This document shows, piece by piece, positions 1-64,000 of a DNA stretch of 64,000 nt. Each line of letters starts with the position of its first letter. Position 1 is the first letter of the stretch. The position numbers were made by a program, and so were the translations under genes. The DNA is from Millionella massiliensis (GTDB lineage Bacteria > Bacteroidota > Bacteroidia > Bacteroidales > Rikenellaceae): positions 2,650,246 to 2,714,245 of the forward strand of contig NZ_FNWD01000002.1 in the NCBI RefSeq assembly GCF_900104655.1, read 5' to 3'. The notes beneath the pieces were generated by a model. It was given only the letters and a program-made list of their open reading frames with translations, searched no databases and was not told where the DNA came from.

Positions 1-2640
1 ACCGAAATTCAGCCCCGTGTGGCCGTGTCGGTCGCGTTGGGTGAGGCTCAACTGGCCGGTGCTGCCGGCGGCGTGGCCGTACAGGGCGATCAGCCCCATG
101 CGGTTCAGGTTGCCGGGACGGTTGGCCAGACGTACGAAGTATTGCAGTTGGCCGTTTCGGCCGCCGACGCCGGCGGTCAGCGTGTCGAGTACGATACCTT
201 GGCTCGAGAGTTGGTTGATCTCGGTTTTGAAACCGAACGGGTTGCCGTCGGCTGCGGCCGCGGTGAGGTTCATCCGGCCGAATCCGGCTCCCTGGGCACG
301 CAGGTAGTCGTTCAGCACGTTGTTGCGTGCGGCCTGGAAGTCGAGCTTGAAGGGCGGAAGAAGGTGTTCGAGGGTGTCGGTGTTGACCCGGCCTGCCCAG
401 ATTTGGTTCTGGATCTCGGTGGCGACCCGACCGAACGCGGCGGCAAGGGTGTCGAGGCTTGAACGGGAGTGGAAGGCCAGTTGCATGTCGCCGCTGGCGA
501 ACTCCAGTTGCACGTGCGAGGTGTCGGCCTCGGCGGCGAGGGTCGTGCGGGCCACGAAGTCGGTGAAGGTGCCGTAGCGGACGCTCAGCGAGTCGAGTGC
601 GATTTGGGCCGAGTAGGCATTGCCCGAGGCCGCGGAGGCCCGAATGGTCAGACGGGTCGAGAGCGAGGAGGAATCGGCCACAAACCCCATGCGCTCCGGG
701 TCGAAGTGGGTGATGGCCCCCGTCAGTGTGGCCTCCTGTCGCTCGGCGGTGAGGTTGCCGCCGAGGTGCAGATCGGCATCGATGCCTTCGTTGCGGCTGG
801 TCAGGCGTCCGGTGATCTGCTGGTCGGTGAGACGGGCGGTCAGGTCGATGTTGCGGTAGTCGAAACCGTTGTATTCCGCCTGTTTGATGCGAAGCCGGGC
901 ATCGGCGGTGGTCGTGGCTGTAAAGGGGTCGAATCCGCAGCCTTCGGCCCGGAGGGCGAGGGTCACACAGCCGAGCGAGTCGGCGGGCAGGAAGCGGTCG
1001 AGCGGCAGACTGTCGATGGTTAGGTCAGCTGCGTACTCTTCGCTCTGCGGGCGAAAGGAACCGTCGAGCGAAACGCGGCCTCCGGCTGCCTGTACGGCCA
1101 GTCGGGCCTGATAGACACCTGTCTCGGCCGTGGCTTCGCCGCGGAAACGGGTGGGGGGCAGGGCTATGCCGTCGGGCAGCAGGTGGGCGATGAGCCGCGG
1201 GTTGCGCAGGTCGCCGCCGAAGGTGATGTGTCCGGTCGTATGTTTCGGAGTGGTAATGGCGTGTGCCCGTCCTTCAGCGATAAAGTCGATCGCGTGGGGA
1301 AGCGAAGCGACCAACCGGTGGAGGCGCAGTTCGCCCAGTGTACCGCTCAGCCGGGTGTCGAGGGTGAGGGAGCGGCCGGCGAGCTGGCGATGCAGCGGGC
1401 GGTCGATTTCGGTTAGTCGGAACAGGTCGGTCGACCCCACCTGCAGGGTCAGCTGGACGTTGAGCGGCGTTGCGGGTGAGAGGGTGGCGATGTCAGCCCC
1501 GACCGACAGATCGGCGCGCAGGGATGAAGTGGTGGTGAGCAGTTCGAAGTCATGCAGGGCGTAACCGCTGCTGTCCATCGACATGCTGCCGGTGGTCTGG
1601 GTGACGGCCAGCCCGGAGCGTTCCGTGAAACTCAGACCGGTGAGCCGGGCGCGAATTTCGGTGCCGCGGTTGTAGATGGAGTCGAGGCTGAGGTTCAGGC
1701 CGCTCAGCACGATATGATTGGGGTCGAGGGTCGGGAGCGGCTCTCCGTAGGCGAGGCCGTAACGGGCGGCATTGTCGGTAAGGCGCAGCTCATCGAGCCG
1801 GATGGTCCAGGGCAGACTTTCGGTGGTGTCGGCCGTTTCCGTTGCTGTGGGGGCTGTATTTTCGGCCGGTGTGGGCGATGCTGAAACTGCTGGAGTTGCA
1901 GGTGTGGGGATGCTGTCGGTCAGATAGGCGTAGTCGCCGCGCTCGATCAGTAGCCGATGGGCCGTGATCTCCTGTGTGCCGAGGTCGACCGCGCAACTGT
2001 CGACCTCTCCACGGGCGATGCGTGCCGTGAGGTCGGTGGCGGACTCGGGGGTGTGCATCGCGAAGGCGATGTCGTCGAGGGTCAGTCGCTGTGCGGCTAT
2101 TTTCCATAGCAGCGGCGCTGACGCAGTGTCGACAACCGTGGTGTCAGGGACCGATGGGCCGAGTGTCAGTCGTATATTGCCGCCGCTCAGCCGGATGTCG
2201 GGCACCTGGGCGCTCTCGGTCGAGAGGTTGGCTCGACCGGAGAGGGCGAGTTCCCGGACGCGCAGCTTCAGGTCGAGTCCGCTGGTGGAGTCGGCGGCCA
2301 GGTGGAAAGCGGCACTGTCGATGGCGAAGTGTCGGATATGGATTTCGCCCCCCAGCAGCGGCCTCAATGCCACGGCGGTACGCAGCGATCCGCAGTAAAA
2401 GAGGGTGTCGCCGTCGGGAGTGATCCCCTGGGCGCGGTCGATGGAGAGTCGCAGCGGGAATCGCAGTCGGAACCGTTCGATGGAAAGACGCATGCCGAGC
2501 TCTTCGGAGAGGTATTCGGTGGCCTTTTTCTGGATAAAGTCCTGCACGGGCGGCAGGTAGAGCGACACGACGAGCAGTACAATCAGTCCGGCAAGGATGG
2601 CCAGCACGCGGAGCGTATATTTCAGTATCTTGCGGAACAT
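1..2640 (-). CDS. TamB-like translocation/assembly protein, N-terminal part (cut by window edge)
   Basis: The frame is open from an ATG at 2640 down to base 1, giving 880 codons with no stop, so only the N-terminal part is here. Residues about 8-28 form one hydrophobic segment (an uncleaved inner-membrane anchor), followed by PPVQDFIQKKATEYLSEELG and then long beta-rich repetitive sequence of the AsmA/TamB kind (repeats of the type LDLKLRVRELALSGRANLST). Proteins of this family span the periplasm and help assemble outer-membrane proteins or move lipids. The C-terminal DUF490 domain, which would confirm TamB over other AsmA-like proteins, lies outside the window. It is divergent from the DNA glycosylase gene, sharing a 114-bp intergenic region. 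Confidence 0.8.
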   Translation of the reverse strand, partial: MFRKILKYTLRVLAILAGLIVLLVVSLYLPPVQDFIQKKATEYLSEELGMRLSIERFRLRFPLRLSIDRAQGITPDGDTLFYCGSLRTAVALRPLLGGEIHIRHFAIDSAAFHLAADSTSGLDLKLRVRELALSGRANLSTESAQVPDIRLSGGNIRLTLGPSVPDTTVVDTASAPLLWKIAAQRLTLDDIAFAMHTPESATDLTARIARGEVDSCAVDLGTQEITAHRLLIERGDYAYLTDSIPTPATPAVSASPTPAENTAPTATETADTTESLPWTIRLDELRLTDNAARYGLAYGEPLPTLDPNHIVLSGLNLSLDSIYNRGTEIRARLTGLSFTERSGLAVTQTTGSMSMDSSGYALHDFELLTTTSSLRADLSVGADIATLSPATPLNVQLTLQVGSTDLFRLTEIDRPLHRQLAGRSLTLDTRLSGTLGELRLHRLVASLPHAIDFIAEGRAHAITTPKHTTGHITFGGDLRNPRLIAHLLPDGIALPPTRFRGEATAETGVYQARLAVQAAGGRVSLDGSFRPQSEEYAADLTIDSLPLDRFLPADSLGCVTLALRAEGCGFDPFTATTTADARLRIKQAEYNGFDYRNIDLTARLTDQQITGRLTSRNEGIDADLHLGGNLTAERQEATLTGAITHFDPERMGFVADSSSLSTRLTIRASAASGNAYSAQIALDSLSVRYGTFTDFVARTTLAAEADTSHVQLEFASGDMQLAFHSRSSLDTLAAAFGRVATEIQNQIWAGRVNTDTLEHLLPPFKLDFQAARNNVLNDYLRAQGAGFGRMNLTAAAADGNPFGFKTEINQLSSQGIVLDTLTAGVGGRNGQLQYFVRLANRPGNLNRMGLIALYGHAAGSTGQLSLTQRDRHGHTGLNFG

Positions 2641-2718
2641 GGATCGAACGGCGATAACTAATGACGATAGGATATAGGTTCTATTGAATCGTGCAAAATT
2701 TGTTCCTAAGGTACCGCT

Positions 2719-2747
2719 TTTGGACGGTTTTTAAAAGTGTATCTTTG
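2719..2747 (+). promoter_or_regulatory. Bacteroidota-type promoter of the DNA glycosylase gene
   Basis: A perfect -7 box TATCTTTG lies at 2740-2747, with TTTG at 2719-2722 (17 bp spacing). The box ends 7 bp before the ATG at 2755, so the predicted mRNA has almost no leader. It also rules out the GTG at 2737 as start codon, since that codon precedes the transcription start. Confidence 0.6.
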
Positions 2748-2754
2748 TGTTGTT

Positions 2755-3384
2755 ATGGGAATATTCAGATACTCAGCGGTCGAGACCGATTATCTCGCGG
2801 AGCGTGATCCGGTATTGGGGCGGGCGATTCGTCGGATTGGCCCGATTGAGCGGCGTGTGACGCCCGATTTGTTCGAGGCGTTGGCCGAGAGTATCGTCGG
2901 CCAGCAGATCTCGGGCAAGGCTGCCGAAACGGTTTGGCGGCGGCTGACCGCACTGACAGGTGGGGTGACGCCGCAGAGCATTGTGCAGGCTGCGGTCGAG
3001 GCTTTGCGCGGCTGCGGGCTGAGCCTGCGGAAGGTGGGTTACCTGCAGGAGACTGCGCGGGTGGCTCTGGAGGGGCGTCTGGACGAAAAGGAATTGGCCG
3101 CCATGAGCGACCGTGAGGTGGTCGACCGGCTGACGGCTCTGCCCGGTGTGGGTGTGTGGACGGCCGAGATGCTGATGATCTTTTCGATGCAGCGGCCCGA
3201 TGTGGTCAGCTTCGGCGACCTGGCCATCCGTCGCGGTGTGATGCGCCTTTACGGATTGGAGAGCCTTTCACGCCGGGAGTTCGAGACCTACCGGTCGCGC
3301 TGGTCGCCCTACGGGACGGTCGCGTCATTCTATCTGTGGGCAGTGGCTCACGAACCGGACGGGATGTCGCCCGTCGAAAAATAG
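2755..3384 (+). CDS. DNA-3-methyladenine glycosylase II, AlkA-type (HhH-GPD)
   Basis: This 209-residue HhH-GPD protein removes alkylated bases from DNA in base-excision repair. The helix-hairpin-helix is LPGVGVWTAEM (residues 129-139), and the catalytic Asp expected in the family sits 16 residues later (D155 in FGDLAIRRG). The N-terminal stretch ESIVGQQISGKAAETVWRRL is typical. It is about the length of short AlkA proteins and lacks the N-terminal Ada-like extension. The ATG at 2755 is chosen because a promoter box covers the upstream GTG. The next gene starts 11 bp after the stop, so the two are probably co-transcribed. Confidence 0.88.
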   Translation: MGIFRYSAVETDYLAERDPVLGRAIRRIGPIERRVTPDLFEALAESIVGQQISGKAAETVWRRLTALTGGVTPQSIVQAAVEALRGCGLSLRKVGYLQETARVALEGRLDEKELAAMSDREVVDRLTALPGVGVWTAEMLMIFSMQRPDVVSFGDLAIRRGVMRLYGLESLSRREFETYRSRWSPYGTVASFYLWAVAHEPDGMSPVEK

Positions 3385-3395
3385 AAAACCGTTGG

Positions 3396-3665
3396 ATGAA
3401 AACCGATTTGAGAACGATTCCGGGTGTCGGAGCGCAGATCGAACGTGACCTGATTGCGTTGGGCTATGACAGTGTGGCTTCGCTGGCGGGCGAGGATCCG
3501 GAACAGATTTACGAACGGGATTGCATCCGTCGCGGCTGCCGGGTCGACCGGTGTATGCTGTACGTCTATCGCTGCGCCGTCTATTATGCCGACCATGCGG
3601 AGCATGATCCCGAGAAGCTCCGGTGGTGGTACTGGAAGGACAAACCTTACGTGCCTCGCCGGTAG
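3396..3665 (+). CDS. Small helix-hairpin-helix protein, Cdd1/'pathogenicity locus' family
   Basis: An 89-residue protein starting MKTDLRTIPGVGAQIERDL, that is a helix-hairpin-helix (IPGVGAQIERDLIALGY) at the extreme N-terminus. It ends in a conserved-looking aromatic stretch (LRWWYWKDKPY). Length and layout match the Cdd1 (pathogenicity locus) family, a small DNA-binding-like family of unknown function common in bacteria; despite the family name there is no evidence of a virulence role. The start is the ATG 11 bp after the glycosylase stop; a longer upstream frame would overlap that gene. Operonic placement with a DNA glycosylase suggests a DNA-related role (inference). Confidence 0.75.
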   Translation: MKTDLRTIPGVGAQIERDLIALGYDSVASLAGEDPEQIYERDCIRRGCRVDRCMLYVYRCAVYYADHAEHDPEKLRWWYWKDKPYVPRR

Positions 3666-4106
3666 GTTTGCCTGCTCATGAGGTCTTGTAGGGTACGAAA
3701 CAGGTGTCCTTTCCCGATCTGATATTTATTTCAATATGGAGGACGATGGTTGTTGTCGGGTGATGTCGCATTTGGGGATATCGTCATTTCGATTTCAAAC
3801 AAAGTAGGGAGGCAGTTTGCTGTATAACGTTGCGGCATCTTGGGGTGGTTGCCTTTTTATGGAAGCGTGTTTTCGCGGCGACGATGTTTGGGAGAAGTGG
3901 CTATCCAAAGGGAGGATGTTGGCTTTTCCGTTTCGACTTTCAGCATGTAAACGGGCAGGGTGAACAGCGGCTGTTCTTATTCTGGTCGTTCTATGGACGT
4001 GGGTCTTACAAAATCTCGTTAACCGGTCGAATGCTTTAGAAATGAGGTGAAATGGATGTCATTTCACATGAGGGGGATAGAATTGTTGAAATTTTCTGGA
4101 ACAAGG
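3666..4106. other. Intergenic region, nothing recognised
   Basis: About 440 bp between the Cdd1-like gene and the IclR promoter. The longest open frame (69 codons, 3830-4039 on the plus strand) has no recognisable domain or promoter. No clear terminator, repeat or RNA was seen. Confidence 0.5.
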
Positions 4107-4137
4107 TTTCAAATTTTGGCAATTTATTCTATCTTTG
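4107..4137 (+). promoter_or_regulatory. Promoter of the IclR-family gene
   Basis: The -7 box TATCTTTG is at 4130-4137, and TTTC at 4107-4110 with 19 bp spacing acts as the -33 element. The predicted transcript starts about 24 nt before the ATG at 4165, and the TTG at 4135 lies inside the -7 box, so it cannot be the start. Confidence 0.6.
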
Positions 4138-4164
4138 CAGAGGAACCAATACACAAAAGTTGAG

Positions 4165-4941
4165 ATGGAACAAAAAGAGGGATATCTGGTCCCGATTCTG
4201 CATAAGGGTTTTGCCCTGCTCGAATACCTCGGTCGGCAACCGGGTGGCCGGACCATGGCCGAAACGCTGGCCGATCTGGACTTTCCGAAAACGACCCTGT
4301 TCCGGCTGCTTGCCGCTCTGACCGAAGAGGGGTATATCTGTCTCGATCCCGAGACCGGCCGCTACACCCTGTCGCGGCGACTGCTGCGGCTCGGGCTGGC
4401 TGCTCTGGGTGAAGCCGAACTGGTCGAATATGCCCTCCAGCCTATGCGGGCTCTGCGTGATCGCGTTCGTGAAAGCGTCATGCTGGGCGTGTTTATGGAT
4501 AACCGCGTAGTGTTGCTGGAGCAGGTGCTCGGCTCCCATAACTTTACCTTCATTCTGAAGCCCGGCACCGACTTCTGTCTGCACGCTTCGGCTCCCGGCA
4601 AACTCTTCCTGGCCCTGCTGTCGGACAAGGAACGCGAAGAGGCGCTCCAAACCGTCGATTACCAGATCTATACCCCCAATACGTTCGGCAGCCGCGAGGC
4701 GCTGGAAAAAGAATTGGAAAAGATTCGTACACTGGGCTACGCCACCGACGACGAAGAGGAGATGCAGGGGGTGAATTGTCTGGCCGCACCTGTCTTCAAC
4801 TCGTTCGGCGAGATAGCCGCAGCGCTGTGGACTTCGGGGCCCAGCGGCCGGTTGACCCGCGAGAGTTTTCCCGATATGGCAGTCCGTATAATCGAGGCGG
4901 CCGATGCCATTTCACTCCGGCTCGGCTTCAAACGCCGGTAA
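4165..4941 (+). CDS. IclR-family transcriptional regulator
   Basis: A 258-residue regulator. Residues about 8-75 are the winged helix-turn-helix (LEYLGRQPGGRTMAETLADL, then FPKTTLFRLLAALTEEGYI). The rest is the IclR effector-binding domain with the typical HASAPGKLFLALL and a long acidic loop before GVNCLAAPVFNSFGE. IclR proteins usually bind small carbon metabolites and control nearby catabolic genes. The only gene directly downstream in the same direction is the HzsA-related protein, 141 bp away, so that is the obvious candidate target or co-transcribed partner (inference). The start ATG is fixed by the promoter box just upstream. Confidence 0.9.
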   Translation: MEQKEGYLVPILHKGFALLEYLGRQPGGRTMAETLADLDFPKTTLFRLLAALTEEGYICLDPETGRYTLSRRLLRLGLAALGEAELVEYALQPMRALRDRVRESVMLGVFMDNRVVLLEQVLGSHNFTFILKPGTDFCLHASAPGKLFLALLSDKEREEALQTVDYQIYTPNTFGSREALEKELEKIRTLGYATDDEEEMQGVNCLAAPVFNSFGEIAAALWTSGPSGRLTRESFPDMAVRIIEAADAISLRLGFKRR

Positions 4942-5082
4942 TGGGTGGCTGTGCTTTCTGCCCTTGGGGTTGACGGCGAATTTTGTCGGACTGCTGAGGG
5001 TGATGTTTCCCGCTCTTCCGAATCTATTGTTCGGAGGAAATGAACTTTCGAAAACCGATTTTTTACCAAATAAAATTTGCAA

Positions 5083-7386
5083 ATGATGATGCGACGAGTC
5101 TTGTTGGCACTGGGTATGCTCGTGTCGGTCACCGCACTACGGGCACAGGAGGATTTCCGCGAGATCCTCTTCGTCGAACGCGACCAGTATGCGCCCGACC
5201 ACCACAACACCGAAACGCTTTTCCAGGCCGGAGAGATCAATCCCGAGAAGTTCCGGGGCGGATCGGCACTGCGGGCACTGGACCTCGCTACCGGGAAGGT
5301 ACGTACGCTGCTCACCTCCGAAAAAGGGGTGATCCGTGACCCTGAACTCTCGTTCGACGGTCGGAAGATCATCTTCTCGATGCGGCCCGAACGTGAAGGG
5401 TGGTACCATATCTACGAAATCAACACCGACGGTACCGGCCTGCGTCAGTTGACCAGCGCTGCCGGCATCTCGGATATCGACCCCCTTTATCTGCCCGACG
5501 GCGGAATTATCTTCACCTCCACCCGCGAGCCCAAATACTGCATGTGCAACCGCCACATCATGGGTAACCTCTACCGTATGGAAGCCGACGGGGCGAATAT
5601 CGTCCAGATCGGGGGCAGCACCCTTTTTGAAGGCCACTCGGCACTGCTCAACGACGGCCGCATTCTGTACGACCGTTGGGAGTATGTCGATCGTAACTTC
5701 GGTGATGCACAGGGACTGTGGACCGTCAATCCTGACGGTACGAAACATGCTATCTACTATGGCAACAACACCAACTCGCCCGGTGGGGTGATCGACGCCC
5801 GGCAGGTACCCGGCAGCGACCTGGTGGTCTGCATCTTCGGCAGCTGCCACGACCGTCCGTGGGGAGCGCTGACCCTGATCGACCGCAAGAAAGGGGTCGA
5901 TGGGGCCGAACCGGTTGTGCAGATCTGGCCGGCTGATTCCCGGGCGCTGATCGGACAGGGAGATTACGACCAGTTCATGAAGATCAAGATCCGTTACGAA
6001 GACCCCTATCCGCTGGACGAAAATACGTTCCTCGTTTCGCGTTCCGTTCGTTGGGACACCACCCTGAATGACTATAAGATGGCCCTCTACCGGGTTGATC
6101 GTGCGGCCGGCACCGAAACCCTGCTCTACGAAGGGACCAAGGGGTGTTTCGATCCGATGCCTATCGCTCCGCGTCAGAAACCGAGTGCCATTCCCTTCGC
6201 ACGCGACTACTCCGAGCGTCCCGGCATGTTCTACGTGCAGGATGTCTATGAAGGTACTAACATGAAAGGCGTGGAACGCGGTACGGTCAAGTGGCTGCGC
6301 GTCATCGAGTCGCCCGAAAAACGCACCTGGACTGCACAGGGTTGGGCCGGACAGGGCGAACAGGCTCCCGCGATGAACTGGACCAGCTTTGAATTGAAAC
6401 AGATTCTGGGCGAAGTACCGGTGGCTGAAGACGGATCGGCCTGCTTCGAGGTGCCTGCCGGCAAGTTTGTTTACTTCCAGCTGCTCGACAAGGACAAAAA
6501 GATGGTGCAGTCGATGCGAAGCGGTACGATGGCCATGTCGGGCGAGATCAACGGTTGTATCGGCTGTCACGAGGATCGTTTGAGCGTTCCCGTGCCTTCG
6601 GGCAAGATGCCGCTGGCTCTGCAAAAAGGTCCCGTGAAACTTACCGGCTGGATGGGCCGTGAACCCGAGCCCTTCTCCTACACCGCTCAGGTGCAGCCCA
6701 TTTTCGACCGTCACTGTGTGAAGTGCCACGACTTCGACGAAAAGGATCGCAAGAAACTGGTGCTGGCCGGCGACCGCAACCCCTTCTTCAACGCATCGTA
6801 CGTCAATCTCTATGTCGGTGGCAAGGTGACCCTCGTGGGAGCCGGTCCTGCAGCGATACAGGATCCCTACACGTGGGGTTCGCACGCCAGCGTGCTGACC
6901 CGCGTGATCGATACGGTTCACCACGGCGTGAAACTCTCCGACGAGGAGCGTCTGACTCTCTATGCCTGGATGGACGTCAACGGGGTTTACTATCCGGCTT
7001 ACGAAGCCTATTACGGTGACAACCTTGGCGGCCGTTCGCCGCTGACCTTTGCCGAAATCGACTCGCTGGCCGCACTGACCGGGGTCAATCTGCGTGGCCT
7101 GAACGGCCACTGGCGCGGAGTGCAGGCGCAGGTAGCGTTCGAGCGTCCCGAGTTGAGCCCCTGCCTGGATGCCATCCGCGGCGACAGCGAAAAGTTCGCT
7201 CAGGCTGTCGAGATCATCGCACGGGGTGGCCAGCGCCTCAAAGAGCATCCGCGTGCCGACATGAAGGGTTTCGTGCCCAGCCAGCGTCACCAGGAGATGC
7301 TCCGCAAGTATGCGGCTCAGCTCGAGGAGGAGGTAGCCAACCGTCATGCCGTAGAGGCAGGGCAGAAACGCTACGACAACCGTTAA
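5083..7386 (+). CDS. Secreted di-haem HzsA-related protein (beta-propeller plus two CxxCH motifs)
   Basis: A 767-residue protein with a signal peptide (MMMRRVLLALGMLVSVTALRAQ). Residues about 25-330 look like a TolB/PD40-type beta-propeller (repeats such as DPELSFDGRKIIF, DIDPLYLPDGGIIF, EGHSALLNDGRILY). Two c-type haem-binding motifs follow: CIGCH at residues 492-496 and CVKCH at 545-549. Size, order and two haem sites resemble the alpha subunit of anammox hydrazine synthase; gut Bacteroidota homologues are annotated HzsA-related. Hydrazine synthesis is not implied: no beta/gamma subunits or other anammox genes are visible. It is probably a periplasmic or exported redox or binding protein. 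The start is the first of three consecutive ATGs. A strong terminator follows, so it is the last gene of its unit. Confidence 0.78.
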   Translation: MMMRRVLLALGMLVSVTALRAQEDFREILFVERDQYAPDHHNTETLFQAGEINPEKFRGGSALRALDLATGKVRTLLTSEKGVIRDPELSFDGRKIIFSMRPEREGWYHIYEINTDGTGLRQLTSAAGISDIDPLYLPDGGIIFTSTREPKYCMCNRHIMGNLYRMEADGANIVQIGGSTLFEGHSALLNDGRILYDRWEYVDRNFGDAQGLWTVNPDGTKHAIYYGNNTNSPGGVIDARQVPGSDLVVCIFGSCHDRPWGALTLIDRKKGVDGAEPVVQIWPADSRALIGQGDYDQFMKIKIRYEDPYPLDENTFLVSRSVRWDTTLNDYKMALYRVDRAAGTETLLYEGTKGCFDPMPIAPRQKPSAIPFARDYSERPGMFYVQDVYEGTNMKGVERGTVKWLRVIESPEKRTWTAQGWAGQGEQAPAMNWTSFELKQILGEVPVAEDGSACFEVPAGKFVYFQLLDKDKKMVQSMRSGTMAMSGEINGCIGCHEDRLSVPVPSGKMPLALQKGPVKLTGWMGREPEPFSYTAQVQPIFDRHCVKCHDFDEKDRKKLVLAGDRNPFFNASYVNLYVGGKVTLVGAGPAAIQDPYTWGSHASVLTRVIDTVHHGVKLSDEERLTLYAWMDVNGVYYPAYEAYYGDNLGGRSPLTFAEIDSLAALTGVNLRGLNGHWRGVQAQVAFERPELSPCLDAIRGDSEKFAQAVEIIARGGQRLKEHPRADMKGFVPSQRHQEMLRKYAAQLEEEVANRHAVEAGQKRYDNR

Positions 7387-7412
7387 AAATCCGAAAAATT
7401 TGTTATGTTTGT

Positions 7413-7447
7413 AAGCGGCAGCCCTGTGCGGGGCGGCCGCTTTTTTG
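7413..7447 (+). terminator. Intrinsic terminator of the HzsA-related gene
   Basis: A 12-bp stem with one mismatch (7413-7424 with 7431-7442, loop TGTGCG) is followed by TTTTTT at 7441-7446. It lies 27 bp after the stop codon. Confidence 0.8.
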
Positions 7448-7601
7448 TTTCGCGTCGTACGAGGCAGTAACGCTGTGTGTCGCTGCTCGGATGGCTCGGG
7501 GACTTTGGGGTGAGGCGATTGTGTGCTGTACCCACAGAAAGCCCTGACGGTACCGATTGTCCGTGTCCGCAGTAATGTATAACTCCCTAATACCGAAAAC
7601 T

Positions 7602-8255
7602 ATGGCAGACCACACTTTCGAATATTGGCAGCGGCGGCTGGATGATCTGGCCCGTATCCTGGAAAAACACGGGTTTACGGCCGAGGTGGCGTCGACCGCT
7701 ACGGATGTGCGGAATCGCATCCGGCGGGCAGTCGAAACGTTGGCCCCCAAGTCGGTCGGATATGCCGATTCGCGAACGCTTCGGGCTACCGGTGCGCTAG
7801 ACATGTTGCGGGCCGACCCGCGTTGGGAGTTCATCGACGGTTTCGACCGCGCGAAAAGCCGTGCCGAGAATCTCGAAATGCGTCGGCAGGCCCTGATGAC
7901 CGATCTCTTTCTGACGGGGGTCAATGCCGTCACCGAGCAGGGAACGCTGGTCTGGCTCGATATGGTGGGCAACCGCATCGGCGGGGTTACGTTCGGCCCG
8001 CGTCATGTGATTCTCGTCGTCGGGCGTAACAAACTGACGGCTGACCTCGATGAGGCGATGCGTCGCATCAAAACGATTGCCGCACCGCTCAACGCACGGG
8101 CCCATGTCCATTTCAAAACGCCGTGTCAGATCACGTCGCGGTGTCACGACTGCGCCAGTCCGGATCGGATCTGCAACTCGTGGCTCATGATGGAGCGTTG
8201 CTACCCGAAAGAGCGGATTCGCGTGATTCTCGTCAATGACGATATGGGATATTGA
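7602..8255 (+). CDS. LUD-domain protein (LutC-like lactate utilisation family)
   Basis: A 217-residue single-domain LUD (DUF162) protein. The family includes LutB/LutC, components of L-lactate oxidation complexes, but many stand-alone members have no assigned reaction. Family-like segments are YADSRTL, LFLTGVNAVTEQGTLVWLDM and GNRIGGVTFGPRHVILVVGRNK. The C-terminus carries four cysteines (PCQITSRCHDCASPDRICNSW), which could bind a metal or cluster. No lutA or lutB partner is next to it, so a lactate role is unproven. The start MADHTFEYW is preferred; an in-frame ATG 27 bp upstream is an alternative. It converges with mutY, with 47 bp between them. Confidence 0.75.
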   Translation: MADHTFEYWQRRLDDLARILEKHGFTAEVASTATDVRNRIRRAVETLAPKSVGYADSRTLRATGALDMLRADPRWEFIDGFDRAKSRAENLEMRRQALMTDLFLTGVNAVTEQGTLVWLDMVGNRIGGVTFGPRHVILVVGRNKLTADLDEAMRRIKTIAAPLNARAHVHFKTPCQITSRCHDCASPDRICNSWLMMERCYPKERIRVILVNDDMGY

Positions 8256-8302
8256 TTGCTGCTCGCGGGAGTGATAGAGCGAAAAGAGTTGTGATTTGTG
8301 CG

Positions 8303-9370
8303 TTACCGCGGATTCGCCGGGGTTGTAGCGATGCGGGCGAGGTAGAGTTCCGTCAGTCGTGCAATGGCGTAGTCTCCGAGGTGTTCGGACGGGATGACGA
8401 TCCAGTCTTCCGGAATCGGGAGTGCCGTGAGGTCGTCGGTCTCGATGCAGTGGAAGGTGGCGTGGATAATGCGGTGCGAAAGGATATGTCGCGGCATGCG
8501 GATCGTTGAACGCCAGGTGGCTGCGAAGGGCAGGACGCCGGGGTCGATCTCTGTGTCGGTTGCCGTTTCGACCAGCGGGAATTCGTAGAGTCCGTGCCAA
8601 ATGTCGTTGCCAGCGCGGCGATGGATGACGGTCCGGCCACAGGGGTCGGTCAGATGCAGGTAATGGAAGTAGCGCGGTGTCTGTACCGCTTTGCCTTTTT
8701 TGACGGGACGCCGGTCGGCGGTCCCGTTTTTCAGTGCCAGACAGTTCGACGACAGCGGACACTGGTCGCAGTTCGGATTACGGGGTGTGCAGACGAGCGC
8801 CCCCAGCTCCATGACGGCCTGGTTGTAGCTTCCGGCACCGGCATGGCCGGGTGAGGCGAGGTACTCTTGCAGAAGGGTATCGGCCGCCGTGGCGAACTGT
8901 TTCTTACCGGCCGTGGTGTCGATCGGCGTGTCGATGTCCAGCAGACGGCTCAACAGCCGGTAAACATTGCCGTCCACGACGGCATGCGGAGCGTCGGTTG
9001 CGAAAGAGGCGATGGCGGCTGCCGTGTAGTCGCCGATCCCTTTCAGCGTGCGAAGTTCGTTGTATGCGGTTGGAAAAAGGCCGGAATAGCGGCTGACGAC
9101 CTCCCGTGCAGCTGCATGGAGGTTGCGGGCGCGACTGTAATACCCCAGTCCCTGCCAGAGCCTCAGCACTTCGTCCTCGTCGGCTGCGGCGAGTGCGGCG
9201 ACGGTCGGGAAACGGGCGACGAAACGTTCGTAATATTCGAGTCCCTGGGCCACGCGGGTCTGCTGTAGAATGACCTCCGAGAGCCAAATGCGATAGGGGT
9301 CGCGGGTTTCGCGCCACGGCAGCGTGCGGTGATGCTGTCTGTACCAGTCGTTGAGGGCGGCGGTATCCAC
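8303..9370 (-). CDS. mutY: A/G-specific adenine glycosylase
   Basis: A 355-residue MutY, which excises adenine mispaired with 8-oxoguanine. The catalytic Glu is E32 in SEVILQQTRV, the HhH is LKGIGDYTAAAI with catalytic Asp D133 in VVDGNVYRLLSRL, and the four [4Fe-4S] ligands are C194, C201, C204 and C210 (spacing C-x6-C-x2-C-x5-C). The C-terminal third (from about residue 225) is the NUDIX-like 8-oxoG recognition domain, beginning with VKKGKAVQTPRYFHYLHL. The start ATG lies 4 bp after the ybaK stop, so the two genes form an operon with ybaK first. Confidence 0.96.
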   Translation of the reverse strand: MDTAALNDWYRQHHRTLPWRETRDPYRIWLSEVILQQTRVAQGLEYYERFVARFPTVAALAAADEDEVLRLWQGLGYYSRARNLHAAAREVVSRYSGLFPTAYNELRTLKGIGDYTAAAIASFATDAPHAVVDGNVYRLLSRLLDIDTPIDTTAGKKQFATAADTLLQEYLASPGHAGAGSYNQAVMELGALVCTPRNPNCDQCPLSSNCLALKNGTADRRPVKKGKAVQTPRYFHYLHLTDPCGRTVIHRRAGNDIWHGLYEFPLVETATDTEIDPGVLPFAATWRSTIRMPRHILSHRIIHATFHCIETDDLTALPIPEDWIVIPSEHLGDYAIARLTELYLARIATTPANPR

Positions 9371-9374
9371 GGGA

Positions 9375-9872
9375 CTATTCGGCGGCTGGAGCCTCGGTGT
9401 CGGTCAGTGCGGAGGTCTTGAGGTGGGCAAAGTGGATCAGGTCGTCGGGGGCGATCCGAATCTGGAGCCCGCGCACGCCGGCGCTGATGTAAATATGGTC
9501 GAATTCGCGGCAGCTTTCGTCGATGTACGAGGGAAAGTTGCGTTTCATGCCGATCGGTGAGCATCCGCCCCGGATGTAGCCGGTGGTGGGCAGCAGTTCA
9601 CGCATGTGGAGCATGGCGGCACTTTTGTTGCCGGATACCTTGGCGGCGGCTTTCAGGTCGACTTCGCGGTTGCCGGGGATGATGCAGACAAAGATGCCGC
9701 TGCGGTCGCCGCGCATGACCAACGTCTTGAAAACCTGACGGATGTCTTCGTGCAGTTGTTCGGCTACATGGCCGGCGTCGAGGTGCTCTTCGTCCACTTC
9801 GTAGGGGATCAGTTCGTAGGCGATCCCGGCTTGGTCCAACAGCCGTGCGGCGTTGGTCTTCGTGATTTTCAT
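9375..9872 (-). CDS. ybaK: Cys-tRNA(Pro)/aminoacyl-tRNA deacylase, YbaK family
   Basis: A 165-residue YbaK/EbsC-type editing protein that hydrolyses mischarged Cys-tRNA(Pro) in trans. Diagnostic segments are the conserved Lys in VFKTLVMRG (about residue 49), VDLKAAAKVSGNKSAAMLH and GYIRGGCSPIGMKR. The length is normal for the family. It is transcribed just ahead of mutY with a 4-bp gap, a pairing of translational and DNA fidelity functions that may be only genomic convenience. Confidence 0.92.
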   Translation of the reverse strand: MKITKTNAARLLDQAGIAYELIPYEVDEEHLDAGHVAEQLHEDIRQVFKTLVMRGDRSGIFVCIIPGNREVDLKAAAKVSGNKSAAMLHMRELLPTTGYIRGGCSPIGMKRNFPSYIDESCREFDHIYISAGVRGLQIRIAPDDLIHFAHLKTSALTDTEAPAAE

Positions 9873-9999
9873 TGCCTGATGCGATAAATATAATCTACTC
9901 GTTGCTCCGGTTCTGTCCGTTGGGCGGACGGGGGTGTCGTCGGAGGGTGTCCCTGCACGTCTATGGGGTGTGGGGCGACGGGGTGTGACCGTCTCTGTT

Positions 10000-10623
10000 T
10001 TACGGCACGAAGTTACGCAAAACTATTTCTAATCCCGCCGTTAAAATTTTCAAAGCCTCGTCGATGCGCCACGCAGCGCGGGGATCGCCTACGCGATTTG
10101 AGATCGATCGGAGCTGTAGGTAGGGGATTGTGCCGCTTCGGCATACCCCGAAAAATGCGGCTCCTTCCATCGACTCCAGCGCTTCGTCGTCGTGCAGCGG
10201 CAGGGGCATGCAGGCGCTGTTCGTGGAGCGGGCCGGGAGCAGAGGCAGCAGGGAACTGAGACGCTCTGCGTACGGGCACTCGATGGTCTGGGCTTCGGGC
10301 AGTGTGGCGAAGGGTTCGAACGTCCCGGTCTCGGACCGCCAGGCTCCGAGGTCGGCCTGGCGGTCGCTTCGGACGATGTAGGCCGTGTGGGCGGTTGCCG
10401 GAGTCAGATCGGAACGCAGTGACCCGGCGATGCCGGCCTGTATGATGAGGCGGGGCGTCAGTTCGTGCAGAATTCGTTGCGTGGCGGCTGCCGTGGCTCC
10501 CGCGCCCATGCCTCCGATGCACCATTGCAGGGCGTGACTGGCGTACCGGTCGCCGAAGCGTTGGCGCAGCGGGGCCTGTTCGAGCCGGGTGGCGGTCAGT
10601 ATGACGGTGGGCGGTAGGGTCAT
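10000..10623 (-). CDS. mqnB: Futalosine hydrolase
   Basis: A 207-residue nucleoside phosphorylase-superfamily protein. MqnB cleaves futalosine to dehypoxanthine futalosine in the alternative menaquinone pathway. Key segments are CIGGMGAGATAAATQRI and IIQAGIAGSL near the N-terminus, and ESMEGAAFFGVCRSGTIPYL followed by QLRSISNRVG, the purine/ribose-binding signature of MqnB-type proteins. It implies menaquinone made by the futalosine route rather than the MenF-MenD route; the other mqn genes are not in the window. The ATG overlaps the LysR stop codon by 4 bp (ATGA), which indicates translational coupling. Confidence 0.85.
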   Translation of the reverse strand: MTLPPTVILTATRLEQAPLRQRFGDRYASHALQWCIGGMGAGATAAATQRILHELTPRLIIQAGIAGSLRSDLTPATAHTAYIVRSDRQADLGAWRSETGTFEPFATLPEAQTIECPYAERLSSLLPLLPARSTNSACMPLPLHDDEALESMEGAAFFGVCRSGTIPYLQLRSISNRVGDPRAAWRIDEALKILTAGLEIVLRNFVP

Positions 10624-11531
10624 TTGCGGTTGGATTTTCGTGTGTGGGCTGGGGTCTCGGTAGCAAAGCGGATGAAACTCTCGGCAATCGAGCCGGGGTT
10701 GCCTTGCAGGGTGGCGAACGAAAATTCGCGTTCGAAGGTAAGACCGTCGATGTCGATGACAGTGAGGGTGTCGGAGAGCAGTTCGCGGGTGACGGCCCGC
10801 ACGGAGAGCAGCGCCACGCAGTCGTAGTCGGAGAGGAACGACTTGATGCCTTCGGTGCTACCGATCTGCATGATGACGTTCAGCGACGAGAGCTTGATGT
10901 GGTGGTCGTTCAGGCGGCGTTCGATCACTTCGAGGGTGCCGGAGCCGTTCTCGCGCAGGACGATCGGAAGGGTGGTGAGTTCCTCGGGGGTGATGGTCTC
11001 GCGTGTGGCGTAGAGGCTGTGGCTACCGGTGACCAGTACCAGCTCGTCGCGCATGAAGGGCTCGTAGTGGATGCCGGTGTGGCGCGTTTCGCCTTCGACC
11101 AGCGCCAGGTCGATGCTGTGGCTGAAGAGTGCCTGGGTCATCTGACGGCTGTTGCCGGTGTCGAGGGTGGTGCGGATCTCGGGGTAGCGGGTCGAAAAGC
11201 GGGCCAGACAGGCCGGCAGAACATACTGCGCAATGGTGCTGCTGGCACCGATACGCAGCTCGCCGCTGAAGTTGCCGGTCAGCATGTTCATGTCGAACTG
11301 CATGCGGCGGTAGCTGTCGAGGATCTTCTCGGCGTGGAAGAGCATCACTTCGCCGGCCTTGGTGAGGCTGATCGAGGTGCCGTGTCGGTCGAACAGCGAG
11401 GTGCCCACCTGGCTCTCCAGCTCCTTGATGTGGCGGGTCACGGCGGGCTGGGTGATGTAGAGCTCCTGTGCGGCACGGGTGAAGCTGAGGTGGCGGGCGA
11501 CGCTGACGAATGTTCTGAGGCGGAAGTCCAT
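10620..11531 (-). CDS. LysR-family transcriptional regulator
   Basis: A 303-residue LysR regulator. The winged HTH is at the N-terminus (MDFRLRTFVSVARHLSFTRA, then LYITQPAVTRHIKELESQVG), followed by a linker helix. The periplasmic-binding-like effector domain covers about residues 90-290 (LRIGASSTIAQYVLP). It is closest in look to the CysL/YeiE branch. A TTG 36 bp upstream would extend it, but that codon overlaps a likely -7 box (GACCTTTG on the minus strand near 11564-11571), so MDF is taken as start. It overlaps mqnB by 4 bp, so it may regulate a unit containing mqnB, which is unusual for a LysR gene; most are divergent from their targets. Confidence 0.9.
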   Translation of the reverse strand: MDFRLRTFVSVARHLSFTRAAQELYITQPAVTRHIKELESQVGTSLFDRHGTSISLTKAGEVMLFHAEKILDSYRRMQFDMNMLTGNFSGELRIGASSTIAQYVLPACLARFSTRYPEIRTTLDTGNSRQMTQALFSHSIDLALVEGETRHTGIHYEPFMRDELVLVTGSHSLYATRETITPEELTTLPIVLRENGSGTLEVIERRLNDHHIKLSSLNVIMQIGSTEGIKSFLSDYDCVALLSVRAVTRELLSDTLTVIDIDGLTFEREFSFATLQGNPGSIAESFIRFATETPAHTRKSNRK

Positions 11532-11630
11532 GGGCTGTGTCGGGGCGTATGGGATGCCGATAGACAAAGGTCGGAAAAATGTGGCGGTTTTCGAAATACC
11601 CGGGGAACGGGCGCTGTCGGCCGTAAAAGA

Positions 11631-11664
11631 AACGCACCGCTTTCGGTGAGGAAAGCGGTGCGTT
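11631..11664 (-). terminator. Terminator of the coiled-coil lipoprotein gene
   Basis: A perfect 13-bp stem (11631-11643 with 11652-11664, 8-nt loop). On the minus strand it is followed by TTTCTTTT. It sits 27 bp after the stop of the gene that ends at 11692. Confidence 0.8.
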
Positions 11665-11691
11665 GTGTGGGGTTGTGGTGGTCTCGCAGGA

Positions 11692-12555
11692 CTATTTGTG
11701 CGAGATGACCAGTATCTTGGAGTTTTTCCAGAAGGCTTCCTTGTCGGTGATGACCAACTCTTCGACTACGTCTTTCGAACCTTTGACGAGCATGTAGCTG
11801 TTTTCGGGGTGCGAGGTGACGATCTTCACTTTTGATTTGCCGATCGGGATGCGTTCCACGGTGCGGTCGTCGGCTTTGGTGAAGCTATCCATCGAGGCGT
11901 TGTCGCTCACTACGCGGGTGCGGCCGATGACGCCTTTCTTGTCGATGATATCTTTTTCGAGCAGCTCTTTATCGGTGGCTACGATGTAGTACACGGTGTG
12001 CAGCTGGGCGTCCTGTTCGGCAACGGTGGTCTGCAGTTCGGCTTTGTCGCTCTCGAGGTTCGATACGGTGTGGCCGAGGGCTTCGACTTCCACTTTCAGG
12101 GCTTTGACCTGGTCGGTCAGGGCGGCGAGCTGGGCGTTTTTCTGGTCGAGCTGGGCCTGCAGTTGTGCGATCAGGGTTTGCAGCGATTCGATCTTGACGT
12201 TGGCTTCCTTCAACTTTTTGGCCGAGGTCTGGAGACGGGCGATGGTAGCGCGGTTCTGGTCGAGCAGTTCGCTGATGGCGGCGATGTTTTCGGCAATCTG
12301 TTCCTTGACGGGTTTGGTCAGTTCACCGCCGGCCGAGGTCTGTTTGGTGACGAGTTTTTCGCGTTCGGCGATCTGGTTGATGTTGGCGGCTATTTCGCTG
12401 ATGCTGTTGAAGGCGTCGTTGATGATCGAATCTTTGGCTGCGATCACTTGCGTCAGCGAATCATTGGCCATGGCTGTCGAGTCCGGGGTCTGGCTTTTCG
12501 GGCCGCAGGAGGCGAACAACGTCGCAGTGGCGGCAAGAATCAAAATCTTTTTCAT
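11692..12555 (-). CDS. Coiled-coil lipoprotein of unknown function
   Basis: A 287-residue predicted lipoprotein: a short hydrophobic signal ends in the lipobox LFASC. Residues about 60-190 are a long heptad-rich coiled coil with little loop structure (for example IESLQTLIAQLQAQLDQKN). A C-terminal globular part of about 100 residues follows (YYIVATDKELLEKDIIDKKG, then KVKIVTSHPENSYMLVKGS). It is probably an outer-membrane-anchored periplasmic protein. No enzyme motif is seen and I do not assign a function. The start MKKILIL is preferred over a 27-residue longer frame because it gives a clean signal and because a -7-like box (12582-12589) lies upstream of it. Confidence 0.8.
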   Translation of the reverse strand: MKKILILAATATLFASCGPKSQTPDSTAMANDSLTQVIAAKDSIINDAFNSISEIAANINQIAEREKLVTKQTSAGGELTKPVKEQIAENIAAISELLDQNRATIARLQTSAKKLKEANVKIESLQTLIAQLQAQLDQKNAQLAALTDQVKALKVEVEALGHTVSNLESDKAELQTTVAEQDAQLHTVYYIVATDKELLEKDIIDKKGVIGRTRVVSDNASMDSFTKADDRTVERIPIGKSKVKIVTSHPENSYMLVKGSKDVVEELVITDKEAFWKNSKILVISHK

Positions 12556-12581
12556 ATCCACAAACTGTTTGTTGGTGTGCG

Positions 12582-12589
12582 CAAAAGTA
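12582..12589 (-). promoter_or_regulatory. -7 box of the coiled-coil lipoprotein gene
   Basis: TACTTTTG on the minus strand matches TAnnTTTG and lies 26 bp upstream of the ATG at 12555. No convincing -33 element was found at the usual distance. Confidence 0.45.
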
Positions 12590-12642
12590 GATAAAAACTC
12601 AATTTGTCCTACGTTCCTGTGCAAAAAGCGTACCATTTATGC

Positions 12643-12855
12643 CTATTCGACGTCCACCAGGTCGCGCAATTTCACACCGAGTGCCTGGCTGATGGTCAGC
12701 AGGGTCCGTACGGTGAGGTTGCTGCGGCCGTATTCGATGCGGCTCATGTTCGACTTTTCGAAGTTGCATCGTGCGGCGAGGTCCTGTTGGCTGATGCCTC
12801 GCTCGGAGCGCAGTTGGGCGATGCGTCGGCCGATCCGGTAAAGAATTTCCTCCAT
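12643..12855 (-). CDS. XRE/Cro-type helix-turn-helix regulator
   Basis: A 70-residue protein that is almost only an HTH_3 domain: MEEILYRIGRRIAQLRSERG, then ISQQDLAARCNFEKSNMSRI, then EYGRSNLTVRTLLTISQALG. Such small XRE proteins are usually dimeric repressors that act on palindromes. Two near-identical palindromes lie directly upstream (12863-12880 and 12909-12926). An alternative ATG at 12870 lies inside the first palindrome, so the ATG at 12855 is preferred. Autoregulation is likely (inference). It could control the small basic membrane protein transcribed in the opposite direction. Confidence 0.85.
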   Translation of the reverse strand: MEEILYRIGRRIAQLRSERGISQQDLAARCNFEKSNMSRIEYGRSNLTVRTLLTISQALGVKLRDLVDVE

Positions 12856-12862
12856 GGAGCGT

Positions 12863-12880
12863 GTTATCATGTTTGATAAC
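12863..12880. promoter_or_regulatory. Operator-like palindrome 1
   Basis: GTTATCATGTTTGATAAC: two perfect 7-bp half sites (GTTATCA/TGATAAC) with a 4-nt spacer. It lies just before the XRE start codon and overlaps the -33 element (12872-12875) of the divergent promoter. Confidence 0.7.
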
Positions 12881-12901
12881 AAAGTTTTTTCTTTACCTTT
12901 G
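12872..12901 (+). promoter_or_regulatory. Divergent plus-strand promoter between the two palindromes
   Basis: TTTG at 12872-12875, 18 bp, then a perfect -7 box TACCTTTG at 12894-12901. The predicted start falls next to or within palindrome 2. The downstream gene on this strand is the basic membrane protein at 13150, which would have a leader of about 245 nt. Confidence 0.5.
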
Positions 12902-12908
12902 TAGTGTG

Positions 12909-12926
12909 GTTATCATGTATGATAAC
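12909..12926. promoter_or_regulatory. Operator-like palindrome 2
   Basis: GTTATCATGTATGATAAC has the same 7-bp half sites as palindrome 1 and differs at one spacer base. The centre-to-centre distance is 46 bp, suitable for two bound repressor dimers flanking both promoters. Confidence 0.7.
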
Positions 12927-13149
12927 TTAAGCGAGCGTCCGGCTTGCATGGACAAAATGTCATAAATTTTGGCGTCGGAGGCAACAAACAGGCGCGATTC
13001 ACGTTTAAATAAACAAGGGTTTTGCGAGCCGGGAATGATGATACAATCGACGCGGAAAATGTCGATTTATATTGCCCTCGCTCTTTTTGCACGATAATTG
13101 TATTGTCCAAAATATAAAGGCCGGATGTGGCTATAAACGATCTATTGCT

Positions 13150-13464
13150 ATGGATACCGGAGAGTTTATTTTGCTGGGAGGGCTGGTAGCCGTTGTGGCT
13201 GTCATGCTGGTGGTGCCCTTTGTCTGGTCGCAGCCCGATAACAGTGAGGCTCGTGCCCGGGCCAAACGGGTGAGGGTGCGTAAACGGCAGAAGCGTAAAA
13301 ACCAGAGAAAGCGGAAAAATACGGTTGAAAAGCCGCTTTTGGGCGTGGATTGGCGCGGTTCGCTGGTGAGTTCGTTGCAGACGGAAGAGACTGCCTATGC
13401 CTGGCAAAAACTTCACTGCGAGAAGACTCCGCCGATGCTTCCGTCTCATCGGATCGATTCCTGA
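13150..13464 (+). CDS. Small membrane-anchored, strongly basic protein
   Basis: A 104-residue open frame: one N-terminal transmembrane segment (residues about 6-26, FILLGGLVAVVAVMLVVPFV), then a very basic stretch of about 25 residues rich in Arg and Lys (about residues 35-57), then a polar C-terminus. No family recognised. A basic cytoplasmic tail suggests contact with nucleic acid or phospholipid (inference). Support for its being real: it has its own strong terminator, a clean ATG, and a divergent regulated promoter upstream. Against: no known domain. It may be the target of the neighbouring XRE regulator. Confidence 0.5.
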   Translation: MDTGEFILLGGLVAVVAVMLVVPFVWSQPDNSEARARAKRVRVRKRQKRKNQRKRKNTVEKPLLGVDWRGSLVSSLQTEETAYAWQKLHCEKTPPMLPSHRIDS

Positions 13465-13496
13465 TTTGGGGACGTCCCTTGAATGTTGATAGGATT

Positions 13497-13548
13497 GTGC
13501 CCTGATGCACCTGCCGACGCGGGCAGTGTATCAGGGCACATTGTTTTT
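13497..13548 (+). terminator. Terminator of the small basic protein gene
   Basis: A long hairpin: GTGCCCTGAT (13497-13506) pairs with ATCAGGGCAC (13530-13539), with an inner CTGCC/GGCAG stem. It is followed by TTGTTTTTAG. Confidence 0.75.
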
Positions 13549-13593
13549 AGAAGATCGGGATGCAACCCAATATGGACGAAAAGGCCGGTATCT

Positions 13594-13632
13594 AAAAAGG
13601 GTATCGAGGCAAAGGCTCCCGATACCCTTTTT
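13594..13632. terminator. Bidirectional terminator between convergent genes
   Basis: A perfect 13-bp stem (13594-13606 with 13620-13632) with A5 at one end and T5 at the other works on both strands. It lies between the plus-strand basic protein gene and the minus-strand EFR1 gene. Confidence 0.75.
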
Positions 13633-13735
13633 ACACCTATCTCTCCTGTTGGATTCGTGAATTTAGTGGCGTTCTCGTTGTGGGAACTTCAGCATTAATG
13701 GCAGTGGCCGCATGCTCCGTCGTCAGCGCCGGGCT

Positions 13736-14521
13736 CTATAAAAAGTATTCGGGTTCGCGGCGGGCGCTGAAGTATTGGAACAGCTTGGCCGTATAGGGGG
13801 TGTCGAAACGGCGGGCAGAGGTCGGGCAGAACTTCAGACAGGCGCAGCATTTGATACATCCTGAGGCGTCGCTGGTGGCGATACCGTCGGCCGTAAGCGA
13901 TACGACCCCCGTGGGACAGACTTCGATACAGGTGCCGCAGCCGGTGCATAGAGCCGGATCAGTCGTGGGTGTGGCCGGTGTCGACGGGCCTTTGGTCTTG
14001 TAGGGCACGTTCCCTTTGATGTCGGGGGTGCTCCAGCAGCCCCCGTCCAGTTTGGCGCGAGAATCGGCACCGAAACGGTGCGCAGCGGCCTGGTCGTCGG
14101 CGTCGGGACGTCCCTGGGCGATGGGCATCCCTTCGTCGGGACGGCTGTAGGAGTGTTCACCGATGAAGGCTGCGGCCGAGAGCGGGGCGAATCCTTGACG
14201 GACGGCCAGGTCGCGCAGCTCGACCAGCGCATCTTCGTAATCGCGGTTGCCGTAGACAACCAGCAGAATGGCCGGCGTCTGGCCCGGTGTGGCAGCATGG
14301 ACGGCGGCAAAGCGTTCGACAGCGGTTTCCGCGACGCGTCCGCCGTAGACCGGAGCAACGAAAATGGCGGTGTCCGTCACGGTGATTGACGTTTCGTGGT
14401 CGGGCAGGGTCATGTCATGCTCCGCCACGTGGTCAGTGGTGGTGGAGAAACCGGCGGCCACTTGCCGGGCGACGGTGGCGCCTGTGTGGGTCGGCGAGAA
14501 GGTGATCAAATCAATTTCCAT
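13736..14521 (-). CDS. EFR1-family flavodoxin/ferredoxin protein
   Basis: A 261-residue protein that joins an N-terminal flavodoxin-like part (MEIDLITFSPTHTGATVARQ, with VAPVYGGRVAETA and LLVVYGNRDYEDALVEL) to a C-terminal pair of [4Fe-4S] motifs (CTGCGTCIEVCP and CIKCCACLKFCP). This is the EFR1 layout, a cytoplasmic electron-transfer protein found widely in anaerobes; the physiological partners are unknown. The ATG at 14519-14521 is chosen because the longer upstream frame reads through unlikely low-complexity sequence. It stands alone, with a bidirectional terminator after it. Confidence 0.88.
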   Translation of the reverse strand: MEIDLITFSPTHTGATVARQVAAGFSTTTDHVAEHDMTLPDHETSITVTDTAIFVAPVYGGRVAETAVERFAAVHAATPGQTPAILLVVYGNRDYEDALVELRDLAVRQGFAPLSAAAFIGEHSYSRPDEGMPIAQGRPDADDQAAAHRFGADSRAKLDGGCWSTPDIKGNVPYKTKGPSTPATPTTDPALCTGCGTCIEVCPTGVVSLTADGIATSDASGCIKCCACLKFCPTSARRFDTPYTAKLFQYFSARREPEYFL

Positions 14522-14720
14522 ATCATACGGTATTTTTAAGGGCCGGCCACGCTGGCGGAGAACCCTTATGCGGTGCGTACCGCGAGGCTCCGCTCGGGGC
14601 CGGTCATTCGTTGTGGAGGGGTGTCCCTCCGTGTGTTTGCTGTTACTCTGCTGTTGACGGTTGGCACAACCGCCGTGTACGATTGCGCGGTCACGCATTA
14701 CGCAGGGAATCGGCAGGCTG

Positions 14721-17186
14721 CTACTCCTTTGCGGCGGTATCGGCGGTGCGGCGGGCAAACTCTTTGAGGAAGGCCTGTTTCACCAGTTCGAAACTCAGCG
14801 GTTCGATCAGGTCTTTCCGCTCGTCGTCGAGCAGGAAGGGGGTGTGCGATCGCACGATCTGCACGCCGTTCGAATCGACCCCTTCGAAGGTGTCGCAACT
14901 GCGGTATGCGGTCAGCAGGTCGGCCGTGGTGCCGCGGTGTGCTTCGCTGTTCTCCTGCCATTTGATTTTCAGGCGTGTGAAATCGGGCGACAGCACGATG
15001 CAACCATCTTCCACGCGGCTCTCCGAGGCATCGGTCGTGAACGAGTCGAGCACCTTGAAGTAGGGAATCCGGAAGCGGACGTGGGCCGGTCGGTCGTTGT
15101 TGTAGCGGGCCGAGTAGGTAACACTGGCACCGCCGCGGCGGAAACGAATTTCGGAGGTAACGCGGCCCATCTCGGTGGGGGCGTCGACGATCGAGATGTG
15201 GTCGCCCTCTTTGGTCCACTCGGGCGAAAGGACGGGGTAGAGGTAGAGGTCTCGTCCCGATTCCACACCGGAGCGGCCGCCGTATTCGTGGATCAGGAAG
15301 TTGCGGATCAGGAAGGCGGTCTTGGCCGAGGCCCAGGCGTGGGGCGTGGGACAGGTCGGATCGACCATCCGGTCTTTCCACGGAATCACCAGATTCTCGA
15401 ACCCTTCGTGGGTCGAACCGGAGTGGAGAATCAGGTGGTAGAAGTCGATCAGTGCCTGACGCTGTTCGCCCTGCACCATGTACTGCTCGATCAGGTTGGC
15501 CGTGATGTACTGGTGGAGGTGCTGGCCGTGGCGGTAGGTCATGATCCCCTCGGCGTATCCCTTGCGGATGTGGTTCAGGCTGCCGGTGACGAAGCGGTGG
15601 CGGGGTTCGAGCAGTTCGGTCGGGTAGGCCAGCAGCATGTTCTCCCAGTCGCTGTTGCACTGATATTCGTTGAAGCCGCGGCGGGCCTGTTTGCCGGTCA
15701 GAAAATCATAGAGTCCGGTGGGAACGTATCCGTCGGGTCGGACGGAGTGCTCGATGCCGCGCAGAATCGACTCGGTATAGGTTTTTTCGAGGGCTTGCCA
15801 GTCGGCCAGCACCTCGTCGTGTCCCAGGTCGCGCGCCATCCGGATGCAGTAGCGCAGCCCGAGCAGGGCCCAGTAGTTGTTGCAGGCGTAGTGGCCGTCG
15901 ATCATCTCGTTGTCGTACGGGTAGGTCGGCGGAAGCAGTCCGTAGGGGCTGCGTGTGGTCTCGGTGCGGATGTACTCGACGGCTTTGGTGAGGCTCGGGA
16001 AAACCTCCTCGCCGAGGGCTTTGTCGCGGGTGAAAAGGTAGTAGCCGGCTACCATGTACATGATGTGGCCGTGGGCGGTGGGGATGATGCCGCCGTGGGC
16101 GAGCGACCGGTCGAAATAGAGACCGTCGGGTTCCTGTTGCAGGATGGCGTTGCGGACGATCAACCGCGCGTAGTCGGGACAGCCGTTGGTCAGGTAGGCC
16201 ATCGACATCTGGGGCGCGGAGGTCAGGAAAAAGAAGGGGTAGGGAATACCGTCGGTCTGCATCTTCCGGCCGTCGGGGAAGGTGCGGGTGGCCAGCAGCA
16301 GATGGACCATCGAGGCGCGTTGGGCGTCCTGGATCCGTTTTTCGGGGATCTCGAAGCGGGTTTGCGATCCGATGAGGTTCTTCCAGAAGGCGACCGTCGC
16401 GGTGTGGTACGCTTCATAGTCGGCCTGGGCGATACGTTGGGCCTGTGCGGGGTCGGCGACCGGTACGCAGGGCATCTTGAAGACCAGTTCGGCCTGCTGG
16501 CGGGGTTTCAGCACCCGGTCGTAACGCACGATGGCGGTACGGGTCTCGGGCGTGATTCGCAGCGATGACCCGGTGAAGGGGGCGGTATAGGGGGTGCCTT
16601 CAACGGCTTCGATACGTTCGTAACCGTCGTTGAAGGTGAAGAGCAGCCGGTTGTCTTTATAGAGGGCGTTGTCGCGGATGAGGTATTCGTTGTCGTCGGA
16701 GAAGCCTTGCAGGGCGGCCAATCGGTAGTCTGCCTTTTTGCCGCGGGTCGAGACGTTGAACAGTGCGTGGGCCTCCTCTTTGCCGGTATTGGTCATGGTG
16801 ACTTTCACGAAGTTCACGCAGTTGCTGACGTCGGCCGTGTCGAGCGGGGCAGAGTAGATGGCGATCCGGTATTCGATATCGCCGTCGTTCCAGCGGTCGC
16901 CGACTACGGGGATCCATCCCTCTTCAAAGGTCTTTTGGCGAATCAGAATCGGGGTGTCGTGGGGCCCGTAGCTGAAGTTCAACTCGGCGTGGCCGGTGTA
17001 GAGCGACCCGTCGTAGGTGACTTCAGTCACCTGGGGGTGGAAGGGCATCCCGATGACGGTGGTTGATTTCCGAAGGTAGCACCACTCTTTGGCGGGATCG
17101 TCGGTGAGTGGAAGCTCCTGGCTGTGAGTGGTGTGGACGCCGACGGTTAACAACAGCGTCCCGAGCAGGGTGTAATGTATTTTCAT
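14721..17186 (-). CDS. Secreted six-hairpin glycosidase-like protein
   Basis: An 821-residue exported protein with a signal peptide (MKIHYTLLGTLLLTVGVHTT, cut near HSQ). Residues about 25-270 look like a beta-sandwich lead domain. Residues about 290-680 look like an (alpha/alpha)6 barrel, with repeats such as DGIPYPFFFLTSAPQMSMAY, GGIIPTAHGHIMYMVAGYY and GLLPPTYPYDNEMIDGHYAC. The C-terminus is beta-rich. This fits the six-hairpin glycosidase superfamily (GH15/37/63/65/78/95-like), but I cannot assign a CAZy family. Candidate acids include the Glu in STHEGFENLVIPW. It is the last gene of the minus-strand hydrolase run, with no partner overlapping it. Confidence 0.72.
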   Translation of the reverse strand: MKIHYTLLGTLLLTVGVHTTHSQELPLTDDPAKEWCYLRKSTTVIGMPFHPQVTEVTYDGSLYTGHAELNFSYGPHDTPILIRQKTFEEGWIPVVGDRWNDGDIEYRIAIYSAPLDTADVSNCVNFVKVTMTNTGKEEAHALFNVSTRGKKADYRLAALQGFSDDNEYLIRDNALYKDNRLLFTFNDGYERIEAVEGTPYTAPFTGSSLRITPETRTAIVRYDRVLKPRQQAELVFKMPCVPVADPAQAQRIAQADYEAYHTATVAFWKNLIGSQTRFEIPEKRIQDAQRASMVHLLLATRTFPDGRKMQTDGIPYPFFFLTSAPQMSMAYLTNGCPDYARLIVRNAILQQEPDGLYFDRSLAHGGIIPTAHGHIMYMVAGYYLFTRDKALGEEVFPSLTKAVEYIRTETTRSPYGLLPPTYPYDNEMIDGHYACNNYWALLGLRYCIRMARDLGHDEVLADWQALEKTYTESILRGIEHSVRPDGYVPTGLYDFLTGKQARRGFNEYQCNSDWENMLLAYPTELLEPRHRFVTGSLNHIRKGYAEGIMTYRHGQHLHQYITANLIEQYMVQGEQRQALIDFYHLILHSGSTHEGFENLVIPWKDRMVDPTCPTPHAWASAKTAFLIRNFLIHEYGGRSGVESGRDLYLYPVLSPEWTKEGDHISIVDAPTEMGRVTSEIRFRRGGASVTYSARYNNDRPAHVRFRIPYFKVLDSFTTDASESRVEDGCIVLSPDFTRLKIKWQENSEAHRGTTADLLTAYRSCDTFEGVDSNGVQIVRSHTPFLLDDERKDLIEPLSFELVKQAFLKEFARRTADTAAKE

Positions 17187-17562
17187 GAATCGGTGGGTTT
17201 GGGTCGTTTGAATAGGAGCCGTTGGGCGGGGAAACAGTGTCCGGGAGTTTACTGCCCCCATTGGCTTGTCTGCAATATTGGCGATTTTTTCTGATTTGTG
17301 CAAACGATTGCCGAGTCTGCAAGACGGACCCCGCGGTGCTACGTCGGGTAGGTTGCGACGGTCGGGAATACGTAATTCTGTGTTACGGAACGGCTGACCG
17401 GGGTTACGTAAGGGTGGAATTAACCAGATCGGCCTCCGTCCTTGCCAGAGTTTTCCCGGCGAGGACGAAGACCGACTGCAAGTGGCTGAGTAAGGGTGTG
17501 GATAAAGGTTGCGCTGATGTGCCGTTCCGAAACAGCGCGAAGAATGGGGGGCACCCCGAGAA
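17187..17562. other. Intergenic region, nothing recognised
   Basis: About 375 bp between the six-hairpin glycosidase and the S41 peptidase gene. No clear promoter box, RNA or repeat was identified. A short hairpin (GGCACCC/GGGTGCC) spans the peptidase stop codon but has no T tract on the minus strand. Confidence 0.4.
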
Positions 17563-19143
17563 TTACAGGGTGCCTTCTTTGAACCGTCTTAGGGCCTGAT
17601 CGCGGAGCTTTTCAACTTTTTTCCCGGCCAGCCATTCGTCGCAGGTAAGTTCTTCGCGGGGAATCAGAATATCCACGGAATCGTACTCGAATCGCGGGGA
17701 GTGGACGTCGTTGCGCAGGCTGGTATAAGGAATGGAAAGGGTAAATCGGTTGGTGTAAGGCAATTTGACAGATTGGCAATTTCCCCCGCTGATGCTCGCA
17801 TACCCTCCGCAGGGTCTGCCCACGGTGGGACCGATGCCCAACGTTTTAAAATACTGGGCAAACAGTTGGGCCGCCGAGTAGGTAGCCTCGCTGGTCAGCA
17901 GGTAAACTTTGCCGCGGTAGCGGTGCATCAGGTCCGGATCCGGCCGGAAGCGTACGTCGCACACCATATCGGTGGTCAAGTAGTCTCCTGACCGAACGCT
18001 GTCTATGCAGGATTCCATTTGTTGCGTTTGTTCGGCCGACAGACCGAACAGTTGTTCATAGGGCGTATTCTGTATAACGGTTTTGATCTTTTCTCGATTC
18101 CCGTCGTTCACCCGGTAGGCACGGTTTGCATCGACGGTTTTTTCTGTCAGGTAGTTCAGGGTGATGTACACATTGTCGGTCAGACCGCCGGGATTGTTGC
18201 TGATGTCGAGAATCAAGGTGTCGATCTTGTGGCGATCGACCCATGCCATGGCTTTCTTTAACTTCCGGGGATAACGTTTGTCTTTGCGTCCGAATATCAT
18301 GGCAAGCGCATTCTCACCCCAGAAGTAGTTAATTGTCATAACGGCACTGTGATCTCCGAGCTTTTGGGTGGTGATCGTTTTGCCGCCGAACAGCTGATTC
18401 CATATATTGTCGTCTTTGGCTCGAGATTGGATTTTTTTATTGGCTGTATGGATTTCCTGGCGAGTCATTCCTTCCAAAACGACCGTGTCGATCCGTTCGC
18501 TTTCCGGCAGGGTGTATTCCACATGGTAGGGTGCTGAGTAACCTTCCATAAACAGAAAGTTCATCAGATTATACCAACTTCTGGAATTCGCGTCTTCCGG
18601 GCCATAGTACACCTGTCCGTCCGTTTCCCAACAGGCCATGGAAAGTAGACTGAGCGTCATCTCCTGCGCTGAGCGTCCATTTATGCGGAGGATCTTGGCG
18701 TTCCGGGGAATGTGGCCGGTATAGTCCTCTTGCACATAGACAGTACCGTCTTTCCATGTCTTGATCCGTACGGGGAAAAGGGTATCGGTTTTTTGGAATA
18801 TGCGCGTTCGGTTGTAATATGTTCTGTCAGGGAAAGTAAAATGCCCGTCGTTGATCAGCATCCCGAAATAGCGCAGGGCGTAGCGGTATTCGTTCCAGTT
18901 TTCGGTGCTGTCTATCTTGCCTCGAATAATTCCGAGCCGTCTGTTCCATTCGTTGTCGCTGATTCCGCGGCGACCGAAAACGTATACCGAGTCGATTTGA
19001 CGGATGATGAAATCGATCTCTTCGGTCCGTTTCTCGGGACTGAGAAATACGGAGTCCTGTCCCCACAGGATGCCGGGTGTGACGCCGACCAAAAGAATGA
19101 ACAGCCATTTGCGGATCGGTTGAGGGGATAGCGGTGCTTTCAT
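17563..19143 (-). CDS. Secreted S41-family (C-terminal processing-type) serine peptidase
   Basis: A 526-residue protein with a signal peptide (RKWLFILLVGVTPGILWGQ). The C-terminal half is a peptidase S41 domain: IDTLILDISNNPGGLTDNVY is the conserved strand with its NPGG turn, and TSEATYSAAQLFAQYFKTL carries the expected catalytic Ser. A beta-rich central region (about residues 120-230) may be a PDZ-like or spacer domain. It is probably periplasmic or surface located. Its substrate is unknown; its place among glycosidases suggests scavenging of glycoprotein peptides (inference). Confidence 0.82.
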   Translation of the reverse strand: MKAPLSPQPIRKWLFILLVGVTPGILWGQDSVFLSPEKRTEEIDFIIRQIDSVYVFGRRGISDNEWNRRLGIIRGKIDSTENWNEYRYALRYFGMLINDGHFTFPDRTYYNRTRIFQKTDTLFPVRIKTWKDGTVYVQEDYTGHIPRNAKILRINGRSAQEMTLSLLSMACWETDGQVYYGPEDANSRSWYNLMNFLFMEGYSAPYHVEYTLPESERIDTVVLEGMTRQEIHTANKKIQSRAKDDNIWNQLFGGKTITTQKLGDHSAVMTINYFWGENALAMIFGRKDKRYPRKLKKAMAWVDRHKIDTLILDISNNPGGLTDNVYITLNYLTEKTVDANRAYRVNDGNREKIKTVIQNTPYEQLFGLSAEQTQQMESCIDSVRSGDYLTTDMVCDVRFRPDPDLMHRYRGKVYLLTSEATYSAAQLFAQYFKTLGIGPTVGRPCGGYASISGGNCQSVKLPYTNRFTLSIPYTSLRNDVHSPRFEYDSVDILIPREELTCDEWLAGKKVEKLRDQALRRFKEGTL

Positions 19144-19296
19144 GATATGGAGATATGGTGGTTAGATAATATCCGCGCATAAGTTATGATAAAAACGTAT
19201 TTTAAGAGGTTTTTCGTCTGTCGGTACGGTGAATGTGGATCTGTTTGTGTTCTATTTTGTCTCAAAATGTGATGCACGGGGGTGAAATTGTAAAAA

Positions 19297-19336
19297 CCCG
19301 TTTCCGCATCATTTGAGACGAAGATGCGGAAACGGG
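19297..19336 (-). terminator. Terminator of the GH95 gene
   Basis: A perfect 14-bp stem (19297-19310 with 19323-19336, 12-nt loop), followed on the minus strand by TTTTTA. It lies 82 bp after the GH95 stop. Confidence 0.85.
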
Positions 19337-19418
19337 CTGTCGGTAAGATATGGGCACAGGGGCTACCGTATTCTGGTGTATGGCCGTGTGGTGCTTTCCG
19401 TGCCCGAGGCAAATGAAT

Positions 19419-21797
19419 TTACAGGGTGAAGGTATAGCGGTCGCCGGGCTTTAGGTCGGCAGTGACGGTCCGGTCTTTGTAGCGGATCTGTACGGTGCGG
19501 GGCTCGGTGATGCGGTCGGCTTTGATGACGGCCTCTTCGAGGCGGCCCGCTTTCCATCGAATGTCGACTTCGTATCCGCCGCGGGCCCGCAGACCGCGTA
19601 CCTCTCCGTCCGGATATTTGGTCGGCAGGGCCGGAAGCAGGTCGATCTCTCCGGCGTGGCTTTGCAACAGCATCTCGGCAACGGCGGCTGCGATACCCAG
19701 ATTGCCGTCGATCTCCCAGTAGCCGGTGAAGTCACAGGTGAAGTTCGGATTGAGTGCGTTCATGAAGTGGCGGTCGATCACCCGTTGCGAGCTGTCGCCC
19801 TCGGCCATCCGGGCCCAGAAGTTGGCCGGAAAGGCTCCTGTCCAGCTGCCGCTGTTGTAAGAGTAGCCGGGTTTTCGGTGTTCGAGCGTTTTGCGGAAGG
19901 CCTGGGCCAGTTCGGGCGTACCCCGTAGGGTGATCAGGTCGCTGGCTACGAACCCCCAACCGTGGGCCACCTGTCCGCTGTTGGGATTCGAGGCGCTCCA
20001 GTCGTCGTTCCACTCCTGCAGCCGTCCGGTGCGGGGACTGATCTTCATCGGGGCCAGACGGTCGTATTTGGTCTGAATCTCGGCTCTGAACTGTTGGTCG
20101 TCATTCAGGGTGTCGATGGCGGCCATCGTGTTTTTGAACAGGGCGCGGATCACCTGCATGTCCTGTGCGGCGCCCATGCAGGCCCAGCCCACTTCGCCGT
20201 TGGGCTTGACGTAGGTGTTCTCGAACGACTCCGAAGGGTTGGTCACCCAGTATCCCTCCTTGTCCTGTTGCAGGTTGTCGAGGTAGAACTGTACGGCTCC
20301 CTTCAGGACGGGCAGGTACTCACGCAGGAAGGCGGTGTCCTGGGTGAACTGGTAGTGGTCCCAGATGTGTTGGCAGAGCCAGGCCCCGCCGATCTGATAG
20401 ATGGCCCACAGACCGGTTCCGCCGACGGGCCAGGTGGTGCGCCAGATGTCGATATTGTGGTGAGCCATCCAACCGCGGCTGTTGTAGAGGTTGCGGGCGG
20501 TTTTGCTGCCGTCTACGGTGATTTCGCGGATCATGTCCATTAGCGGCAGGTGGCACTCCGACAGGTTGGCTGTCTCGACGGGCCAGTAGTTGATCTGGGT
20601 GTTGCAGTTGATGGTCCAGTTGGAGCTCCAGGCGGGTTGCATGTCTTTGTTCCAGATGCCTTGCAGGTTGGAGGGTTGTGAGCCGGGCCGGGAGCAGGAG
20701 ATCAGCAGGTAGCGGCCGAACTGGAAATAGAGGGCGGTCAGCGACGGGTCGGTGCCCGGCTGGTATTGTGCGATGCGGCGGTCGATCGGCAGGGTGTCCG
20801 CTGCCGAATGGCCCAGGTCGATGCTGACGCGGTCGAACAGTGCCCGGAAGTCCTGCGTGTGGCGCTCTTTCAGGTCGGCGTAGTCGTATTGGCCGATCTG
20901 CGTGAGGTAGTTGTCGCACAGGGCCTGTTCGTCTTTCCCTTCGGTGTTCGGATCCTTGTCGAATCCGTTGTAGCTGGTGGCGGCCACGAAAACGATGGTC
21001 GCCGTCGAAGCGTCGGCGAGTTTGAGCCGGTCGCTGTCGGCCTCGACCTTGCCGTCGGTCTGCTGCACGTTCAGACGGGCTTCGAACCGCATACCGTGGC
21101 CCTCTTCGTAGACGGGGTCGTGAACGCCCTGGTAGTGGGGTTCGGTATGTTTCGGTGCGGTCCCGCTGATGGAGAGGGTGCGATCGTCCAGCGCGCTGAC
21201 CTGGTTTCGGATCTGGCTCTCGAGCATCAGTTCCATGGCGAGAGCGCCCTTCTGGTCGGCCTCCATCTCGATGACGATGGCCTGGTCGGGGTAGGAGGCG
21301 AACAGGGTGCGGGTGTAGTTGACTCCGTCCTGCGTGTAGCGGACGGTGACGGTTCCGTCGTTCAGGTCCAGCACGCGGCTGTAGTCTGAGTATTCACCGG
21401 CTTTCAGTTTCAGTACGATGTCGGCCAGCGGCATGTAGCATTCGTTCCAGGGGCCCAGCATTGTGCGGTCTATCAGCTCTTGTGCCTCCAGATTCTTCTC
21501 TTCGAACAGCAGTTGTCGGATCTGGGGAAGGTATTGGGCGGCGGAGGGATTTTGGACGTCGCGGGGTTCGCCGGACCAGAAGGTGTCGTCGTTGGTCTGG
21601 ATTCGTTCCTCGGCCACGCCGCCGTAAACCATGCCGCCCAGTCGGCCGTTGCCGATCGGGATGGCTTCGTTCCACGAGGTGGCCGGGCGATCGAAATAGA
21701 GGGTCACCGGAGTGGCGGTCTGTCTGTCGGGGCTGCAGGAAAAATGCAGGGCAACGCACAACCCTGCGCATAACGTAAAGATTGATTTTTTGTTCAT
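19419..21797 (-). CDS. GH95 alpha-L-fucosidase / alpha-L-galactosidase lipoprotein
   Basis: A 792-residue lipoprotein (lipobox LHFSC) of glycoside hydrolase family 95, which removes terminal alpha-1,2-fucose (some members L-galactose) from host glycans or plant polymers. The N-terminal beta-sandwich has PIGNGRLGGMVYGGVAEERI. The (alpha/alpha)6 barrel holds the family residues: the Asn pair in NCNTQINYWP, the general acid Glu in NPSESFENTYV, and the Asp of WEIDGNLGIAAAVAEMLL. A short C-terminal beta domain ends the protein. Its own terminator follows. With the GH109 and GH101 enzymes further along, the likely substrate is mucin O-glycan (inference). Confidence 0.93.
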   Translation of the reverse strand: MNKKSIFTLCAGLCVALHFSCSPDRQTATPVTLYFDRPATSWNEAIPIGNGRLGGMVYGGVAEERIQTNDDTFWSGEPRDVQNPSAAQYLPQIRQLLFEEKNLEAQELIDRTMLGPWNECYMPLADIVLKLKAGEYSDYSRVLDLNDGTVTVRYTQDGVNYTRTLFASYPDQAIVIEMEADQKGALAMELMLESQIRNQVSALDDRTLSISGTAPKHTEPHYQGVHDPVYEEGHGMRFEARLNVQQTDGKVEADSDRLKLADASTATIVFVAATSYNGFDKDPNTEGKDEQALCDNYLTQIGQYDYADLKERHTQDFRALFDRVSIDLGHSAADTLPIDRRIAQYQPGTDPSLTALYFQFGRYLLISCSRPGSQPSNLQGIWNKDMQPAWSSNWTINCNTQINYWPVETANLSECHLPLMDMIREITVDGSKTARNLYNSRGWMAHHNIDIWRTTWPVGGTGLWAIYQIGGAWLCQHIWDHYQFTQDTAFLREYLPVLKGAVQFYLDNLQQDKEGYWVTNPSESFENTYVKPNGEVGWACMGAAQDMQVIRALFKNTMAAIDTLNDDQQFRAEIQTKYDRLAPMKISPRTGRLQEWNDDWSASNPNSGQVAHGWGFVASDLITLRGTPELAQAFRKTLEHRKPGYSYNSGSWTGAFPANFWARMAEGDSSQRVIDRHFMNALNPNFTCDFTGYWEIDGNLGIAAAVAEMLLQSHAGEIDLLPALPTKYPDGEVRGLRARGGYEVDIRWKAGRLEEAVIKADRITEPRTVQIRYKDRTVTADLKPGDRYTFTL

Positions 21798-22009
21798 TGG
21801 GTATCGGGGTGATGTTGGTCGTGGAAGAGGTGTGGCCTCTGTCGCAGAGCAGATTGGGCGGTGTTTCTACTGTTGAGGGGAATCGGGGCTCTCCGGTCGG
21901 CGGGTTGCTCTGTGAGTGACGCCAGCAAGGGGTCGGTTGTCCGGTCTGACATCACACGTGGTGATCGTTGCAGGGCTTGATCTATGAATGAATGTCGCGG
22001 GGAAAGCTG

Positions 22010-23122
22010 CTAGAAGGGAATCCCATTATATACCCGCGCCAGATAGCCGATGTTTTTGTCATCGCCGCTCAGTGAGTCCAGCGGCTGCTCCAGATAGTAG
22101 GATACGGGGGGCAGCAGTGAACCCTTCTGCGGCTTGGTGAAGCCGTACAGGCCGATCCCCTTTTCGATGGCCTGCGGAACAATTTCGGCGGGATTTTGCT
22201 GGTTCCAGAGAGCCAGACAGGTCATCAGCTGGGTGTTGGGACCTACCAGCGGGCGGATCTTTTCGACGTCGGCAATGCTGCCGGCTTCGTTCATGAAGAT
22301 GTCGGCCTGCTGGAAGATCGACGAACCGACCAGGTCGGGGCTGGTGACCTGGCTGCAGGTGACCCAGATTTTACACTCCGGATTGGTCTCCTTGACAGCC
22401 TTGTAGATCGCGTTCCAGCAGCGTTCGATGGCTTTGCGGCGGAAGGTTTGGGTCTGGTCGGGGGTTACCTGGTCGATGCCCGGAAAGGGTTCGCCCATCA
22501 GTTCCTGGTACATCTGCTGTTCACACGCGAGCCACTGCAACGGGGGGTAGGGCTCGACGGCCGAGCCGGGATTCCAGATCCAGTCGACCATGATTCCGTC
22601 GATGCCGGTCTTTTCGACCGCATCGGCGATCGAACGGCTCAGAAAGTCCAGGTAGGTGAGTGTGAAGGGAATGTGCGGGGCCGCGGGGGTGCCGTAACTC
22701 AGGTCGGGATGTTCCAGCCCCCAGCGGGTGTTGGCGCTGGCGCAGAAGTAGCCGTAGACCTCCATGCCGCGTTCGTGGCCGAGCCGGACCATTTCGGGTA
22801 GAAAATCGTACTTCAGACCGGGCTGTTCGGGTACAATGCCGTTTTTGTACCAGGCATAGCCGTTGCACGAGACAGCAAATGTCTGGACGACCGTGCAGCC
22901 CATGTCGGCATACCATTGGATATGTTCGGCCGGATCGGCATCGGCCCAAAGGCCGGGAGCTGCAAAGGCATTGATGCCGCCTTCGCCCCAGTTGAAGTCG
23001 ATGTCGAAGGCCTGAATGGGTTTTGAGGTTGTTTGAGTGGTGTTGCACGAGGGGGTGAACAGCAGCAGGGCTGCTGCCATACAACCCGATAGTACCTGTC
23101 GGAGGGAACGGGCTTTTTTCAT
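22010..23122 (-). CDS. TIM-barrel glycosidase-like lipoprotein, family unassigned
   Basis: A 370-residue lipoprotein (lipobox TPSC). After the signal the sequence reads DIDFNWGEGGINAFAAPGLW, and then strand-helix units typical of a TIM barrel: MGCTVVQTFAVSCNGYAWYK, HERGMEVYGYFCASANTRWG, EKTGIDGIMVDWIWNPGSA, CKIWVTCSQVTSP. The Asp in GIMVDWIWNP is in the place where retaining alpha-glycosidases (GH29, GH36, GH31-like) carry a nucleophile, but I cannot assign a CAZy family. It is encoded between GH95 and GH31 in the same direction, which supports a role in glycan breakdown (inference). Confidence 0.68.
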   Translation of the reverse strand: MKKARSLRQVLSGCMAAALLLFTPSCNTTQTTSKPIQAFDIDFNWGEGGINAFAAPGLWADADPAEHIQWYADMGCTVVQTFAVSCNGYAWYKNGIVPEQPGLKYDFLPEMVRLGHERGMEVYGYFCASANTRWGLEHPDLSYGTPAAPHIPFTLTYLDFLSRSIADAVEKTGIDGIMVDWIWNPGSAVEPYPPLQWLACEQQMYQELMGEPFPGIDQVTPDQTQTFRRKAIERCWNAIYKAVKETNPECKIWVTCSQVTSPDLVGSSIFQQADIFMNEAGSIADVEKIRPLVGPNTQLMTCLALWNQQNPAEIVPQAIEKGIGLYGFTKPQKGSLLPPVSYYLEQPLDSLSGDDKNIGYLARVYNGIPF

Positions 23123-23318
23123 AAGAGGTGGGTTTGGGTGAGTGGTTTGAGTGGGGAGTGATTTCGGTAGTCAGATTGGTGCGTGGTGTCGGGTCGGGCA
23201 AATCGACTCACTGAAAATCATACAATTATAATCAATTTTGTTTGGAAATGGATGCGTTTTTGAAGATAAAAGATCGATTGCATGGAAAATTTACGGATGG
23301 AGTGCCGGTTGAAAACAA

Positions 23319-23358
23319 AACGAGGCATTACCATACGTTTGGATGGTAACGCCTCGTT
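23319..23358 (-). terminator. Terminator of the GH31 gene
   Basis: A 16-bp stem with one mismatch (23319-23334 with 23343-23358, 8-nt loop), followed on the minus strand by TTGTTTTC. It lies 49 bp after the GH31 stop. Confidence 0.8.
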
Positions 23359-23407
23359 GGGGGATCGCGGTGCGGGCGGTGCGGGGCCGTCCGACGTGCG
23401 GGGACGT

Positions 23408-25552
23408 TTATCGGCTCATCGTGCGCCAGGTCACGGGGCCGTAGCTCCAGCCGCCGTCCGTGACGACATCTTCGACCGACGGGTTGCCTTCGGCCGATAC
23501 GGTCAGCCGTTTGAGGGTGTATTTACCCTTTTCGTAGTCGAAGCTCTTGCCGTCATCGTCGTAAAGGTCGAACGAACCGCCTTTGGTGCCGTACACCCGT
23601 ACTTCGAGCGGTTGGCCGGCTTCCCATTCGGCCGTGGTGCGGATGGCGGGGATCATCGGAATCAGCGCACCGTCGCGAACGAACAGCGGAATGCGGTCGA
23701 GCGTGCCCTGAATGGTCACTTCGTCACCTCCTTCGGCTACCTGGGCACCGGTGTAGAAGTCATACCATTTGTCTCCGGCCGGGAAAACCACCCGACGTTC
23801 CTTCTCGCCGGCAAACAGCGGGGCGACCAGCAGGTCGTTCCCCATCATATACTGGTCGGTCACTTCGCGGATGGTGACCATTTCGTAGGGGTTGTCCGTG
23901 GCGTCGAGGGTACCTTTGATTCGTTTCACCTTGCCGTCGAAGCCGTTCATCAGGTTCATGGCGCGGAACGGGGGCAGACCCTCCAGGTAGTACTGGGCGA
24001 AAATGGAGTAGAGATACGGCAGCAGCTGCATGCGCAGGGTGGCTACCTCGCGGCAGGCTTCGTACACTTCGGGGAACGACCACGGTTTGGTGCCGTCGGC
24101 CCAGGCATTGAGTTGTGCCAGCGGCGAGAAGCAGGTGGTTTGCATGCGGCGAACCCACTCTTCGCCCGAGCCGGAGGCGCGTACTTCGGGGGTCCACAGC
24201 ACGCCGTTGAAGCTGCTGTTCACAATGCCGGTCACGAACTCCCGGTGGCTGTAGTTGTCGCTGTAGATAACATAGGGGTAGCGTACCGAACCGGCATTGG
24301 CGGCGCGAACCTGTCCGTAGGTGCGGCTGTTGCGTGCCCGGTAGGCTTCGTCCAGAATCGACATCATGAGGTTGCCGTAGGTCGATCGCATCTGTTCGGC
24401 CGTCACGCCCGACGGAAATTCGGCCACGTCGGGCCACAGCCAGTTGTCGAAACCGTCCACTTCGTCGACTTTGTACCCGCTGATGCCGTAGTCGAGCTGG
24501 TGGCGGTCGATGTGCGAACGGAAGATCGAACGCGGTTCGTCCATCGTGTAGTCGGGCACGATGCCGCACCATACGGTGTGGGTGCCGGAGTAGGGGAGCA
24601 GCGAGTCGTAGAGGGTGGTTTCGGGAGCGATGTAGGGGTTGCACCACAGGTTAAGCCGGATACCGCGTGCCTGCATCTCCTCGACGAAGGCGGCCGGGGC
24701 GGGGAAACGGGTCGAGTCCCATTCGAACGAGCAGGGATAGGCTTTCGAGTGCCAGCCGGGTTCGAGACCGATCACGTCGAGCGGGAAACCGTGTGATTCG
24801 AAAGCATTGACTTCGGCCCGTACCATCGAGTCGGTGTAGAGGGTCGGGGTGCGCTGCCAGAAGCCCAGCCCCCATTTGGGCGGGATGAAGCCGCCGCCAC
24901 ACCAGAGGTTGAAGCGCGATACGACGTCGAGCATGTCCTCGCCGGCGAACATCACCAGTTCGACGCCTTCGGCCGGTACGAGGATCTCCAGGTTGTCGGA
25001 GTAGGGTTGGGGATTCCAGTTCGGATCGGTGTTCCGGTCCAGTGCCGGCGGCGGGGTGGGGCTGTCGGTACGTACGCCGGTTCCGACCCACACGTCGATG
25101 TATTGGGCCGAGTTGATCAGCACGCCGTAGCCGGTCGAGGATACGAAGAACGGTACGGGAGCGTGGGTGCGACCGTTATCCTGGTTGGAGTAGTGGTCGG
25201 TGTGCAGGCGCATGATCTGGCCGCGGCGGCCTACGCTCTTGAATTGCAGGCCGAGGCCGTAGATCTGTTCGTCGGGGGCCAGCGGGAAGGTCAGGTAGGT
25301 TTTGCCGTCGCGTACCTTGATCTTGATGCGCGAGGTGTCGACCGGGAAGTCGCGGGCGCTTTTCTGGCTCAGCGCATCCATGCGGGGTTGTGCGTGGGTG
25401 GCCGTGAGCAGGTTGTAGCTTTCGGGGGTGCCGACTTCGGTGGTCCAGACACCGGGAGCTTCGTTTGTCCACTGGTTTGGGGATACTTTCGTCGGACGAC
25501 AGCCGGCCAGCATCATTCCCAGACAAACGCACAGAAGTAGTTTTCTTCTCAT
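23408..25552 (-). CDS. GH31-family alpha-glycosidase lipoprotein
   Basis: A 714-residue lipoprotein (lipobox MLAGC). The GH31 TIM barrel spans about residues 220-560: PPKWGLGFWQRTPTLYTD, HGFPLDVIGLEPGWHS, then ISGYKVDEVDGFDNW with the nucleophile Asp, and YSDNYSHREFVTG with the likely acid/base Asp. The N-terminal beta-sandwich has DEQIYGLGLQFKS, and the C-terminal beta domains include RIPLFVRDGALIPM. GH31 covers alpha-glucosidases, alpha-xylosidases and alpha-N-acetylgalactosaminidases; the subfamily cannot be read by eye. An alpha-GalNAcase activity would fit the GH109/GH101 context but is not shown. Confidence 0.9.
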   Translation of the reverse strand: MRRKLLLCVCLGMMLAGCRPTKVSPNQWTNEAPGVWTTEVGTPESYNLLTATHAQPRMDALSQKSARDFPVDTSRIKIKVRDGKTYLTFPLAPDEQIYGLGLQFKSVGRRGQIMRLHTDHYSNQDNGRTHAPVPFFVSSTGYGVLINSAQYIDVWVGTGVRTDSPTPPPALDRNTDPNWNPQPYSDNLEILVPAEGVELVMFAGEDMLDVVSRFNLWCGGGFIPPKWGLGFWQRTPTLYTDSMVRAEVNAFESHGFPLDVIGLEPGWHSKAYPCSFEWDSTRFPAPAAFVEEMQARGIRLNLWCNPYIAPETTLYDSLLPYSGTHTVWCGIVPDYTMDEPRSIFRSHIDRHQLDYGISGYKVDEVDGFDNWLWPDVAEFPSGVTAEQMRSTYGNLMMSILDEAYRARNSRTYGQVRAANAGSVRYPYVIYSDNYSHREFVTGIVNSSFNGVLWTPEVRASGSGEEWVRRMQTTCFSPLAQLNAWADGTKPWSFPEVYEACREVATLRMQLLPYLYSIFAQYYLEGLPPFRAMNLMNGFDGKVKRIKGTLDATDNPYEMVTIREVTDQYMMGNDLLVAPLFAGEKERRVVFPAGDKWYDFYTGAQVAEGGDEVTIQGTLDRIPLFVRDGALIPMIPAIRTTAEWEAGQPLEVRVYGTKGGSFDLYDDDGKSFDYEKGKYTLKRLTVSAEGNPSVEDVVTDGGWSYGPVTWRTMSR

Positions 25553-25609
25553 TTTGTGTAGGGGTGAATGGGTTAGTGGTTTTTACGATATTTCAAAATG
25601 GATTGAGGA

Positions 25610-25617
25610 CAAAAATA
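25610..25617 (-). promoter_or_regulatory. -7 box upstream of GH31
   Basis: TATTTTTG on the minus strand fits TAnnTTTG, 57 bp upstream of the GH31 ATG. No clear -33 element is seen, which often means an activator-dependent promoter (inference). Confidence 0.45.
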
Positions 25618-25750
25618 ATAATTTTCCTCAGTCTATTCCATGGCTTTGCACAATGTTTGGAGGAATGAAAAGGTTTGGCGGTATTCAGTTTCGATATTTT
25701 CAGGAAAAATGTTGTGTTGAGTGGGGCGCGGTGAGAAGGGGTGTGCAGAT

Positions 25751-25794
25751 AAAAAACAACGGAGAGCATCTGACTGTACAGATGCTCTCCGTTG
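25751..25794 (-). terminator. Terminator of the GH2 gene
   Basis: A perfect 16-bp stem (25757-25772 with 25779-25794, 6-nt loop). On the minus strand it runs into TTTTTT (25751-25756). It lies 96 bp after the GH2 stop. Confidence 0.88.
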
Positions 25795-25889
25795 CTTTTA
25801 CGGTCGGCGAACCGGGGCCGGTGGGCTGAGCCTGTCAATCGGAACGTTTTTCGTTACACAGGCACCCGATGGGCCGCAGTTCGTCGGGG

Positions 25890-28800
25890 CTATTCGACGT
25901 TGAAACCGGTGATCTTCACCACGGGGGCATTCCCTCGCGTGTCGACATCCTGCCAGTGGATATCGACCTCTTTCTTCTCGCCGGGCAGCAGGGCGAAGTA
26001 GTTGTCGGAGTAGAACACGGGCAGGAACTGGTCGCCGTCCTTGTCGCCAACCACGTTCAGGCGGACCATCAGGGCCGGCGTCTGGGTCGGGTTTTCCAAC
26101 ACGACTTTGGCTCTCCAGGTGCCGTCTTCCTCTTTGGAGGTGGTGACGGACGAGGTGAGTTTTACTTTGGCGAGCTGGTTCAGGTACTGATAGTTGTTCT
26201 CTTCCAGACTTCTGTGGTAGAAGTTGTCGGAGATCACCTGGCCGTTTTCGATCAGCCACAGTTTGATAAAGTGCACTTTCGAGATGCCGTCCGGGAATTC
26301 CAGGTCGATGCATTTGTTGGTCGAGTCCTCTTCGCTGTCGATGGTGACCTCTTTTTCCCAGGCGACCGTAGCGTCCATGTTCAGTACCTGGACTTTGGCG
26401 GTCAGCCCTTTGTGCGAGCCGGCGCTGTAGTTGACCACTTCGATCTGGTCGGTGGCCGGGTTCCACTGGATGTGCAGCGGTTCGGAGGCCTTCTTGATGG
26501 CGAAGTAGGCGGCTGTCGGCTCGAAGTAGTAGTCGTAGGTCTGCCATACCATCGAGGGCCAGCACGAGTGGCTCATCCACATCAGCAGCCCCATGCGGTT
26601 CTTGCTGCGCGATTCGAAGAGACTGCGGTGGCCGTCGTAGTTGACCCACTGGGCCTTTTCGGTGAACTCCTTGGCGTTCTGGGCTTCGCCGTAACCCAGG
26701 GCGATGATTTCGTTGAACGAGGTGGCGCCCTGTGCCCCTTCGAGGGTGTAGTCGTGCATCCCCCATTCGTGCGACTGGGGCCACATCCCTTCGGGCGAGT
26801 AGGTGCGTTGGAAACCTTCGTAGGTCAGTACGTTGGGCATGCCGCGTTCGCTGTGGAACTTGTCGTTGCCGGTTTCGAGCGTGAAGTAGGTCTTGGCTGG
26901 CAGCATCCGGTACGGACCGTGGCCGCTCACCACGTCGTCGGCCGAGCTCGAAATGTAGTGCAGACCGGGATGCTCCTCTTTGACGATGCGGCGCAGGGCG
27001 GTGTCGATCACCATCGGCGGGTAGCCTTCGTTGCGGCCGCAGTAGATGCCGAGCGAGGCGTGGCTGCGGATGCGGCGGACGTAGTCTTCGGCATTGGCGA
27101 TGAACATTTCGGGGTAGTAGGGATCGGGGCCGTCGGCCGGGTTGGCCAGCCAGAAGTCCTGCCAGATCATGATGCCGTGTTTGTCGCAGGCGTCGTAGAG
27201 TTCTTCGTCGCCGATCATCCCCACCCAGTTGCGCATGATGGTGAAGTTCATGTCGGCATGGTAGGCGATGGCGATGTCGTATTCGCGGCCGCGATAGTTG
27301 AGGTTCGATTCGCTGAAGCCCCAGTTACCGCCGCGGCCGATGAACCGGCGGCCGTTGATGTACATGTTCAGGATGTGGTTGTCTTCGTTGAAGGTCATCT
27401 GGCGCAGGCCGACTTTGAAGTCTTTGGTGTCGGACACCTGGTCGCCGACCTTGAAGGTGAAGTTGGCGTCGTAGAGGTTCGGGGCTCCGTAGCCTTTGGG
27501 CCACCACAGACGCGGATGCTCGATGTTGAGCTGCTGGTAGGCTTCGGGGGTGAAGATGACGGTGCGTTCTTCGCCGGCGGCCAGTTCGACGGGTTGGCTG
27601 AAGGTGACGTCACCGACGCGACCTTCGAGCACACCCTGCACCGGAGCGGCGTCGTGGTTCTTCACGATCACTTCGGCGGTCAGTTTGGCCGAGGTGGTGT
27701 CGGGCAGCGGCAGTACGGTCTCAACCAGCGGGTCGGCCACGGTGACCGGACCGGTCGTGGTCAGCGTCACGTCGTTCCAGATACCGATGTTGCGGCCGCG
27801 CATCGTGGGGATCCAGTCCCAGCCGATGGTGGCGTGGAAGGTGGGGTTGTCGGCGCCCAGGATACCGCCGTTGAAGTCGGTGCTCTGTTTGTTCTTCTCT
27901 TTGATGGCGCCGATGTGGTTGTTCTTGATGATCTCCACGGCCACGACGTTCCGGCCGGGAACCACCAGGTCGGTCACGTCGAACTTGCCGCGGATGAAGG
28001 CGCCTTCGAGGCGACCGGCCTTCTTGCCGTTCATGTAGACGTTGGCTTTCCAGTTGATGCCGTCGAAGTTCAGGAAGACGCGGTCTTTCTTGAAGTCGGC
28101 CGGCAGGTCGAATTCGTCGCGGTACCAGAAGTTCGAGTAGAAGAACGATTCCGAGATGCAGAGTTGGTTGTCGGCATAGTTGGGGTTGGGGATGGCGCCG
28201 ACGTTCTTGTAGCTGCTCAGTACGGTGCCGGGTACGGTCGCAACGACCCAGTTGTCGGGCTGGAAGGCGGGGGTGGAGATCTCTTCGCCCGAGGCCGAAA
28301 CTTCGGAGGCGCGCTGGATTTTCCAGTTGCCGCCCGAGAGGACGATTTTGCCGGCTTCGGCGGCGGGTTGGGCCACGGGACGTGCCGTCAGGCCGCCTTT
28401 ACCCATGACTTCCATCTCGCTGAGGATGTAGTGTTTCGTGCCGGCGGTCTGTTCCATCAGCACGCGCACGTAGCGGGCTTTGCCGTCGACGGCGATTTCG
28501 TCGGTCAGCGACTCACCGCCCGGCAGCTGGGCCACGTCGGTCCACTGTTTGGCGTCGTTCGAGGTCTGGATTTTGCCTTTGGCGGCTTTGTCGACCCAGT
28601 GCAGGATGACTTTGTCGAACGTAGAGATGCTCCCCAGATCGACATAGACCCACTCTTCGCCGTCTGAGGCGCTCATCCAGACGGAGTTGAAGAATTGCGA
28701 GGGTTTCATTTCGACGATCTCCTGCTGGGCCAGGAAGTTCATGTCCATGATGGTCCAATAGGCGGCGCCGGGCATCTTGAAGCAGACGCGGTAGTAGGCG

Positions 28801-29513
28801 TAGTCGCCGCTCTTGTCGAGGGTGAGGGTCTGGTCGATGTTGCGCACGGGCATGTCGCCAGCTTCGCTCTGCTTGTTGGGGTCGGAGTGCATCTTGAACG
28901 ATGCGGCGGTGCCGGGCAGACCGCTGCCGCTCGCCTTGCCGAGCTCTTCCCACGTCTGGCCGTCGTTGGAGCCCTGGCAGATGATTTCGTATCCTTTGCC
29001 GGCTTTAGCGGCGTCGTAGGTCACCGTACCGCGCAAGTAGACCTGATCGGCCTGTTTGCTGTAGTTGTTCAGTACGTATTCGAAGTAGGTGTCTTCGCCG
29101 ATGGCAACGTTGCGCGAGTAGGGACCCTGATCGATCATCCACTCCCGTTCGCGGCGGGGTTTCTCGCCGTCGGGGGTGAACAGATTCAGGTATTGGGGCT
29201 CTTTTTCGGTAATGATACCGTCGGTGATCAGTTGCGACACGAGGTTGTAGTCGTGGCTCGACGACTGGTAGGCCGCACGGAGCAGGGCGATGTTCCGGTA
29301 GGTTTGGTCGGGTAGCAGCTCCGGCGAGAAGTCTTCGGCCGGGGAACCGGGATATTGGCCGATTCCACGCGTGTAGTAGTCCGAGCGTTCGAATGATTCG
29401 GTCGATGCTCCGGCTCCGGCGCAGCTCCACAGTACGGCGGCGGCACTGGCGGTGACCAGTCCGCAGAGGGTAAGTACCTGGGTGGTTCGTTTGGTTTTAG
29501 TCCTTGCCTTCAT
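25890..29513 (-). CDS. GH2-family exo-beta-glycosidase with discoidin-like module (exo-beta-glucosaminidase-type)
   Basis: A 1207-residue exported protein with a hydrophobic N-terminal signal and a possible lipobox (LWSC). Residues about 90-370 hold one or two F5/8-type C (discoidin-like) carbohydrate-binding regions (WVYVDLGSISTFDKVILHWV, then KARYVRVLMEQTAGTKHYIL). From about 400 it is a GH2 enzyme: jelly roll (WYRDEFDLPADFKKDRVFLN), immunoglobulin-like domain, TIM barrel with the acid/base motif SLGIYCGRNEGYPP and a later nucleophile candidate Glu in FHSERGMPNVLTYEGF, and C-terminal Ig-like domains. The layout matches exo-beta-D-glucosaminidase/beta-mannosidase-type GH2 proteins. Substrate unproven. 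Confidence 0.87.
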   Translation of the reverse strand: MKARTKTKRTTQVLTLCGLVTASAAAVLWSCAGAGASTESFERSDYYTRGIGQYPGSPAEDFSPELLPDQTYRNIALLRAAYQSSSHDYNLVSQLITDGIITEKEPQYLNLFTPDGEKPRREREWMIDQGPYSRNVAIGEDTYFEYVLNNYSKQADQVYLRGTVTYDAAKAGKGYEIICQGSNDGQTWEELGKASGSGLPGTAASFKMHSDPNKQSEAGDMPVRNIDQTLTLDKSGDYAYYRVCFKMPGAAYWTIMDMNFLAQQEIVEMKPSQFFNSVWMSASDGEEWVYVDLGSISTFDKVILHWVDKAAKGKIQTSNDAKQWTDVAQLPGGESLTDEIAVDGKARYVRVLMEQTAGTKHYILSEMEVMGKGGLTARPVAQPAAEAGKIVLSGGNWKIQRASEVSASGEEISTPAFQPDNWVVATVPGTVLSSYKNVGAIPNPNYADNQLCISESFFYSNFWYRDEFDLPADFKKDRVFLNFDGINWKANVYMNGKKAGRLEGAFIRGKFDVTDLVVPGRNVVAVEIIKNNHIGAIKEKNKQSTDFNGGILGADNPTFHATIGWDWIPTMRGRNIGIWNDVTLTTTGPVTVADPLVETVLPLPDTTSAKLTAEVIVKNHDAAPVQGVLEGRVGDVTFSQPVELAAGEERTVIFTPEAYQQLNIEHPRLWWPKGYGAPNLYDANFTFKVGDQVSDTKDFKVGLRQMTFNEDNHILNMYINGRRFIGRGGNWGFSESNLNYRGREYDIAIAYHADMNFTIMRNWVGMIGDEELYDACDKHGIMIWQDFWLANPADGPDPYYPEMFIANAEDYVRRIRSHASLGIYCGRNEGYPPMVIDTALRRIVKEEHPGLHYISSSADDVVSGHGPYRMLPAKTYFTLETGNDKFHSERGMPNVLTYEGFQRTYSPEGMWPQSHEWGMHDYTLEGAQGATSFNEIIALGYGEAQNAKEFTEKAQWVNYDGHRSLFESRSKNRMGLLMWMSHSCWPSMVWQTYDYYFEPTAAYFAIKKASEPLHIQWNPATDQIEVVNYSAGSHKGLTAKVQVLNMDATVAWEKEVTIDSEEDSTNKCIDLEFPDGISKVHFIKLWLIENGQVISDNFYHRSLEENNYQYLNQLAKVKLTSSVTTSKEEDGTWRAKVVLENPTQTPALMVRLNVVGDKDGDQFLPVFYSDNYFALLPGEKKEVDIHWQDVDTRGNAPVVKITGFNVE

Positions 29514-29628
29514 TTATTGAGTTGGTTATTGTAATAGTCGGTGGGATGGGGTGGTTTGTCGTTTTGCTTTGCTGGGCGGAGGATTCACTGTGTGTAGTCC
29601 CCGTCGCGGCAGTGCGAAACAAACTTTC

Positions 29629-29636
29629 CAAAGTTA
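29629..29636 (-). promoter_or_regulatory. -7 box of the GH2 gene
   Basis: TAACTTTG on the minus strand is a perfect match to TAnnTTTG, 115 bp upstream of the GH2 ATG, giving a leader of about 110 nt. A -33 element is not obvious. Confidence 0.5.
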
Positions 29637-29973
29637 GCAAGTAAAATTAAGTATAAGTTTTTGTTTCTGCAATCCCTTTTCCGGGTACAACCCTTTTTGT
29701 ACGGGGCGTACGGATAGTGGAGGCGGGCGGTGGTTTTGCGTGCGGAGATGTAGCAAAGCGTATTGGTCGATGATGGAGGGCTCTGTGGAGAAAATGTGTG
29801 GGGTTAATAGCTTGAGAGTCGAAATTGAAGAAGTGAATATGTACTGTTGGATAGGGGTACTACCATTCCATTGGTTGCAGCGTATTGCCTGCTATGCGGT
29901 GGGGAAGTCTCTGTCGATTTGCTGGCTGATATTGGTGTACGATGCGGTGGGTTCGGAATTGGCGAATGTAGAA
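29637..29973. other. Intergenic region, nothing recognised
   Basis: About 340 bp between the GH2 promoter and the terminator of the permease gene. No domain-bearing frame, repeat or RNA was recognised. Plus-strand open frames here run antisense into the permease gene and are not believed. Confidence 0.4.
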
Positions 29974-29978
29974 ATAAA

Positions 29979-30011
29979 AAAAAGAGTCGCGATCATTTCG
30001 CAACTCTTTTT
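29979..30011 (-). terminator. Terminator of the FtsX/MacB permease gene
   Basis: A 13-bp stem with one mismatch (29979-29991 with 29999-30011, 7-nt loop), followed on the minus strand by a run of T. It begins 29 bp after the stop. Confidence 0.8.
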
Positions 30012-30039
30012 GGAAGCTCCTCGACAAGTATTCGTCGTT

Positions 30040-32439
30040 TTATTCGGACCTCAATGCCTTGATCGGATTGGACGAAGCCGTGCGCCAACTGTGGATCCCG
30101 ACGGTCAGGGTGACAATCATCAAAACGATCAGCCCGGCCACTGCGAAATACCACCAATGCAATCCGATCCGGTAAGGATAAGCCTGAAGCCATCGATTCA
30201 TGAAAAAATAGGCGATAGGGGTCGCAATGACGAAAGCGATCGCTATGTAGCCCAAATAGCCCCGGATAAGCAGCACGACGGTTTCCGGTACTTCGGAGCC
30301 GTACACTTTCCTGACGCCTATCTCTTTACGGCGCTGCGTATTGGAATAAAGGATCAGCCCGAACAGCCCGAAACAGGCGATGATGACGGCAAAGACGGAG
30401 AACAGTGAAAAAATGACCTGATACTTGGTCTCCGCAATGTACATCATACGCAGTACTTCGTCCAGAATCACAATATTTGAAGAACTGTCCGAAGAACTGA
30501 ACTTTTTGTAGATCTTCTTCAGGTCGTCCATAAGTTGGATCATGTTGTCCATCGAATGTACTCGTACCCTCAGGTTGAGTATTCCACGCGGATAATCGTT
30601 GACAACGTTGATCATCAACGGATCAATGCTGACGAGCAGGGTCCTGGAATTGAAATTTTTGCAGACTCCGCTTACTCCCACTGTCGGAACCGAACCATCC
30701 GGATTGATTGAATGCACTTTAGAATTGACCCTCAATTCCAACGGATCATCCACATTCAGCGCATTCATCGCTGCCTCGTTAAAAACGACATAACCGTACT
30801 CCTGCGGTAAAACGGGCACACGCCCCTTTACCATCTCAATGCCGAATGTAGAGAAGAATGCCGTATCGGCATACATAAATTTAACATATATCGGTTTCTC
30901 CTCCCCATAATGGTCTACTGTTATCTTATCTGCCCCGTCTTCTTGAAAACCGACTATGTTCGAGGTGGTCGAGAAGCTCTCTACGTTCGGCAAAGCCCTT
31001 ATTTCCGAAAGAAATGCCTGTTTTTGGCGTGTGATGGACGCATCCATCCCCACGCATATCAACTGATCCCGGTCGAAGCCCGTGTCGTGATTACCCAGAT
31101 AATTTTTCTGTCCCGTAATAACAAGCGTACAGGCGATCAGGGCAATGGCCGCGGTCAGCTGGAACACGATCAGCACCTTTCGGAACATGACCACGCCGAA
31201 GCCCGAACGTACCCGGCCGACATAAAGGGCTTGAACCGGGTCCACATTGCTCAGATAGAACGCCGGATAACTGCCCGCCAGACAACCCACCGCCACGCTG
31301 CCCCCGATCAGCAGCAGCCATTCCCACCCGTGCGTCATCTGGATCTGAGGGTACGGGACACCGACGAAAGCGCCGAAAAGCGGAATCACCATATTATCCA
31401 CGATAATCGCCAACAACATGGCGATGAAAGCAATCAAGATGGATTCTGTCAGGAATTGGACGACCAGCGATCGGCGCGTAGCCCCGTTGACCTTGCGCAG
31501 TCCGATTTCCCGGGACCTCCTCATGCCGCTGGCCGTGGACAAGTTGAAAAAATTGATGATCGCCATCAACAGAATCACACAGCCTATCGCGATCATCGTC
31601 ATCACTTTTCCGTATTCTCCCCCTTTAAAATAGCTCCATAGTTGCAACCGATCGAAATAAAGCTCCGTAAACGGATACAAAACGACCTTGTCGACCTCGA
31701 AGTCCGTCAAGTTCCCGTTACGCTCAACCACATCCTGCATCTTTCGATTCAGGGCATCCACATCGCTGCCTTCGGGAAGTTTGGCGAATATTTCGTACGC
31801 CCCTGCTCTCCAATACTGACCAATGGTCGAAGTTCCATAAGGTTGCGACGGATTGATTCGAAACAGGGCCGAAAACCGGATCGACGAATTGACCGGAATA
31901 TCCGCAAGCACGGCGGTAACAACATAAGAATTATATCCACCCCATCCTATGGCCATTACCGTCTGCCCGATAGGATCGGAGTTTCCGAAAATCGCCTTTG
32001 CAGTACTCTCCACTAAAGCTATTGACCGGGAATTCGGCAACGGATCCTCCGCATTCCCGGCTATAATCGGAAAGGTAAATATCTTGAAAAAATCCGGATC
32101 CACAGCCAAATAACCGGATTCCATAGCAACCTGCTGTTTCTCATTCCATCTAATGAGATACCGATTTTTTACCCATACCACATTGGTAATCGTCTGTAAT
32201 TCGGGTACTCCCGCTTTGATTGTCGTGGCGAGCGGATAGGGAGCAGACCAACAGCAGATTTTATATATCTGATTGACATCTTTATGGAATTTATTGACCG
32301 AAAGCTCCCGATAAACATACAATCCGACCAGAACGACTGCGGACAAAGCCACTACAAAACCGAGAATATTAATGATCGAGTGGAACCGGTGTTTGACTAT
32401 GGATTTCCAACCCGCACGCAAATTCGTAAAAAACATCAT
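30040..32439 (-). CDS. ABC transporter permease, MacB/FtsX type with two periplasmic core domains
   Basis: A 799-residue membrane protein made of two FtsX/MacB units. TM1 is at residues about 20-44, followed by a periplasmic MacB_PCD-like domain (about 45-280). A three-helix FtsX block comes next (VMTMIAIGCVILLMAIINFF, GLRKVNGATRRSLVVQFLTE). A second TM plus periplasmic domain (about 430-670) precedes the last FtsX block (RRKEIGVRKVYGSEVPETVV). Proteins of this type in Bacteroidota work with a separate ATPase, often in peptide or lipoprotein efflux or stress sensing. No ATPase gene is adjacent, so the partner is elsewhere. The region is less GC-rich than the glycosidase genes. Two ATGs in a row give alternative starts. 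Confidence 0.9.
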   Translation of the reverse strand: MMFFTNLRAGWKSIVKHRFHSIINILGFVVALSAVVLVGLYVYRELSVNKFHKDVNQIYKICCWSAPYPLATTIKAGVPELQTITNVVWVKNRYLIRWNEKQQVAMESGYLAVDPDFFKIFTFPIIAGNAEDPLPNSRSIALVESTAKAIFGNSDPIGQTVMAIGWGGYNSYVVTAVLADIPVNSSIRFSALFRINPSQPYGTSTIGQYWRAGAYEIFAKLPEGSDVDALNRKMQDVVERNGNLTDFEVDKVVLYPFTELYFDRLQLWSYFKGGEYGKVMTMIAIGCVILLMAIINFFNLSTASGMRRSREIGLRKVNGATRRSLVVQFLTESILIAFIAMLLAIIVDNMVIPLFGAFVGVPYPQIQMTHGWEWLLLIGGSVAVGCLAGSYPAFYLSNVDPVQALYVGRVRSGFGVVMFRKVLIVFQLTAAIALIACTLVITGQKNYLGNHDTGFDRDQLICVGMDASITRQKQAFLSEIRALPNVESFSTTSNIVGFQEDGADKITVDHYGEEKPIYVKFMYADTAFFSTFGIEMVKGRVPVLPQEYGYVVFNEAAMNALNVDDPLELRVNSKVHSINPDGSVPTVGVSGVCKNFNSRTLLVSIDPLMINVVNDYPRGILNLRVRVHSMDNMIQLMDDLKKIYKKFSSSDSSSNIVILDEVLRMMYIAETKYQVIFSLFSVFAVIIACFGLFGLILYSNTQRRKEIGVRKVYGSEVPETVVLLIRGYLGYIAIAFVIATPIAYFFMNRWLQAYPYRIGLHWWYFAVAGLIVLMIVTLTVGIHSWRTASSNPIKALRSE

Positions 32440-32756
32440 ATGGCTTAATCTTGATTTTGGAATTATATATGTTCCAAATATAATAATATTTTTCAGAAAT
32501 ACAAAAAAATATTATTTTTAAAAAAATTAACTAAGAGAAGTATTCATTCTTGATTTTATCTGAGTTTAAAAGCGTACATCGCACGCATTTTAGACAACAA
32601 ACAATGAAGATAAGATCCTCTTGGCGCTGTCGAAAGAACCGGAAGCCAATATCCCTGTCTCCCCGGAAGAAGCCGAGATCGAAGCTATGTGCTATCCTCG
32701 GATTCATCATTGTAAATTTACTGATCAGCCTGAAGACGATATAGCTATTGGCAGGC
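32440..32756. other. AT-rich intergenic region with an undefined remnant frame
   Basis: Very AT-rich at 32440-32560. A plus-strand frame without a convincing start (32594 to about 32756, reading NNEDKILLALSKEPEANIPV then SPEEAEIEAM) has protein-like composition and may be a decayed gene piece; I cannot name it. Confidence 0.3.
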
Positions 32757-32809
32757 ATACCAGAGCAGTAAGGGGTTGGCGTTCTGCCAACCCCTTACTG
32801 CTCTGGTAT
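32757..32809. repeat. Perfect 24-bp inverted repeat with 5-nt loop
   Basis: Bases 32757-32780 pair perfectly with 32786-32809, loop GTTCT. No T tract follows on either strand within 5 bases, so it is not a standard terminator. A second small perfect hairpin (TCGGTGGC/GCCACCGA, 32824-32842) follows. Confidence 0.8.
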
Positions 32810-32906
32810 TTCACAAAGTGCCATCGGTGGCTCTGCCACCGAATCCCCGAAGTATTTTACCCGGGAACGATGAACAAAGATAATTCACTAAATTGGGAAT
32901 AATAAA

Positions 32907-32981
32907 AAACTTTGTATATATTTACATCAACATGCTCACCCCGCTTCCCGTCAGATCAGCGCGCTCAGGGTGAGCTTTTTT
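32907..32981 (+). ncRNA. Candidate leader RNA (abiF-motif-like) ahead of the Abi_2 remnant
   Basis: A -7-like AAACTTTG (32907-32914) is followed within about 20 bp by a hairpin whose outer stem GCTCACCC/GGGTGAGC (32934-32941 with 32968-32975) ends in TTTTTT (32976-32981), only 9 bp before the ATG of an Abi_2 fragment. AbiF/Abi_2 genes are known to be preceded by a conserved structured RNA (abiF motif), so this may be its remnant or an attenuator. I judged this only by position and simple pairing. Confidence 0.35.
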
Positions 32982-32989
32982 ATATCCCA

Positions 32990-33142
32990 ATGTGCCGTAT
33001 TTCATACTCTAAACAACTGAAATATTTCTCGGACCAAATAACCCTGCTAAAACAGCGGGGGTTAATATTCCTGGATGAGGCCCAAGCTCTGCATCTGTTA
33101 CAAAACATCAGGATCCGTTCCCTCCGAGTTGGATTACCTTAG
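32990..33142 (+). pseudogene. Abi_2/AbiF-family abortive-infection gene, N-terminal remnant
   Basis: Only about 50 codons remain: MCRISYSKQLKYFSDQITLL then KQRGLIFLDEAQALHLLQNI. This matches the start of Abi_2 (AbiD/AbiF) proteins, where a Q..LL..RGL..D...A...L..I segment opens a protein of about 300 residues. The usual YYRL motif that should follow is lost, the frame stops at 33142, and no later part of the family is visible. It is therefore a truncated relic of a phage-defence gene. It lies convergent to an ArdC-like remnant that is also broken. Confidence 0.55.
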
Positions 33143-33162
33143 AGATCTCTTCTCTCGGGACA

Positions 33163-33606
33163 TTATCTATTTTGTATGCCTCTTTTATCCCATGTCAAGC
33201 AAAAAGAGACATTGCAATTGTCTTTTTCTTCTGAAGACAACTCTTTATATTCTTCATACTTTATCGTGACCTTTGTTTCCTTCTCAACACACGTAAACGT
33301 TGTCAGTAATACAGGGAATGATTTAGCGCCTTTCAACACCGAGACTAACGGCTGACCTGGTGCATTCAAACGTTGCAACGCAGCGAAAGTACAAAATCGA
33401 GCTACAGGATAACCTTCTTTCTCGCAGTGCATCAACAACATCATTGCATTCATCCCGTTATACTCTCTTCCTGCAAGATTCCATGGCTACTGCAAGGTAT
33501 TTTCAGCAAACCAGGGTTTTTGCCAGTCCGTGCTTATGGTTTCGATTTTCTCAATCGTCATTTGAGAAAATAATTCAAGAGTTTTCGTAATCTCGGTGCT
33601 TAGTGC
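33163..33606 (-). pseudogene. ArdC/DUF1738-like anti-restriction protein, N-terminal remnant
   Basis: On the minus strand a frame can be read from 33606: STEITKTLELFSQMTIEKIE, then STDWQKPWFAENTLQ, then an in-frame TAG at 33487-33489, then PWNLAGREYNGMNAMMLLMH and LVSVLKGAKSFPVLLTTFTC, ending at 33163. The order of kPWf, NL.GreYnGmNammL and KGaKsfPV matches the N-terminal ssDNA-binding domain of ArdC-type proteins carried by Bacteroidota plasmids and conjugative elements. The zincin domain is missing and the frame is broken, so it is a decayed fragment. It marks an old mobile-element insertion. Confidence 0.6.
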
Positions 33607-33675
33607 CTAACTGTTAAGGTTTAGAGTTTTTGTTTTCCCCTTATGTGGCGTGGTGTCAGCGGGAAAACTTTTTGA

Positions 33676-33939
33676 TATGGCAATGAAAAGGAGCTGTGGC
33701 GCACCGGCATCATCCGTGCCCGGGGCACGGACATAGAGCCTCCGGCGAAAAATACAGAAGCCCGCCTGGGCAAGGATGATTTTTCGCCGGAGGTGATGCA
33801 AGATCAGCCAGAGATCCTACTTTCGCCGTATCAAAAAGGAGTTCCAGCCGGCGTCCACAAGAGGGAAGGAAAGTCCGTCCTTCGGCCGCTTGCGGCGCTC
33901 AGTATTTGCCGAGCTCGTCGGTCGACGGTCGCGTCCTGA
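33676..33939 (+). pseudogene. Unrecognised gene remnant
   Basis: An 88-codon plus-strand frame without a proper start, directly after a TGA: YGNEKELWRTGIIRARGTDI, EPPAKNTEARLGKDDFSPEV, SPYQKGVPAGVHKREGKSVL. The composition is clearly protein-like and GC-richer than its surroundings. I do not recognise the family; the neighbouring ArdC-like fragment suggests a mobile-element gene. It lacks a start codon for the first 50 residues, so it is taken as a fragment. Confidence 0.35.
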
Positions 33940-33994
33940 AGAAAAGAGACCCAAAAGGGAAAGGGATGTGACGTTGTATTATGATAGAATGATA

Positions 33995-34018
33995 CCGGTT
34001 CTCGGTACCGAGAATCGG
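33995..34018. repeat. 24-bp near-perfect palindrome
   Basis: CCGGTTCTCGGTACCGAGAATCGG, with a perfect 16-bp core TTCTCGGTACCGAGAA. It lies in noncoding DNA between the gene remnants and the JAMM-lipoprotein gene. It could be a protein-binding site or a dif/resolution-type site; there is no direct evidence. Confidence 0.5.
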
Positions 34019-34297
34019 CCTGATCTACTCGGCGAGAAAAACGAAACTTTCGGCAACCAGTGTCGCAGCCGGGCGCCGTCCTGCGAAGCCGGCAGATCCG
34101 TCCGGCGAGAAACTCGGAACTTTGGAGTATTCAATATATAAACAATCCCCCGAAATTCATTATTTAATTACACGAGATTTAACCCGAAGCAAAACCACAA
34201 CAATATGTAGCACATGCAATAACAATAATTTTGCATAAAACTTTTTAAGAACATTAAATCAATTATTTATTATATTTACACAAATTTTTTTACACAT

Positions 34298-34305
34298 TAG
34301 TTTTG
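34298..34305 (+). promoter_or_regulatory. -7 box of the JAMM-lipoprotein unit
   Basis: TAGTTTTG matches TAnnTTTG. It is 42 bp upstream of the ATG at 34348, within a very AT-rich stretch. A TTTA about 20 bp upstream (34275-34278) may serve as the -33 element. Confidence 0.5.
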
Positions 34306-34347
34306 TCACCCCTGTCTCACATATATTTACTTTAACCTCAATGTTGT

Positions 34348-34557
34348 ATGAATAGAAAGCTATTCACTTACATGCTGTTGATCGCCATAGCCGGAGTGGT
34401 GCTATGGGCGTGCCAGCACGAAAGGTTCAGCCACAGCGACGAACCTTACAGTCAACCCGATCTGACGGTTAGCGAAGCGCAGCAGATTTTCGAACAGCAA
34501 TACGCTGAATCGTTGCCGTACATGACCAAATCGACCGGCGCAAACCGGCAGGTATGA
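34348..34557 (+). CDS. Lipoprotein leader and N-terminus of the JAMM-domain protein (frameshifted)
   Basis: A 69-residue open frame: lipoprotein signal (MNRKLFTYMLLIAIAGVVLW, lipobox LWAC), then LTVSEAQQIFEQQYAESLPY and a stop. The stop overlaps the start of the next frame (ATGA at 34554-34557). The next frame begins MTPGAFTPFWKKARL, which reads as the natural continuation of this kind of Bacteroidota lipoprotein (an F-T-P-x-W segment after a T-K-S-rich linker). A single missing G in the CAGGT at 34548-34552 would restore one continuous protein. It is therefore taken as the 5' part of the following gene rather than a separate peptide, though true translational coupling is possible. Confidence 0.6.
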   Translation: MNRKLFTYMLLIAIAGVVLWACQHERFSHSDEPYSQPDLTVSEAQQIFEQQYAESLPYMTKSTGANRQV

Positions 34558-35999
34558 CACCGGGTGCGTTTACCCCATTCTGGAAAAAAGCCCGGCTTGG
34601 TGCTAACAAAGAGATGAGCGGGGCAGACGTTCCGATCGATCCGGAATACATATTTGTAGCCGTATTCCAGGAGGTCACGGCCGACGGCGACACCATCCGT
34701 CGAAGCGTTGACATCACACAGAAGCTGGTTATCAAAAAGTGGCGCGACACTACCCAAGGAACAGCCTTCAGCTATATCGCGACCATTGTCCCCACCCCCG
34801 ACTGCTACGCCAAACACAAGGACATCGGCAAAGTATTTCAGTATGGCGGCGACAAAGGTGATTTCTCCGGTTTTGTGGTATACCAGACCTTTGACGGCAC
34901 TCCGGTAGCTATCAGTCGTTACCGTGAAGGTCAGGTTTCACGCTATGAATACTTTCCGCAAATTACCGAGAAGAATATCGACAGCGTGGCCACCGTCATG
35001 AACGAAGTGATGGGCGACAACGTATCGTTCCAGTCCGGCACACCGAAGATGTTTGCCATCGGCGTAGAGAACACGGATGATCCGCAAAAATTATACAAGA
35101 CCGAAGAAGTTGTAGTTGTTGGCCATCGTTCCAATCCGTGGACCATCAAGATTTACTATCACCCCATCGGAATTCCCAACCCTTCCGATTTTCCGTTGTA
35201 TGAATCACCAATTATTGACCCTAATCCCGGTGGAGGCGGTGGTGGCGCGATCGGAGGAGAAGGAAGCGTTGACTCAAACAAAAAGCCAGATAGATTTACC
35301 CGACAATGCAACAATACCGAAACTTCCGGGAAATCCGCATCTGGTAAACTGTACGACATGCTCACGCATTGTAGTAAAAACAGTTATATAAACAACAGCA
35401 TCGGATTTTCGGATTTCAAAGCAGCCATAACCAGTCGCAACACCGTTGAACACGGAACGACCTTACAGGGATACGTGGATTCTGAAGGCGTAGTGCTGAC
35501 CCCGTTGGAAACGGCTCCAAATTCAGATGCATTTCTGAATCTCAGAACATCAGAACATACGATTGCCATGCTTCACAGTCATCCCGTTTCCCATGCGACC
35601 CAACCGTCTGAAACCGATATCTTGACTTTGGCACAATCATTGGAGGGTTGCCCCCATATGCAGGCAAGTTTTATTTTTGTCGGCACGGACGTCTATTGCC
35701 TACAGGTTGTCGATCCTGCCAAAGCCAAAGCCTTTGGCAAAGCTACTGTGATCGATGACAAGGGTCATTTCAGTAAGAACTGTCCAGCAGGGACAGCTTG
35801 GTATGAGGCTGTAGATCGCTTCAGTGACATGGACGGTTTTTCCGAGAATGAGCAAGCGTGTGCTCAATTCGCATACGTATTGAATAAGACAGATGCAGGT
35901 ATAGTCCTTTCCCGAAAAGGCGTCAATGCTGCCACATTTCAGGCATACGGAGTTCGGACCAACAAAAAAGGCGAATACTACCCCTCCATATGCCAATAA
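34554..35999 (+). CDS. JAMM/JAB-like metalloprotease-domain protein, main part
   Basis: 481 residues in this frame. Residues about 1-200 are an unassigned beta-rich domain (SGADVPIDPEYIFVAVFQEV). At 184-190 there is EEVVVVG, like the TonB-box-type strings common in exported Bacteroidota proteins. A Gly-rich linker follows (about 225-237). The C-terminal half has a JAB/JAMM-like site: HSHP at 341-344, S352 and D355 (H-x-H-x8-S-x2-D, one residue longer than the classic x7 spacing), with E299 (NTVEHG) as a possible general acid. JAMM proteases in exported polymorphic-toxin-like proteins are known. The frame has no signal of its own; it comes from the upstream overlapping frame. Two tandem small secreted proteins follow, the first 20 bp away. 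Confidence 0.7.
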   Translation: MTPGAFTPFWKKARLGANKEMSGADVPIDPEYIFVAVFQEVTADGDTIRRSVDITQKLVIKKWRDTTQGTAFSYIATIVPTPDCYAKHKDIGKVFQYGGDKGDFSGFVVYQTFDGTPVAISRYREGQVSRYEYFPQITEKNIDSVATVMNEVMGDNVSFQSGTPKMFAIGVENTDDPQKLYKTEEVVVVGHRSNPWTIKIYYHPIGIPNPSDFPLYESPIIDPNPGGGGGGAIGGEGSVDSNKKPDRFTRQCNNTETSGKSASGKLYDMLTHCSKNSYINNSIGFSDFKAAITSRNTVEHGTTLQGYVDSEGVVLTPLETAPNSDAFLNLRTSEHTIAMLHSHPVSHATQPSETDILTLAQSLEGCPHMQASFIFVGTDVYCLQVVDPAKAKAFGKATVIDDKGHFSKNCPAGTAWYEAVDRFSDMDGFSENEQACAQFAYVLNKTDAGIVLSRKGVNAATFQAYGVRTNKKGEYYPSICQ

Positions 36000-36019
36000 A
36001 CCACTAAAAAAGGACAATC

Positions 36020-36505
36020 ATGAAACGTTTGATTTTATCATTGCTAGCTCTGGGTTGCATCACCCTGGCGCAGGCACAACAGAAAACAACACTCGCAGAG
36101 TGCAACGGAGATACCGTTGCCTATCTCAAAAAAAATTTCGTAGAAGGCAAGCAACGTTTTATCGGGCAACCTGTCTCGCTCATATTGGACGAGTGGAGAA
36201 GCCAACTTCCCGTTGGAAAACTAATCTTCGCTTCAACAGGGTGGCAGCAGGATAAAAGCAAAGCACATCTGATTAATGGTATTGTCCTGTATTTTATTAC
36301 CAATGAAGAGCTGGGATTAAGAGACATGCAAAAAAAACCATATACCATACTCAACATCTCCCTGGCTCCCCCATACCATGATAATATACGGGATATTTAT
36401 CATCTTCGAGATTCGGAAAACGAAGCTCTCGGACCTAAATTATATGACCGAATCAAAGATTACATCGTTACTGATGTAAGTGATTTTGAGATGAGGAGAC
36501 AATAG
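36020..36505 (+). CDS. Small secreted protein, tandem copy 1
   Basis: 161 residues with a clear signal peptide (MKRLILSLLALGCITLAQA). The mature part (about 140 residues) has TVAYLKKNFVEGKQRFIGQP, SLILDEWRSQLPVGKLIF and GIVLYFITNEELGLRDMQKK; no catalytic motif and no family recognised. The gene starts 20 bp after the JAMM protein stop, so they are probably co-transcribed. Its size, export signal and position right after a toxin-like gene fit an immunity or inhibitor protein (inference). The next gene is a near-identical copy. Confidence 0.75.
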   Translation: MKRLILSLLALGCITLAQAQQKTTLAECNGDTVAYLKKNFVEGKQRFIGQPVSLILDEWRSQLPVGKLIFASTGWQQDKSKAHLINGIVLYFITNEELGLRDMQKKPYTILNISLAPPYHDNIRDIYHLRDSENEALGPKLYDRIKDYIVTDVSDFEMRRQ

Positions 36506-36513
36506 AAACTGAC

Positions 36514-36568
36514 ATTCCCGGCTTGGAGCCGTCATTTTTTGAGACAGGCGACGGACCAAGCCGGGAAT
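36514..36568. repeat. Palindromic spacer element, copy 1
   Basis: A 13-bp stem (36514-36526 with 36556-36568) plus an inner 5-bp stem (36529-36533 with 36550-36554) around a loop containing TTTTTT. The T run is in the loop, so it is not a normal terminator. It separates the two tandem genes and recurs after the second. Confidence 0.75.
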
Positions 36569-36586
36569 TACATTCATGGAAGGGCC

Positions 36587-37072
36587 ATGAAACGCTTGAT
36601 TTTATCATTGTTAGCCCTGGGGTGCATCACCCTGGCGCAGGCACAACAGAAAACAACACTCGCAGAATGCAACGGAGATACCGTTGCCTATCTCAAGAAA
36701 AATTTCGTAGAAGGCAAGCAACGTTTTATCGGGCAACCTGCCTCGCTCATATTGGACGAGTGGAGAAGCCAGCTTCCCGTTGGGAAATTAATTTTCGGTT
36801 CAACAGGGTGGCAGCGGGATAAAAGCAAAGAAGACCTGATTGATGGTATTGTCCTGTATTTTATTACCAATGAAGAGCTGGGATTAAGAGACATGCAAAA
36901 AAAACCATATACCATACTCAACATCTCCCTGGCTCCCCCATACCATGATAATATATGGGACATTTATCATCTTCAAGATTCGGAAAACGAAACACTCGGA
37001 CCTAAATTATATGACCGAATCAAAGATTACATCGTTACTGATGTAAGTGATTTTGAGATGAGGAGACAATAG
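36587..37072 (+). CDS. Small secreted protein, tandem copy 2
   Basis: 161 residues, differing from copy 1 at 9 positions (about 94% identical). The signal peptide is unchanged. The changes cluster: three adjacent to each other in the segment KSKEDLIDGI (KSKAHLINGI in copy 1), others at PASL, FGSTGWQRD, NIWD, HLQD and ETLG. Charge changes dominate (Ala to Glu, His to Asp, Asn to Asp), which is what one expects of partner-specific immunity proteins under selection, but a recent duplication alone would also look like this. The ATG at 36587 is chosen by comparison with copy 1; a longer frame starts in the spacer. Confidence 0.75.
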   Translation: MKRLILSLLALGCITLAQAQQKTTLAECNGDTVAYLKKNFVEGKQRFIGQPASLILDEWRSQLPVGKLIFGSTGWQRDKSKEDLIDGIVLYFITNEELGLRDMQKKPYTILNISLAPPYHDNIWDIYHLQDSENETLGPKLYDRIKDYIVTDVSDFEMRRQ

Positions 37073-37080
37073 AAACTGAC

Positions 37081-37135
37081 ATTCCCGGCTTGGAGCCGTC
37101 ATTTTTTGAGACAGGCGACGGACCAAGCCGGGAAT
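37081..37135. repeat. Palindromic spacer element, copy 2
   Basis: The 55-bp palindrome at 36514-36568 recurs here exactly 567 bp later, as part of the tandem duplication. Confidence 0.75.
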
Positions 37136-37255
37136 TACATTCATAGAATGGCATGAAACGAGTGCGCAACACGCGCTCTATTTTGTGTTTTGTGTTACAT
37201 TTGTTCCACCATACCACCACAATGTATGGAATCTCATTAAACTAAAGAGATACGT

Positions 37256-38893
37256 ATGTCGATGATTCCGACTCGACATATCAGTGCTTTCCCACAATGT
37301 CTGTTCGGTCTGGTACTCATCTGCTGGCCACTGCTCGACACCGACCCGGCAAACGCTATCACCCCCCGAAGGATCGGCCTTGGGAGTTGCCTCGTGCTAC
37401 TCCTTGTCAGCTCCATCGCACTGCGTAGACGCCCCATCCACGGCCAACCAACAGACTGGGCCATGCTGGCCTGCGCGTTATGGTACACCGGCCGGGCCGT
37501 CTGGTCCGATACCCCGCTTGACCCGTACGACCTGCTGAACAGTTTTATCCTGCTGTGCAGTTACGCATGGTGTCGACTGGAGGGAACCCGTATCGTGCTA
37601 CCTGCGCTATTTCTGTCCGGCGTGATCCAAAGCATCGTGGCACTGGCGCAGTGTGCCGGGACGACCGCGTCCCGACACTCCTACTACGACCTGACCGGTT
37701 CATTTCCCAATCCCGGTCCGCTCGGCGGGTGGCTCTGCATCGCCACCCTGGCTGCCCTGATACTCAGCCAACGTGCGTGGCAGACACGCAACCTGCTACA
37801 AATCGTACCACTCTCCCTGGGAAGTCTCATTCTTGCCGGGACACTGCTGCTCACCGACTCCCGCGCCGCATGGCTGGGCGTTGTTGCCGGTGCATTCGTT
37901 TGGATCGGCACCCGGCGATTCCGCCACAGACCTCTGCTTTTCATCAGTATGGGCCTCACCCTGCTGCTCGGTACCACATTCCTGTACCATTACAAGAAGG
38001 AATCTGCCGACGGCCGACTTTTCATCTGGCATGTGTCGGCCGAATGGATCGCAGAGCGACCGATCGCCGGCCACGGTATCGGGAGTTTTCAAGATCAATA
38101 TATGTTTGCCCAGGCCGGCTATTTTGCCCGGCATCCCGCCTCGTACGGTCGGCAAATCGCCGATCAGGTCGACCGCCCCTTTAACGAATGGATCGGCATC
38201 GCCTGTGAGCAGGGAGCGATCGGCACGCTACTCAGCCTGCTGCTGTTCGGATTGGTGTACAGAGCGAACAGGGGGAGCACCGTTCTGGTGCTGCTAACCG
38301 GATTGATCGTATTCGGACTATTTTCCTACCCGTCGGCTTTCCTTTCGTTCGGCATGGTACTGGGCGCATTGCTGGCCGGTTGCCCCACCGACGGCCCGAG
38401 TGACTCCTGTCGGAGGTTATCGCCGGGAATTTCGGGCGCAGTCTGCGCAATCATACTGGCCACTGGAGGCGCAGTGCTTGGTACCGTCTATCGGAACGGT
38501 TCGACCGAGCGGAGCCGATATATACGATTGCGCGAAGCATCGCTGGAGATACAGAAGCCGCAAATCGACATTCCACGACTCGAAACACTGGCAAGCCGGC
38601 TGCCGATTGCCGAATTCTATGTAGATTTGGGCGACCGGCTGCTCGACCGCCAAGAGATCGAGCGGGCGAAACACTACTACCGGCAGGCCATGCAGATGAT
38701 CCCTTCACGCCTACGTCCGTACGACGGTCTGTTTCGGGCCTACCTATCAGCCGGTCAGACCGACTCCGCCACCCGGATCGCCCGACACATCGTTGCCATG
38801 CCCCTGAAGGTCAGCAACACCACAACGATTCGTATTCGACACCAGGCAAAGGAGTGGCTGGAACGACAACCACGGCTCTTTCCTGAAAATTAG
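37256..38893 (+). CDS. O-antigen ligase-like (Wzy_C) membrane protein with C-terminal TPR region
   Basis: 545 residues with about ten hydrophobic segments between residues 10 and 400. The large periplasmic loop has the Wzy_C-type signature (GRLFIWHVSAEWIAERPIAG, HGIGSFQDQY, FNEWIGIACEQGAIGTLLS), and TGSFPNPGPLGGWL precedes it. Residues about 440-540 form a soluble TPR-like tail (FYVDLGDRLLDRQEIERAKH, YYRQAMQMIPSRLRPYDGLF). Such proteins transfer or polymerise lipid-linked glycans, or O-glycosylate proteins. No surface-polysaccharide cluster is adjacent, so its acceptor is unknown. A possible -7 box (TACATTTG, 37196-37203) lies 52 bp upstream. Confidence 0.82.
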   Translation: MSMIPTRHISAFPQCLFGLVLICWPLLDTDPANAITPRRIGLGSCLVLLLVSSIALRRRPIHGQPTDWAMLACALWYTGRAVWSDTPLDPYDLLNSFILLCSYAWCRLEGTRIVLPALFLSGVIQSIVALAQCAGTTASRHSYYDLTGSFPNPGPLGGWLCIATLAALILSQRAWQTRNLLQIVPLSLGSLILAGTLLLTDSRAAWLGVVAGAFVWIGTRRFRHRPLLFISMGLTLLLGTTFLYHYKKESADGRLFIWHVSAEWIAERPIAGHGIGSFQDQYMFAQAGYFARHPASYGRQIADQVDRPFNEWIGIACEQGAIGTLLSLLLFGLVYRANRGSTVLVLLTGLIVFGLFSYPSAFLSFGMVLGALLAGCPTDGPSDSCRRLSPGISGAVCAIILATGGAVLGTVYRNGSTERSRYIRLREASLEIQKPQIDIPRLETLASRLPIAEFYVDLGDRLLDRQEIERAKHYYRQAMQMIPSRLRPYDGLFRAYLSAGQTDSATRIARHIVAMPLKVSNTTTIRIRHQAKEWLERQPRLFPEN

Positions 38894-38963
38894 TCTCGAT
38901 CCGACGGAGCCGCCTGTCCTCCCGAAAATGGACATTCAGATACATTATTACGCTATATTTTAC

Positions 38964-38971
38964 TATATTCG
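38964..38971 (+). promoter_or_regulatory. -7-like box of the transglutaminase-like gene
   Basis: TATATTCG matches TAnnTTTG except for one base and ends 3 bp before the ATG at 38975, so the transcript would be leaderless or nearly so. Confidence 0.4.
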
Positions 38972-38974
38972 TGT

Positions 38975-40519
38975 ATGAAACGACCTCTTCTTATACTTAC
39001 CGTAGGAGTGTCCGCAACACTCACCCTGGGCAGTTGCCAAAATGCCCTGCGCCAGGCTCGCCAGGCGGCCGAAGCGACCGCAAACCCCGAGATGCACCGC
39101 GTGGTCGAACACTTCCGCGACGACCCCGAAAAACTGCGGGCTGCTACCTACCTGTTTGAGGGACTCTCCGACCACGGGACCCATACATTCGACCTGATCG
39201 ACGTCTCCGGCCAGCCGACCCGGTTCAACCTGTATCGTCCAGGCGTCACCTCGGGCAACTACCAGTCGCTGCTCGACTCGGCCCGCCTGACCCTCCGCCG
39301 CCGCACCGAAAGCGACGCCCAGACCATGACCGCCGACTACATGATCCGAAACATAGACCAGGCATTCGAGAGCTGGCGCAACAATCCCTGGTCTCGCAGC
39401 TACTCCGATTCCCTGTTCCAGGCCTACATCCTGCCCTACCGAATCGACGCCGAAGAATTGACCGACTGGCGGAGCTTTTTCCAGGCACGATACACCCCGA
39501 TGGTTGACACGCTGACCGGTCCGAAAACCGTCCGCAACGTGGCCCGGATGATCATCCGCGACCTGCGCAGCTGGTATGGCTTTCACCCCGAAGCCCTGAT
39601 GCTCAAACCGATGCTCACCCCCCAAGAGGCCCTGGAGTATCACTGGGGCGAGTGCAATTCGATAGCCAGCATGTACGTGCTGGCCTTTCGCGCCATGGGG
39701 ATAGCCGCCACCAAAGATGTCATCCCGATTTGGGGCAACTCGAACGGCGGACATGCGGAAGCGGTCTATTTCGACGAAGAGGGCAATCCTGTGATGCTCG
39801 ACACCGGAGCCTGGCTGGGGGCCAATCCGCCCAAGGTCTATCGGGTGGAGTTCCACCGCCTGTCCGATGCACGTAATGTGCTCGGAAATCCGCATTACCG
39901 CGACGTCACCGCCGACTACGTAGCCACGAGCTGCCTCTCGGTGCCTTTCAACGACGCCCCTGCCGACGGGGAACACCCGACGCTGGCCGTCTTCCGGAAC
40001 GACCGTTGGCAACCGGTCATCCTCGCAGCGCCTGGCCAGCCGACCGTTTATCAAGGAGAGTCCGCGTCGCCCACCTCTGCGACAGAGCGGCAGGGCAGCC
40101 CGGCATACCGTTTCGAACAGGTCGGCCGCTCGATTCTCTACCTGCCGGTCTATGCCATGGGGCGGTCGGTACGGTTGGCCGGCCAACCGTTTCAGTTGGA
40201 CGCACGCGGCAATATTCAGCGTTTCACCGATTCCGACACCTCGCAGCGCGTGGAGGTCGACCTGACCACGCTGATCCGCCCGCAGGACCTCGACACCCTG
40301 CATTACGAAGATTACCAAGTGGCCTACTGGTTCGGCGGCGAGTGGCGGCCAAGCGAAACTCCCATCCGCCGGCACCCCGGCGCAACGCCTCAGCAGACCA
40401 CCTACAGCGTCACCCATGTTCCGCGCCGCAGCCTCTGCCTGCTGGTCGACCGCCACAGTGGCAAGAGTTACTTCCGTCGTATTTTCAACAGCTGGGACAG
40501 CATTCCGGAGCGGTTCTGA
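38975..40519 (+). CDS. Transglutaminase-like lipoprotein
   Basis: 514 residues with a lipobox (TLGSC). The central region has a transglutaminase-type Cys-His-Asp triad: Cys in EYHWGECNSIASMYVLAFRA, His in NSNGGHAEAVYFDEEGNPV, and Asp in VMLDTGAWLGAN. The C-terminal third is beta-rich (SILYLPVYAMGRSVRLAGQP). Bacterial members of this fold are mostly proteases or peptide-processing enzymes rather than cross-linkers. It is preceded, 81 bp away, by the O-antigen-ligase/TPR gene on the same strand. It is GC-rich, like the core genome and unlike the accessory DNA on either side. Confidence 0.82.
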   Translation: MKRPLLILTVGVSATLTLGSCQNALRQARQAAEATANPEMHRVVEHFRDDPEKLRAATYLFEGLSDHGTHTFDLIDVSGQPTRFNLYRPGVTSGNYQSLLDSARLTLRRRTESDAQTMTADYMIRNIDQAFESWRNNPWSRSYSDSLFQAYILPYRIDAEELTDWRSFFQARYTPMVDTLTGPKTVRNVARMIIRDLRSWYGFHPEALMLKPMLTPQEALEYHWGECNSIASMYVLAFRAMGIAATKDVIPIWGNSNGGHAEAVYFDEEGNPVMLDTGAWLGANPPKVYRVEFHRLSDARNVLGNPHYRDVTADYVATSCLSVPFNDAPADGEHPTLAVFRNDRWQPVILAAPGQPTVYQGESASPTSATERQGSPAYRFEQVGRSILYLPVYAMGRSVRLAGQPFQLDARGNIQRFTDSDTSQRVEVDLTTLIRPQDLDTLHYEDYQVAYWFGGEWRPSETPIRRHPGATPQQTTYSVTHVPRRSLCLLVDRHSGKSYFRRIFNSWDSIPERF

Positions 40520-40919
40520 CCTCCGCCACAACCGGAGATTACAATAGCCATCGGATTCAAAAACTAATATGTGCGGTGTCCCATTCGCCGACGCAAAAAG
40601 AGCAGAGGGAAGCAGTCCCAAGTTAACCTCTTCGACCAGAAACACTCATCCAGAAAAAACACATATGGTTCGTATAAAATTGTAAACTTCCACTACATTC
40701 CAACACACAAGAAGGGGGAATGTCAAAGCCCCGATAAATATAATACCACTCTTGTAACCTATAAGTCTACGACTGTTTTTTAGAGACGATTATTATTCAG
40801 AATTTGTATATAATATGAAAATTAAATCTAAAAAATCTGTCTTGTTTTATTCAAATCTATACCACACCTTTGGTTATTCATGACTTACGAAAACAAAAAA
40901 GTTTATCGGATATGATCCG
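40520..40919. other. AT-rich intergenic region, nothing recognised
   Basis: About 400 bp with no supported gene. It becomes strongly AT-rich after 40640 and leads into the degenerate tRNA-flank repeat. Confidence 0.4.
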
Positions 40920-41034
40920 AGTTGTGTGCGAATTGTGCGTGTCATCAACAAAAAGTTACGAAGAGCTCCTTAACTATTGATTTTGCAGGAACAATTGGAT
41001 TTGAACCATCGCCCCCCTGATTAAGACGTAGGGT
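40920..41034. repeat. Degenerate copy of the tRNA-Asn 3' half and downstream flank
   Basis: It aligns along its whole length with 42877-42990: GAGTTGTGTGCGAATTGTG versus GAGTTGTGTGCAAATTGTG, CATCAACAAAAAG versus CATCAACGAAAAAG, TTGAACCATCGCCCCCCTG versus TTGAACCTTGGACCCCCTG, and then GATTAAGAC versus GATTAACAG. It contains a decayed tRNA T-arm and anticodon side but no 5' half, so no functional tRNA. It marks the far edge of the DNA that holds the ISP remnant, like one end of an integrated element or a broken tandem tRNA copy. Confidence 0.7.
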
Positions 41035-41089
41035 TCGGAGGCCGGGGATGCGCAGGTAACAGGTAAGGCGGCGAATCACATGAAGGGGT

Positions 41090-42660
41090 CTATTGTTCGA
41101 GTTTGAGTTTCGGGAGCGAGTGGACGATCTTCATCGTTTCGAGCGAGAGGGTGATGACCCTCAGCAACAGGTTGTGGATGTACAGGTGGTCGTTGTGCTC
41201 GCGACACCAGTCGTTCGGATCGTTCGTAATCTGGCTGGCCTGGTCGGTTTTCACCGCATAGCGCTCTATGACCCACTCGATGGCCGACTTGCCGTTCACC
41301 ACGTATTCGCAGGCTTCGAGAGGTATGTCTTCGATGATGATGGCGTTGTTGAAAATGATGACCGATTTGTCGGCTGTTTTGCTGTTCTATTTGCCGAAAC
41401 GCTTTTTTTCGACCCGGTAGTTTATTTCTTCGCCGTACATCGAACGGTCGTCCATCGAGTAGAGTATGGCGGAATTTTCTTCGGCGCATTTCTTCGTCTC
41501 GTCGGTGTAAAGGCGAGGCGTGGCAGTCATATACAAACGGCGGGTGGCTCGCAAAAAATCGTTGTTATGTGCCCGTACAAAGGCGCTCTCTTTCTCATCC
41601 TTGAGCGTTACGCCGGTCGTTCGGTGTGCTTCGTCACAAATGATGAGATCGAACGTACCGAAGGCATCGTCGGTCTCTGCGAGCAGCTGTTCTTGGGCTC
41701 GCGAAATGACGTCGATGGATTGGTAGGTCGAAAATACGACGGTCAGCCCATCGGCATTGCGTCGGCGTGCATGCTGCAACTGCTTGACGATTGATGGTAC
41801 ATCGGTCGATGCGAGCATGGCCAAATCGACAATGCTTGTCAGGTTGTCGTCGTTTTTTTCGGCTTGCTTCGATACCTGAGGGTCGGAACAAATACAAATT
41901 GCCGTCGGGGGCTTCTGAGCTTGCTGCATCCAGGACCGTAGTGTCTGGTCCAGCAGGGCAATCGATGGTACCAGAAACAGTACCAATCCCCGGCCTCCGG
42001 TTTCGTTCTCGGCAATTCGTAACGAGGTGAAGGTTTTACCTGTACCGCAGGCCATAATAAGTTTGCCGCGGGAATGGACCGGGCGGCCCGTGTCTGGATC
42101 GAACTGAAAATATGTGTGGGTCTGATCGATTGCTACCTGTTGGTGCTCTTTTATTACGAGGGGTTTGGAGCGTGATGCCTTGCCGAAAATTCCCTGTTCA
42201 AAACTATTCCAGTCAACATTGTCGTTTTCGAGATCGATGAGGTTCATACGTGTCACCGGAGGATTCTGGTTCCGTATAGTCTGCTCTGCCGTGCTATTCC
42301 ATTTGTTTGTCGTCGAAATCCATAGTCGTTGTACGAAGCCGGTAGTGCCGGTATCTGTCTCGAAAAATTTACTCGATGTGGATAGGAAACTGTCTACCTC
42401 GGGCTTTGTGATAACTGCATCCGCCACATAGTATTTACACTGTATTGCCCAATATTCGCCGTCGATGGTACGTGCCGCAGGTCAATACCCGTGGCATCCT
42501 TCCGAGCTGATTGTGATACGAAAATTCCATCCATAGCCACACCTCTTCAAAAAGATTAGCGTATAGAACTGTGGTTTTTAGGTAGGCCTGCATCAGGCGT
42601 TCGAAACGGTCTCCTTTATCGCGTTCGGAGAGAGCCTATCTACGAAACTTATTGAGTATC
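41090..42660 (-). pseudogene. Type ISP restriction-modification enzyme remnant (nuclease-helicase N-part joined to C-end)
   Basis: Read on the minus strand: ERDKGDRFERLMQAYLKTTV and NLFEEVWLWMEFSYHNQ are the start of the Mrr-like nuclease part. DATGIDL then ARTIDGEYWAIQCKYYVADA follow in shifted frames (at least two single-base shifts near 42475-42520, plus a TAG near 42645). The helicase part has Walker A ACGTGKTFTSL and the box ICDEAHRT. A TAG at 41387-41389 is followed in the same frame by YVVNGKSAIEWVIERY and LLLRVITLSLETMKIVHSLP, which is the C-terminal tail of such enzymes. A full LlaBIII-type protein has about 1,600 residues; the rest of the helicase, coupler, methyltransferase and target-recognition parts are missing. 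Confidence 0.75.
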
Positions 42661-42910
42661 TGTGTTAAAAATCGTCATAGCAAAATAGGTCTAATAACAA
42701 ATAGTGAATTGGGGATAAATAAGAGGAAGAAACGTGTTGGTTTTGTAAAAGAGTTAATTCGATAGATTATCGTGCGGGTTCGAATAGGTTTGAACTTTTG
42801 AAAAGACAATGTTTGAGAACGATAATTGCACCCAGATGTGGGATATTTTAGAATTTCGCAGACAAGTTCATTTCGCGAGTTGTGTGCAAATTGTGTGTTC
42901 CATCAACGAA

Positions 42911-42940
42911 AAAGGGTTACGGAAAACTCCATAACCCTTT
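42911..42940 (-). terminator. Terminator downstream of tRNA-Asn
   Basis: A 12-bp stem with one G:U-type mismatch (42911-42922 with 42929-42940), followed on the minus strand by TTTTTCG. It begins 10 bp past the tRNA 3' end. Confidence 0.65.
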
Positions 42941-42950
42941 GATTTTTAAG

Positions 42951-43024
42951 CTCCTCGACAAGGACTTGAACCTTGGACCCCCTGATTAACAGTCAGGTGC
43001 TCTAACCAACTGAGCTATCGAGGA
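42951..43024 (-). tRNA. tRNA-Asn (anticodon GTT)
   Basis: 74 nt. The acceptor stem TCCTCGA pairs with TCGAGGA, the discriminator is G, and CCA is not encoded. The D arm is GCTC-AGTTGGTTA-GAGC, the anticodon loop reads CTGTTAA with GTT at 42988-42990 on the complement, and the T loop is GGTTCAAGTCC. Its 3' half plus downstream flank is duplicated in degenerate form at 40920-41034. Confidence 0.95.
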
Positions 43025-43159
43025 ATATGTCGTTTGTCAAACTCGCCCTCTCTCTTTCGTGTCCCCCTCTCTTTCTTTGACGTTGCAAAGGTAAGTAAAA
43101 AATCGTTACCTCCAAAAAAATGAGTGAAAAAATTTAATTTTTTTTTGCGGAAAGTCGAT

Positions 43160-44182
43160 TTAGCTTCGGTCGTAGATGAAGGGTGGAACGGTGTGCGTCG
43201 CGTCCCAGTTACCCCAACGCTCTGAAATATAATCGAGTATGCGGGCAACGCCCTCCGGGGTCGGCTCCGTGACCAGCTTTGCGCGTGTTTCCCGAAAATC
43301 GGGCAGTCCTTTGAAATAACTGCTCAGATGGCGGCGCAGTTCCAGTACGCCGGTGCGCTCGCCTTTCAGTTCGACTGATTTGGCGAGGTGTTCGCGGGCC
43401 AGTGCCACGCGTTCCAGAACGGTCGGTTGGGGAAGCTCCTCGCCGGTGTCGAGGTAGTGGCGGATTTCGCGGAAGATCCACGGGCGTCCGAACGTGGCGC
43501 GGCCGATCATCAGACCGTCGACGCCGTAGCGCTTTAACATTTCGGCAGCTTTGGGACCGGAGTCGATGTCGCCGTTGCCGATGATCGGGATATGGATGGC
43601 GGGATTGTTCTTGACGGCTCCAATCAGGGTCCAGTCGGCCTCACCGCGGTACATTTGGGCGCGGGTGCGTCCGTGTATGGTGAGGGCTTCGATGCCGACG
43701 TCCTGAAGCCGGAGGGCGATCTCTTCGATGTTTTTCGTTTCGTCGTCCCACCCCAGACGAGTCTTAACGGTCACGGGCAGCCGGACGGCCTGTACGATCT
43801 GGCGGGTCATCTCGACCATCTTCGGCACGTCGCGCATCATGCCGGAACCGGCACCCCGGCCGGCGATCTTCTTGACGGGGCAGCCGAAGTTGATGTCGAT
43901 CACTTCGGGGCCGGCGGCTTCGGCCATGCGGGCTGCTTCGACCATCGGGGCGATCTCGTTGCCGTAGATCTGGATGCCGATCGGGCGTTCGCTGTCGTCG
44001 ATGGCGAGTTTGGCGAGCGATTTGCGGGCGTCGCGGATCAGGCCGTCGGCTGAGATGAATTCGGTGTACATCATGTCGGCACCGAATTTCTTGCATATAT
44101 AGCGGAAGGAGGGGTCAGTGACGTCCTCCATAGGGGCCAGAAAGAGCGGGGTCTGCCCCAGGTCGAGATCTCTGATTTTCAT
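43160..44182 (-). CDS. dusB: tRNA-dihydrouridine synthase B
   Basis: 340 residues. This FMN enzyme reduces uridine in the tRNA D-loop. The FMN-binding TIM barrel starts PLFLAPMEDVTDPSFRYICK. The catalytic Cys is in VIDINFGCPVKKIAGRGAGS, phosphate-binding segments are LTIHGRTRAQMYRG and IIGNGDIDSG, and GVDGLMIGRATFGRPWIF is a family signature. The start MKIRDLDLG is fixed by the promoter: a TTG four codons upstream lies within the -7 box. The predicted leader is only about 6 nt. The gene is next to tRNA-Asn, probably by chance. Confidence 0.95.
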   Translation of the reverse strand: MKIRDLDLGQTPLFLAPMEDVTDPSFRYICKKFGADMMYTEFISADGLIRDARKSLAKLAIDDSERPIGIQIYGNEIAPMVEAARMAEAAGPEVIDINFGCPVKKIAGRGAGSGMMRDVPKMVEMTRQIVQAVRLPVTVKTRLGWDDETKNIEEIALRLQDVGIEALTIHGRTRAQMYRGEADWTLIGAVKNNPAIHIPIIGNGDIDSGPKAAEMLKRYGVDGLMIGRATFGRPWIFREIRHYLDTGEELPQPTVLERVALAREHLAKSVELKGERTGVLELRRHLSSYFKGLPDFRETRAKLVTEPTPEGVARILDYISERWGNWDATHTVPPFIYDRS

Positions 44183-44191
44183 AGGCGGGTG

Positions 44192-44223
44192 CAAAGGTAG
44201 CGTCTGCGGGCGGAGCTTCCAAA
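44192..44223 (-). promoter_or_regulatory. Promoter of dusB
   Basis: On the minus strand TTTG (44220-44223), 20 bp, then TACCTTTG (44192-44199): a textbook Bacteroidota promoter. The -7 box ends 9 bp before the ATG. Confidence 0.8.
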
Positions 44224-44230
44224 TATGCGA

Positions 44231-44264
44231 GAAGCGGGACGCTGTGGTTGCAGCGTCCCGCTTC
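44231..44264 (-). terminator. Terminator-like hairpin after the coiled-coil membrane protein gene
   Basis: A perfect 13-bp stem (44231-44243 with 44252-44264, 8-nt loop). It sits directly upstream of the dusB -33 element and so insulates the two genes; the T tract on the minus strand is weak. Confidence 0.65.
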
Positions 44265-44327
44265 GTGGCTGGTTGTGGCCGGTCGCTGACGTCGCTCGCG
44301 GGACGTGCGGTGCGGCGGCCGGTGGGG

Positions 44328-45248
44328 TTATTGCAGGATGATGTCGCTTTGGCCGACCATTTGACCGTCGACGTATACCATGGCGGTATATTTGCCTGCG
44401 TAGAGGCCTGATGCGTCGTAGTAGATGCTCATGGGCAGGTCTTCGCCCTGATAATCGACGGCGCGTTTGGCTGAGTAAGCGTAGTTTTCGCCTTCGAAGG
44501 TGAAGTTGCCACCATCGGGCGAACCGAGAATGTCACCGTCGGGGGTGATGATGCGCACGTAGACGGTACGTTCGCCGGGGGTGGCGAGTTCGTTGGCCGA
44601 GAGTACGAATTCGGTCACGAGTTTTTCAGTCTGTTTAGCCTTCTTGACGAGTTTGTTGCGTTTGTTGTAGGGTTGCAGTACCACGTCGCGGGCGCGGAGT
44701 TGCGAACCGCGTTTGAGCATGTTGTCCTGTTCCTGGACGCGTTCTTCGGCGGCTTCGGTACGCAGACGCAGCGAGGACATCTCTTTCTTGTAGCGGAGGT
44801 TTTCGCCTACGAGCTGCTGGTTGAGCCGGTTGAGCGAGTCGATCTGGCGGACGAAACCTTGCATGGCGGTGCGGAGGGTTCCGAGTTCACGCTCGTATTT
44901 CTTGATTTTGGAGTAGTTCCAGCTGCGTTCTTTTTTGAGTCGGTCGAGCAGTGAGTCGGCCACGTGGCGTTGTTGCATCAGGGCCACGTTCATGGTGTCG
45001 TTGTCGACTTTCAGTTGCCCCATCTCGCCGAGCAGAACGGTCAGTCGGTTGGTCAGCGTGTCGCGTTCTTCGGTCAGTCCGGCTTCATTTTGTTTGAGTT
45101 CCTGGACCTGGCGCCAGAAGAAGAAGGAGATAACGGCCAGTACGGCCAGCAGAATGATAATGGCGATTTTGAGTCCTTTGATCGAACTGCCTCCTTCCGG
45201 CTGCTGCGGGTAGTCGTTGTAGTCGTAGTCGGTTTCGTTATATTCCAT
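44328..45248 (-). CDS. Single-pass membrane protein with long coiled coil, unknown function
   Basis: 306 residues. A short Tyr/Asp-rich cytoplasmic head (MEYNETDYDYNDYPQQPEG) is followed by one transmembrane helix (residues about 27-47, IAIIILLAVLAVISFFFW). A coiled coil covers about residues 48-190, and a C-terminal beta-rich domain of about 100 residues follows (ERTVYVRIITPDGDILGSPD, then YAGKYTAMVYVDGQMVGQSD). The topology places the C-terminal domain in the periplasm. I do not recognise the family beyond an envelope protein of Bacteroidota type. The ATG at 45248 is preferred over a longer frame with an implausible 64-residue Arg/Pro-rich extension. Confidence 0.8.
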   Translation of the reverse strand: MEYNETDYDYNDYPQQPEGGSSIKGLKIAIIILLAVLAVISFFFWRQVQELKQNEAGLTEERDTLTNRLTVLLGEMGQLKVDNDTMNVALMQQRHVADSLLDRLKKERSWNYSKIKKYERELGTLRTAMQGFVRQIDSLNRLNQQLVGENLRYKKEMSSLRLRTEAAEERVQEQDNMLKRGSQLRARDVVLQPYNKRNKLVKKAKQTEKLVTEFVLSANELATPGERTVYVRIITPDGDILGSPDGGNFTFEGENYAYSAKRAVDYQGEDLPMSIYYDASGLYAGKYTAMVYVDGQMVGQSDIILQ

Positions 45249-45595
45249 AACTTCTGTTTTTAGTCGAGCGGTGGGTGCTCTTTGGGGTGAGCGGCAAATT
45301 ACGTGCCTAACTTGCTTTTCGGGCTTCGGGCCGGGGTTAGCTGCCGATGGGGGCAGGCGGTTTCCGGCGATGGGCCAATGTGTGGCAGCCCTTGCTGCCC
45401 GTACATTTTGGGTGCAAGGTATGGAAAAATTCGGATACAAAAAACTTTTTTTCTCGGCGCAATAGTTTTTTCCCGAAAGGGTGATGAGTTTTTGATTTTA
45501 TTGAAAATTGAGTTTCGTTTTGTGATGTTTTTTGCTAACTTGCGCCGGAATTTTGCAAACCCTGTAGTGAAATTTTGATTATCTTTTTCTGACCA
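45249..45595. other. Intergenic region between divergent genes
   Basis: About 350 bp. The part next to the ROK gene is AT-rich and holds a -7-like box TATCTTTT (45580-45587) 9 bp before the ATG, with TTTG at 45552-45555 at a longer than usual spacing of 24 bp. Nothing else was recognised. Confidence 0.4.
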
Positions 45596-46828
45596 ATGAC
45601 TATTAAAACTTCCATTTTGGGTCCCGTTACGGACGAGGGAATGAGTGTGGTGGCATACAAGGCTTTCATGCTCAAACGACGGATCATTCTGGCGCTGGCG
45701 ACCGAAGGCGATTGTACGATTGCCGACCTCTCGCGCATTCTGAACGTGAGCAACCCGACCATCACCAAACTGGTCGGCGAACTGATCCATGAAGGGTATG
45801 TCCGCGATCTGGGTAAAATCGAAACCGGTGGCGGCCGTCGGCCCTGCGCCTACGGTCTGGTGTCCGATTCGGGCTACTTCCTGGGGGTGACCATTCAGGA
45901 CGACAGCGTGGGATTCGGGGTGATCGATCTCAATAAAAATACCGTTACGGTGCAACAAAACGTCCCGTTTTCGTATCATACCAACACTCAGTTCATCGAT
46001 ACGCTCACGGAACGGATTAACGAATTTATCGCGACACTCGGCAATGCACGCGATAAAATTTTCGGAATGGGCATCACCGTCAAAGGGCGTGTCGATGCGG
46101 CTTCGGGCGTGATTTACAACGCCATGAATGCCGACGGTTATCCGCTGGCCCGCATCGTGCGCGAGAAGACCGGGCTCGAAACCATTGTCGAAAACGACAC
46201 CCGGGCCATGACCTATGCCGAATACCTCAACGGGGACAGCAGTGCCGTGCAGAACGCCCTGTTCATCAACGTCGGCCGCGGTATCGGTGTGGGGATCATC
46301 GTTCGCGGCAAACTCTATTACGGAAAATCGGGTTTCTCCGGCGAGTTTGGCCACATCCCCTTCTTCGATAACGAAAAGATCTGCCAGTGCGGTAAAAAAG
46401 GGTGCCTCGAAACCGAAGCGTCCGGGATGGCGCTGGAGACGATTTTCGCAGAACGGATGCGCGAGGGTGCAACCTCGATCCTCTCGTCGAAGTTCCACAG
46501 CGGCGAGCAGGTAACCATGCACGACATCATCGATGCGGCCAAGAATGACGACGTGCTGTCGATCGATTTGATCACCGGTATCGGCGAAAAGCTCGGTCGC
46601 GGTATCAGCGTGCTCATCAACCTCTTTAACCCGGAATTGGTGGTGATCGGCGGTCCTCTTTCGGAGGTCGGCGACTACCTGATGCTGCCGATTCGTACGG
46701 CGCTGAACAAATACTCGCTGCGGCTGGTGACCCGCGACACCACACTGCGTCTCTCCACGCTGGGCGATACGGCCGGCATCCTGGGAGCCGCACTGCTGAC
46801 CCGCAACCGGATGCTCGGCATCCTTTAG
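45596..46828 (+). CDS. ROK-family transcriptional regulator (NagC/XylR-like)
   Basis: 410 residues. An N-terminal winged HTH (CTIADLSRILNVSNPTITKL, VGELIHEGYVRDLG) is joined to a ROK sugar-kinase-like domain (ETGGGRRPCAYGLVSDSGYF, GMGITVKGRVDAASGVIYNA). The ROK zinc motif has CQCGKKGCLE, and the sugar/nucleotide part has NVGRGIGVGIIVRG and EFGHIPFF. Such regulators sense sugars or amino sugars. It lies just before the convergent BNR-4 genes and the GalNAc-related glycosidases, so control of that region by a GlcNAc- or GalNAc-type ligand is plausible (inference). It converges with the BNR-4 gene across a strong hairpin. Confidence 0.9.
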   Translation: MTIKTSILGPVTDEGMSVVAYKAFMLKRRIILALATEGDCTIADLSRILNVSNPTITKLVGELIHEGYVRDLGKIETGGGRRPCAYGLVSDSGYFLGVTIQDDSVGFGVIDLNKNTVTVQQNVPFSYHTNTQFIDTLTERINEFIATLGNARDKIFGMGITVKGRVDAASGVIYNAMNADGYPLARIVREKTGLETIVENDTRAMTYAEYLNGDSSAVQNALFINVGRGIGVGIIVRGKLYYGKSGFSGEFGHIPFFDNEKICQCGKKGCLETEASGMALETIFAERMREGATSILSSKFHSGEQVTMHDIIDAAKNDDVLSIDLITGIGEKLGRGISVLINLFNPELVVIGGPLSEVGDYLMLPIRTALNKYSLRLVTRDTTLRLSTLGDTAGILGAALLTRNRMLGIL

Positions 46829-46859
46829 TGCGCTCGGCACCACCCGGTGACCTGAATAT

Positions 46860-46903
46860 GACAGAACGGGGCGAATCGAACCTTCGATTCGCCCCGTTCT
46901 GTC
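46860..46903. terminator. Long hairpin between convergent ROK and BNR-4 genes
   Basis: A perfect 21-bp stem (46860-46880 with 46883-46903) with a 2-nt loop. It has no T tract; it is likely a bidirectional stop or RNA-end protection element. Confidence 0.6.
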
Positions 46904-46943
46904 GTTCGGATAGGCATCCGCGGGTGCGGGGAGATGATTCGTG

Positions 46944-48275
46944 CTACCGGGATTGTTCGATCAGCCGCAGCGTGGAGGGCTCGACCGGAGCCCCGTCGCG
47001 TTTGCGGTCGCGGTTGGCCGGGTAGGTTTCCCACTCCAGCCGGTAGGTGCGGTCTTCGGGCAGCGAAGTCCCTTCGTCCAGAGCCTGACGCGGATATTTG
47101 CGCAGTTCGGTCGGATTCTCCTGTGCGATGTCGTTCTGGACGTCGGCTTCGGTGTTCTGTGTTTCGTGGGCGACGACCTGCAGGCTCTCCTCGTCCACCA
47201 GCCAGTAGCCTGTGCCGTACTGGGAGTGTCGGTAGTCGATGCGGACCTGTCCGTCGTCCTGCGGCCGGGCCGGGAAGATCTTGATCGGGAAGGTGCCGAG
47301 ACTGCCGTAACCCTGGAAGTCCCAGCGGTAGTTCCAGTCGCTCAGTTGGGCGATTTGCCACCGGTCATCTCTCCAGCGGGCCACGTAGGCCTGCGAGTTG
47401 CCGGCCGAGTCGTATTTATAATAGGTAACCAGCGGACGGTTTTGGTGGTCGAAGCCGATATCCTCCGCGCCGTTGATGATCCCGCCGCGTACCGGAATCG
47501 GATCGATCCACAGCACCGAGTCGGCGATCGTGATGGGCAGGGTGACGGCCTGGCCTCCGACGCTCTCCCAGTGGACCATGTCGCGGCTGCGGGCGTACGA
47601 GAGATGGTGGTTGGTGGCGCAGTCGGGCGTGTCGCGCCACACCCACAGCATGTGGTAGTAGCCGTCGGGTCCCATGGCCGGGCCTATGGGGTAGGCGTTC
47701 ATGGCCCCTTCGCCGTCCAGCAGCGGGGTGTCGAGCAGGCGGCTCCACTGGTGGGTCGTGTAGTCGTACTGGTTGTAGATCATGTTTCCGTCACCGCTGC
47801 CGCCGTCCCGGTACTGGAAGATCAGTGTGCCGTTCGGGCCGTCCATAAAGCGCGGGTAGGTCACGCGCGATTCATTCTGGCCGGTCATCCGGTGGATCTC
47901 GCGGAACGAGGTGATGTCGTGCGGACGCTCGGTGCGGAAATAGACCAGCGGTGTGGCGTGCATGTTGCCGCTCAGGTGGATCATACCCTCGCGGTCGACC
48001 TTCATGGCGATGTAGTTGTGAGTGTCCCAGCCGATTTTGCTCGGCAATTTCTGGTACTGCCACCGATCTTCGTCCAGCCGGCGGGCGGCGACGGTCATTA
48101 CGTGGGCCGAGTCGTAATAGGCGACATACTGGTACGGTTCAGCGGTGACGAGCGAAAAACCGACCGGAAAGTCGGCTACGACGCGGTCAACCTCCAGCGT
48201 GCGTTCCTGTGGCTGGGAGGCGCATCCCGTTGCGGAGAGCAGGGCGGCGCAGGCAAGTATGTGAATCCATTTCAT
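46944..48275 (-). CDS. BNR-4 repeat lipoprotein, copy A
   Basis: 443 residues with a lipobox (SATGC). The body is a seven-bladed-type beta-propeller of the BNR_4 kind (YVAYYDSAHVMTVAARRLDE, THNYIAMKVDREGMIHLSGN, FMDGPNGTLIFQYRDGGSGD, YSAPLG-like blades such as YHMLWVWRDTPDCATNHHLS). BNR_4 proteins include polysaccharide lyases (ulvan-type) and uncharacterised glycan-binding propellers; the HHLSYARS region holds possible catalytic His residues, but no lyase activity can be read from sequence. A paralogue of 442 residues lies 475 bp upstream on the same strand. Confidence 0.82.
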   Translation of the reverse strand: MKWIHILACAALLSATGCASQPQERTLEVDRVVADFPVGFSLVTAEPYQYVAYYDSAHVMTVAARRLDEDRWQYQKLPSKIGWDTHNYIAMKVDREGMIHLSGNMHATPLVYFRTERPHDITSFREIHRMTGQNESRVTYPRFMDGPNGTLIFQYRDGGSGDGNMIYNQYDYTTHQWSRLLDTPLLDGEGAMNAYPIGPAMGPDGYYHMLWVWRDTPDCATNHHLSYARSRDMVHWESVGGQAVTLPITIADSVLWIDPIPVRGGIINGAEDIGFDHQNRPLVTYYKYDSAGNSQAYVARWRDDRWQIAQLSDWNYRWDFQGYGSLGTFPIKIFPARPQDDGQVRIDYRHSQYGTGYWLVDEESLQVVAHETQNTEADVQNDIAQENPTELRKYPRQALDEGTSLPEDRTYRLEWETYPANRDRKRDGAPVEPSTLRLIEQSR

Positions 48276-48750
48276 GGTTGAATACGGGTTTTGTGGGTGA
48301 TTGCTTAGAAAGATGGGGGTCTGAAAAAACAGGGTTGAGGGGGAATGGATTTCCTCAAAGAGCGGAAAGTGAGCGGGGTGGAGTGGCTGAAGGGCCGACC
48401 GCTCCGTCCATTCGGTTTGGGGGCGCGGAGGGTCGCGTGACCGAATGATGTCTCATTGTAGTTACAGCAGTGGTATCATGCGGCCGAAGCAGTACGAAAG
48501 GCCGGATCGCGACCTTGTCGTGGTGCAACGGATGTATTACGATTGTGGTGGCGGGCGGAGCACGGCATGACGGGTGGGGCGTGGTATGGCGGAAAGGGTA
48601 CGGCGGCCGTTACGCAGGCTTTACCTCAACTTTTGCCTGAACCTTTGCTTCGACCGGTTGGCTTCCGGGGACGGTCTGTATGGAGGTAAGCGCCGGGTAA
48701 ATCGGTTGTGGATTCGCCCGGCGCCGACTCCGTGGATATGCACCGGGGGA
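48276..48750. other. Intergenic region between the two BNR-4 copies
   Basis: 475 bp with no recognised gene, clear promoter box or terminator. Confidence 0.4.
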
Positions 48751-50079
48751 TTAGTTCCGTACTTCGATCAGCCGCAGCGTGGAGGGTTCGACCGGAGCAC
48801 CGTCACGTTTGCGGTCGCGGTTGGCCGGGTAGGTCTCCCACTCCAGCCGGTAGGTGCGGTCTTCGGGTAGCGAAGTGCCGCTGTCCAGAGCCCGTCGCGG
48901 ATATTTGCGCAACTCGCTCGGATTCTCCTGTGCCAGGTCGTTCTGAACGTCGGCATCGGCGCTCTGCATCTCGTTGGCGACGATTTTCAGACTCTCATCG
49001 TCCAGCAGCCAGTAGCCCGTGCCGTATTGGGCGTGGCGGTAGCCGATACGGATCAGACCGTCGTCCTGCGGCTGGGCCGGGGTCAGCTTGATCGGGAAGG
49101 TGCCGATGCTTCCCTCGCCCTGGAACTCCCATCGGTAGTCCCAGTCGCTCAGGCAGACGATGTTCCAGGCGTCGTTTTCCCAGCGGGCCACATAGGCTTG
49201 CGAGTTACCGGCCGTGTCGTACTTGTAGTAGGTTATCATCGGGCGATTCTCGTGGTCGAAACCGAAGTCCGCCGCGCCGTTGATGATCCCGCCGCGTACC
49301 GGAATCGGATCGACCCAGAAGGCGGTGTCGGCAATCGTGATGGGTAGTTCGGTCGGTACGCCGCCGGCGCTCTCCCAGTGGATCAGGTCGCGGCTGCGGG
49401 CATACGACAGGTGGTGGTTGGTCGAACAGTCGGGCGTGTCGCGCCATACCCATACCACGTGGTAGTAGTCGTCGGGGCCCAGATCGGGACCTTTGAAGTA
49501 GGCGCACATCCCTTCGCCGTCCATGATGGGCGTGTCGAGCAGGCGGGTCCACTGTTGGGTTGCGTAGTCATACTGGTTGTAGACCGTGTTGGCGTGACGC
49601 GGACCGGCGCCGCGGTAGTGGAAGACCAGCGTGCCGTCCGGGCCGTCCATAAAGCGCGGATAGGTCACGTTCGTCTCGTCCTTGCCGGTCATGTGGTGGA
49701 TCGGGCGGAACGTGGTGATGTCGTGCGGACGCTCGGTGCGGAAGTAGACCAGCGGTACGCCGTGCATGTTGCCGCTCAGGTGGATCATCCCTTCGCGGTC
49801 GACCTTCATGGCGATGTAGTTATGGCTGTCCCAGCCGACTTTGCTCGGCAGTTTCTGGTATTGCCACTGATCTTCGTCCAGCCGTCGTGCGGCGACGGTC
49901 ATCACGTGGGCCGAGTCGTAGTAGGCGACATATTGGTAGGGATCGGCGGTCACCAGCGCAAAGTCGACCGGGAAGTCGGCCACGACGCGGTCGATCTCCA
50001 GCGTGCGTTCCTTTGGCTGGCGGGCGCACCCCGTGGCAAACAGCAGGGCGGCGCAGGCAAGTATGTGGATAGGTTTCAT
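48751..50079 (-). CDS. BNR-4 repeat lipoprotein, copy B
   Basis: 442 residues with a lipobox (FATGC). It matches copy A over the whole length; by eye about four fifths of residues agree. The most conserved parts are the blade cores (QYVAYYDSAHVMTVAARRLD, SGNMH, RFMDGP) and the last 40 residues (AQENP, ELRKYPR, SLPEDRTYRLEWETYPANRD). The most different parts are the loops IIFQYRDGGSGDGNM (A) versus VFHYRGAGPRHANTV (B), and AMNAYPIGPAMGPDG (A) versus MCAYFKGPDLGPDD (B). Loop divergence between blade cores suggests altered ligand choice after a tandem duplication (inference). Confidence 0.82.
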   Translation of the reverse strand: MKPIHILACAALLFATGCARQPKERTLEIDRVVADFPVDFALVTADPYQYVAYYDSAHVMTVAARRLDEDQWQYQKLPSKVGWDSHNYIAMKVDREGMIHLSGNMHGVPLVYFRTERPHDITTFRPIHHMTGKDETNVTYPRFMDGPDGTLVFHYRGAGPRHANTVYNQYDYATQQWTRLLDTPIMDGEGMCAYFKGPDLGPDDYYHVVWVWRDTPDCSTNHHLSYARSRDLIHWESAGGVPTELPITIADTAFWVDPIPVRGGIINGAADFGFDHENRPMITYYKYDTAGNSQAYVARWENDAWNIVCLSDWDYRWEFQGEGSIGTFPIKLTPAQPQDDGLIRIGYRHAQYGTGYWLLDDESLKIVANEMQSADADVQNDLAQENPSELRKYPRRALDSGTSLPEDRTYRLEWETYPANRDRKRDGAPVEPSTLRLIEVRN

Positions 50080-50198
50080 CGGGGTAACAAAATTAAAATG
50101 GGGTGGCGGTTTTGGATGGGTCGGAGGTCTCTGCTTACTTACAGGGGCTCCGAACGGGTATGGGTATGAAGTGTTAAAATCGGAAACCGGTCAAGAAG

Positions 50199-50231
50199 AG
50201 CAGGAGCACGAATCGTTCGGAGGCTCCTGCT
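50199..50231 (-). terminator. Terminator of the acidic secreted protein gene
   Basis: A 9-bp stem (AGCAGGAGC 50199-50207 with GCTCCTGCT 50223-50231), followed on the minus strand by CTTCTT. Weak T tract; about 80 bp after the stop. Confidence 0.5.
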
Positions 50232-50310
50232 GTCGTCGGTGTACGCGGGCCCGGCGCAGTGTTTGGCGGCGAAGTGCCAGCCTTGGCGCCACGTTTGGTG
50301 GGGCGATGGA

Positions 50311-52083
50311 TTATTTGATCAGCTCCCACTTGCCTTGCAGGTAGGCCCGGTCGATCACTTCGGCCAGTGCGGTGTCGTTGGTACGGCGGGCCAGGTCTTT
50401 CAGGTCGTTGTAGAGGTAGAATTGCAGCCAGAAACCGTAATGGTAGCGCTGGCGGGTCGATTTCGGGTGCTTCATCAGCGCGTACCAGTCGGTGTTGAGC
50501 TTCTTCGCTTCGGCCGCTTCGATCGCTTTTTCGGCGTTTTTCCACATCTGGTTGGATACGCTGCTCTGGAGTTTCACGAAGTCGTCGTACTCCATGTCGG
50601 CGGTGTTGATGATCGGGCAGCGGTCGTCGATCCCCAGGTCGACCAGCGAGATGCGCTGTTCGAAGAGCGTGTCGCCGTCCAGGTCGAACTCCATCAGGTC
50701 GAAGAAACCGTTTTCGTTCGTGTCGGTATATTTGACGGTCGGGAATTTGGTCGGTTCACGTTCGGCGCGTTTCGGGCCGTAGCCGTCATAGATGCCGCCC
50801 ATGCCCTGATAGTAGCGGGTGTTCTGGTCGATGCGCCAGCAGCCCCACTCGGCTCCGTAGAGGTGGATCTTGCCGTCCATCGGGCTGACGTACAGCTGGC
50901 CGTGGCCGGAGTTGTCCTGGTCCCATTCGCCGCGGTCGCCGGTCGGGTCGGCCTGTCCCCAGGTGTCGATGCCGCCTTTGCCCTGGCCGATCTTGAACGG
51001 ATTTTCCGGAAGGTAAAGCTCGACGCGCTCCCAGCGGTTGCAGTCGTCGTCTTCGTCATAGGTGAACCACACTTTGTCCCATTTCCCTTCGTTGAAGACC
51101 AGGTCCCAGGCCGATTCGTGGTCGGGGTAGAGCAGCTCGGGGAGCTGGCGCCACCGCGAGTCGAGGAAGAAGGTGTCGGCTTCGGGCAGTCCGCGCAGGT
51201 TTTTGTTGTAGTGTTTCTGACCTTCGTAGTTGAAACCGGGGCCGTTGAAGTGGATGGTCATGTCCAGATCGAATTCGTTGCCGGGGGCGTTGTCGTTGTC
51301 CATGTCCATCGACAGCGAAACCCAGTCGATCTTGCCGGTGAGCAGCGAGTTGGCCTGCCCGTCCTGATGGGCGACCTTCGGGAAGTCACACAGCCGGATG
51401 GCCATCTCGGTCAGTCCGTCTTTGTCCGGATCGTAGAACAGGAAGGGATTCTCCCAGTTCATCCGCACGTCGTTCAGCCGTTCGGGGGTGCTGTGGATCT
51501 TCATGAAGGCGCTCTGGCCGTGGTAGTCTTCGTAAAAGTCGCTCAGCCCGTTGTGGATCCAGCAGCGCAGCGAAAAGTTATGCCAGTCGATGTAGTTGAA
51601 GATGTTGTCCTTGTCGGTGTCGATGACCCACATGTAGTGACCGTTGTTGGGGTAGATGCGGTTCTTCTCGGCGATGTTGTCGACAACTACCTGCATGGCG
51701 GGATTGCCTTCGTCGTCTTCGCCGACCCAGTCGACGATCAGGTCACCGTAACCGCCGTAGATGCCGTCCTTGTTGCGGTCGACCATCAGGCAGTCGTTGT
51801 CGGTGTCTCCCTCCAGGTCGCCGTACTGCATGTCATCGTCGTCGTCGATCCATTGTACGGGGATGCCGTTGGTGGTCACGGTCCGAAGCACGTCTGGATC
51901 ACCGTCGCCCTCCAGATCGATGTAGGTCGGTTTCTGGTCGGCAGCTCCCGGTGCCAGACGGTAGGGAATCAGCAGGGTCTTTTCGTTCCAGTAGTTCTTT
52001 TCCCCGCTCGAGTTGGTTTGTGCCGATAGCTCCGGCATGCTTAGCAGCATCGTGGCTGCGGTCAGCAGTGTGATGGGTTTCAT
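50311..52083 (-). CDS. Secreted acidic protein with calcium-binding-like repeats, unknown function
   Basis: 590 residues with a signal peptide (TLLTAATMLLSMPELSA, cut near QTN). Many Asp-rich loops of the D-x-D/N-x-D-G type occur: DLEGDGDPDV, DDDDDMQYGDLEGDTDND, DRNKDGIYGGYGD, DTDKDNIFNYID, DPDKDGLTEM, DTNENGFFDLMEFDLDGD. These resemble thrombospondin type 3/dockerin-like calcium loops or FG-GAP-type propeller repeats. The C-terminus has a helical region (KNAEKAIEAAEAKKLNTDWY) and lacks a sorting domain. I do not recognise a family. It sits between the BNR-4 pair and the DUF6067 gene on the same strand. The ATG at 52083 is chosen because it gives a signal peptide directly. Confidence 0.72.
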   Translation of the reverse strand: MKPITLLTAATMLLSMPELSAQTNSSGEKNYWNEKTLLIPYRLAPGAADQKPTYIDLEGDGDPDVLRTVTTNGIPVQWIDDDDDMQYGDLEGDTDNDCLMVDRNKDGIYGGYGDLIVDWVGEDDEGNPAMQVVVDNIAEKNRIYPNNGHYMWVIDTDKDNIFNYIDWHNFSLRCWIHNGLSDFYEDYHGQSAFMKIHSTPERLNDVRMNWENPFLFYDPDKDGLTEMAIRLCDFPKVAHQDGQANSLLTGKIDWVSLSMDMDNDNAPGNEFDLDMTIHFNGPGFNYEGQKHYNKNLRGLPEADTFFLDSRWRQLPELLYPDHESAWDLVFNEGKWDKVWFTYDEDDDCNRWERVELYLPENPFKIGQGKGGIDTWGQADPTGDRGEWDQDNSGHGQLYVSPMDGKIHLYGAEWGCWRIDQNTRYYQGMGGIYDGYGPKRAEREPTKFPTVKYTDTNENGFFDLMEFDLDGDTLFEQRISLVDLGIDDRCPIINTADMEYDDFVKLQSSVSNQMWKNAEKAIEAAEAKKLNTDWYALMKHPKSTRQRYHYGFWLQFYLYNDLKDLARRTNDTALAEVIDRAYLQGKWELIK

Positions 52084-52276
52084 GGTGTATGGTGGGTTTT
52101 GGTTTTTCGCCGAAATGGGGTATGGTTTGCGGAATGCATATCCTCCATTTCCTGCCGCTGCACCTGGGGCGGGGATAGATGGAATGGGGTGCGGCGTGGG
52201 GTCATGTGTCGGCTCCCGGAATGTGCCTCCGTGTGTTTTTGAGGGCATTTTACGGGGCCTTGCTTGCTTTCTTCAA

Positions 52277-52284
52277 CAAAGGTA
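52277..52284 (-). promoter_or_regulatory. -7 box of the acidic secreted protein gene
   Basis: TACCTTTG on the minus strand, a perfect match. The leader would be about 190 nt. The -33 position is covered by a palindrome instead of a TTTG. Confidence 0.6.
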
Positions 52285-52299
52285 TAAAATAGTTTTACA

Positions 52300-52318
52300 T
52301 TTGGAACAGTGTTCCAAA
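52300..52318. promoter_or_regulatory. Operator-like palindrome over the -33 region
   Basis: TTTGGAACAGTGTTCCAAA: a perfect 8-bp inverted repeat with a 3-nt spacer, 15 bp upstream of the -7 box. Its placement fits a regulator site for the gene ending at 50311. Confidence 0.65.
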
Positions 52319-52551
52319 AATAAATTCACTGCAGAAATGAATTTACGCAGCGTGTGAGAGTAGTATGGAATAAGGAAGGGCTGATTTTGAGCGGGTTCGA
52401 GGGGGAGGGTAGTGAATGGCGAAGCTCTTTGTGACAGGCCTTTTGGCGATGGGGGTAGTCTGTCTAATTATCTGTCGGGGACTGTTTCTTCTGAAAACAA
52501 ACGGTGCAATAGGTGATCAATAGCCTGAATTTCAGCGCGGGGAAAATAAAA

Positions 52552-52580
52552 AGTACCGGAAAATAGGTTTTCCCGGTACT
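52552..52580 (-). terminator. Terminator of the DUF6067 gene
   Basis: AGTACCGG-AAAA (from 52552) pairs with TTTTCCCGGTACT (to 52580) with one bulge. It is followed on the minus strand by TTTTTATTTT and lies 23 bp after the stop. Confidence 0.8.
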
Positions 52581-52603
52581 AATATACAAAACAGAAAGGG
52601 AAA

Positions 52604-55591
52604 CTATTTCCCGCTCGGTGTGATCAGGAGCAGCAGACCCTCTTTGGCCGGGATCTGCAGGACGTCGCCTGGGCGGAAGGTCTGGGCCGATTGGAAATCC
52701 TGAACTTCCGGGGCCGAGATAACCGCCTGGTCGGCCGGGATACCGATCGCCTGCCAGTCGATGGTCAGGCGCACCTGTTTCGTGTCGGTCGAGAAGTTGC
52801 CCACGGCGATCAACGTGCGGTCCGGACGAACATAGGCCGTTGCCTTGACCTCCGGATCGGAGGTCGCGACGGGACAATCGTCGTCCCAGTACCCCTTCAT
52901 GGCAGCCTCTTCGATGCCGAACTCTTTCCACAGTTTCCAGACCGGTGCCGGCGAGTAGGCGCCGTAGGAGTGGCGGGCGGTGGCTCCGTAGACCGTGCCG
53001 AGGAAACGGTTGCCGCCGTCCTGAAGCATCTCGCTCATCACGCCGAACGGGATGCCCGAGAAGGTGACGAACCACTCGTCGGGACCCATCACGTTGTACT
53101 GGAAGCTCTCGCCGAACCACAGCCGGTTGACGTACGGGAAGAATCCGGTGTACTGGTTGGCCGGCCCGATGGAGTAGTTGGTGTTGGAGTGCAGGTCGAT
53201 CAGGGCGCCGGGGTGGTACTGGTTCATGATGCGGCGCATGCGTTTCATGACGGGGCGGTCGAACGAAACGTCGTCCATGTAGATGCCGTCGATGTCGTAG
53301 TTCTCGAACATCCAGCGGAGCCCTTCGAGGTAGTAGTTGATCCAGCGCGAGAAACCGTTCAGCACCAGCGCTGCGTCCGACGTTTCGCCCGGCAGTTCGG
53401 TGTACCAGGCGGCCTTGTAGTCGTCGATCAGGTGTTCGCAGTGCCAGGGCAGACCGTAGCCCGGCCCGCTGACCAGAATCTCGTGGCCGAGGCTCTTCAG
53501 GGCATAGATCTCCTGGGCGTAGTTGCTCAGTTCGCGGATGGTGTAGTAGAGTTTCACCTTGCGGCCGGCTTCGTGTTCATGGGCGATGAAGGCTTTCAGC
53601 GAGTCGCGCACGATGAACGGGTAGTTGATGACCGGGTTGAGCGGTTGGGCGTGGTGGATATTGGCGATGTTGGCTCCCTCTTCGGCAGCCTTGTCGAAAC
53701 CGGTGTGGGCGCTGTGGTAGTAACGCTGGGCGAACTGCTGACGGGTGTCGAGCGGTTTGGTCGGCGTGATCTTCAGGTCGAATTCGTAGGTGCGGGCTTC
53801 GGGCGTGAGGGTCGACGGGCCGCAGGTGGCCACCACGCGGGCCGCATCGCCCCGGAACGAGAAACGAACGCTGCCTTTGCCGTTGTTGGCCCAGGTTGCG
53901 GGCGGAGCCGGTTTATAGTCGTTCAGCAGCGGGCCGTGGTACGTGCCGCCGCGGAATTCCACGTGCAGACCGGCCTGTGCGTTTCCCATCCAGTAGCTAT
54001 CCCACGGGCCGTACCAGTCCCAGCGGTAGTCGCGGCGGAGACTCTTGCCGCCCTTGAGACCGGCGCCCATGCAGTATTCCGAGGCGTAGGGGGTGTAGTT
54101 CGTTTCGAGCCGGATGTCCGAAACTTCGGTCGGCTGGGCGGCGCTGAGGGCGATCTCGTAGTGGAGGTAGCCGTCGAACTCCATCCGGCCGGTGCAGCGG
54201 AAGGTGATTCCCTGCTGGCTGTTCTGGCCTTCCCATTCGATCAGGCCGTCGGCGCTCTTGCGCAGCTGGAGGTCGGGCAGGGTCAGGTGCAGGTCGCCTT
54301 TGGAGGTGCTGACCACGAAGTCCATCGGTGCGGCCAGCACTTCTCGTTCGTTGAGGCGGATCGAGGCGGGCAGACCGCTCTCGCCAAGCTGGACGCTCTT
54401 TTCGGTGGCGGTGATGGTCGTCCCGTCGAGGCTCATGGCCTGGAACGGAGCGATCGGCTGGTCGTCCATGCCGATGGTGGAGTTGAGCCAGCGCAGGCGG
54501 GCGTGACGCCACAGGTCGGAGTCGCCCTTGTCGGCAAGGAGCTGTTTTTTTACCTCAATTTGAATATCGATCGGGCGCGGTTCGATGCCGTCGGCGGTCA
54601 GCGTGGCGGTACCGGTGTAGGTGCCGGTGGCTGCGTCCTGCGGAATCTGAATGCCGCACCAGAGGGCCTGGATCTGACGGTTCGGTACGTTGATGGTGTA
54701 GGTGAGGGGTTGTCCGTCCCAGTTGGTGCCCTCCTGGTTGAAGCAGGTGACCGAGTCGCTCGGAATGACCTGGTCGCCGTTCCGGAAGTCGCTGAAAGCC
54801 AGCCGCACGTTTCGCAGCGAGTCATGGGCGGCCCATACGCCGATCTGCCATACGTAGTATTCGTTGCGCAGGGCGACCCCTTCGAAATGATCCGAAGGGC
54901 CGTTCTGAATCCAGCGCACGGGCAGCTGGCGGGTCAGGCGGATCGGGAAGGCGCGGTCTTCGGTGAAGAGTACCGGGTTTTCGGGGTGCTGGGCCAGCAA
55001 CTGTTCTGTTTCGGCAGCTGTGGCGATGTTCCCCATCGGGGTGAAGGCGTCGAAGCGGGTGCGGCTCTCGAAACGGACCACGCGTCCTTCAACAGCCGGT
55101 GCGGAGCTGTTGGCCAGCCAGGCCGAGTCGGGATATTCGGGGGCGAGGTAGTCGTTCCACGGATCGCCGTAGCGGGCGTCGTCCCACCCCTTGCGGAAAC
55201 GGTAGGGAAGGTAGTAGACGTAGTAGGTTCCGTTGCCGGCGGTGGCTTCGAAGGCGATCTGCCCCCGTTCGGAGGTCAGTTCGCGAACGGTGACGTTGTT
55301 GACACTCTGGCCGGTTCGGGCATCCGTCACGACGATCTTTTTGGTCTCGGGACGCAGGTCGGGGCGGCGCCACGGGAGGGTTACCTGGACGGTGGAGTTG
55401 GGTGCGGCATCGCTCACTTCGACCACGGCCCGGTGGTTGCCGTACTGGTCGGCCTGCCAGGCCGAGTCGGCCACGGCGAACGGAATGCCGTCCGGAGCGT
55501 AAGGTTGGTACTGGCTCTCGCCGTCGGGCCCGGAGGAGGTGCTGCACGAGGCGGTCAGGAGCAGCAGGGCGAGCAGGGATAGCTTTTTCAC
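52604..55591 (-). CDS. DUF6067 / GH123-like glycoside hydrolase-domain lipoprotein
   Basis: 995 residues with a lipobox (LTASC). Residues about 30-370 are beta-sandwich domains. Residues about 380-640 form a beta-rich region with EYCMGAGLKGGKSLRRDY and NAQAGLHVEFRGGTYHGPL. A TIM barrel follows at about 650-920 (VKLYYTIRELSNYAQEIYAL, NYDIDGIYMDDVSFDRPVMK, HPGALIDLHSNTNY, FVTFSGIPFGVMSEMLQDGG). This is the DUF6067 layout, annotated as GH123-like; GH123 enzymes are beta-N-acetylgalactosaminidases. The adjacent acids in GIYMDDVSFD are candidate catalytic residues. Activity on GalNAc-containing glycans is plausible from the GH109/GH101 neighbours but unproven. Confidence 0.85.
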   Translation of the reverse strand: MKKLSLLALLLLTASCSTSSGPDGESQYQPYAPDGIPFAVADSAWQADQYGNHRAVVEVSDAAPNSTVQVTLPWRRPDLRPETKKIVVTDARTGQSVNNVTVRELTSERGQIAFEATAGNGTYYVYYLPYRFRKGWDDARYGDPWNDYLAPEYPDSAWLANSSAPAVEGRVVRFESRTRFDAFTPMGNIATAAETEQLLAQHPENPVLFTEDRAFPIRLTRQLPVRWIQNGPSDHFEGVALRNEYYVWQIGVWAAHDSLRNVRLAFSDFRNGDQVIPSDSVTCFNQEGTNWDGQPLTYTINVPNRQIQALWCGIQIPQDAATGTYTGTATLTADGIEPRPIDIQIEVKKQLLADKGDSDLWRHARLRWLNSTIGMDDQPIAPFQAMSLDGTTITATEKSVQLGESGLPASIRLNEREVLAAPMDFVVSTSKGDLHLTLPDLQLRKSADGLIEWEGQNSQQGITFRCTGRMEFDGYLHYEIALSAAQPTEVSDIRLETNYTPYASEYCMGAGLKGGKSLRRDYRWDWYGPWDSYWMGNAQAGLHVEFRGGTYHGPLLNDYKPAPPATWANNGKGSVRFSFRGDAARVVATCGPSTLTPEARTYEFDLKITPTKPLDTRQQFAQRYYHSAHTGFDKAAEEGANIANIHHAQPLNPVINYPFIVRDSLKAFIAHEHEAGRKVKLYYTIRELSNYAQEIYALKSLGHEILVSGPGYGLPWHCEHLIDDYKAAWYTELPGETSDAALVLNGFSRWINYYLEGLRWMFENYDIDGIYMDDVSFDRPVMKRMRRIMNQYHPGALIDLHSNTNYSIGPANQYTGFFPYVNRLWFGESFQYNVMGPDEWFVTFSGIPFGVMSEMLQDGGNRFLGTVYGATARHSYGAYSPAPVWKLWKEFGIEEAAMKGYWDDDCPVATSDPEVKATAYVRPDRTLIAVGNFSTDTKQVRLTIDWQAIGIPADQAVISAPEVQDFQSAQTFRPGDVLQIPAKEGLLLLITPSGK

Positions 55592-55662
55592 GATTCGGTA
55601 GGTTTTAAGTTTGGGTAAAGTACAAAATGGGGTGTGGAACGGTCCGTCCGCTCCCCGTTCTG

Positions 55663-55670
55663 CAAAGTTA
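55663..55670 (-). promoter_or_regulatory. -7 box of the DUF6067 gene
   Basis: TAACTTTG on the minus strand, 71 bp upstream of the ATG. An inverted pair GGAACGG/CCGTTC lies in the predicted leader. Confidence 0.5.
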
Positions 55671-55747
55671 GGCGAATCGGAGAGAAATCCAGTGGGTTTT
55701 GTGTCGTTTCCTATATCTTCAAAGCGTGTTCAGGGATGGTTTTAAAA

Positions 55748-55777
55748 TTGTTATTTTCGAGAAAAAACATAACTTTG
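55748..55777 (+). promoter_or_regulatory. Promoter of the small helical protein - GH109 operon
   Basis: TTG at 55748-55750, 19 bp, then a perfect TAACTTTG at 55770-55777. The leader to the ATG at 55812 is about 30 nt. Confidence 0.75.
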
Positions 55778-55811
55778 CTCTTTAGTAAGAAAATCATTTA
55801 CATTTTACGAT

Positions 55812-56111
55812 ATGGCAAGCATCCGTAACATCAAAAAAGACCTGACCTACCTGGTAAACGAAGTGATCTCCGACGCCTCGATCGCTCTCTATTTCCAACC
55901 GGCCGACCGACGCGAAGCCCTCTTCGCCATCATCAACAAAGCCGCCGAGCTCAACAACTCGCTGCTCGACCGCATCAACCGCCCGGCCGAAAAACACAAC
56001 CGTTCGCTGGTGCGCAAACACTACGCGCAGATCCGTCGCGAGATGAACGAAGGGGTCGAAAACCTCTTTGCCGAACTCAGCCAGGCCTGCAAAACCGCCA
56101 AAGCCGAATAA
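55812..56111 (+). CDS. Small conserved-looking helical protein, unknown function
   Basis: 99 residues, almost entirely helical and charged: MASIRNIKKDLTYLVNEVIS, FQPADRREALFAIINKAAEL, HYAQIRREMNEGVENLFAEL. No signal peptide, so cytoplasmic. No enzyme motif. It has a textbook promoter, good codon use and a 44-bp gap to the GH109 gene, so it is real and probably co-transcribed with it. The functional link to an exported glycosidase is unclear; it may be a housekeeping protein whose promoter the GH109 gene uses. Confidence 0.78.
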   Translation: MASIRNIKKDLTYLVNEVISDASIALYFQPADRREALFAIINKAAELNNSLLDRINRPAEKHNRSLVRKHYAQIRREMNEGVENLFAELSQACKTAKAE

Positions 56112-56155
56112 TTTTCAAACGTAATACTCAAACTCCCAAAAACCTGCCGAAACAG

Positions 56156-57649
56156 ATGAAAATCAAATTGGTACTTTGTTCGCTGCTGGCCGCGATGGTC
56201 ACGGTGAGCTTCCAGAGTTGCGGCTCGCCGGCTGCTACGGCCGACGGTCAGCAAACCGTCAACGTGATCGAACTGCCCGTGCCTGAACGCGCACCGGGTC
56301 AGACCGACGTCCTGAACCTGGTGACCGACCCCATCGATACTGTCCGCGTGGCATTTGTCGGACTGGGGATGCGCGGTAGCGATGCTGTTCGTCGTTATAC
56401 CTATATTCCCGGTGTGAAGATCGTGGCCCTCTGCGACGTTTACGAAGACCGCGTGAAGGCTTCGAACCAGATGCTTCAGGAAAAAGGTCTGCCCGCCGCT
56501 CAGGAATACTACGGCGACACCGCTGCATGGCGCAAGATGGTGGCCAGCCCCGATATTGACCTCGTATATATCTGCACCGGTTGGGATTGGCACACGCCGA
56601 TCGCCGTACAGGCCATGAAAGACGGCAAACACGTAGCCATCGAAGTTCCGGCAGCCATGAGCATCGACGAATGCTGGGCCCTGGTCAACACCGCCGAGCA
56701 GACCCGCAAACACTGCATGATGCTCGAAAACTGCGTGTATGACAACTTCGAAATGGCTACTCTGAACATGGCTCAGAAAGGGCTGTTCGGCGAAGTGATC
56801 CACGTCGAAGGCGCCTACCTGCATGACCTGCGCTCGATGAACTTTGCCGAAGAGGGCGAACCTGGACACTATGCCGACATGTGGCGTCTGAAACAGAACA
56901 CCAAACGTACCGGCGACATCTATCCGACCCACGGCCTTGGCCCGATCGCTCAGATTCTGGGCATTCACCGCGGCGACCGCATGAAGGTGCTCGTGTCGAT
57001 GAATACCGACGAATTCGGTATGACCGAATATGCCAAGAAGAAATTCGGCGACACCTCGGCCTATGCCAAGACCCCGTATCGCATGGGTGACCATACCACC
57101 ACGCTGATCCGTACCGAAAACGGCAAAACGATGATGGTACAACACGACGTTACCAGTCCCCGTCCCTACAGCCGCATCCATCAGGTGAGTGGTACCAAGG
57201 GTTTTGCTCAGAAATGGCCGAGCCCGGGCATCTCGATCGAAGCCGACAACGAAGCCGTACAGGGTCTCGATTACCAGAACCTGAGCGGCCATGCTTACGT
57301 TCCCGAAGAGACCTTTAACAAACTGCTGGCTGACTACGAACACCCCGTTATCAAACAGGTGGGTGCCAAAGCTCAGGAAGTGGGTGGCCACGGCGGTATG
57401 GACTTCGTGATGGACTACCGTCTGATCTACTGCCTGCGCAACGGTCTGCCGCTCGATATGGACGTTTACGACGCAGCCGAATTTTCGTGTCTGACCGGTC
57501 TGTCGGAACTCTCGATCATGAACGGCAGCGCACCGGTAGCCATTCCGGACTTCACCCGCGGTGCCTGGAACAAACTCCAGGGACAAACCTACGCCTTCAC
57601 TCCGGCCGATGCCGAAGCGTTGGGTGTAACTGCTGCTCCTGCCAAATAG
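56156..57649 (+). CDS. GH109-type NAD-dependent alpha-N-acetylgalactosaminidase (Gfo/Idh/MocA fold)
   Basis: 497 residues with a signal and lipobox-like FQSCG. The Rossmann motif is VAFVGLGMRGSDAVRRYTYI. Family segments are DIDLVYICTGWDWHTPIAVQ, VAIEVPAAMSIDECWALVNT, RKHCMMLENCVYDNFEMATL, GDIYPTHGLGPIAQILGIHR and VGGHGGMDFVMDYRLIYCL. They match GH109, the family of blood-group-A-converting enzymes that use bound NAD for an oxidation-elimination mechanism on alpha-GalNAc. Export with a bound cofactor is normal for this family. A strong terminator follows. Together with GH101 it points to removal of alpha-linked GalNAc from mucin-type glycans. Confidence 0.93.
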   Translation: MKIKLVLCSLLAAMVTVSFQSCGSPAATADGQQTVNVIELPVPERAPGQTDVLNLVTDPIDTVRVAFVGLGMRGSDAVRRYTYIPGVKIVALCDVYEDRVKASNQMLQEKGLPAAQEYYGDTAAWRKMVASPDIDLVYICTGWDWHTPIAVQAMKDGKHVAIEVPAAMSIDECWALVNTAEQTRKHCMMLENCVYDNFEMATLNMAQKGLFGEVIHVEGAYLHDLRSMNFAEEGEPGHYADMWRLKQNTKRTGDIYPTHGLGPIAQILGIHRGDRMKVLVSMNTDEFGMTEYAKKKFGDTSAYAKTPYRMGDHTTTLIRTENGKTMMVQHDVTSPRPYSRIHQVSGTKGFAQKWPSPGISIEADNEAVQGLDYQNLSGHAYVPEETFNKLLADYEHPVIKQVGAKAQEVGGHGGMDFVMDYRLIYCLRNGLPLDMDVYDAAEFSCLTGLSELSIMNGSAPVAIPDFTRGAWNKLQGQTYAFTPADAEALGVTAAPAK

Positions 57650-57678
57650 TCGTCCTGCCGACGGTCTGAAAATAAGGG

Positions 57679-57719
57679 AAGTCGCGCTTTGCTCATCAGA
57701 GCAAAGCGCGACTTTTTTT
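57679..57719 (+). terminator. Terminator of the GH109 operon
   Basis: A perfect 15-bp stem (57679-57693 with 57700-57714), followed by a run of T. It lies 29 bp after the GH109 stop. Confidence 0.88.
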
Positions 57720-57977
57720 GTACCCATAACATGGAAGGTGATGAGGTGGTGTGTGGGGGTGATTGCCTGTTGTTGGGGGGCGGAATTCGATGATGATAGT
57801 GAGGAGGAAAGGGTGGTTGGAGGATGAAGCGTGGGGGAAATCTGCGTCAGCGTCAGGTGTTTTGGGTCATGGTCGGAAAATACAGGATGCCGGTCGGCGA
57901 ATTTGCGAATGCAGGCCGGTTTTTGTAACTTAGGCCACCAAACCTTAGGTACGTACTAATCCACAGACTCTCAACCG

Positions 57978-60900
57978 ATGTATTGTTATGTTTCCCGTGC
58001 CGCAGCCGTTGCGGCTCTCCTTGTTGTATCCTCTTTTGTACGAATCCATGCGCAGGAAACGCCCTGGAGGGTGGTCCACAGTGAAAATCAGGCCTCGTGT
58101 GTGACGAGTGGCGACACCCTGTGCCTGTGGGCGGCCGGCGATCTGATGGTGGTCGATACGACTGTCGCCCGGAGCCGGAATCTCTCGCTGGAGTTCACCG
58201 TGGTTCCCGGAAACGACCGCTCACACATCGGTGCGGTGGTGCGATACGTGTCCCCCCGGGAGTGGATTTACGTGGGGTGTGATCTGACGTCCGACATTCT
58301 CGGATATTCCAACTGGTATGTCGAAACGCCGCAGGGACGGCAGCTGATCGCGACGGACATAGCCAAACTCTATGCGGACTATCCCCGTCGGGTGCGGGTG
58401 GATTGTGTGGACGAGGCCCTGCAGTTGCGGGTGGATGGCGAAAAGGTGGCACACGTCGCCCTGCCGTGGCGCGGTTACGATCAGGCCGGTTGGGCCGGAT
58501 TCCGGGTCTGGGACGGGGGCGAGGCGGAAATCTATGATGTGAAGGCTACCGGTCGCGACGGCGATATGCCTGTCGGATGGACACGGTTTAATGACAGTCC
58601 CACACGGGATCTGAACGGGAAGCGATTGGGCGTGGATATATTCCGTGGCCTGCCGGAGTTCTTTCGTTGGGACAAAAAGCATGGGATCGGGACGGGTGCC
58701 AAGTCGGGATGGGTCTTTAATGGGGAACGGTATGAAGCTGAAGTCGACAAACCCGTCCGGATGGACGACAGCACGATGACCACGCGGTGCCGATTCCCGC
58801 AGATCGGCGTTGAGGTGGACGTTCGGCACAGCGTGTGCGGCAATGTGTATGAATGGCGTGTAACCGACATCCGCGAAACGGGTGATTTCCGCATACGGAC
58901 AATCGACCTGGGGGAAAATTATATGGCCAGTCTGTCGAACGATGACCCTGCGGCCCGGTTATCGGTGGCCTGGGATGAAGGGCGGGATGAGTTCTGGAAG
59001 CTGAGCGAGCGGAAAATCGATACGGTGCCCGTCCCGGCAGCCATTGTGATTCTGAACAATGAGCAGTTTGCCGTTACGCTGGACAACAATTCGCAGTATG
59101 AGAGCAAACAGTTCCTGTTTCAGAATGATGGGCGGGCCACATCGATCGGTTCCAACGAGTGGATCTACCGTGGGCCCGACGGCCTGATCACCGAACTGCC
59201 CTGCGTGCGTGTCATCTTTGCCGACGACGTCAACGGTGACGGCCGGGTGACCTGGCAGGACGGTGCCGTGGCGCTGGCCGAAGTCTACCCCGAACCCTAC
59301 GGCGTGGAGGAGATGCGCAACGCCAACGCAACCATTACGATGAACTTTGCCAGCGAAGGACAGTACCCCTTTCTGCGCCAGTTGGACAACATCAAGAAGG
59401 TCTACTACCTGACCGACGGATTCGGACAGATGGTCGAACTCAAGGGGTATCAGTCCGAAGGGCACGACAGCGCCCATCCCGACTATGCTGGTCACTACAA
59501 CCGTCGGGCCGGCGGTCTCGAGGACCTGCGCATCCTCATCGAGCAGGCGAAAAAATACAACGCCCGCATCGGCCTGCACATCAACCACAGCGAGTCCTAC
59601 CCCGAAGCACATGCCTTCAACGACACGATTGTGACCCGCATACCCGGCTGGCAGTGGCTCGACCGGGCTTATCTGATGAACAAGGAGGCCGACCACCTGA
59701 ACGGCTCTTTTGCCCGTCGGCTCGACGCCCTGCACCGCGACCTGCCCGGGCTCTCGTTCATCTACCTCGATACCTACCGCGAACACCGTTACTGGGCCTA
59801 TCGTACCGCCCGGATGTTCAACGAGCGCGGGTGGAGCATCTGGACCGAAGATGCCTCGGTCTTCAACCGTTACGGAATTTGGGCCCACTACAACCCCCAG
59901 TCGAAAAGCCGCATATCGCGTTTCGTGCACAACCATCGCCGCGACGCCTTTGCCGCTGACTCTCTGCTGTTGGGCGGCTACGGTCGCGGAGCCGAAGTCG
60001 GGTTCCAAGGGTGGCAGAACGGTCGCGACATGACGCTGGCGATCCGGAACTTCTACACCCGGCAGTTGCCTTTGCGTTACGTGATGCACTTCCCGGTGCT
60101 GGCCATCGGCGATACGGCGGCCCGTTTCCGCGACGGGGTCGAGACCCGGTGCGTGGACGGGGTGACGAGCCTATACCGCCACGGTCGCAAATGGATGGAG
60201 GGCGAGGTGGTCTTTATCCCGTGGAATCCGCAGACCGAAGAGAAAATCTACCATTACAACCCCGCCGGCGGTACCACCCAATGGACGCTGCCCGAATCCT
60301 GGAACGGCGTTCGTTCCGTCCGCCTCTACCGGCTGACTGACCGCGGACGGCAGGCCGCAGGGCGTCTTGCCGTGCAGGAGGGGCAGGTCAGCGTATCGGC
60401 CGAGGCCGGTGTCCCCTACGTGCTCTACCGCGACGAACCGCCGGCGCTGTTGGCGGCCGACTGGAGCTACGGCAGTGCGGTGCGAGACATGGGATTCGAC
60501 AGCCGTTCGTTCGAGTGGTGGAAGCCGATGGGTGCCCGGCGGGCCGTCTCGTGGGAGGTGACCCCCTACGGACAGTCGCAGCTCAAACTCTCCGGTGCAA
60601 AAGCCAGCGGAGTGGTGCAGCAGATCGAAGGGCTCGATCCCGAAAAACACTACCACCTGTCGGCCTGGGTGCAGATCGACGGTGAGTGCGAGGCGTCGAT
60701 GCACGTCGTAACGCCCGACGACGACCGCAAGGTGTCGATCCGTTGGACCGGGATTCCGACCTATGTCGAAAATACCGACAAGAAAGGAACCCGTTTCCAG
60801 CGACTGGAGATGCGTCTCCACGGGCTGGACGGCTTTGCACTGATGCTGCGGGCCGCCGCGTCGGCTTCGGATACGACCGTTGTCCGCTTCGACGACGTGC

Positions 60901-61385
60901 GGCTGATGGAGGTCGAAGCACCCACCGTGCGCGAGGGGTACCTCTATTTCGAGGATTTTGAACACATACCGTTCGGCTGGGGCCCCTTCATGCTGGCGCA
61001 GCGGTCTTCCTGCACGTCGCACCTGAGCGAACGCCACGACCCCTATACCGAAGGCGATGTCATTAACGGCAACTGGTCGTTCAAAACCCGCGACGAAGGG
61101 CAGGGCGAGATTCTCCGCACGATGCCTTCGCTGTTGAGCTTTGCGCCCGAGACCTCTTATGCGATCGAGTTCGAGTACGATGCTTCGGCCGACGGGGTCT
61201 ACCGCGGTGTGGTGCGCTCGGCCCGCACGGGGCGTACGCTGGTTTCCGAGCCGCTTGATGGGCGCGGACGTTTCACGGCCCGCTTCACGACCGACCAGGC
61301 GGACGACTACTATTTCGCGATCGTCAAAACGGGCGGAGGTACGCTGGTGGTCGACGACTTCGGTGTGCGCGAATCGAAAAAATAG
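57978..61385 (+). CDS. GH101 endo-alpha-N-acetylgalactosaminidase
   Basis: 1135 residues with a signal peptide (RAAAVAALLVVSSFVRIHAQ). Residues about 40-190 form a lectin-like beta-sandwich (SLEFTVVPGNDRSHIGAVVR). A distorted beta-sandwich follows at about 200-470. The GH101 TIM barrel spans about 470-780: VYYLTDGFGQMVELKGYQSE, HDSAHPDYAGHYNRRAGGLE, then LSFIYLDTYREHRYWAYRTA with the nucleophile-position Asp and GWSIWTEDASVFNRYGIWAH with the acid/base-position Glu. C-terminal carbohydrate-binding-like beta domains follow. GH101 enzymes release core 1 disaccharide (Gal-beta-1,3-GalNAc) from Ser/Thr of mucins. It is slightly shorter than pneumococcal-type enzymes and has no cell-wall anchor. 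Confidence 0.9.
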   Translation: MYCYVSRAAAVAALLVVSSFVRIHAQETPWRVVHSENQASCVTSGDTLCLWAAGDLMVVDTTVARSRNLSLEFTVVPGNDRSHIGAVVRYVSPREWIYVGCDLTSDILGYSNWYVETPQGRQLIATDIAKLYADYPRRVRVDCVDEALQLRVDGEKVAHVALPWRGYDQAGWAGFRVWDGGEAEIYDVKATGRDGDMPVGWTRFNDSPTRDLNGKRLGVDIFRGLPEFFRWDKKHGIGTGAKSGWVFNGERYEAEVDKPVRMDDSTMTTRCRFPQIGVEVDVRHSVCGNVYEWRVTDIRETGDFRIRTIDLGENYMASLSNDDPAARLSVAWDEGRDEFWKLSERKIDTVPVPAAIVILNNEQFAVTLDNNSQYESKQFLFQNDGRATSIGSNEWIYRGPDGLITELPCVRVIFADDVNGDGRVTWQDGAVALAEVYPEPYGVEEMRNANATITMNFASEGQYPFLRQLDNIKKVYYLTDGFGQMVELKGYQSEGHDSAHPDYAGHYNRRAGGLEDLRILIEQAKKYNARIGLHINHSESYPEAHAFNDTIVTRIPGWQWLDRAYLMNKEADHLNGSFARRLDALHRDLPGLSFIYLDTYREHRYWAYRTARMFNERGWSIWTEDASVFNRYGIWAHYNPQSKSRISRFVHNHRRDAFAADSLLLGGYGRGAEVGFQGWQNGRDMTLAIRNFYTRQLPLRYVMHFPVLAIGDTAARFRDGVETRCVDGVTSLYRHGRKWMEGEVVFIPWNPQTEEKIYHYNPAGGTTQWTLPESWNGVRSVRLYRLTDRGRQAAGRLAVQEGQVSVSAEAGVPYVLYRDEPPALLAADWSYGSAVRDMGFDSRSFEWWKPMGARRAVSWEVTPYGQSQLKLSGAKASGVVQQIEGLDPEKHYHLSAWVQIDGECEASMHVVTPDDDRKVSIRWTGIPTYVENTDKKGTRFQRLEMRLHGLDGFALMLRAAASASDTTVVRFDDVRLMEVEAPTVREGYLYFEDFEHIPFGWGPFMLAQRSSCTSHLSERHDPYTEGDVINGNWSFKTRDEGQGEILRTMPSLLSFAPETSYAIEFEYDASADGVYRGVVRSARTGRTLVSEPLDGRGRFTARFTTDQADDYYFAIVKTGGGTLVVDDFGVRESKK

Positions 61386-61420
61386 CCTATATTTGTTCGA
61401 CTGCGGCGATCGGAAAAGAG

Positions 61421-61453
61421 ACTGCCCGGGGTGCAACGGACTTCCCGGGCAGT
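61421..61453 (+). terminator. Terminator-like hairpin after GH101
   Basis: A 10-bp perfect stem (ACTGCCCGGG 61421-61430 with CCCGGGCAGT 61444-61453); only a short T run follows. It lies 36 bp after the stop. Confidence 0.6.
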
Positions 61454-61629
61454 AAGTTTCCGAGCCTGTCTCTCACTTCGCAGACTCTCCGTGGCGTGTG
61501 TCTATCCCCCCTGCAGCTGTTCAGCTCGGGCACGCGTCGTGCGTTGGTGCGGTGTGGCCTGATGGCCGATTCCTCCGAAGTGAAGGCAGGCTGTCCGTCG
61601 AGATCCGAATACATACTTCTAAAAACAGG

Positions 61630-63786
61630 ATGATGAAAATCAAACGCTTGTGCGCTCTGATCCTCATGGGATCCGGGGCGGCAATGGCGGGGGAATTGCC
61701 GACCCGTTATGCACACGACCTCGAGCGGTTTGCCGCTACGACCGACTCGGTGGTGAACGATTATTACAGCAGCGGCATTATCGGAAACGGCCTGCTCGGA
61801 GCCTCCGTTTACAAACAGCCCGGCGATACGCTCTGCTGGGAACTGGGGCGTGCCGACCTCTATGACCACCGCTCCGGCGAACCTTATTCCGATATTTACA
61901 GCCGCAGTCGACTCCCCATCGGCAAATTCATGCTGCCCATGTCGGGCGGCCATTCGTCCATGACCATCGATCTCTACGGCGCCCGCGTTACGGGGACCAT
62001 TCAGCGTCCGGACGGAGGGCCGATCGAGTGGACCACCTGGACCCCCGCCGAACAGAACGTCTATGTGATCGAGTGGAAGGGGGAGCGTCTGCCCGAGATT
62101 ACGTTCGTTCCGGAGCTTTCGGCCTGTCCGCGTTTCACCTATCCCCGCAAGTATTACAAGGATGCCGGTGTTGAACATTACCGTCCCAATCCCGCCCCGA
62201 CGATCTTCACCCGGGGCGAATACACCATTTGCAAGCAGCCGATGACGGCCGGAGGTGAATACACAACCGTATGGACGACGCGCGACGTTGCACCGGGCCG
62301 CAAACTGCTGATTGCGTCGGTGGCCTATTCGCAGGAGCGTACCGACACCGAAAACGAGGCGATTGCCGATATCGAAGCCGTGCGGAACGTACCGCTCAAG
62401 CGGGTCGAACAGTCGCACCGCGAGTGGTGGCACCGGTTCTATTCGCGGTGTTACATCTCGGTGGGCGAGGAGCGTTACGACCGTTTCTTCTGGATGCAGC
62501 TCTACAAACTGGGGTCGGCCACGCGCAGCGACGGTTGTCCGATCGACCTGATGGGGCCGTGGTACTACAACGTGACCCCCTGGCCGGCCGTCTGGTGGAA
62601 CCTCAATATCCAGCTGACCTATTCTCCGATGTGCGTCATCGGCCACAGTGAACTGTCCGAACCGATGCTCCGGATGCTCGACGAGCAGGTCGAGAATCTG
62701 AAGCGGAACGTCCCGGCCGAATGTCCCTACCCGGCGATCGCCGTGGGGCGTACCAGTTCGTATGACTGCATCAGCCCGGTGGGCAAGGAGCACGGTCTGA
62801 TGCTTTGGACGCTCTATTACTACTGGGAATACTGCCAGTACACGCAGAACGAACAGCGGATGCGCAAAGGGCTCTTCCCGCTGCTCAAACTGGCGGTCAA
62901 TTACTACCGGTGGCTTCTGTTCGAGGGCGAAGACGGGTATCTCCACATGCCCAAAAGCCATTCGCCGGAGTATGCCGATGCCGAGGACTGCAACTTCGAG
63001 CTGTCCCTTCTGCGGTGGGGGTGCGAACGGTTGGTGGAGATCGACCGCCAGTACGCCATCGGTGACGAACTGTTGCCGGAATGGGAACGTATCCTGGAGA
63101 AGTTGACCCCTTATCCGCAGGACGAGAAGGAGGGGATGTTGATCGGCCGGGGAGTTCGTCTGGCTGCCGGTCATCGCCATTTCTCGCATTTGCTGATGTT
63201 CTATCCGTTGCAGACCCTCTCGTTGAACAATCCGGTGAACCGCGATCTGGCCAACCGGTCGATCAACCATTGGCTCGGTTACAGGGGGGGCTACTACTGC
63301 GGCTACACCTACAGCGGGGCGGCTTCGATGGCCACCCTGATGGGCGAGGGCGAGCGGGCTTATGGCTACCTGAACACCTATTTTGATAAATTCGCAGAGT
63401 TCAATACCCTGTACAAAGAGTCGGGGCCCTGTTTCGAGACGCCGATGGCGGTGCTGAAATCCTATACCGAGATGCTGCTTCTGAGCCGTGGCGAGGAGAT
63501 TCAGGTGATGCCTGCCGTTCCCGATGCGTGGCCCGATATTCATTACGAGGGGCTGCGGACGCAGTGCGGTTGCGAGGTGAGTGCCACCCGTCGGGGCGGC
63601 TTGACGTGCGAGGTGACGATTCGGAGCCTGTATGGCGGCACGTGTGAGGTTCGAACGGGGATTCCTGCCGAACAGCTGCGTGTGAAGGCGTCGAAACGGG
63701 TCGAGGTCTCCGAGGGTAAGCAGGCGGGGACGGTGCGGCTCAATATCCCTAAGGGAGAGACCGTGACACTGCTGAGAATGGAGTAG
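61630..63786 (+). CDS. GH95-like six-hairpin glycosidase
   Basis: 718 residues from the first of two ATGs, with a signal peptide (RLCALILMGSGAAMAG). The N-terminal beta-sandwich has SGIIGNGLLGASVYKQPGDT. The (alpha/alpha)6 barrel has WWNLNIQLTYSPMCVIGH, which aligns with the catalytic Asn pair of GH95 (N-x-N), and SHSPEY in the place of the general acid Glu. At the third catalytic position, where GH95 has an Asp (EIDGN in the other GH95 here), this protein appears to have Glu (PCFETP). It is therefore a divergent GH95-clan enzyme; fucose, galactose or another sugar could be the substrate. It lies 244 bp after GH101 on the same strand. Confidence 0.8.
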   Translation: MMKIKRLCALILMGSGAAMAGELPTRYAHDLERFAATTDSVVNDYYSSGIIGNGLLGASVYKQPGDTLCWELGRADLYDHRSGEPYSDIYSRSRLPIGKFMLPMSGGHSSMTIDLYGARVTGTIQRPDGGPIEWTTWTPAEQNVYVIEWKGERLPEITFVPELSACPRFTYPRKYYKDAGVEHYRPNPAPTIFTRGEYTICKQPMTAGGEYTTVWTTRDVAPGRKLLIASVAYSQERTDTENEAIADIEAVRNVPLKRVEQSHREWWHRFYSRCYISVGEERYDRFFWMQLYKLGSATRSDGCPIDLMGPWYYNVTPWPAVWWNLNIQLTYSPMCVIGHSELSEPMLRMLDEQVENLKRNVPAECPYPAIAVGRTSSYDCISPVGKEHGLMLWTLYYYWEYCQYTQNEQRMRKGLFPLLKLAVNYYRWLLFEGEDGYLHMPKSHSPEYADAEDCNFELSLLRWGCERLVEIDRQYAIGDELLPEWERILEKLTPYPQDEKEGMLIGRGVRLAAGHRHFSHLLMFYPLQTLSLNNPVNRDLANRSINHWLGYRGGYYCGYTYSGAASMATLMGEGERAYGYLNTYFDKFAEFNTLYKESGPCFETPMAVLKSYTEMLLLSRGEEIQVMPAVPDAWPDIHYEGLRTQCGCEVSATRRGGLTCEVTIRSLYGGTCEVRTGIPAEQLRVKASKRVEVSEGKQAGTVRLNIPKGETVTLLRME

Positions 63787-63828
63787 GGCAGTCGGGACAT
63801 TCATAGATCTTTCCCGGGCTGAATATAA

Positions 63829-63868
63829 AAGCGCCTCCGTGTTATCCTGAGATAACACGGAGGCGCTT
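63829..63868. terminator. Bidirectional terminator at the end of the window
   Basis: A perfect 18-bp stem (63829-63846 with 63851-63868, loop CTGA), followed by GTTTTGG on the plus strand. It lies between the GH95-like gene and a convergent minus-strand gene. Confidence 0.8.
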
Positions 63869-63940
63869 GTTTTGGGAGAGAGTCCTGTCGCGGTGTCCGT
63901 TTACAGACGGAGGCGGTATGCTGTTCTCCGGGAAGGACGG

Positions 63941-64000
63941 TTATTGCAGCAGGAAGCTGGCCGGAGCGTAGGCGGGCAACTCGATGTCGAACTGCCGGTC
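63941..64000 (-). CDS. C-terminal end of a minus-strand gene (partial)
   Basis: The last 19 codons and a TAA (63941-63943) read DRQFDIELPAYAPASFLLQ on the minus strand. This kind of ending (a beta strand with final hydrophobic SFLL) is common at the C-terminus of GH2, GH43 or GH51-type glycosidases. With so few residues it cannot be assigned. The frame, codon use and placement after a bidirectional terminator support a real gene that continues beyond the window. Confidence 0.6.
   Translation of the reverse strand, partial: DRQFDIELPAYAPASFLLQ

Follow-up and report, generated by a model that had tools for sequence, protein, structure and literature searches.

The 64,000-nt stretch of Millionella massiliensis DNA analysed here (G000:C1:2650246-2714245, in a 2.89-Mb genome; hereafter, the window) quite probably contains an AbiF locus, a type III-like toxin-antitoxin system, that has decayed and left its RNA as a solitary putative antitoxin of a subtype missed by the Rfam model. 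All its elements lie on the forward strand: a -7-like promoter box (TATATTTA, 32917-32924), a putative abiF-like antitoxin RNA hairpin that starts 9 nt further 3' (32934-32975), the run TTTTTT behind the outer stem (32976-32981), probably the intrinsic terminator of a small RNA, and the ATG of an abiF relic at 32990. Direct reading confirmed this succession of box, hairpin, T-run and Abi_2 start, which the initial annotation of the region had pointed out. The hairpin consists of a 7-bp outer stem (GCTCACC, 32934-32940, with GGTGAGC, 32969-32975), a single C, a 3-bp inner stem CGC/GCG (32942-32944 with 32959-32961), a 14-nt loop (32945-32958) and, 3' of the inner stem, an internal loop of 7 nt (32962-32968); the 8-bp outer stem of the initial annotation is obtained if the possible pair C32941:G32968 is added. 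Its predicted folding energy is -17.7 kcal/mol (z -3.2), equalled by one of 200 shuffled sequences. The RNA may still be made, weakly, or may be silent, since the box has five of the six fixed bases of TAnnTTTG and departs from this consensus at the last one. About 110 bp 5' of the RNA lies an inverted repeat (32757-32809) of two perfectly matching 24-bp arms, 5 nt apart, whose first 20 bases recur in the window only as its own other arm; the best Rfam matches at E<=10, animal miRNA models on this palindrome (32758-32808), were taken as chance.

The Rfam model of the abiF RNA (RF03085) did not match in the window at its gathering cut-off (37 bits), on 32700-33300 up to E 10 or in the whole genome at E<=0.01; it is through homology and covariation that the abiF-type RNA suspected in front of the gene was borne out. 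When 32440-34350 was compared with 61 genomes by blastn, the hairpin was recovered from two that belong to other families, once at 85% identity directly 5' of a full-length Abi_2 gene and once at 81% without Abi_2 (L004), and a separate search added a third relative (L012). Hairpin DNA 85% identical to that of the window stands 5' of Abi_2 genes in genomes from other families of the order (G050/L017 and G131/L012). R1, a covariance model built from seven relatives with the window left out, gave the window RNA 58.5 bits (E 5.4e-15); together with the blastn relatives 5' of Abi_2, this score rules out a chance hairpin. The isrD model also matched the hairpin, but its 18.7 bits are far from its cut-off of 37 and the match was taken as chance. 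Abi_2 was present in 12 of 150 relatives searched, and their leaders carry, as judged by eye, a look-alike hairpin in six cases (in L021 the Abi_2 frame has stops, and L022 lies at a contig end), by model score the Rfam abiF RNA in two (57-58 bits), and neither kind of hairpin in L016, L018, L020 and L023. R1 matches in L015 (12.9 bits) and at a second place in the window (10.9 bits, E 1.5) were not accepted as leaders. L018 also has a weak R1 match (1195-1244, 20.8 bits), which is not an Abi_2 leader because it lies on the strand opposite to its Abi_2. The window RNA is thus an AbiF-associated RNA in the wide sense, the RNAs of its relatives adjoining abi_2 upstream, and leaders at homologous Abi_2 loci are related to that of the window; unrelated ones had been named beforehand as evidence against an abiF-type RNA.

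In an alignment of ten sequences that spans both kinds of RNA, the window and two Rfam-type leaders included, pairing is retained in 99 of 100 pair cells, and double changes occur in five of ten pairs. Neither the paired percentage nor the covariation score was reached by any of 500 shuffles, and the number of double-change pairs was reached by 21; the number of pair types is not raised (495 of 500 shuffles reach it), and slid versions of the alignment pair at 25-46%. The loop of the window RNA is identical to that of the L058 leader, and the two differences between these hairpins amount to one U-A to C-G pair swap. The window RNA has the architecture of RF03085, sharing with it the outer stem, 1-nt bulge, 3-bp inner stem, loop, 3' internal loop of 6-7 nt and position 5' of abi_2, but it differs in its inner stem (CGC/GCG versus AGC/GCU), its loop (14 versus 11 nt) and its internal loop (CGCUCAG versus CAAAUC). 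The two subtypes are linked by seven of the 73 RNA places detected in the order, which both R1 and RF03085 match. The G262 RNA combines an 11-nt loop of the Rfam type with a CGC/GCG stem, and this mixture, like the places matched by both models, indicates that the window RNA is homologous in architecture yet outside the curated Rfam family. A joint covariance model of all subtypes was dropped, MAFFT having placed the 3' stems out of register. Forms with a longer loop were found by a pattern scan in Gelidibacter pelagius, Bizionia algoritergicola and Gelidibacter salicanalis, all 5' of an Abi_2 frame (in one case a frame cut by the end of its sequence record); the pattern had one N too many, hence no count was drawn from it.

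The toxin gene is ruined. Its first piece (32990-33111, plus strand, from the ATG) has 29 of 40 residues identical to the AbiF of L058, or 73% identity over the first 40 codons. At 33111/33112 the DNA alignment to L058 skips 331 nt and the frame shifts too, and a second piece follows in that other frame (33112-33228, plus strand, codons ~150 onward), similar to L058 codons 144-189 and fading afterwards, so that the relic is without codons ~41-150. This second fragment, which reaches past the end of the initial annotation, matches Abi_2 (PF07751) at 33103-33228 with E 0.002; it is the sole match in the whole genome at E<=10, and its 19.1 bits fall short of the 25.6 bits set as curated cut-off, in keeping with a relic. 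The RxxxxH motif was not found in the relic or downstream. An Abi_2 relic, as originally proposed, is therefore present as two fragments in two frames rather than as an intact Abi_2/HEPN toxin with its RxxxxH. On the opposite strand, the relic's end is overlapped by an N-terminal fragment of an ArdC-type antirestriction gene (33163-33453, minus strand; PF08401 ArdcN, E 6e-8). The DNA that holds the AbiF relic and the ArdC fragment looks like part of a decayed mobile element and is flanked by an FtsX/MacB permease on one side and an ORF without significant Pfam match on the other.

In an AbiF system, a short structured RNA encoded directly 5' of the toxin gene keeps a HEPN ribonuclease in check. 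A close parallel is RCd22/AbiF of C. difficile phi027, for which PMC12373285 describes, as in the window, an RNA 5' of Abi_2/AbiF, a terminator and a type III-like organisation, but with two abiF motifs in one ~100-nt RNA and an intact toxin. According to the same source, RCd22 is transcribed 5' of abiF, mostly stopping before the gene, and binds AbiF, neutralising it in cis and in trans, and changes that break its stems abolish neutralisation. For AbiFr, nucleotides in a single-stranded bulge are said in a review to inhibit the nuclease, and in the PbAbiF-AbiFr structure (PDB 8vz6) each HEPN toxin monomer carries one RNA (PMC12737573). Compared with four AbiF proteins, the 8vz6 toxin is nearest to that of L069, which has an Rfam-type leader (618 bits), followed by the L012 and L058 proteins with leaders of the window subtype, type C (258 and 263 bits), and a type B protein (210 bits), so that the RNA in the structure probably belongs to another subtype than the window's. 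AbiF has been described as the ancestor of Cas13 (PMC12737573, PMC12165695).

In the intact relatives, the TAnnTTTG promoter would start an RNA of ~50 nt, and little toxin mRNA would be made because the hairpin with its U-run also resembles a terminator. By analogy with RCd22, for which this was shown, and AbiFr, for which it is reported, the RNA would attach to the toxin dimer and obstruct the active site, and that of the window would once have had such a restraining role. The window now combines a toxin gene destroyed by the 331-nt deletion and further loss with a complete hairpin. The toxin was presumably lost before the antitoxin, since losing the antitoxin first would be harmful and losing the toxin first nearly costless. 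The RNA that remains could neutralise incoming AbiF toxins.

The window is not unique in this respect, and toxin-less RNAs are a sizeable share elsewhere. Under strict filters, by which weak matches are lost, R1 matched 52 places in 46 of 393 genomes of the order and RF03085 28 places in 24; PF07751 matched in 69 of these genomes, above its cut-off in 62. An RNA was detected 5' of 36 of 54 full-length, uninterrupted Abi_2 genes, in 35 cases at a distance of 105-142 nt from the Pfam start and in the remaining case at 226 nt; neither R1 nor RF03085 detected one for the other 18. Eleven of these 18 were inspected, plus G075 from outside that set; four of the 11 show a further leader variant by eye (G474:C12, G454, G201 and G278) and seven nothing convincing. 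When the sequence that follows each of the 73 RNA places, to a maximum of 1.35 kb, was compared with 34 AbiF proteins, 36 places had an intact toxin, 17 a relic (three at contig ends) and 20 none. Excluding 11 places under 35 bits with R1 and 37 bits with RF03085 (two intact, two relic, seven none) leaves 62 confident RNAs. The toxin is intact at 34 of these, reduced to a relic at 15 (two of them at contig ends) and absent at 13; G377, G354 and G262 were counted as intact on their open frames, and the last class takes in very short remnants such as G287, which on direct reading keeps the start and six codons. Away from contig ends, 26 of 60 confident RNAs have no intact toxin. Of ten pairs, the RNAs keep on average 9.79 with intact toxin, 9.73 with a relic and 9.62 with none, under a parse that maximises pairing; this similarity is no proof of selection, because detection favours well-preserved RNAs. 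An exact TAnnTTTG lies 9-11 nt 5' of the stem in 32/34, 13/15 and 11/13 of them, respectively, and the window is one of two relics among the six of 62 without it.

Two explanations for the persistence of the window RNA have to be weighed here. According to the first, to which we give somewhat less than an even chance, the whole locus is dying, its promoter damaged and its RNA neither made nor selected, and the hairpin is intact merely because 48 nt are slower to be struck than 900. The missing consensus base of the -7 box, the fragmentary state of both the ArdC and the Abi_2 neighbours, and the failure of R1 to find an RNA in any of seven further species from the genus (several represented by incomplete genomes) agree with such a decay, whereas a complete hairpin whose difference from its nearest relative is compensatory, not destroying, argues against it, as do the toxin-less RNAs elsewhere, most of which retain box and pairs, with the reservation that well-preserved RNAs are the easiest to detect. 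According to the second, which we consider rather unlikely, the RNA is a selected orphan antitoxin, retained as protection (anti-addiction) from AbiF toxins that plasmids, prophages or neighbours carry. The abundance of confident RNAs without intact toxin is consistent with it, although orphans are predicted by the order of loss alone. So is the presence in G380 of a 105-bp unit of promoter and RNA in two copies, both toxin-less and 88.6% alike, one of them with a 96% orthologue in G548, but the 4% distance between G548 and G380 is too small to show constraint; the imperfect promoter box of the window also speaks against selection. A third point in its favour comes from plasmid pPP10, where two RNA copies surround a defence gene.

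The plasmid in question, pPP10 of Persicobacter psychrovividus (L206 / NZ_AP025302), carries type C abiF-like RNAs at 33566 and 34459 on either side of an UzuA-like GIY-YIG defence gene, which gives the impression that defence genes might be exchanged at the hairpins. Ten proteins neighbouring toxin-less RNAs were scanned; among them are a type I restriction subunit, a Fic protein, a protein kinase, a HEPN/nucleotidyltransferase pair, a RhuM-type protein, a phosphoesterase, a helix-turn-helix protein and a DUF3990 protein, with one lacking any match. The HEPN/nucleotidyltransferase pair (L088 1741-2405) lies just 3' of the toxin-less abiF-like RNA of G427. At L094 523-628 (G259:C2), R1 (25.2 bits) and RF03085 (37.4 bits) match in tandem, and no AbiF was found downstream.

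RNAs of this kind also occur in viruses. A scan of IMG/VR with exact RNA cores matched five contigs for type C, 13 for type B and 19 for the Rfam type, the 37 records including one identical sequence five times (L166, L167, L168, L171 and L172). PF07751 at E<=1 was absent from 32 of these 37 contigs (4/5 of type C and 28/32 of the others), some of which may be fragments. Outer stems with 6-7 of 7 pairs were found in 4/4 type C, 9/9 type B and 11/18 Rfam-type orphans, that is, among the 31 of 32 orphans that could be parsed, with patterns that fix the stems only in part and with four of the type B cases being that repeated sequence. The seven Rfam-type orphans that fail (L175, L178, L181, L184, L187, L188 and L191) have an abiF core without the outer 3' stem, followed by a partly conserved stretch, and are possibly parts of a longer composite RNA. 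Of 18 proteins near the viral RNAs, 12 matched PHROGs families, among them baseplate, tail spike, endolysin, portal, terminase, helicase and integrase, and six matched nothing or a family of unknown function. On one viral contig (L156 3694-4052), a permuted tmRNA (RF04321, 68.9 bits) lies just 5' of the orphan RNA.

Among annotated phages, 67 records match the Rfam-type hairpin at E<=1, and the window hairpin has no convincing match (one, E 0.6). All 12 records examined matched RF03085, 11 of them above its cut-off, and none matched PF07751 at E<=1. They include Acj61 (Straboviridae), T7-Ah and PZL-Ah8 (Studiervirinae), the cyanophages S-CREM1 and S-SZBM1, the mycobacteriophages LittleE, Thibault, Lolly9, Douge and GenevaB15, and a scaffold of a faecal phage. 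In S-CREM1, S-SZBM1, Douge and GenevaB15, tRNA genes stand on both sides of the RNA, and in Lolly9 it abuts tRNA-Asn. Nineteen selected hairpins (18 distinct) were aligned, from 11 of the 12 phage records (without L202) and eight of the 18 parsed Rfam-type viral orphans; those left out are the seven without outer stem, L185 and L190 with a longer internal loop, and L189, whose hairpin is identical to that of Acj61. The rows of L195 and L198 are shifted by one base. The alignment retains 95.5% of its pair cells, and double changes occur in five of ten pairs; none of 500 shuffles reached the covariation score and 10 the number of pairs. AbiF protein itself, searched with that of L012, was found in 74 phage records, of which Streptococcus phages account for 52. 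The idea that the hairpin is a mere terminator or attenuator of abiF mRNA, suggested by the outer stem and T-rich stretch just 5' of the start codon in many relatives, is very improbable given a loop, inner stem and internal loop that appear conserved beyond a terminator's needs, the abiF RNAs without Abi_2 match in the 12 phage records and the action in trans reported for RCd22 (PMC12373285).

Beyond the reading of the window as a decayed AbiF locus with a solitary putative antitoxin RNA, we tentatively propose, at a level of confidence that stays under one half, that stand-alone, toxin-less AbiF antitoxin RNAs circulate, in phages as decoys against AbiF and on chromosomes and plasmids as anti-addiction orphans, that of the window included. 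The phage RNAs would then mimic the AbiF antitoxin as pseudo-ToxI of phage PhiTE mimics ToxI: both are antitoxin-like RNAs without a toxin, with the difference that pseudo-ToxI imitates the ToxI of ToxIN and not the abiF RNA, and that its effect was shown by experiment (PMC3475682). The abiF sRNA of the lytic cyanophage S-CREM1 has been reported as an Rfam annotation, and neutralisation of a toxin is not part of that description (PMC9964418). Our literature search, which covered sources other than the original PbAbiF paper, returned no report of toxin-less abiF RNAs as antitoxins. The window thus leads to an RNA subtype missed by the Rfam model and to a considerable proportion of antitoxin RNAs without toxin, and it raises the question of whether the abiF RNAs of phages, some inside tRNA clusters, neutralise AbiF. 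If so, these decoy RNAs, several of them in tRNA clusters, would be the counterpart of pseudo-ToxI.
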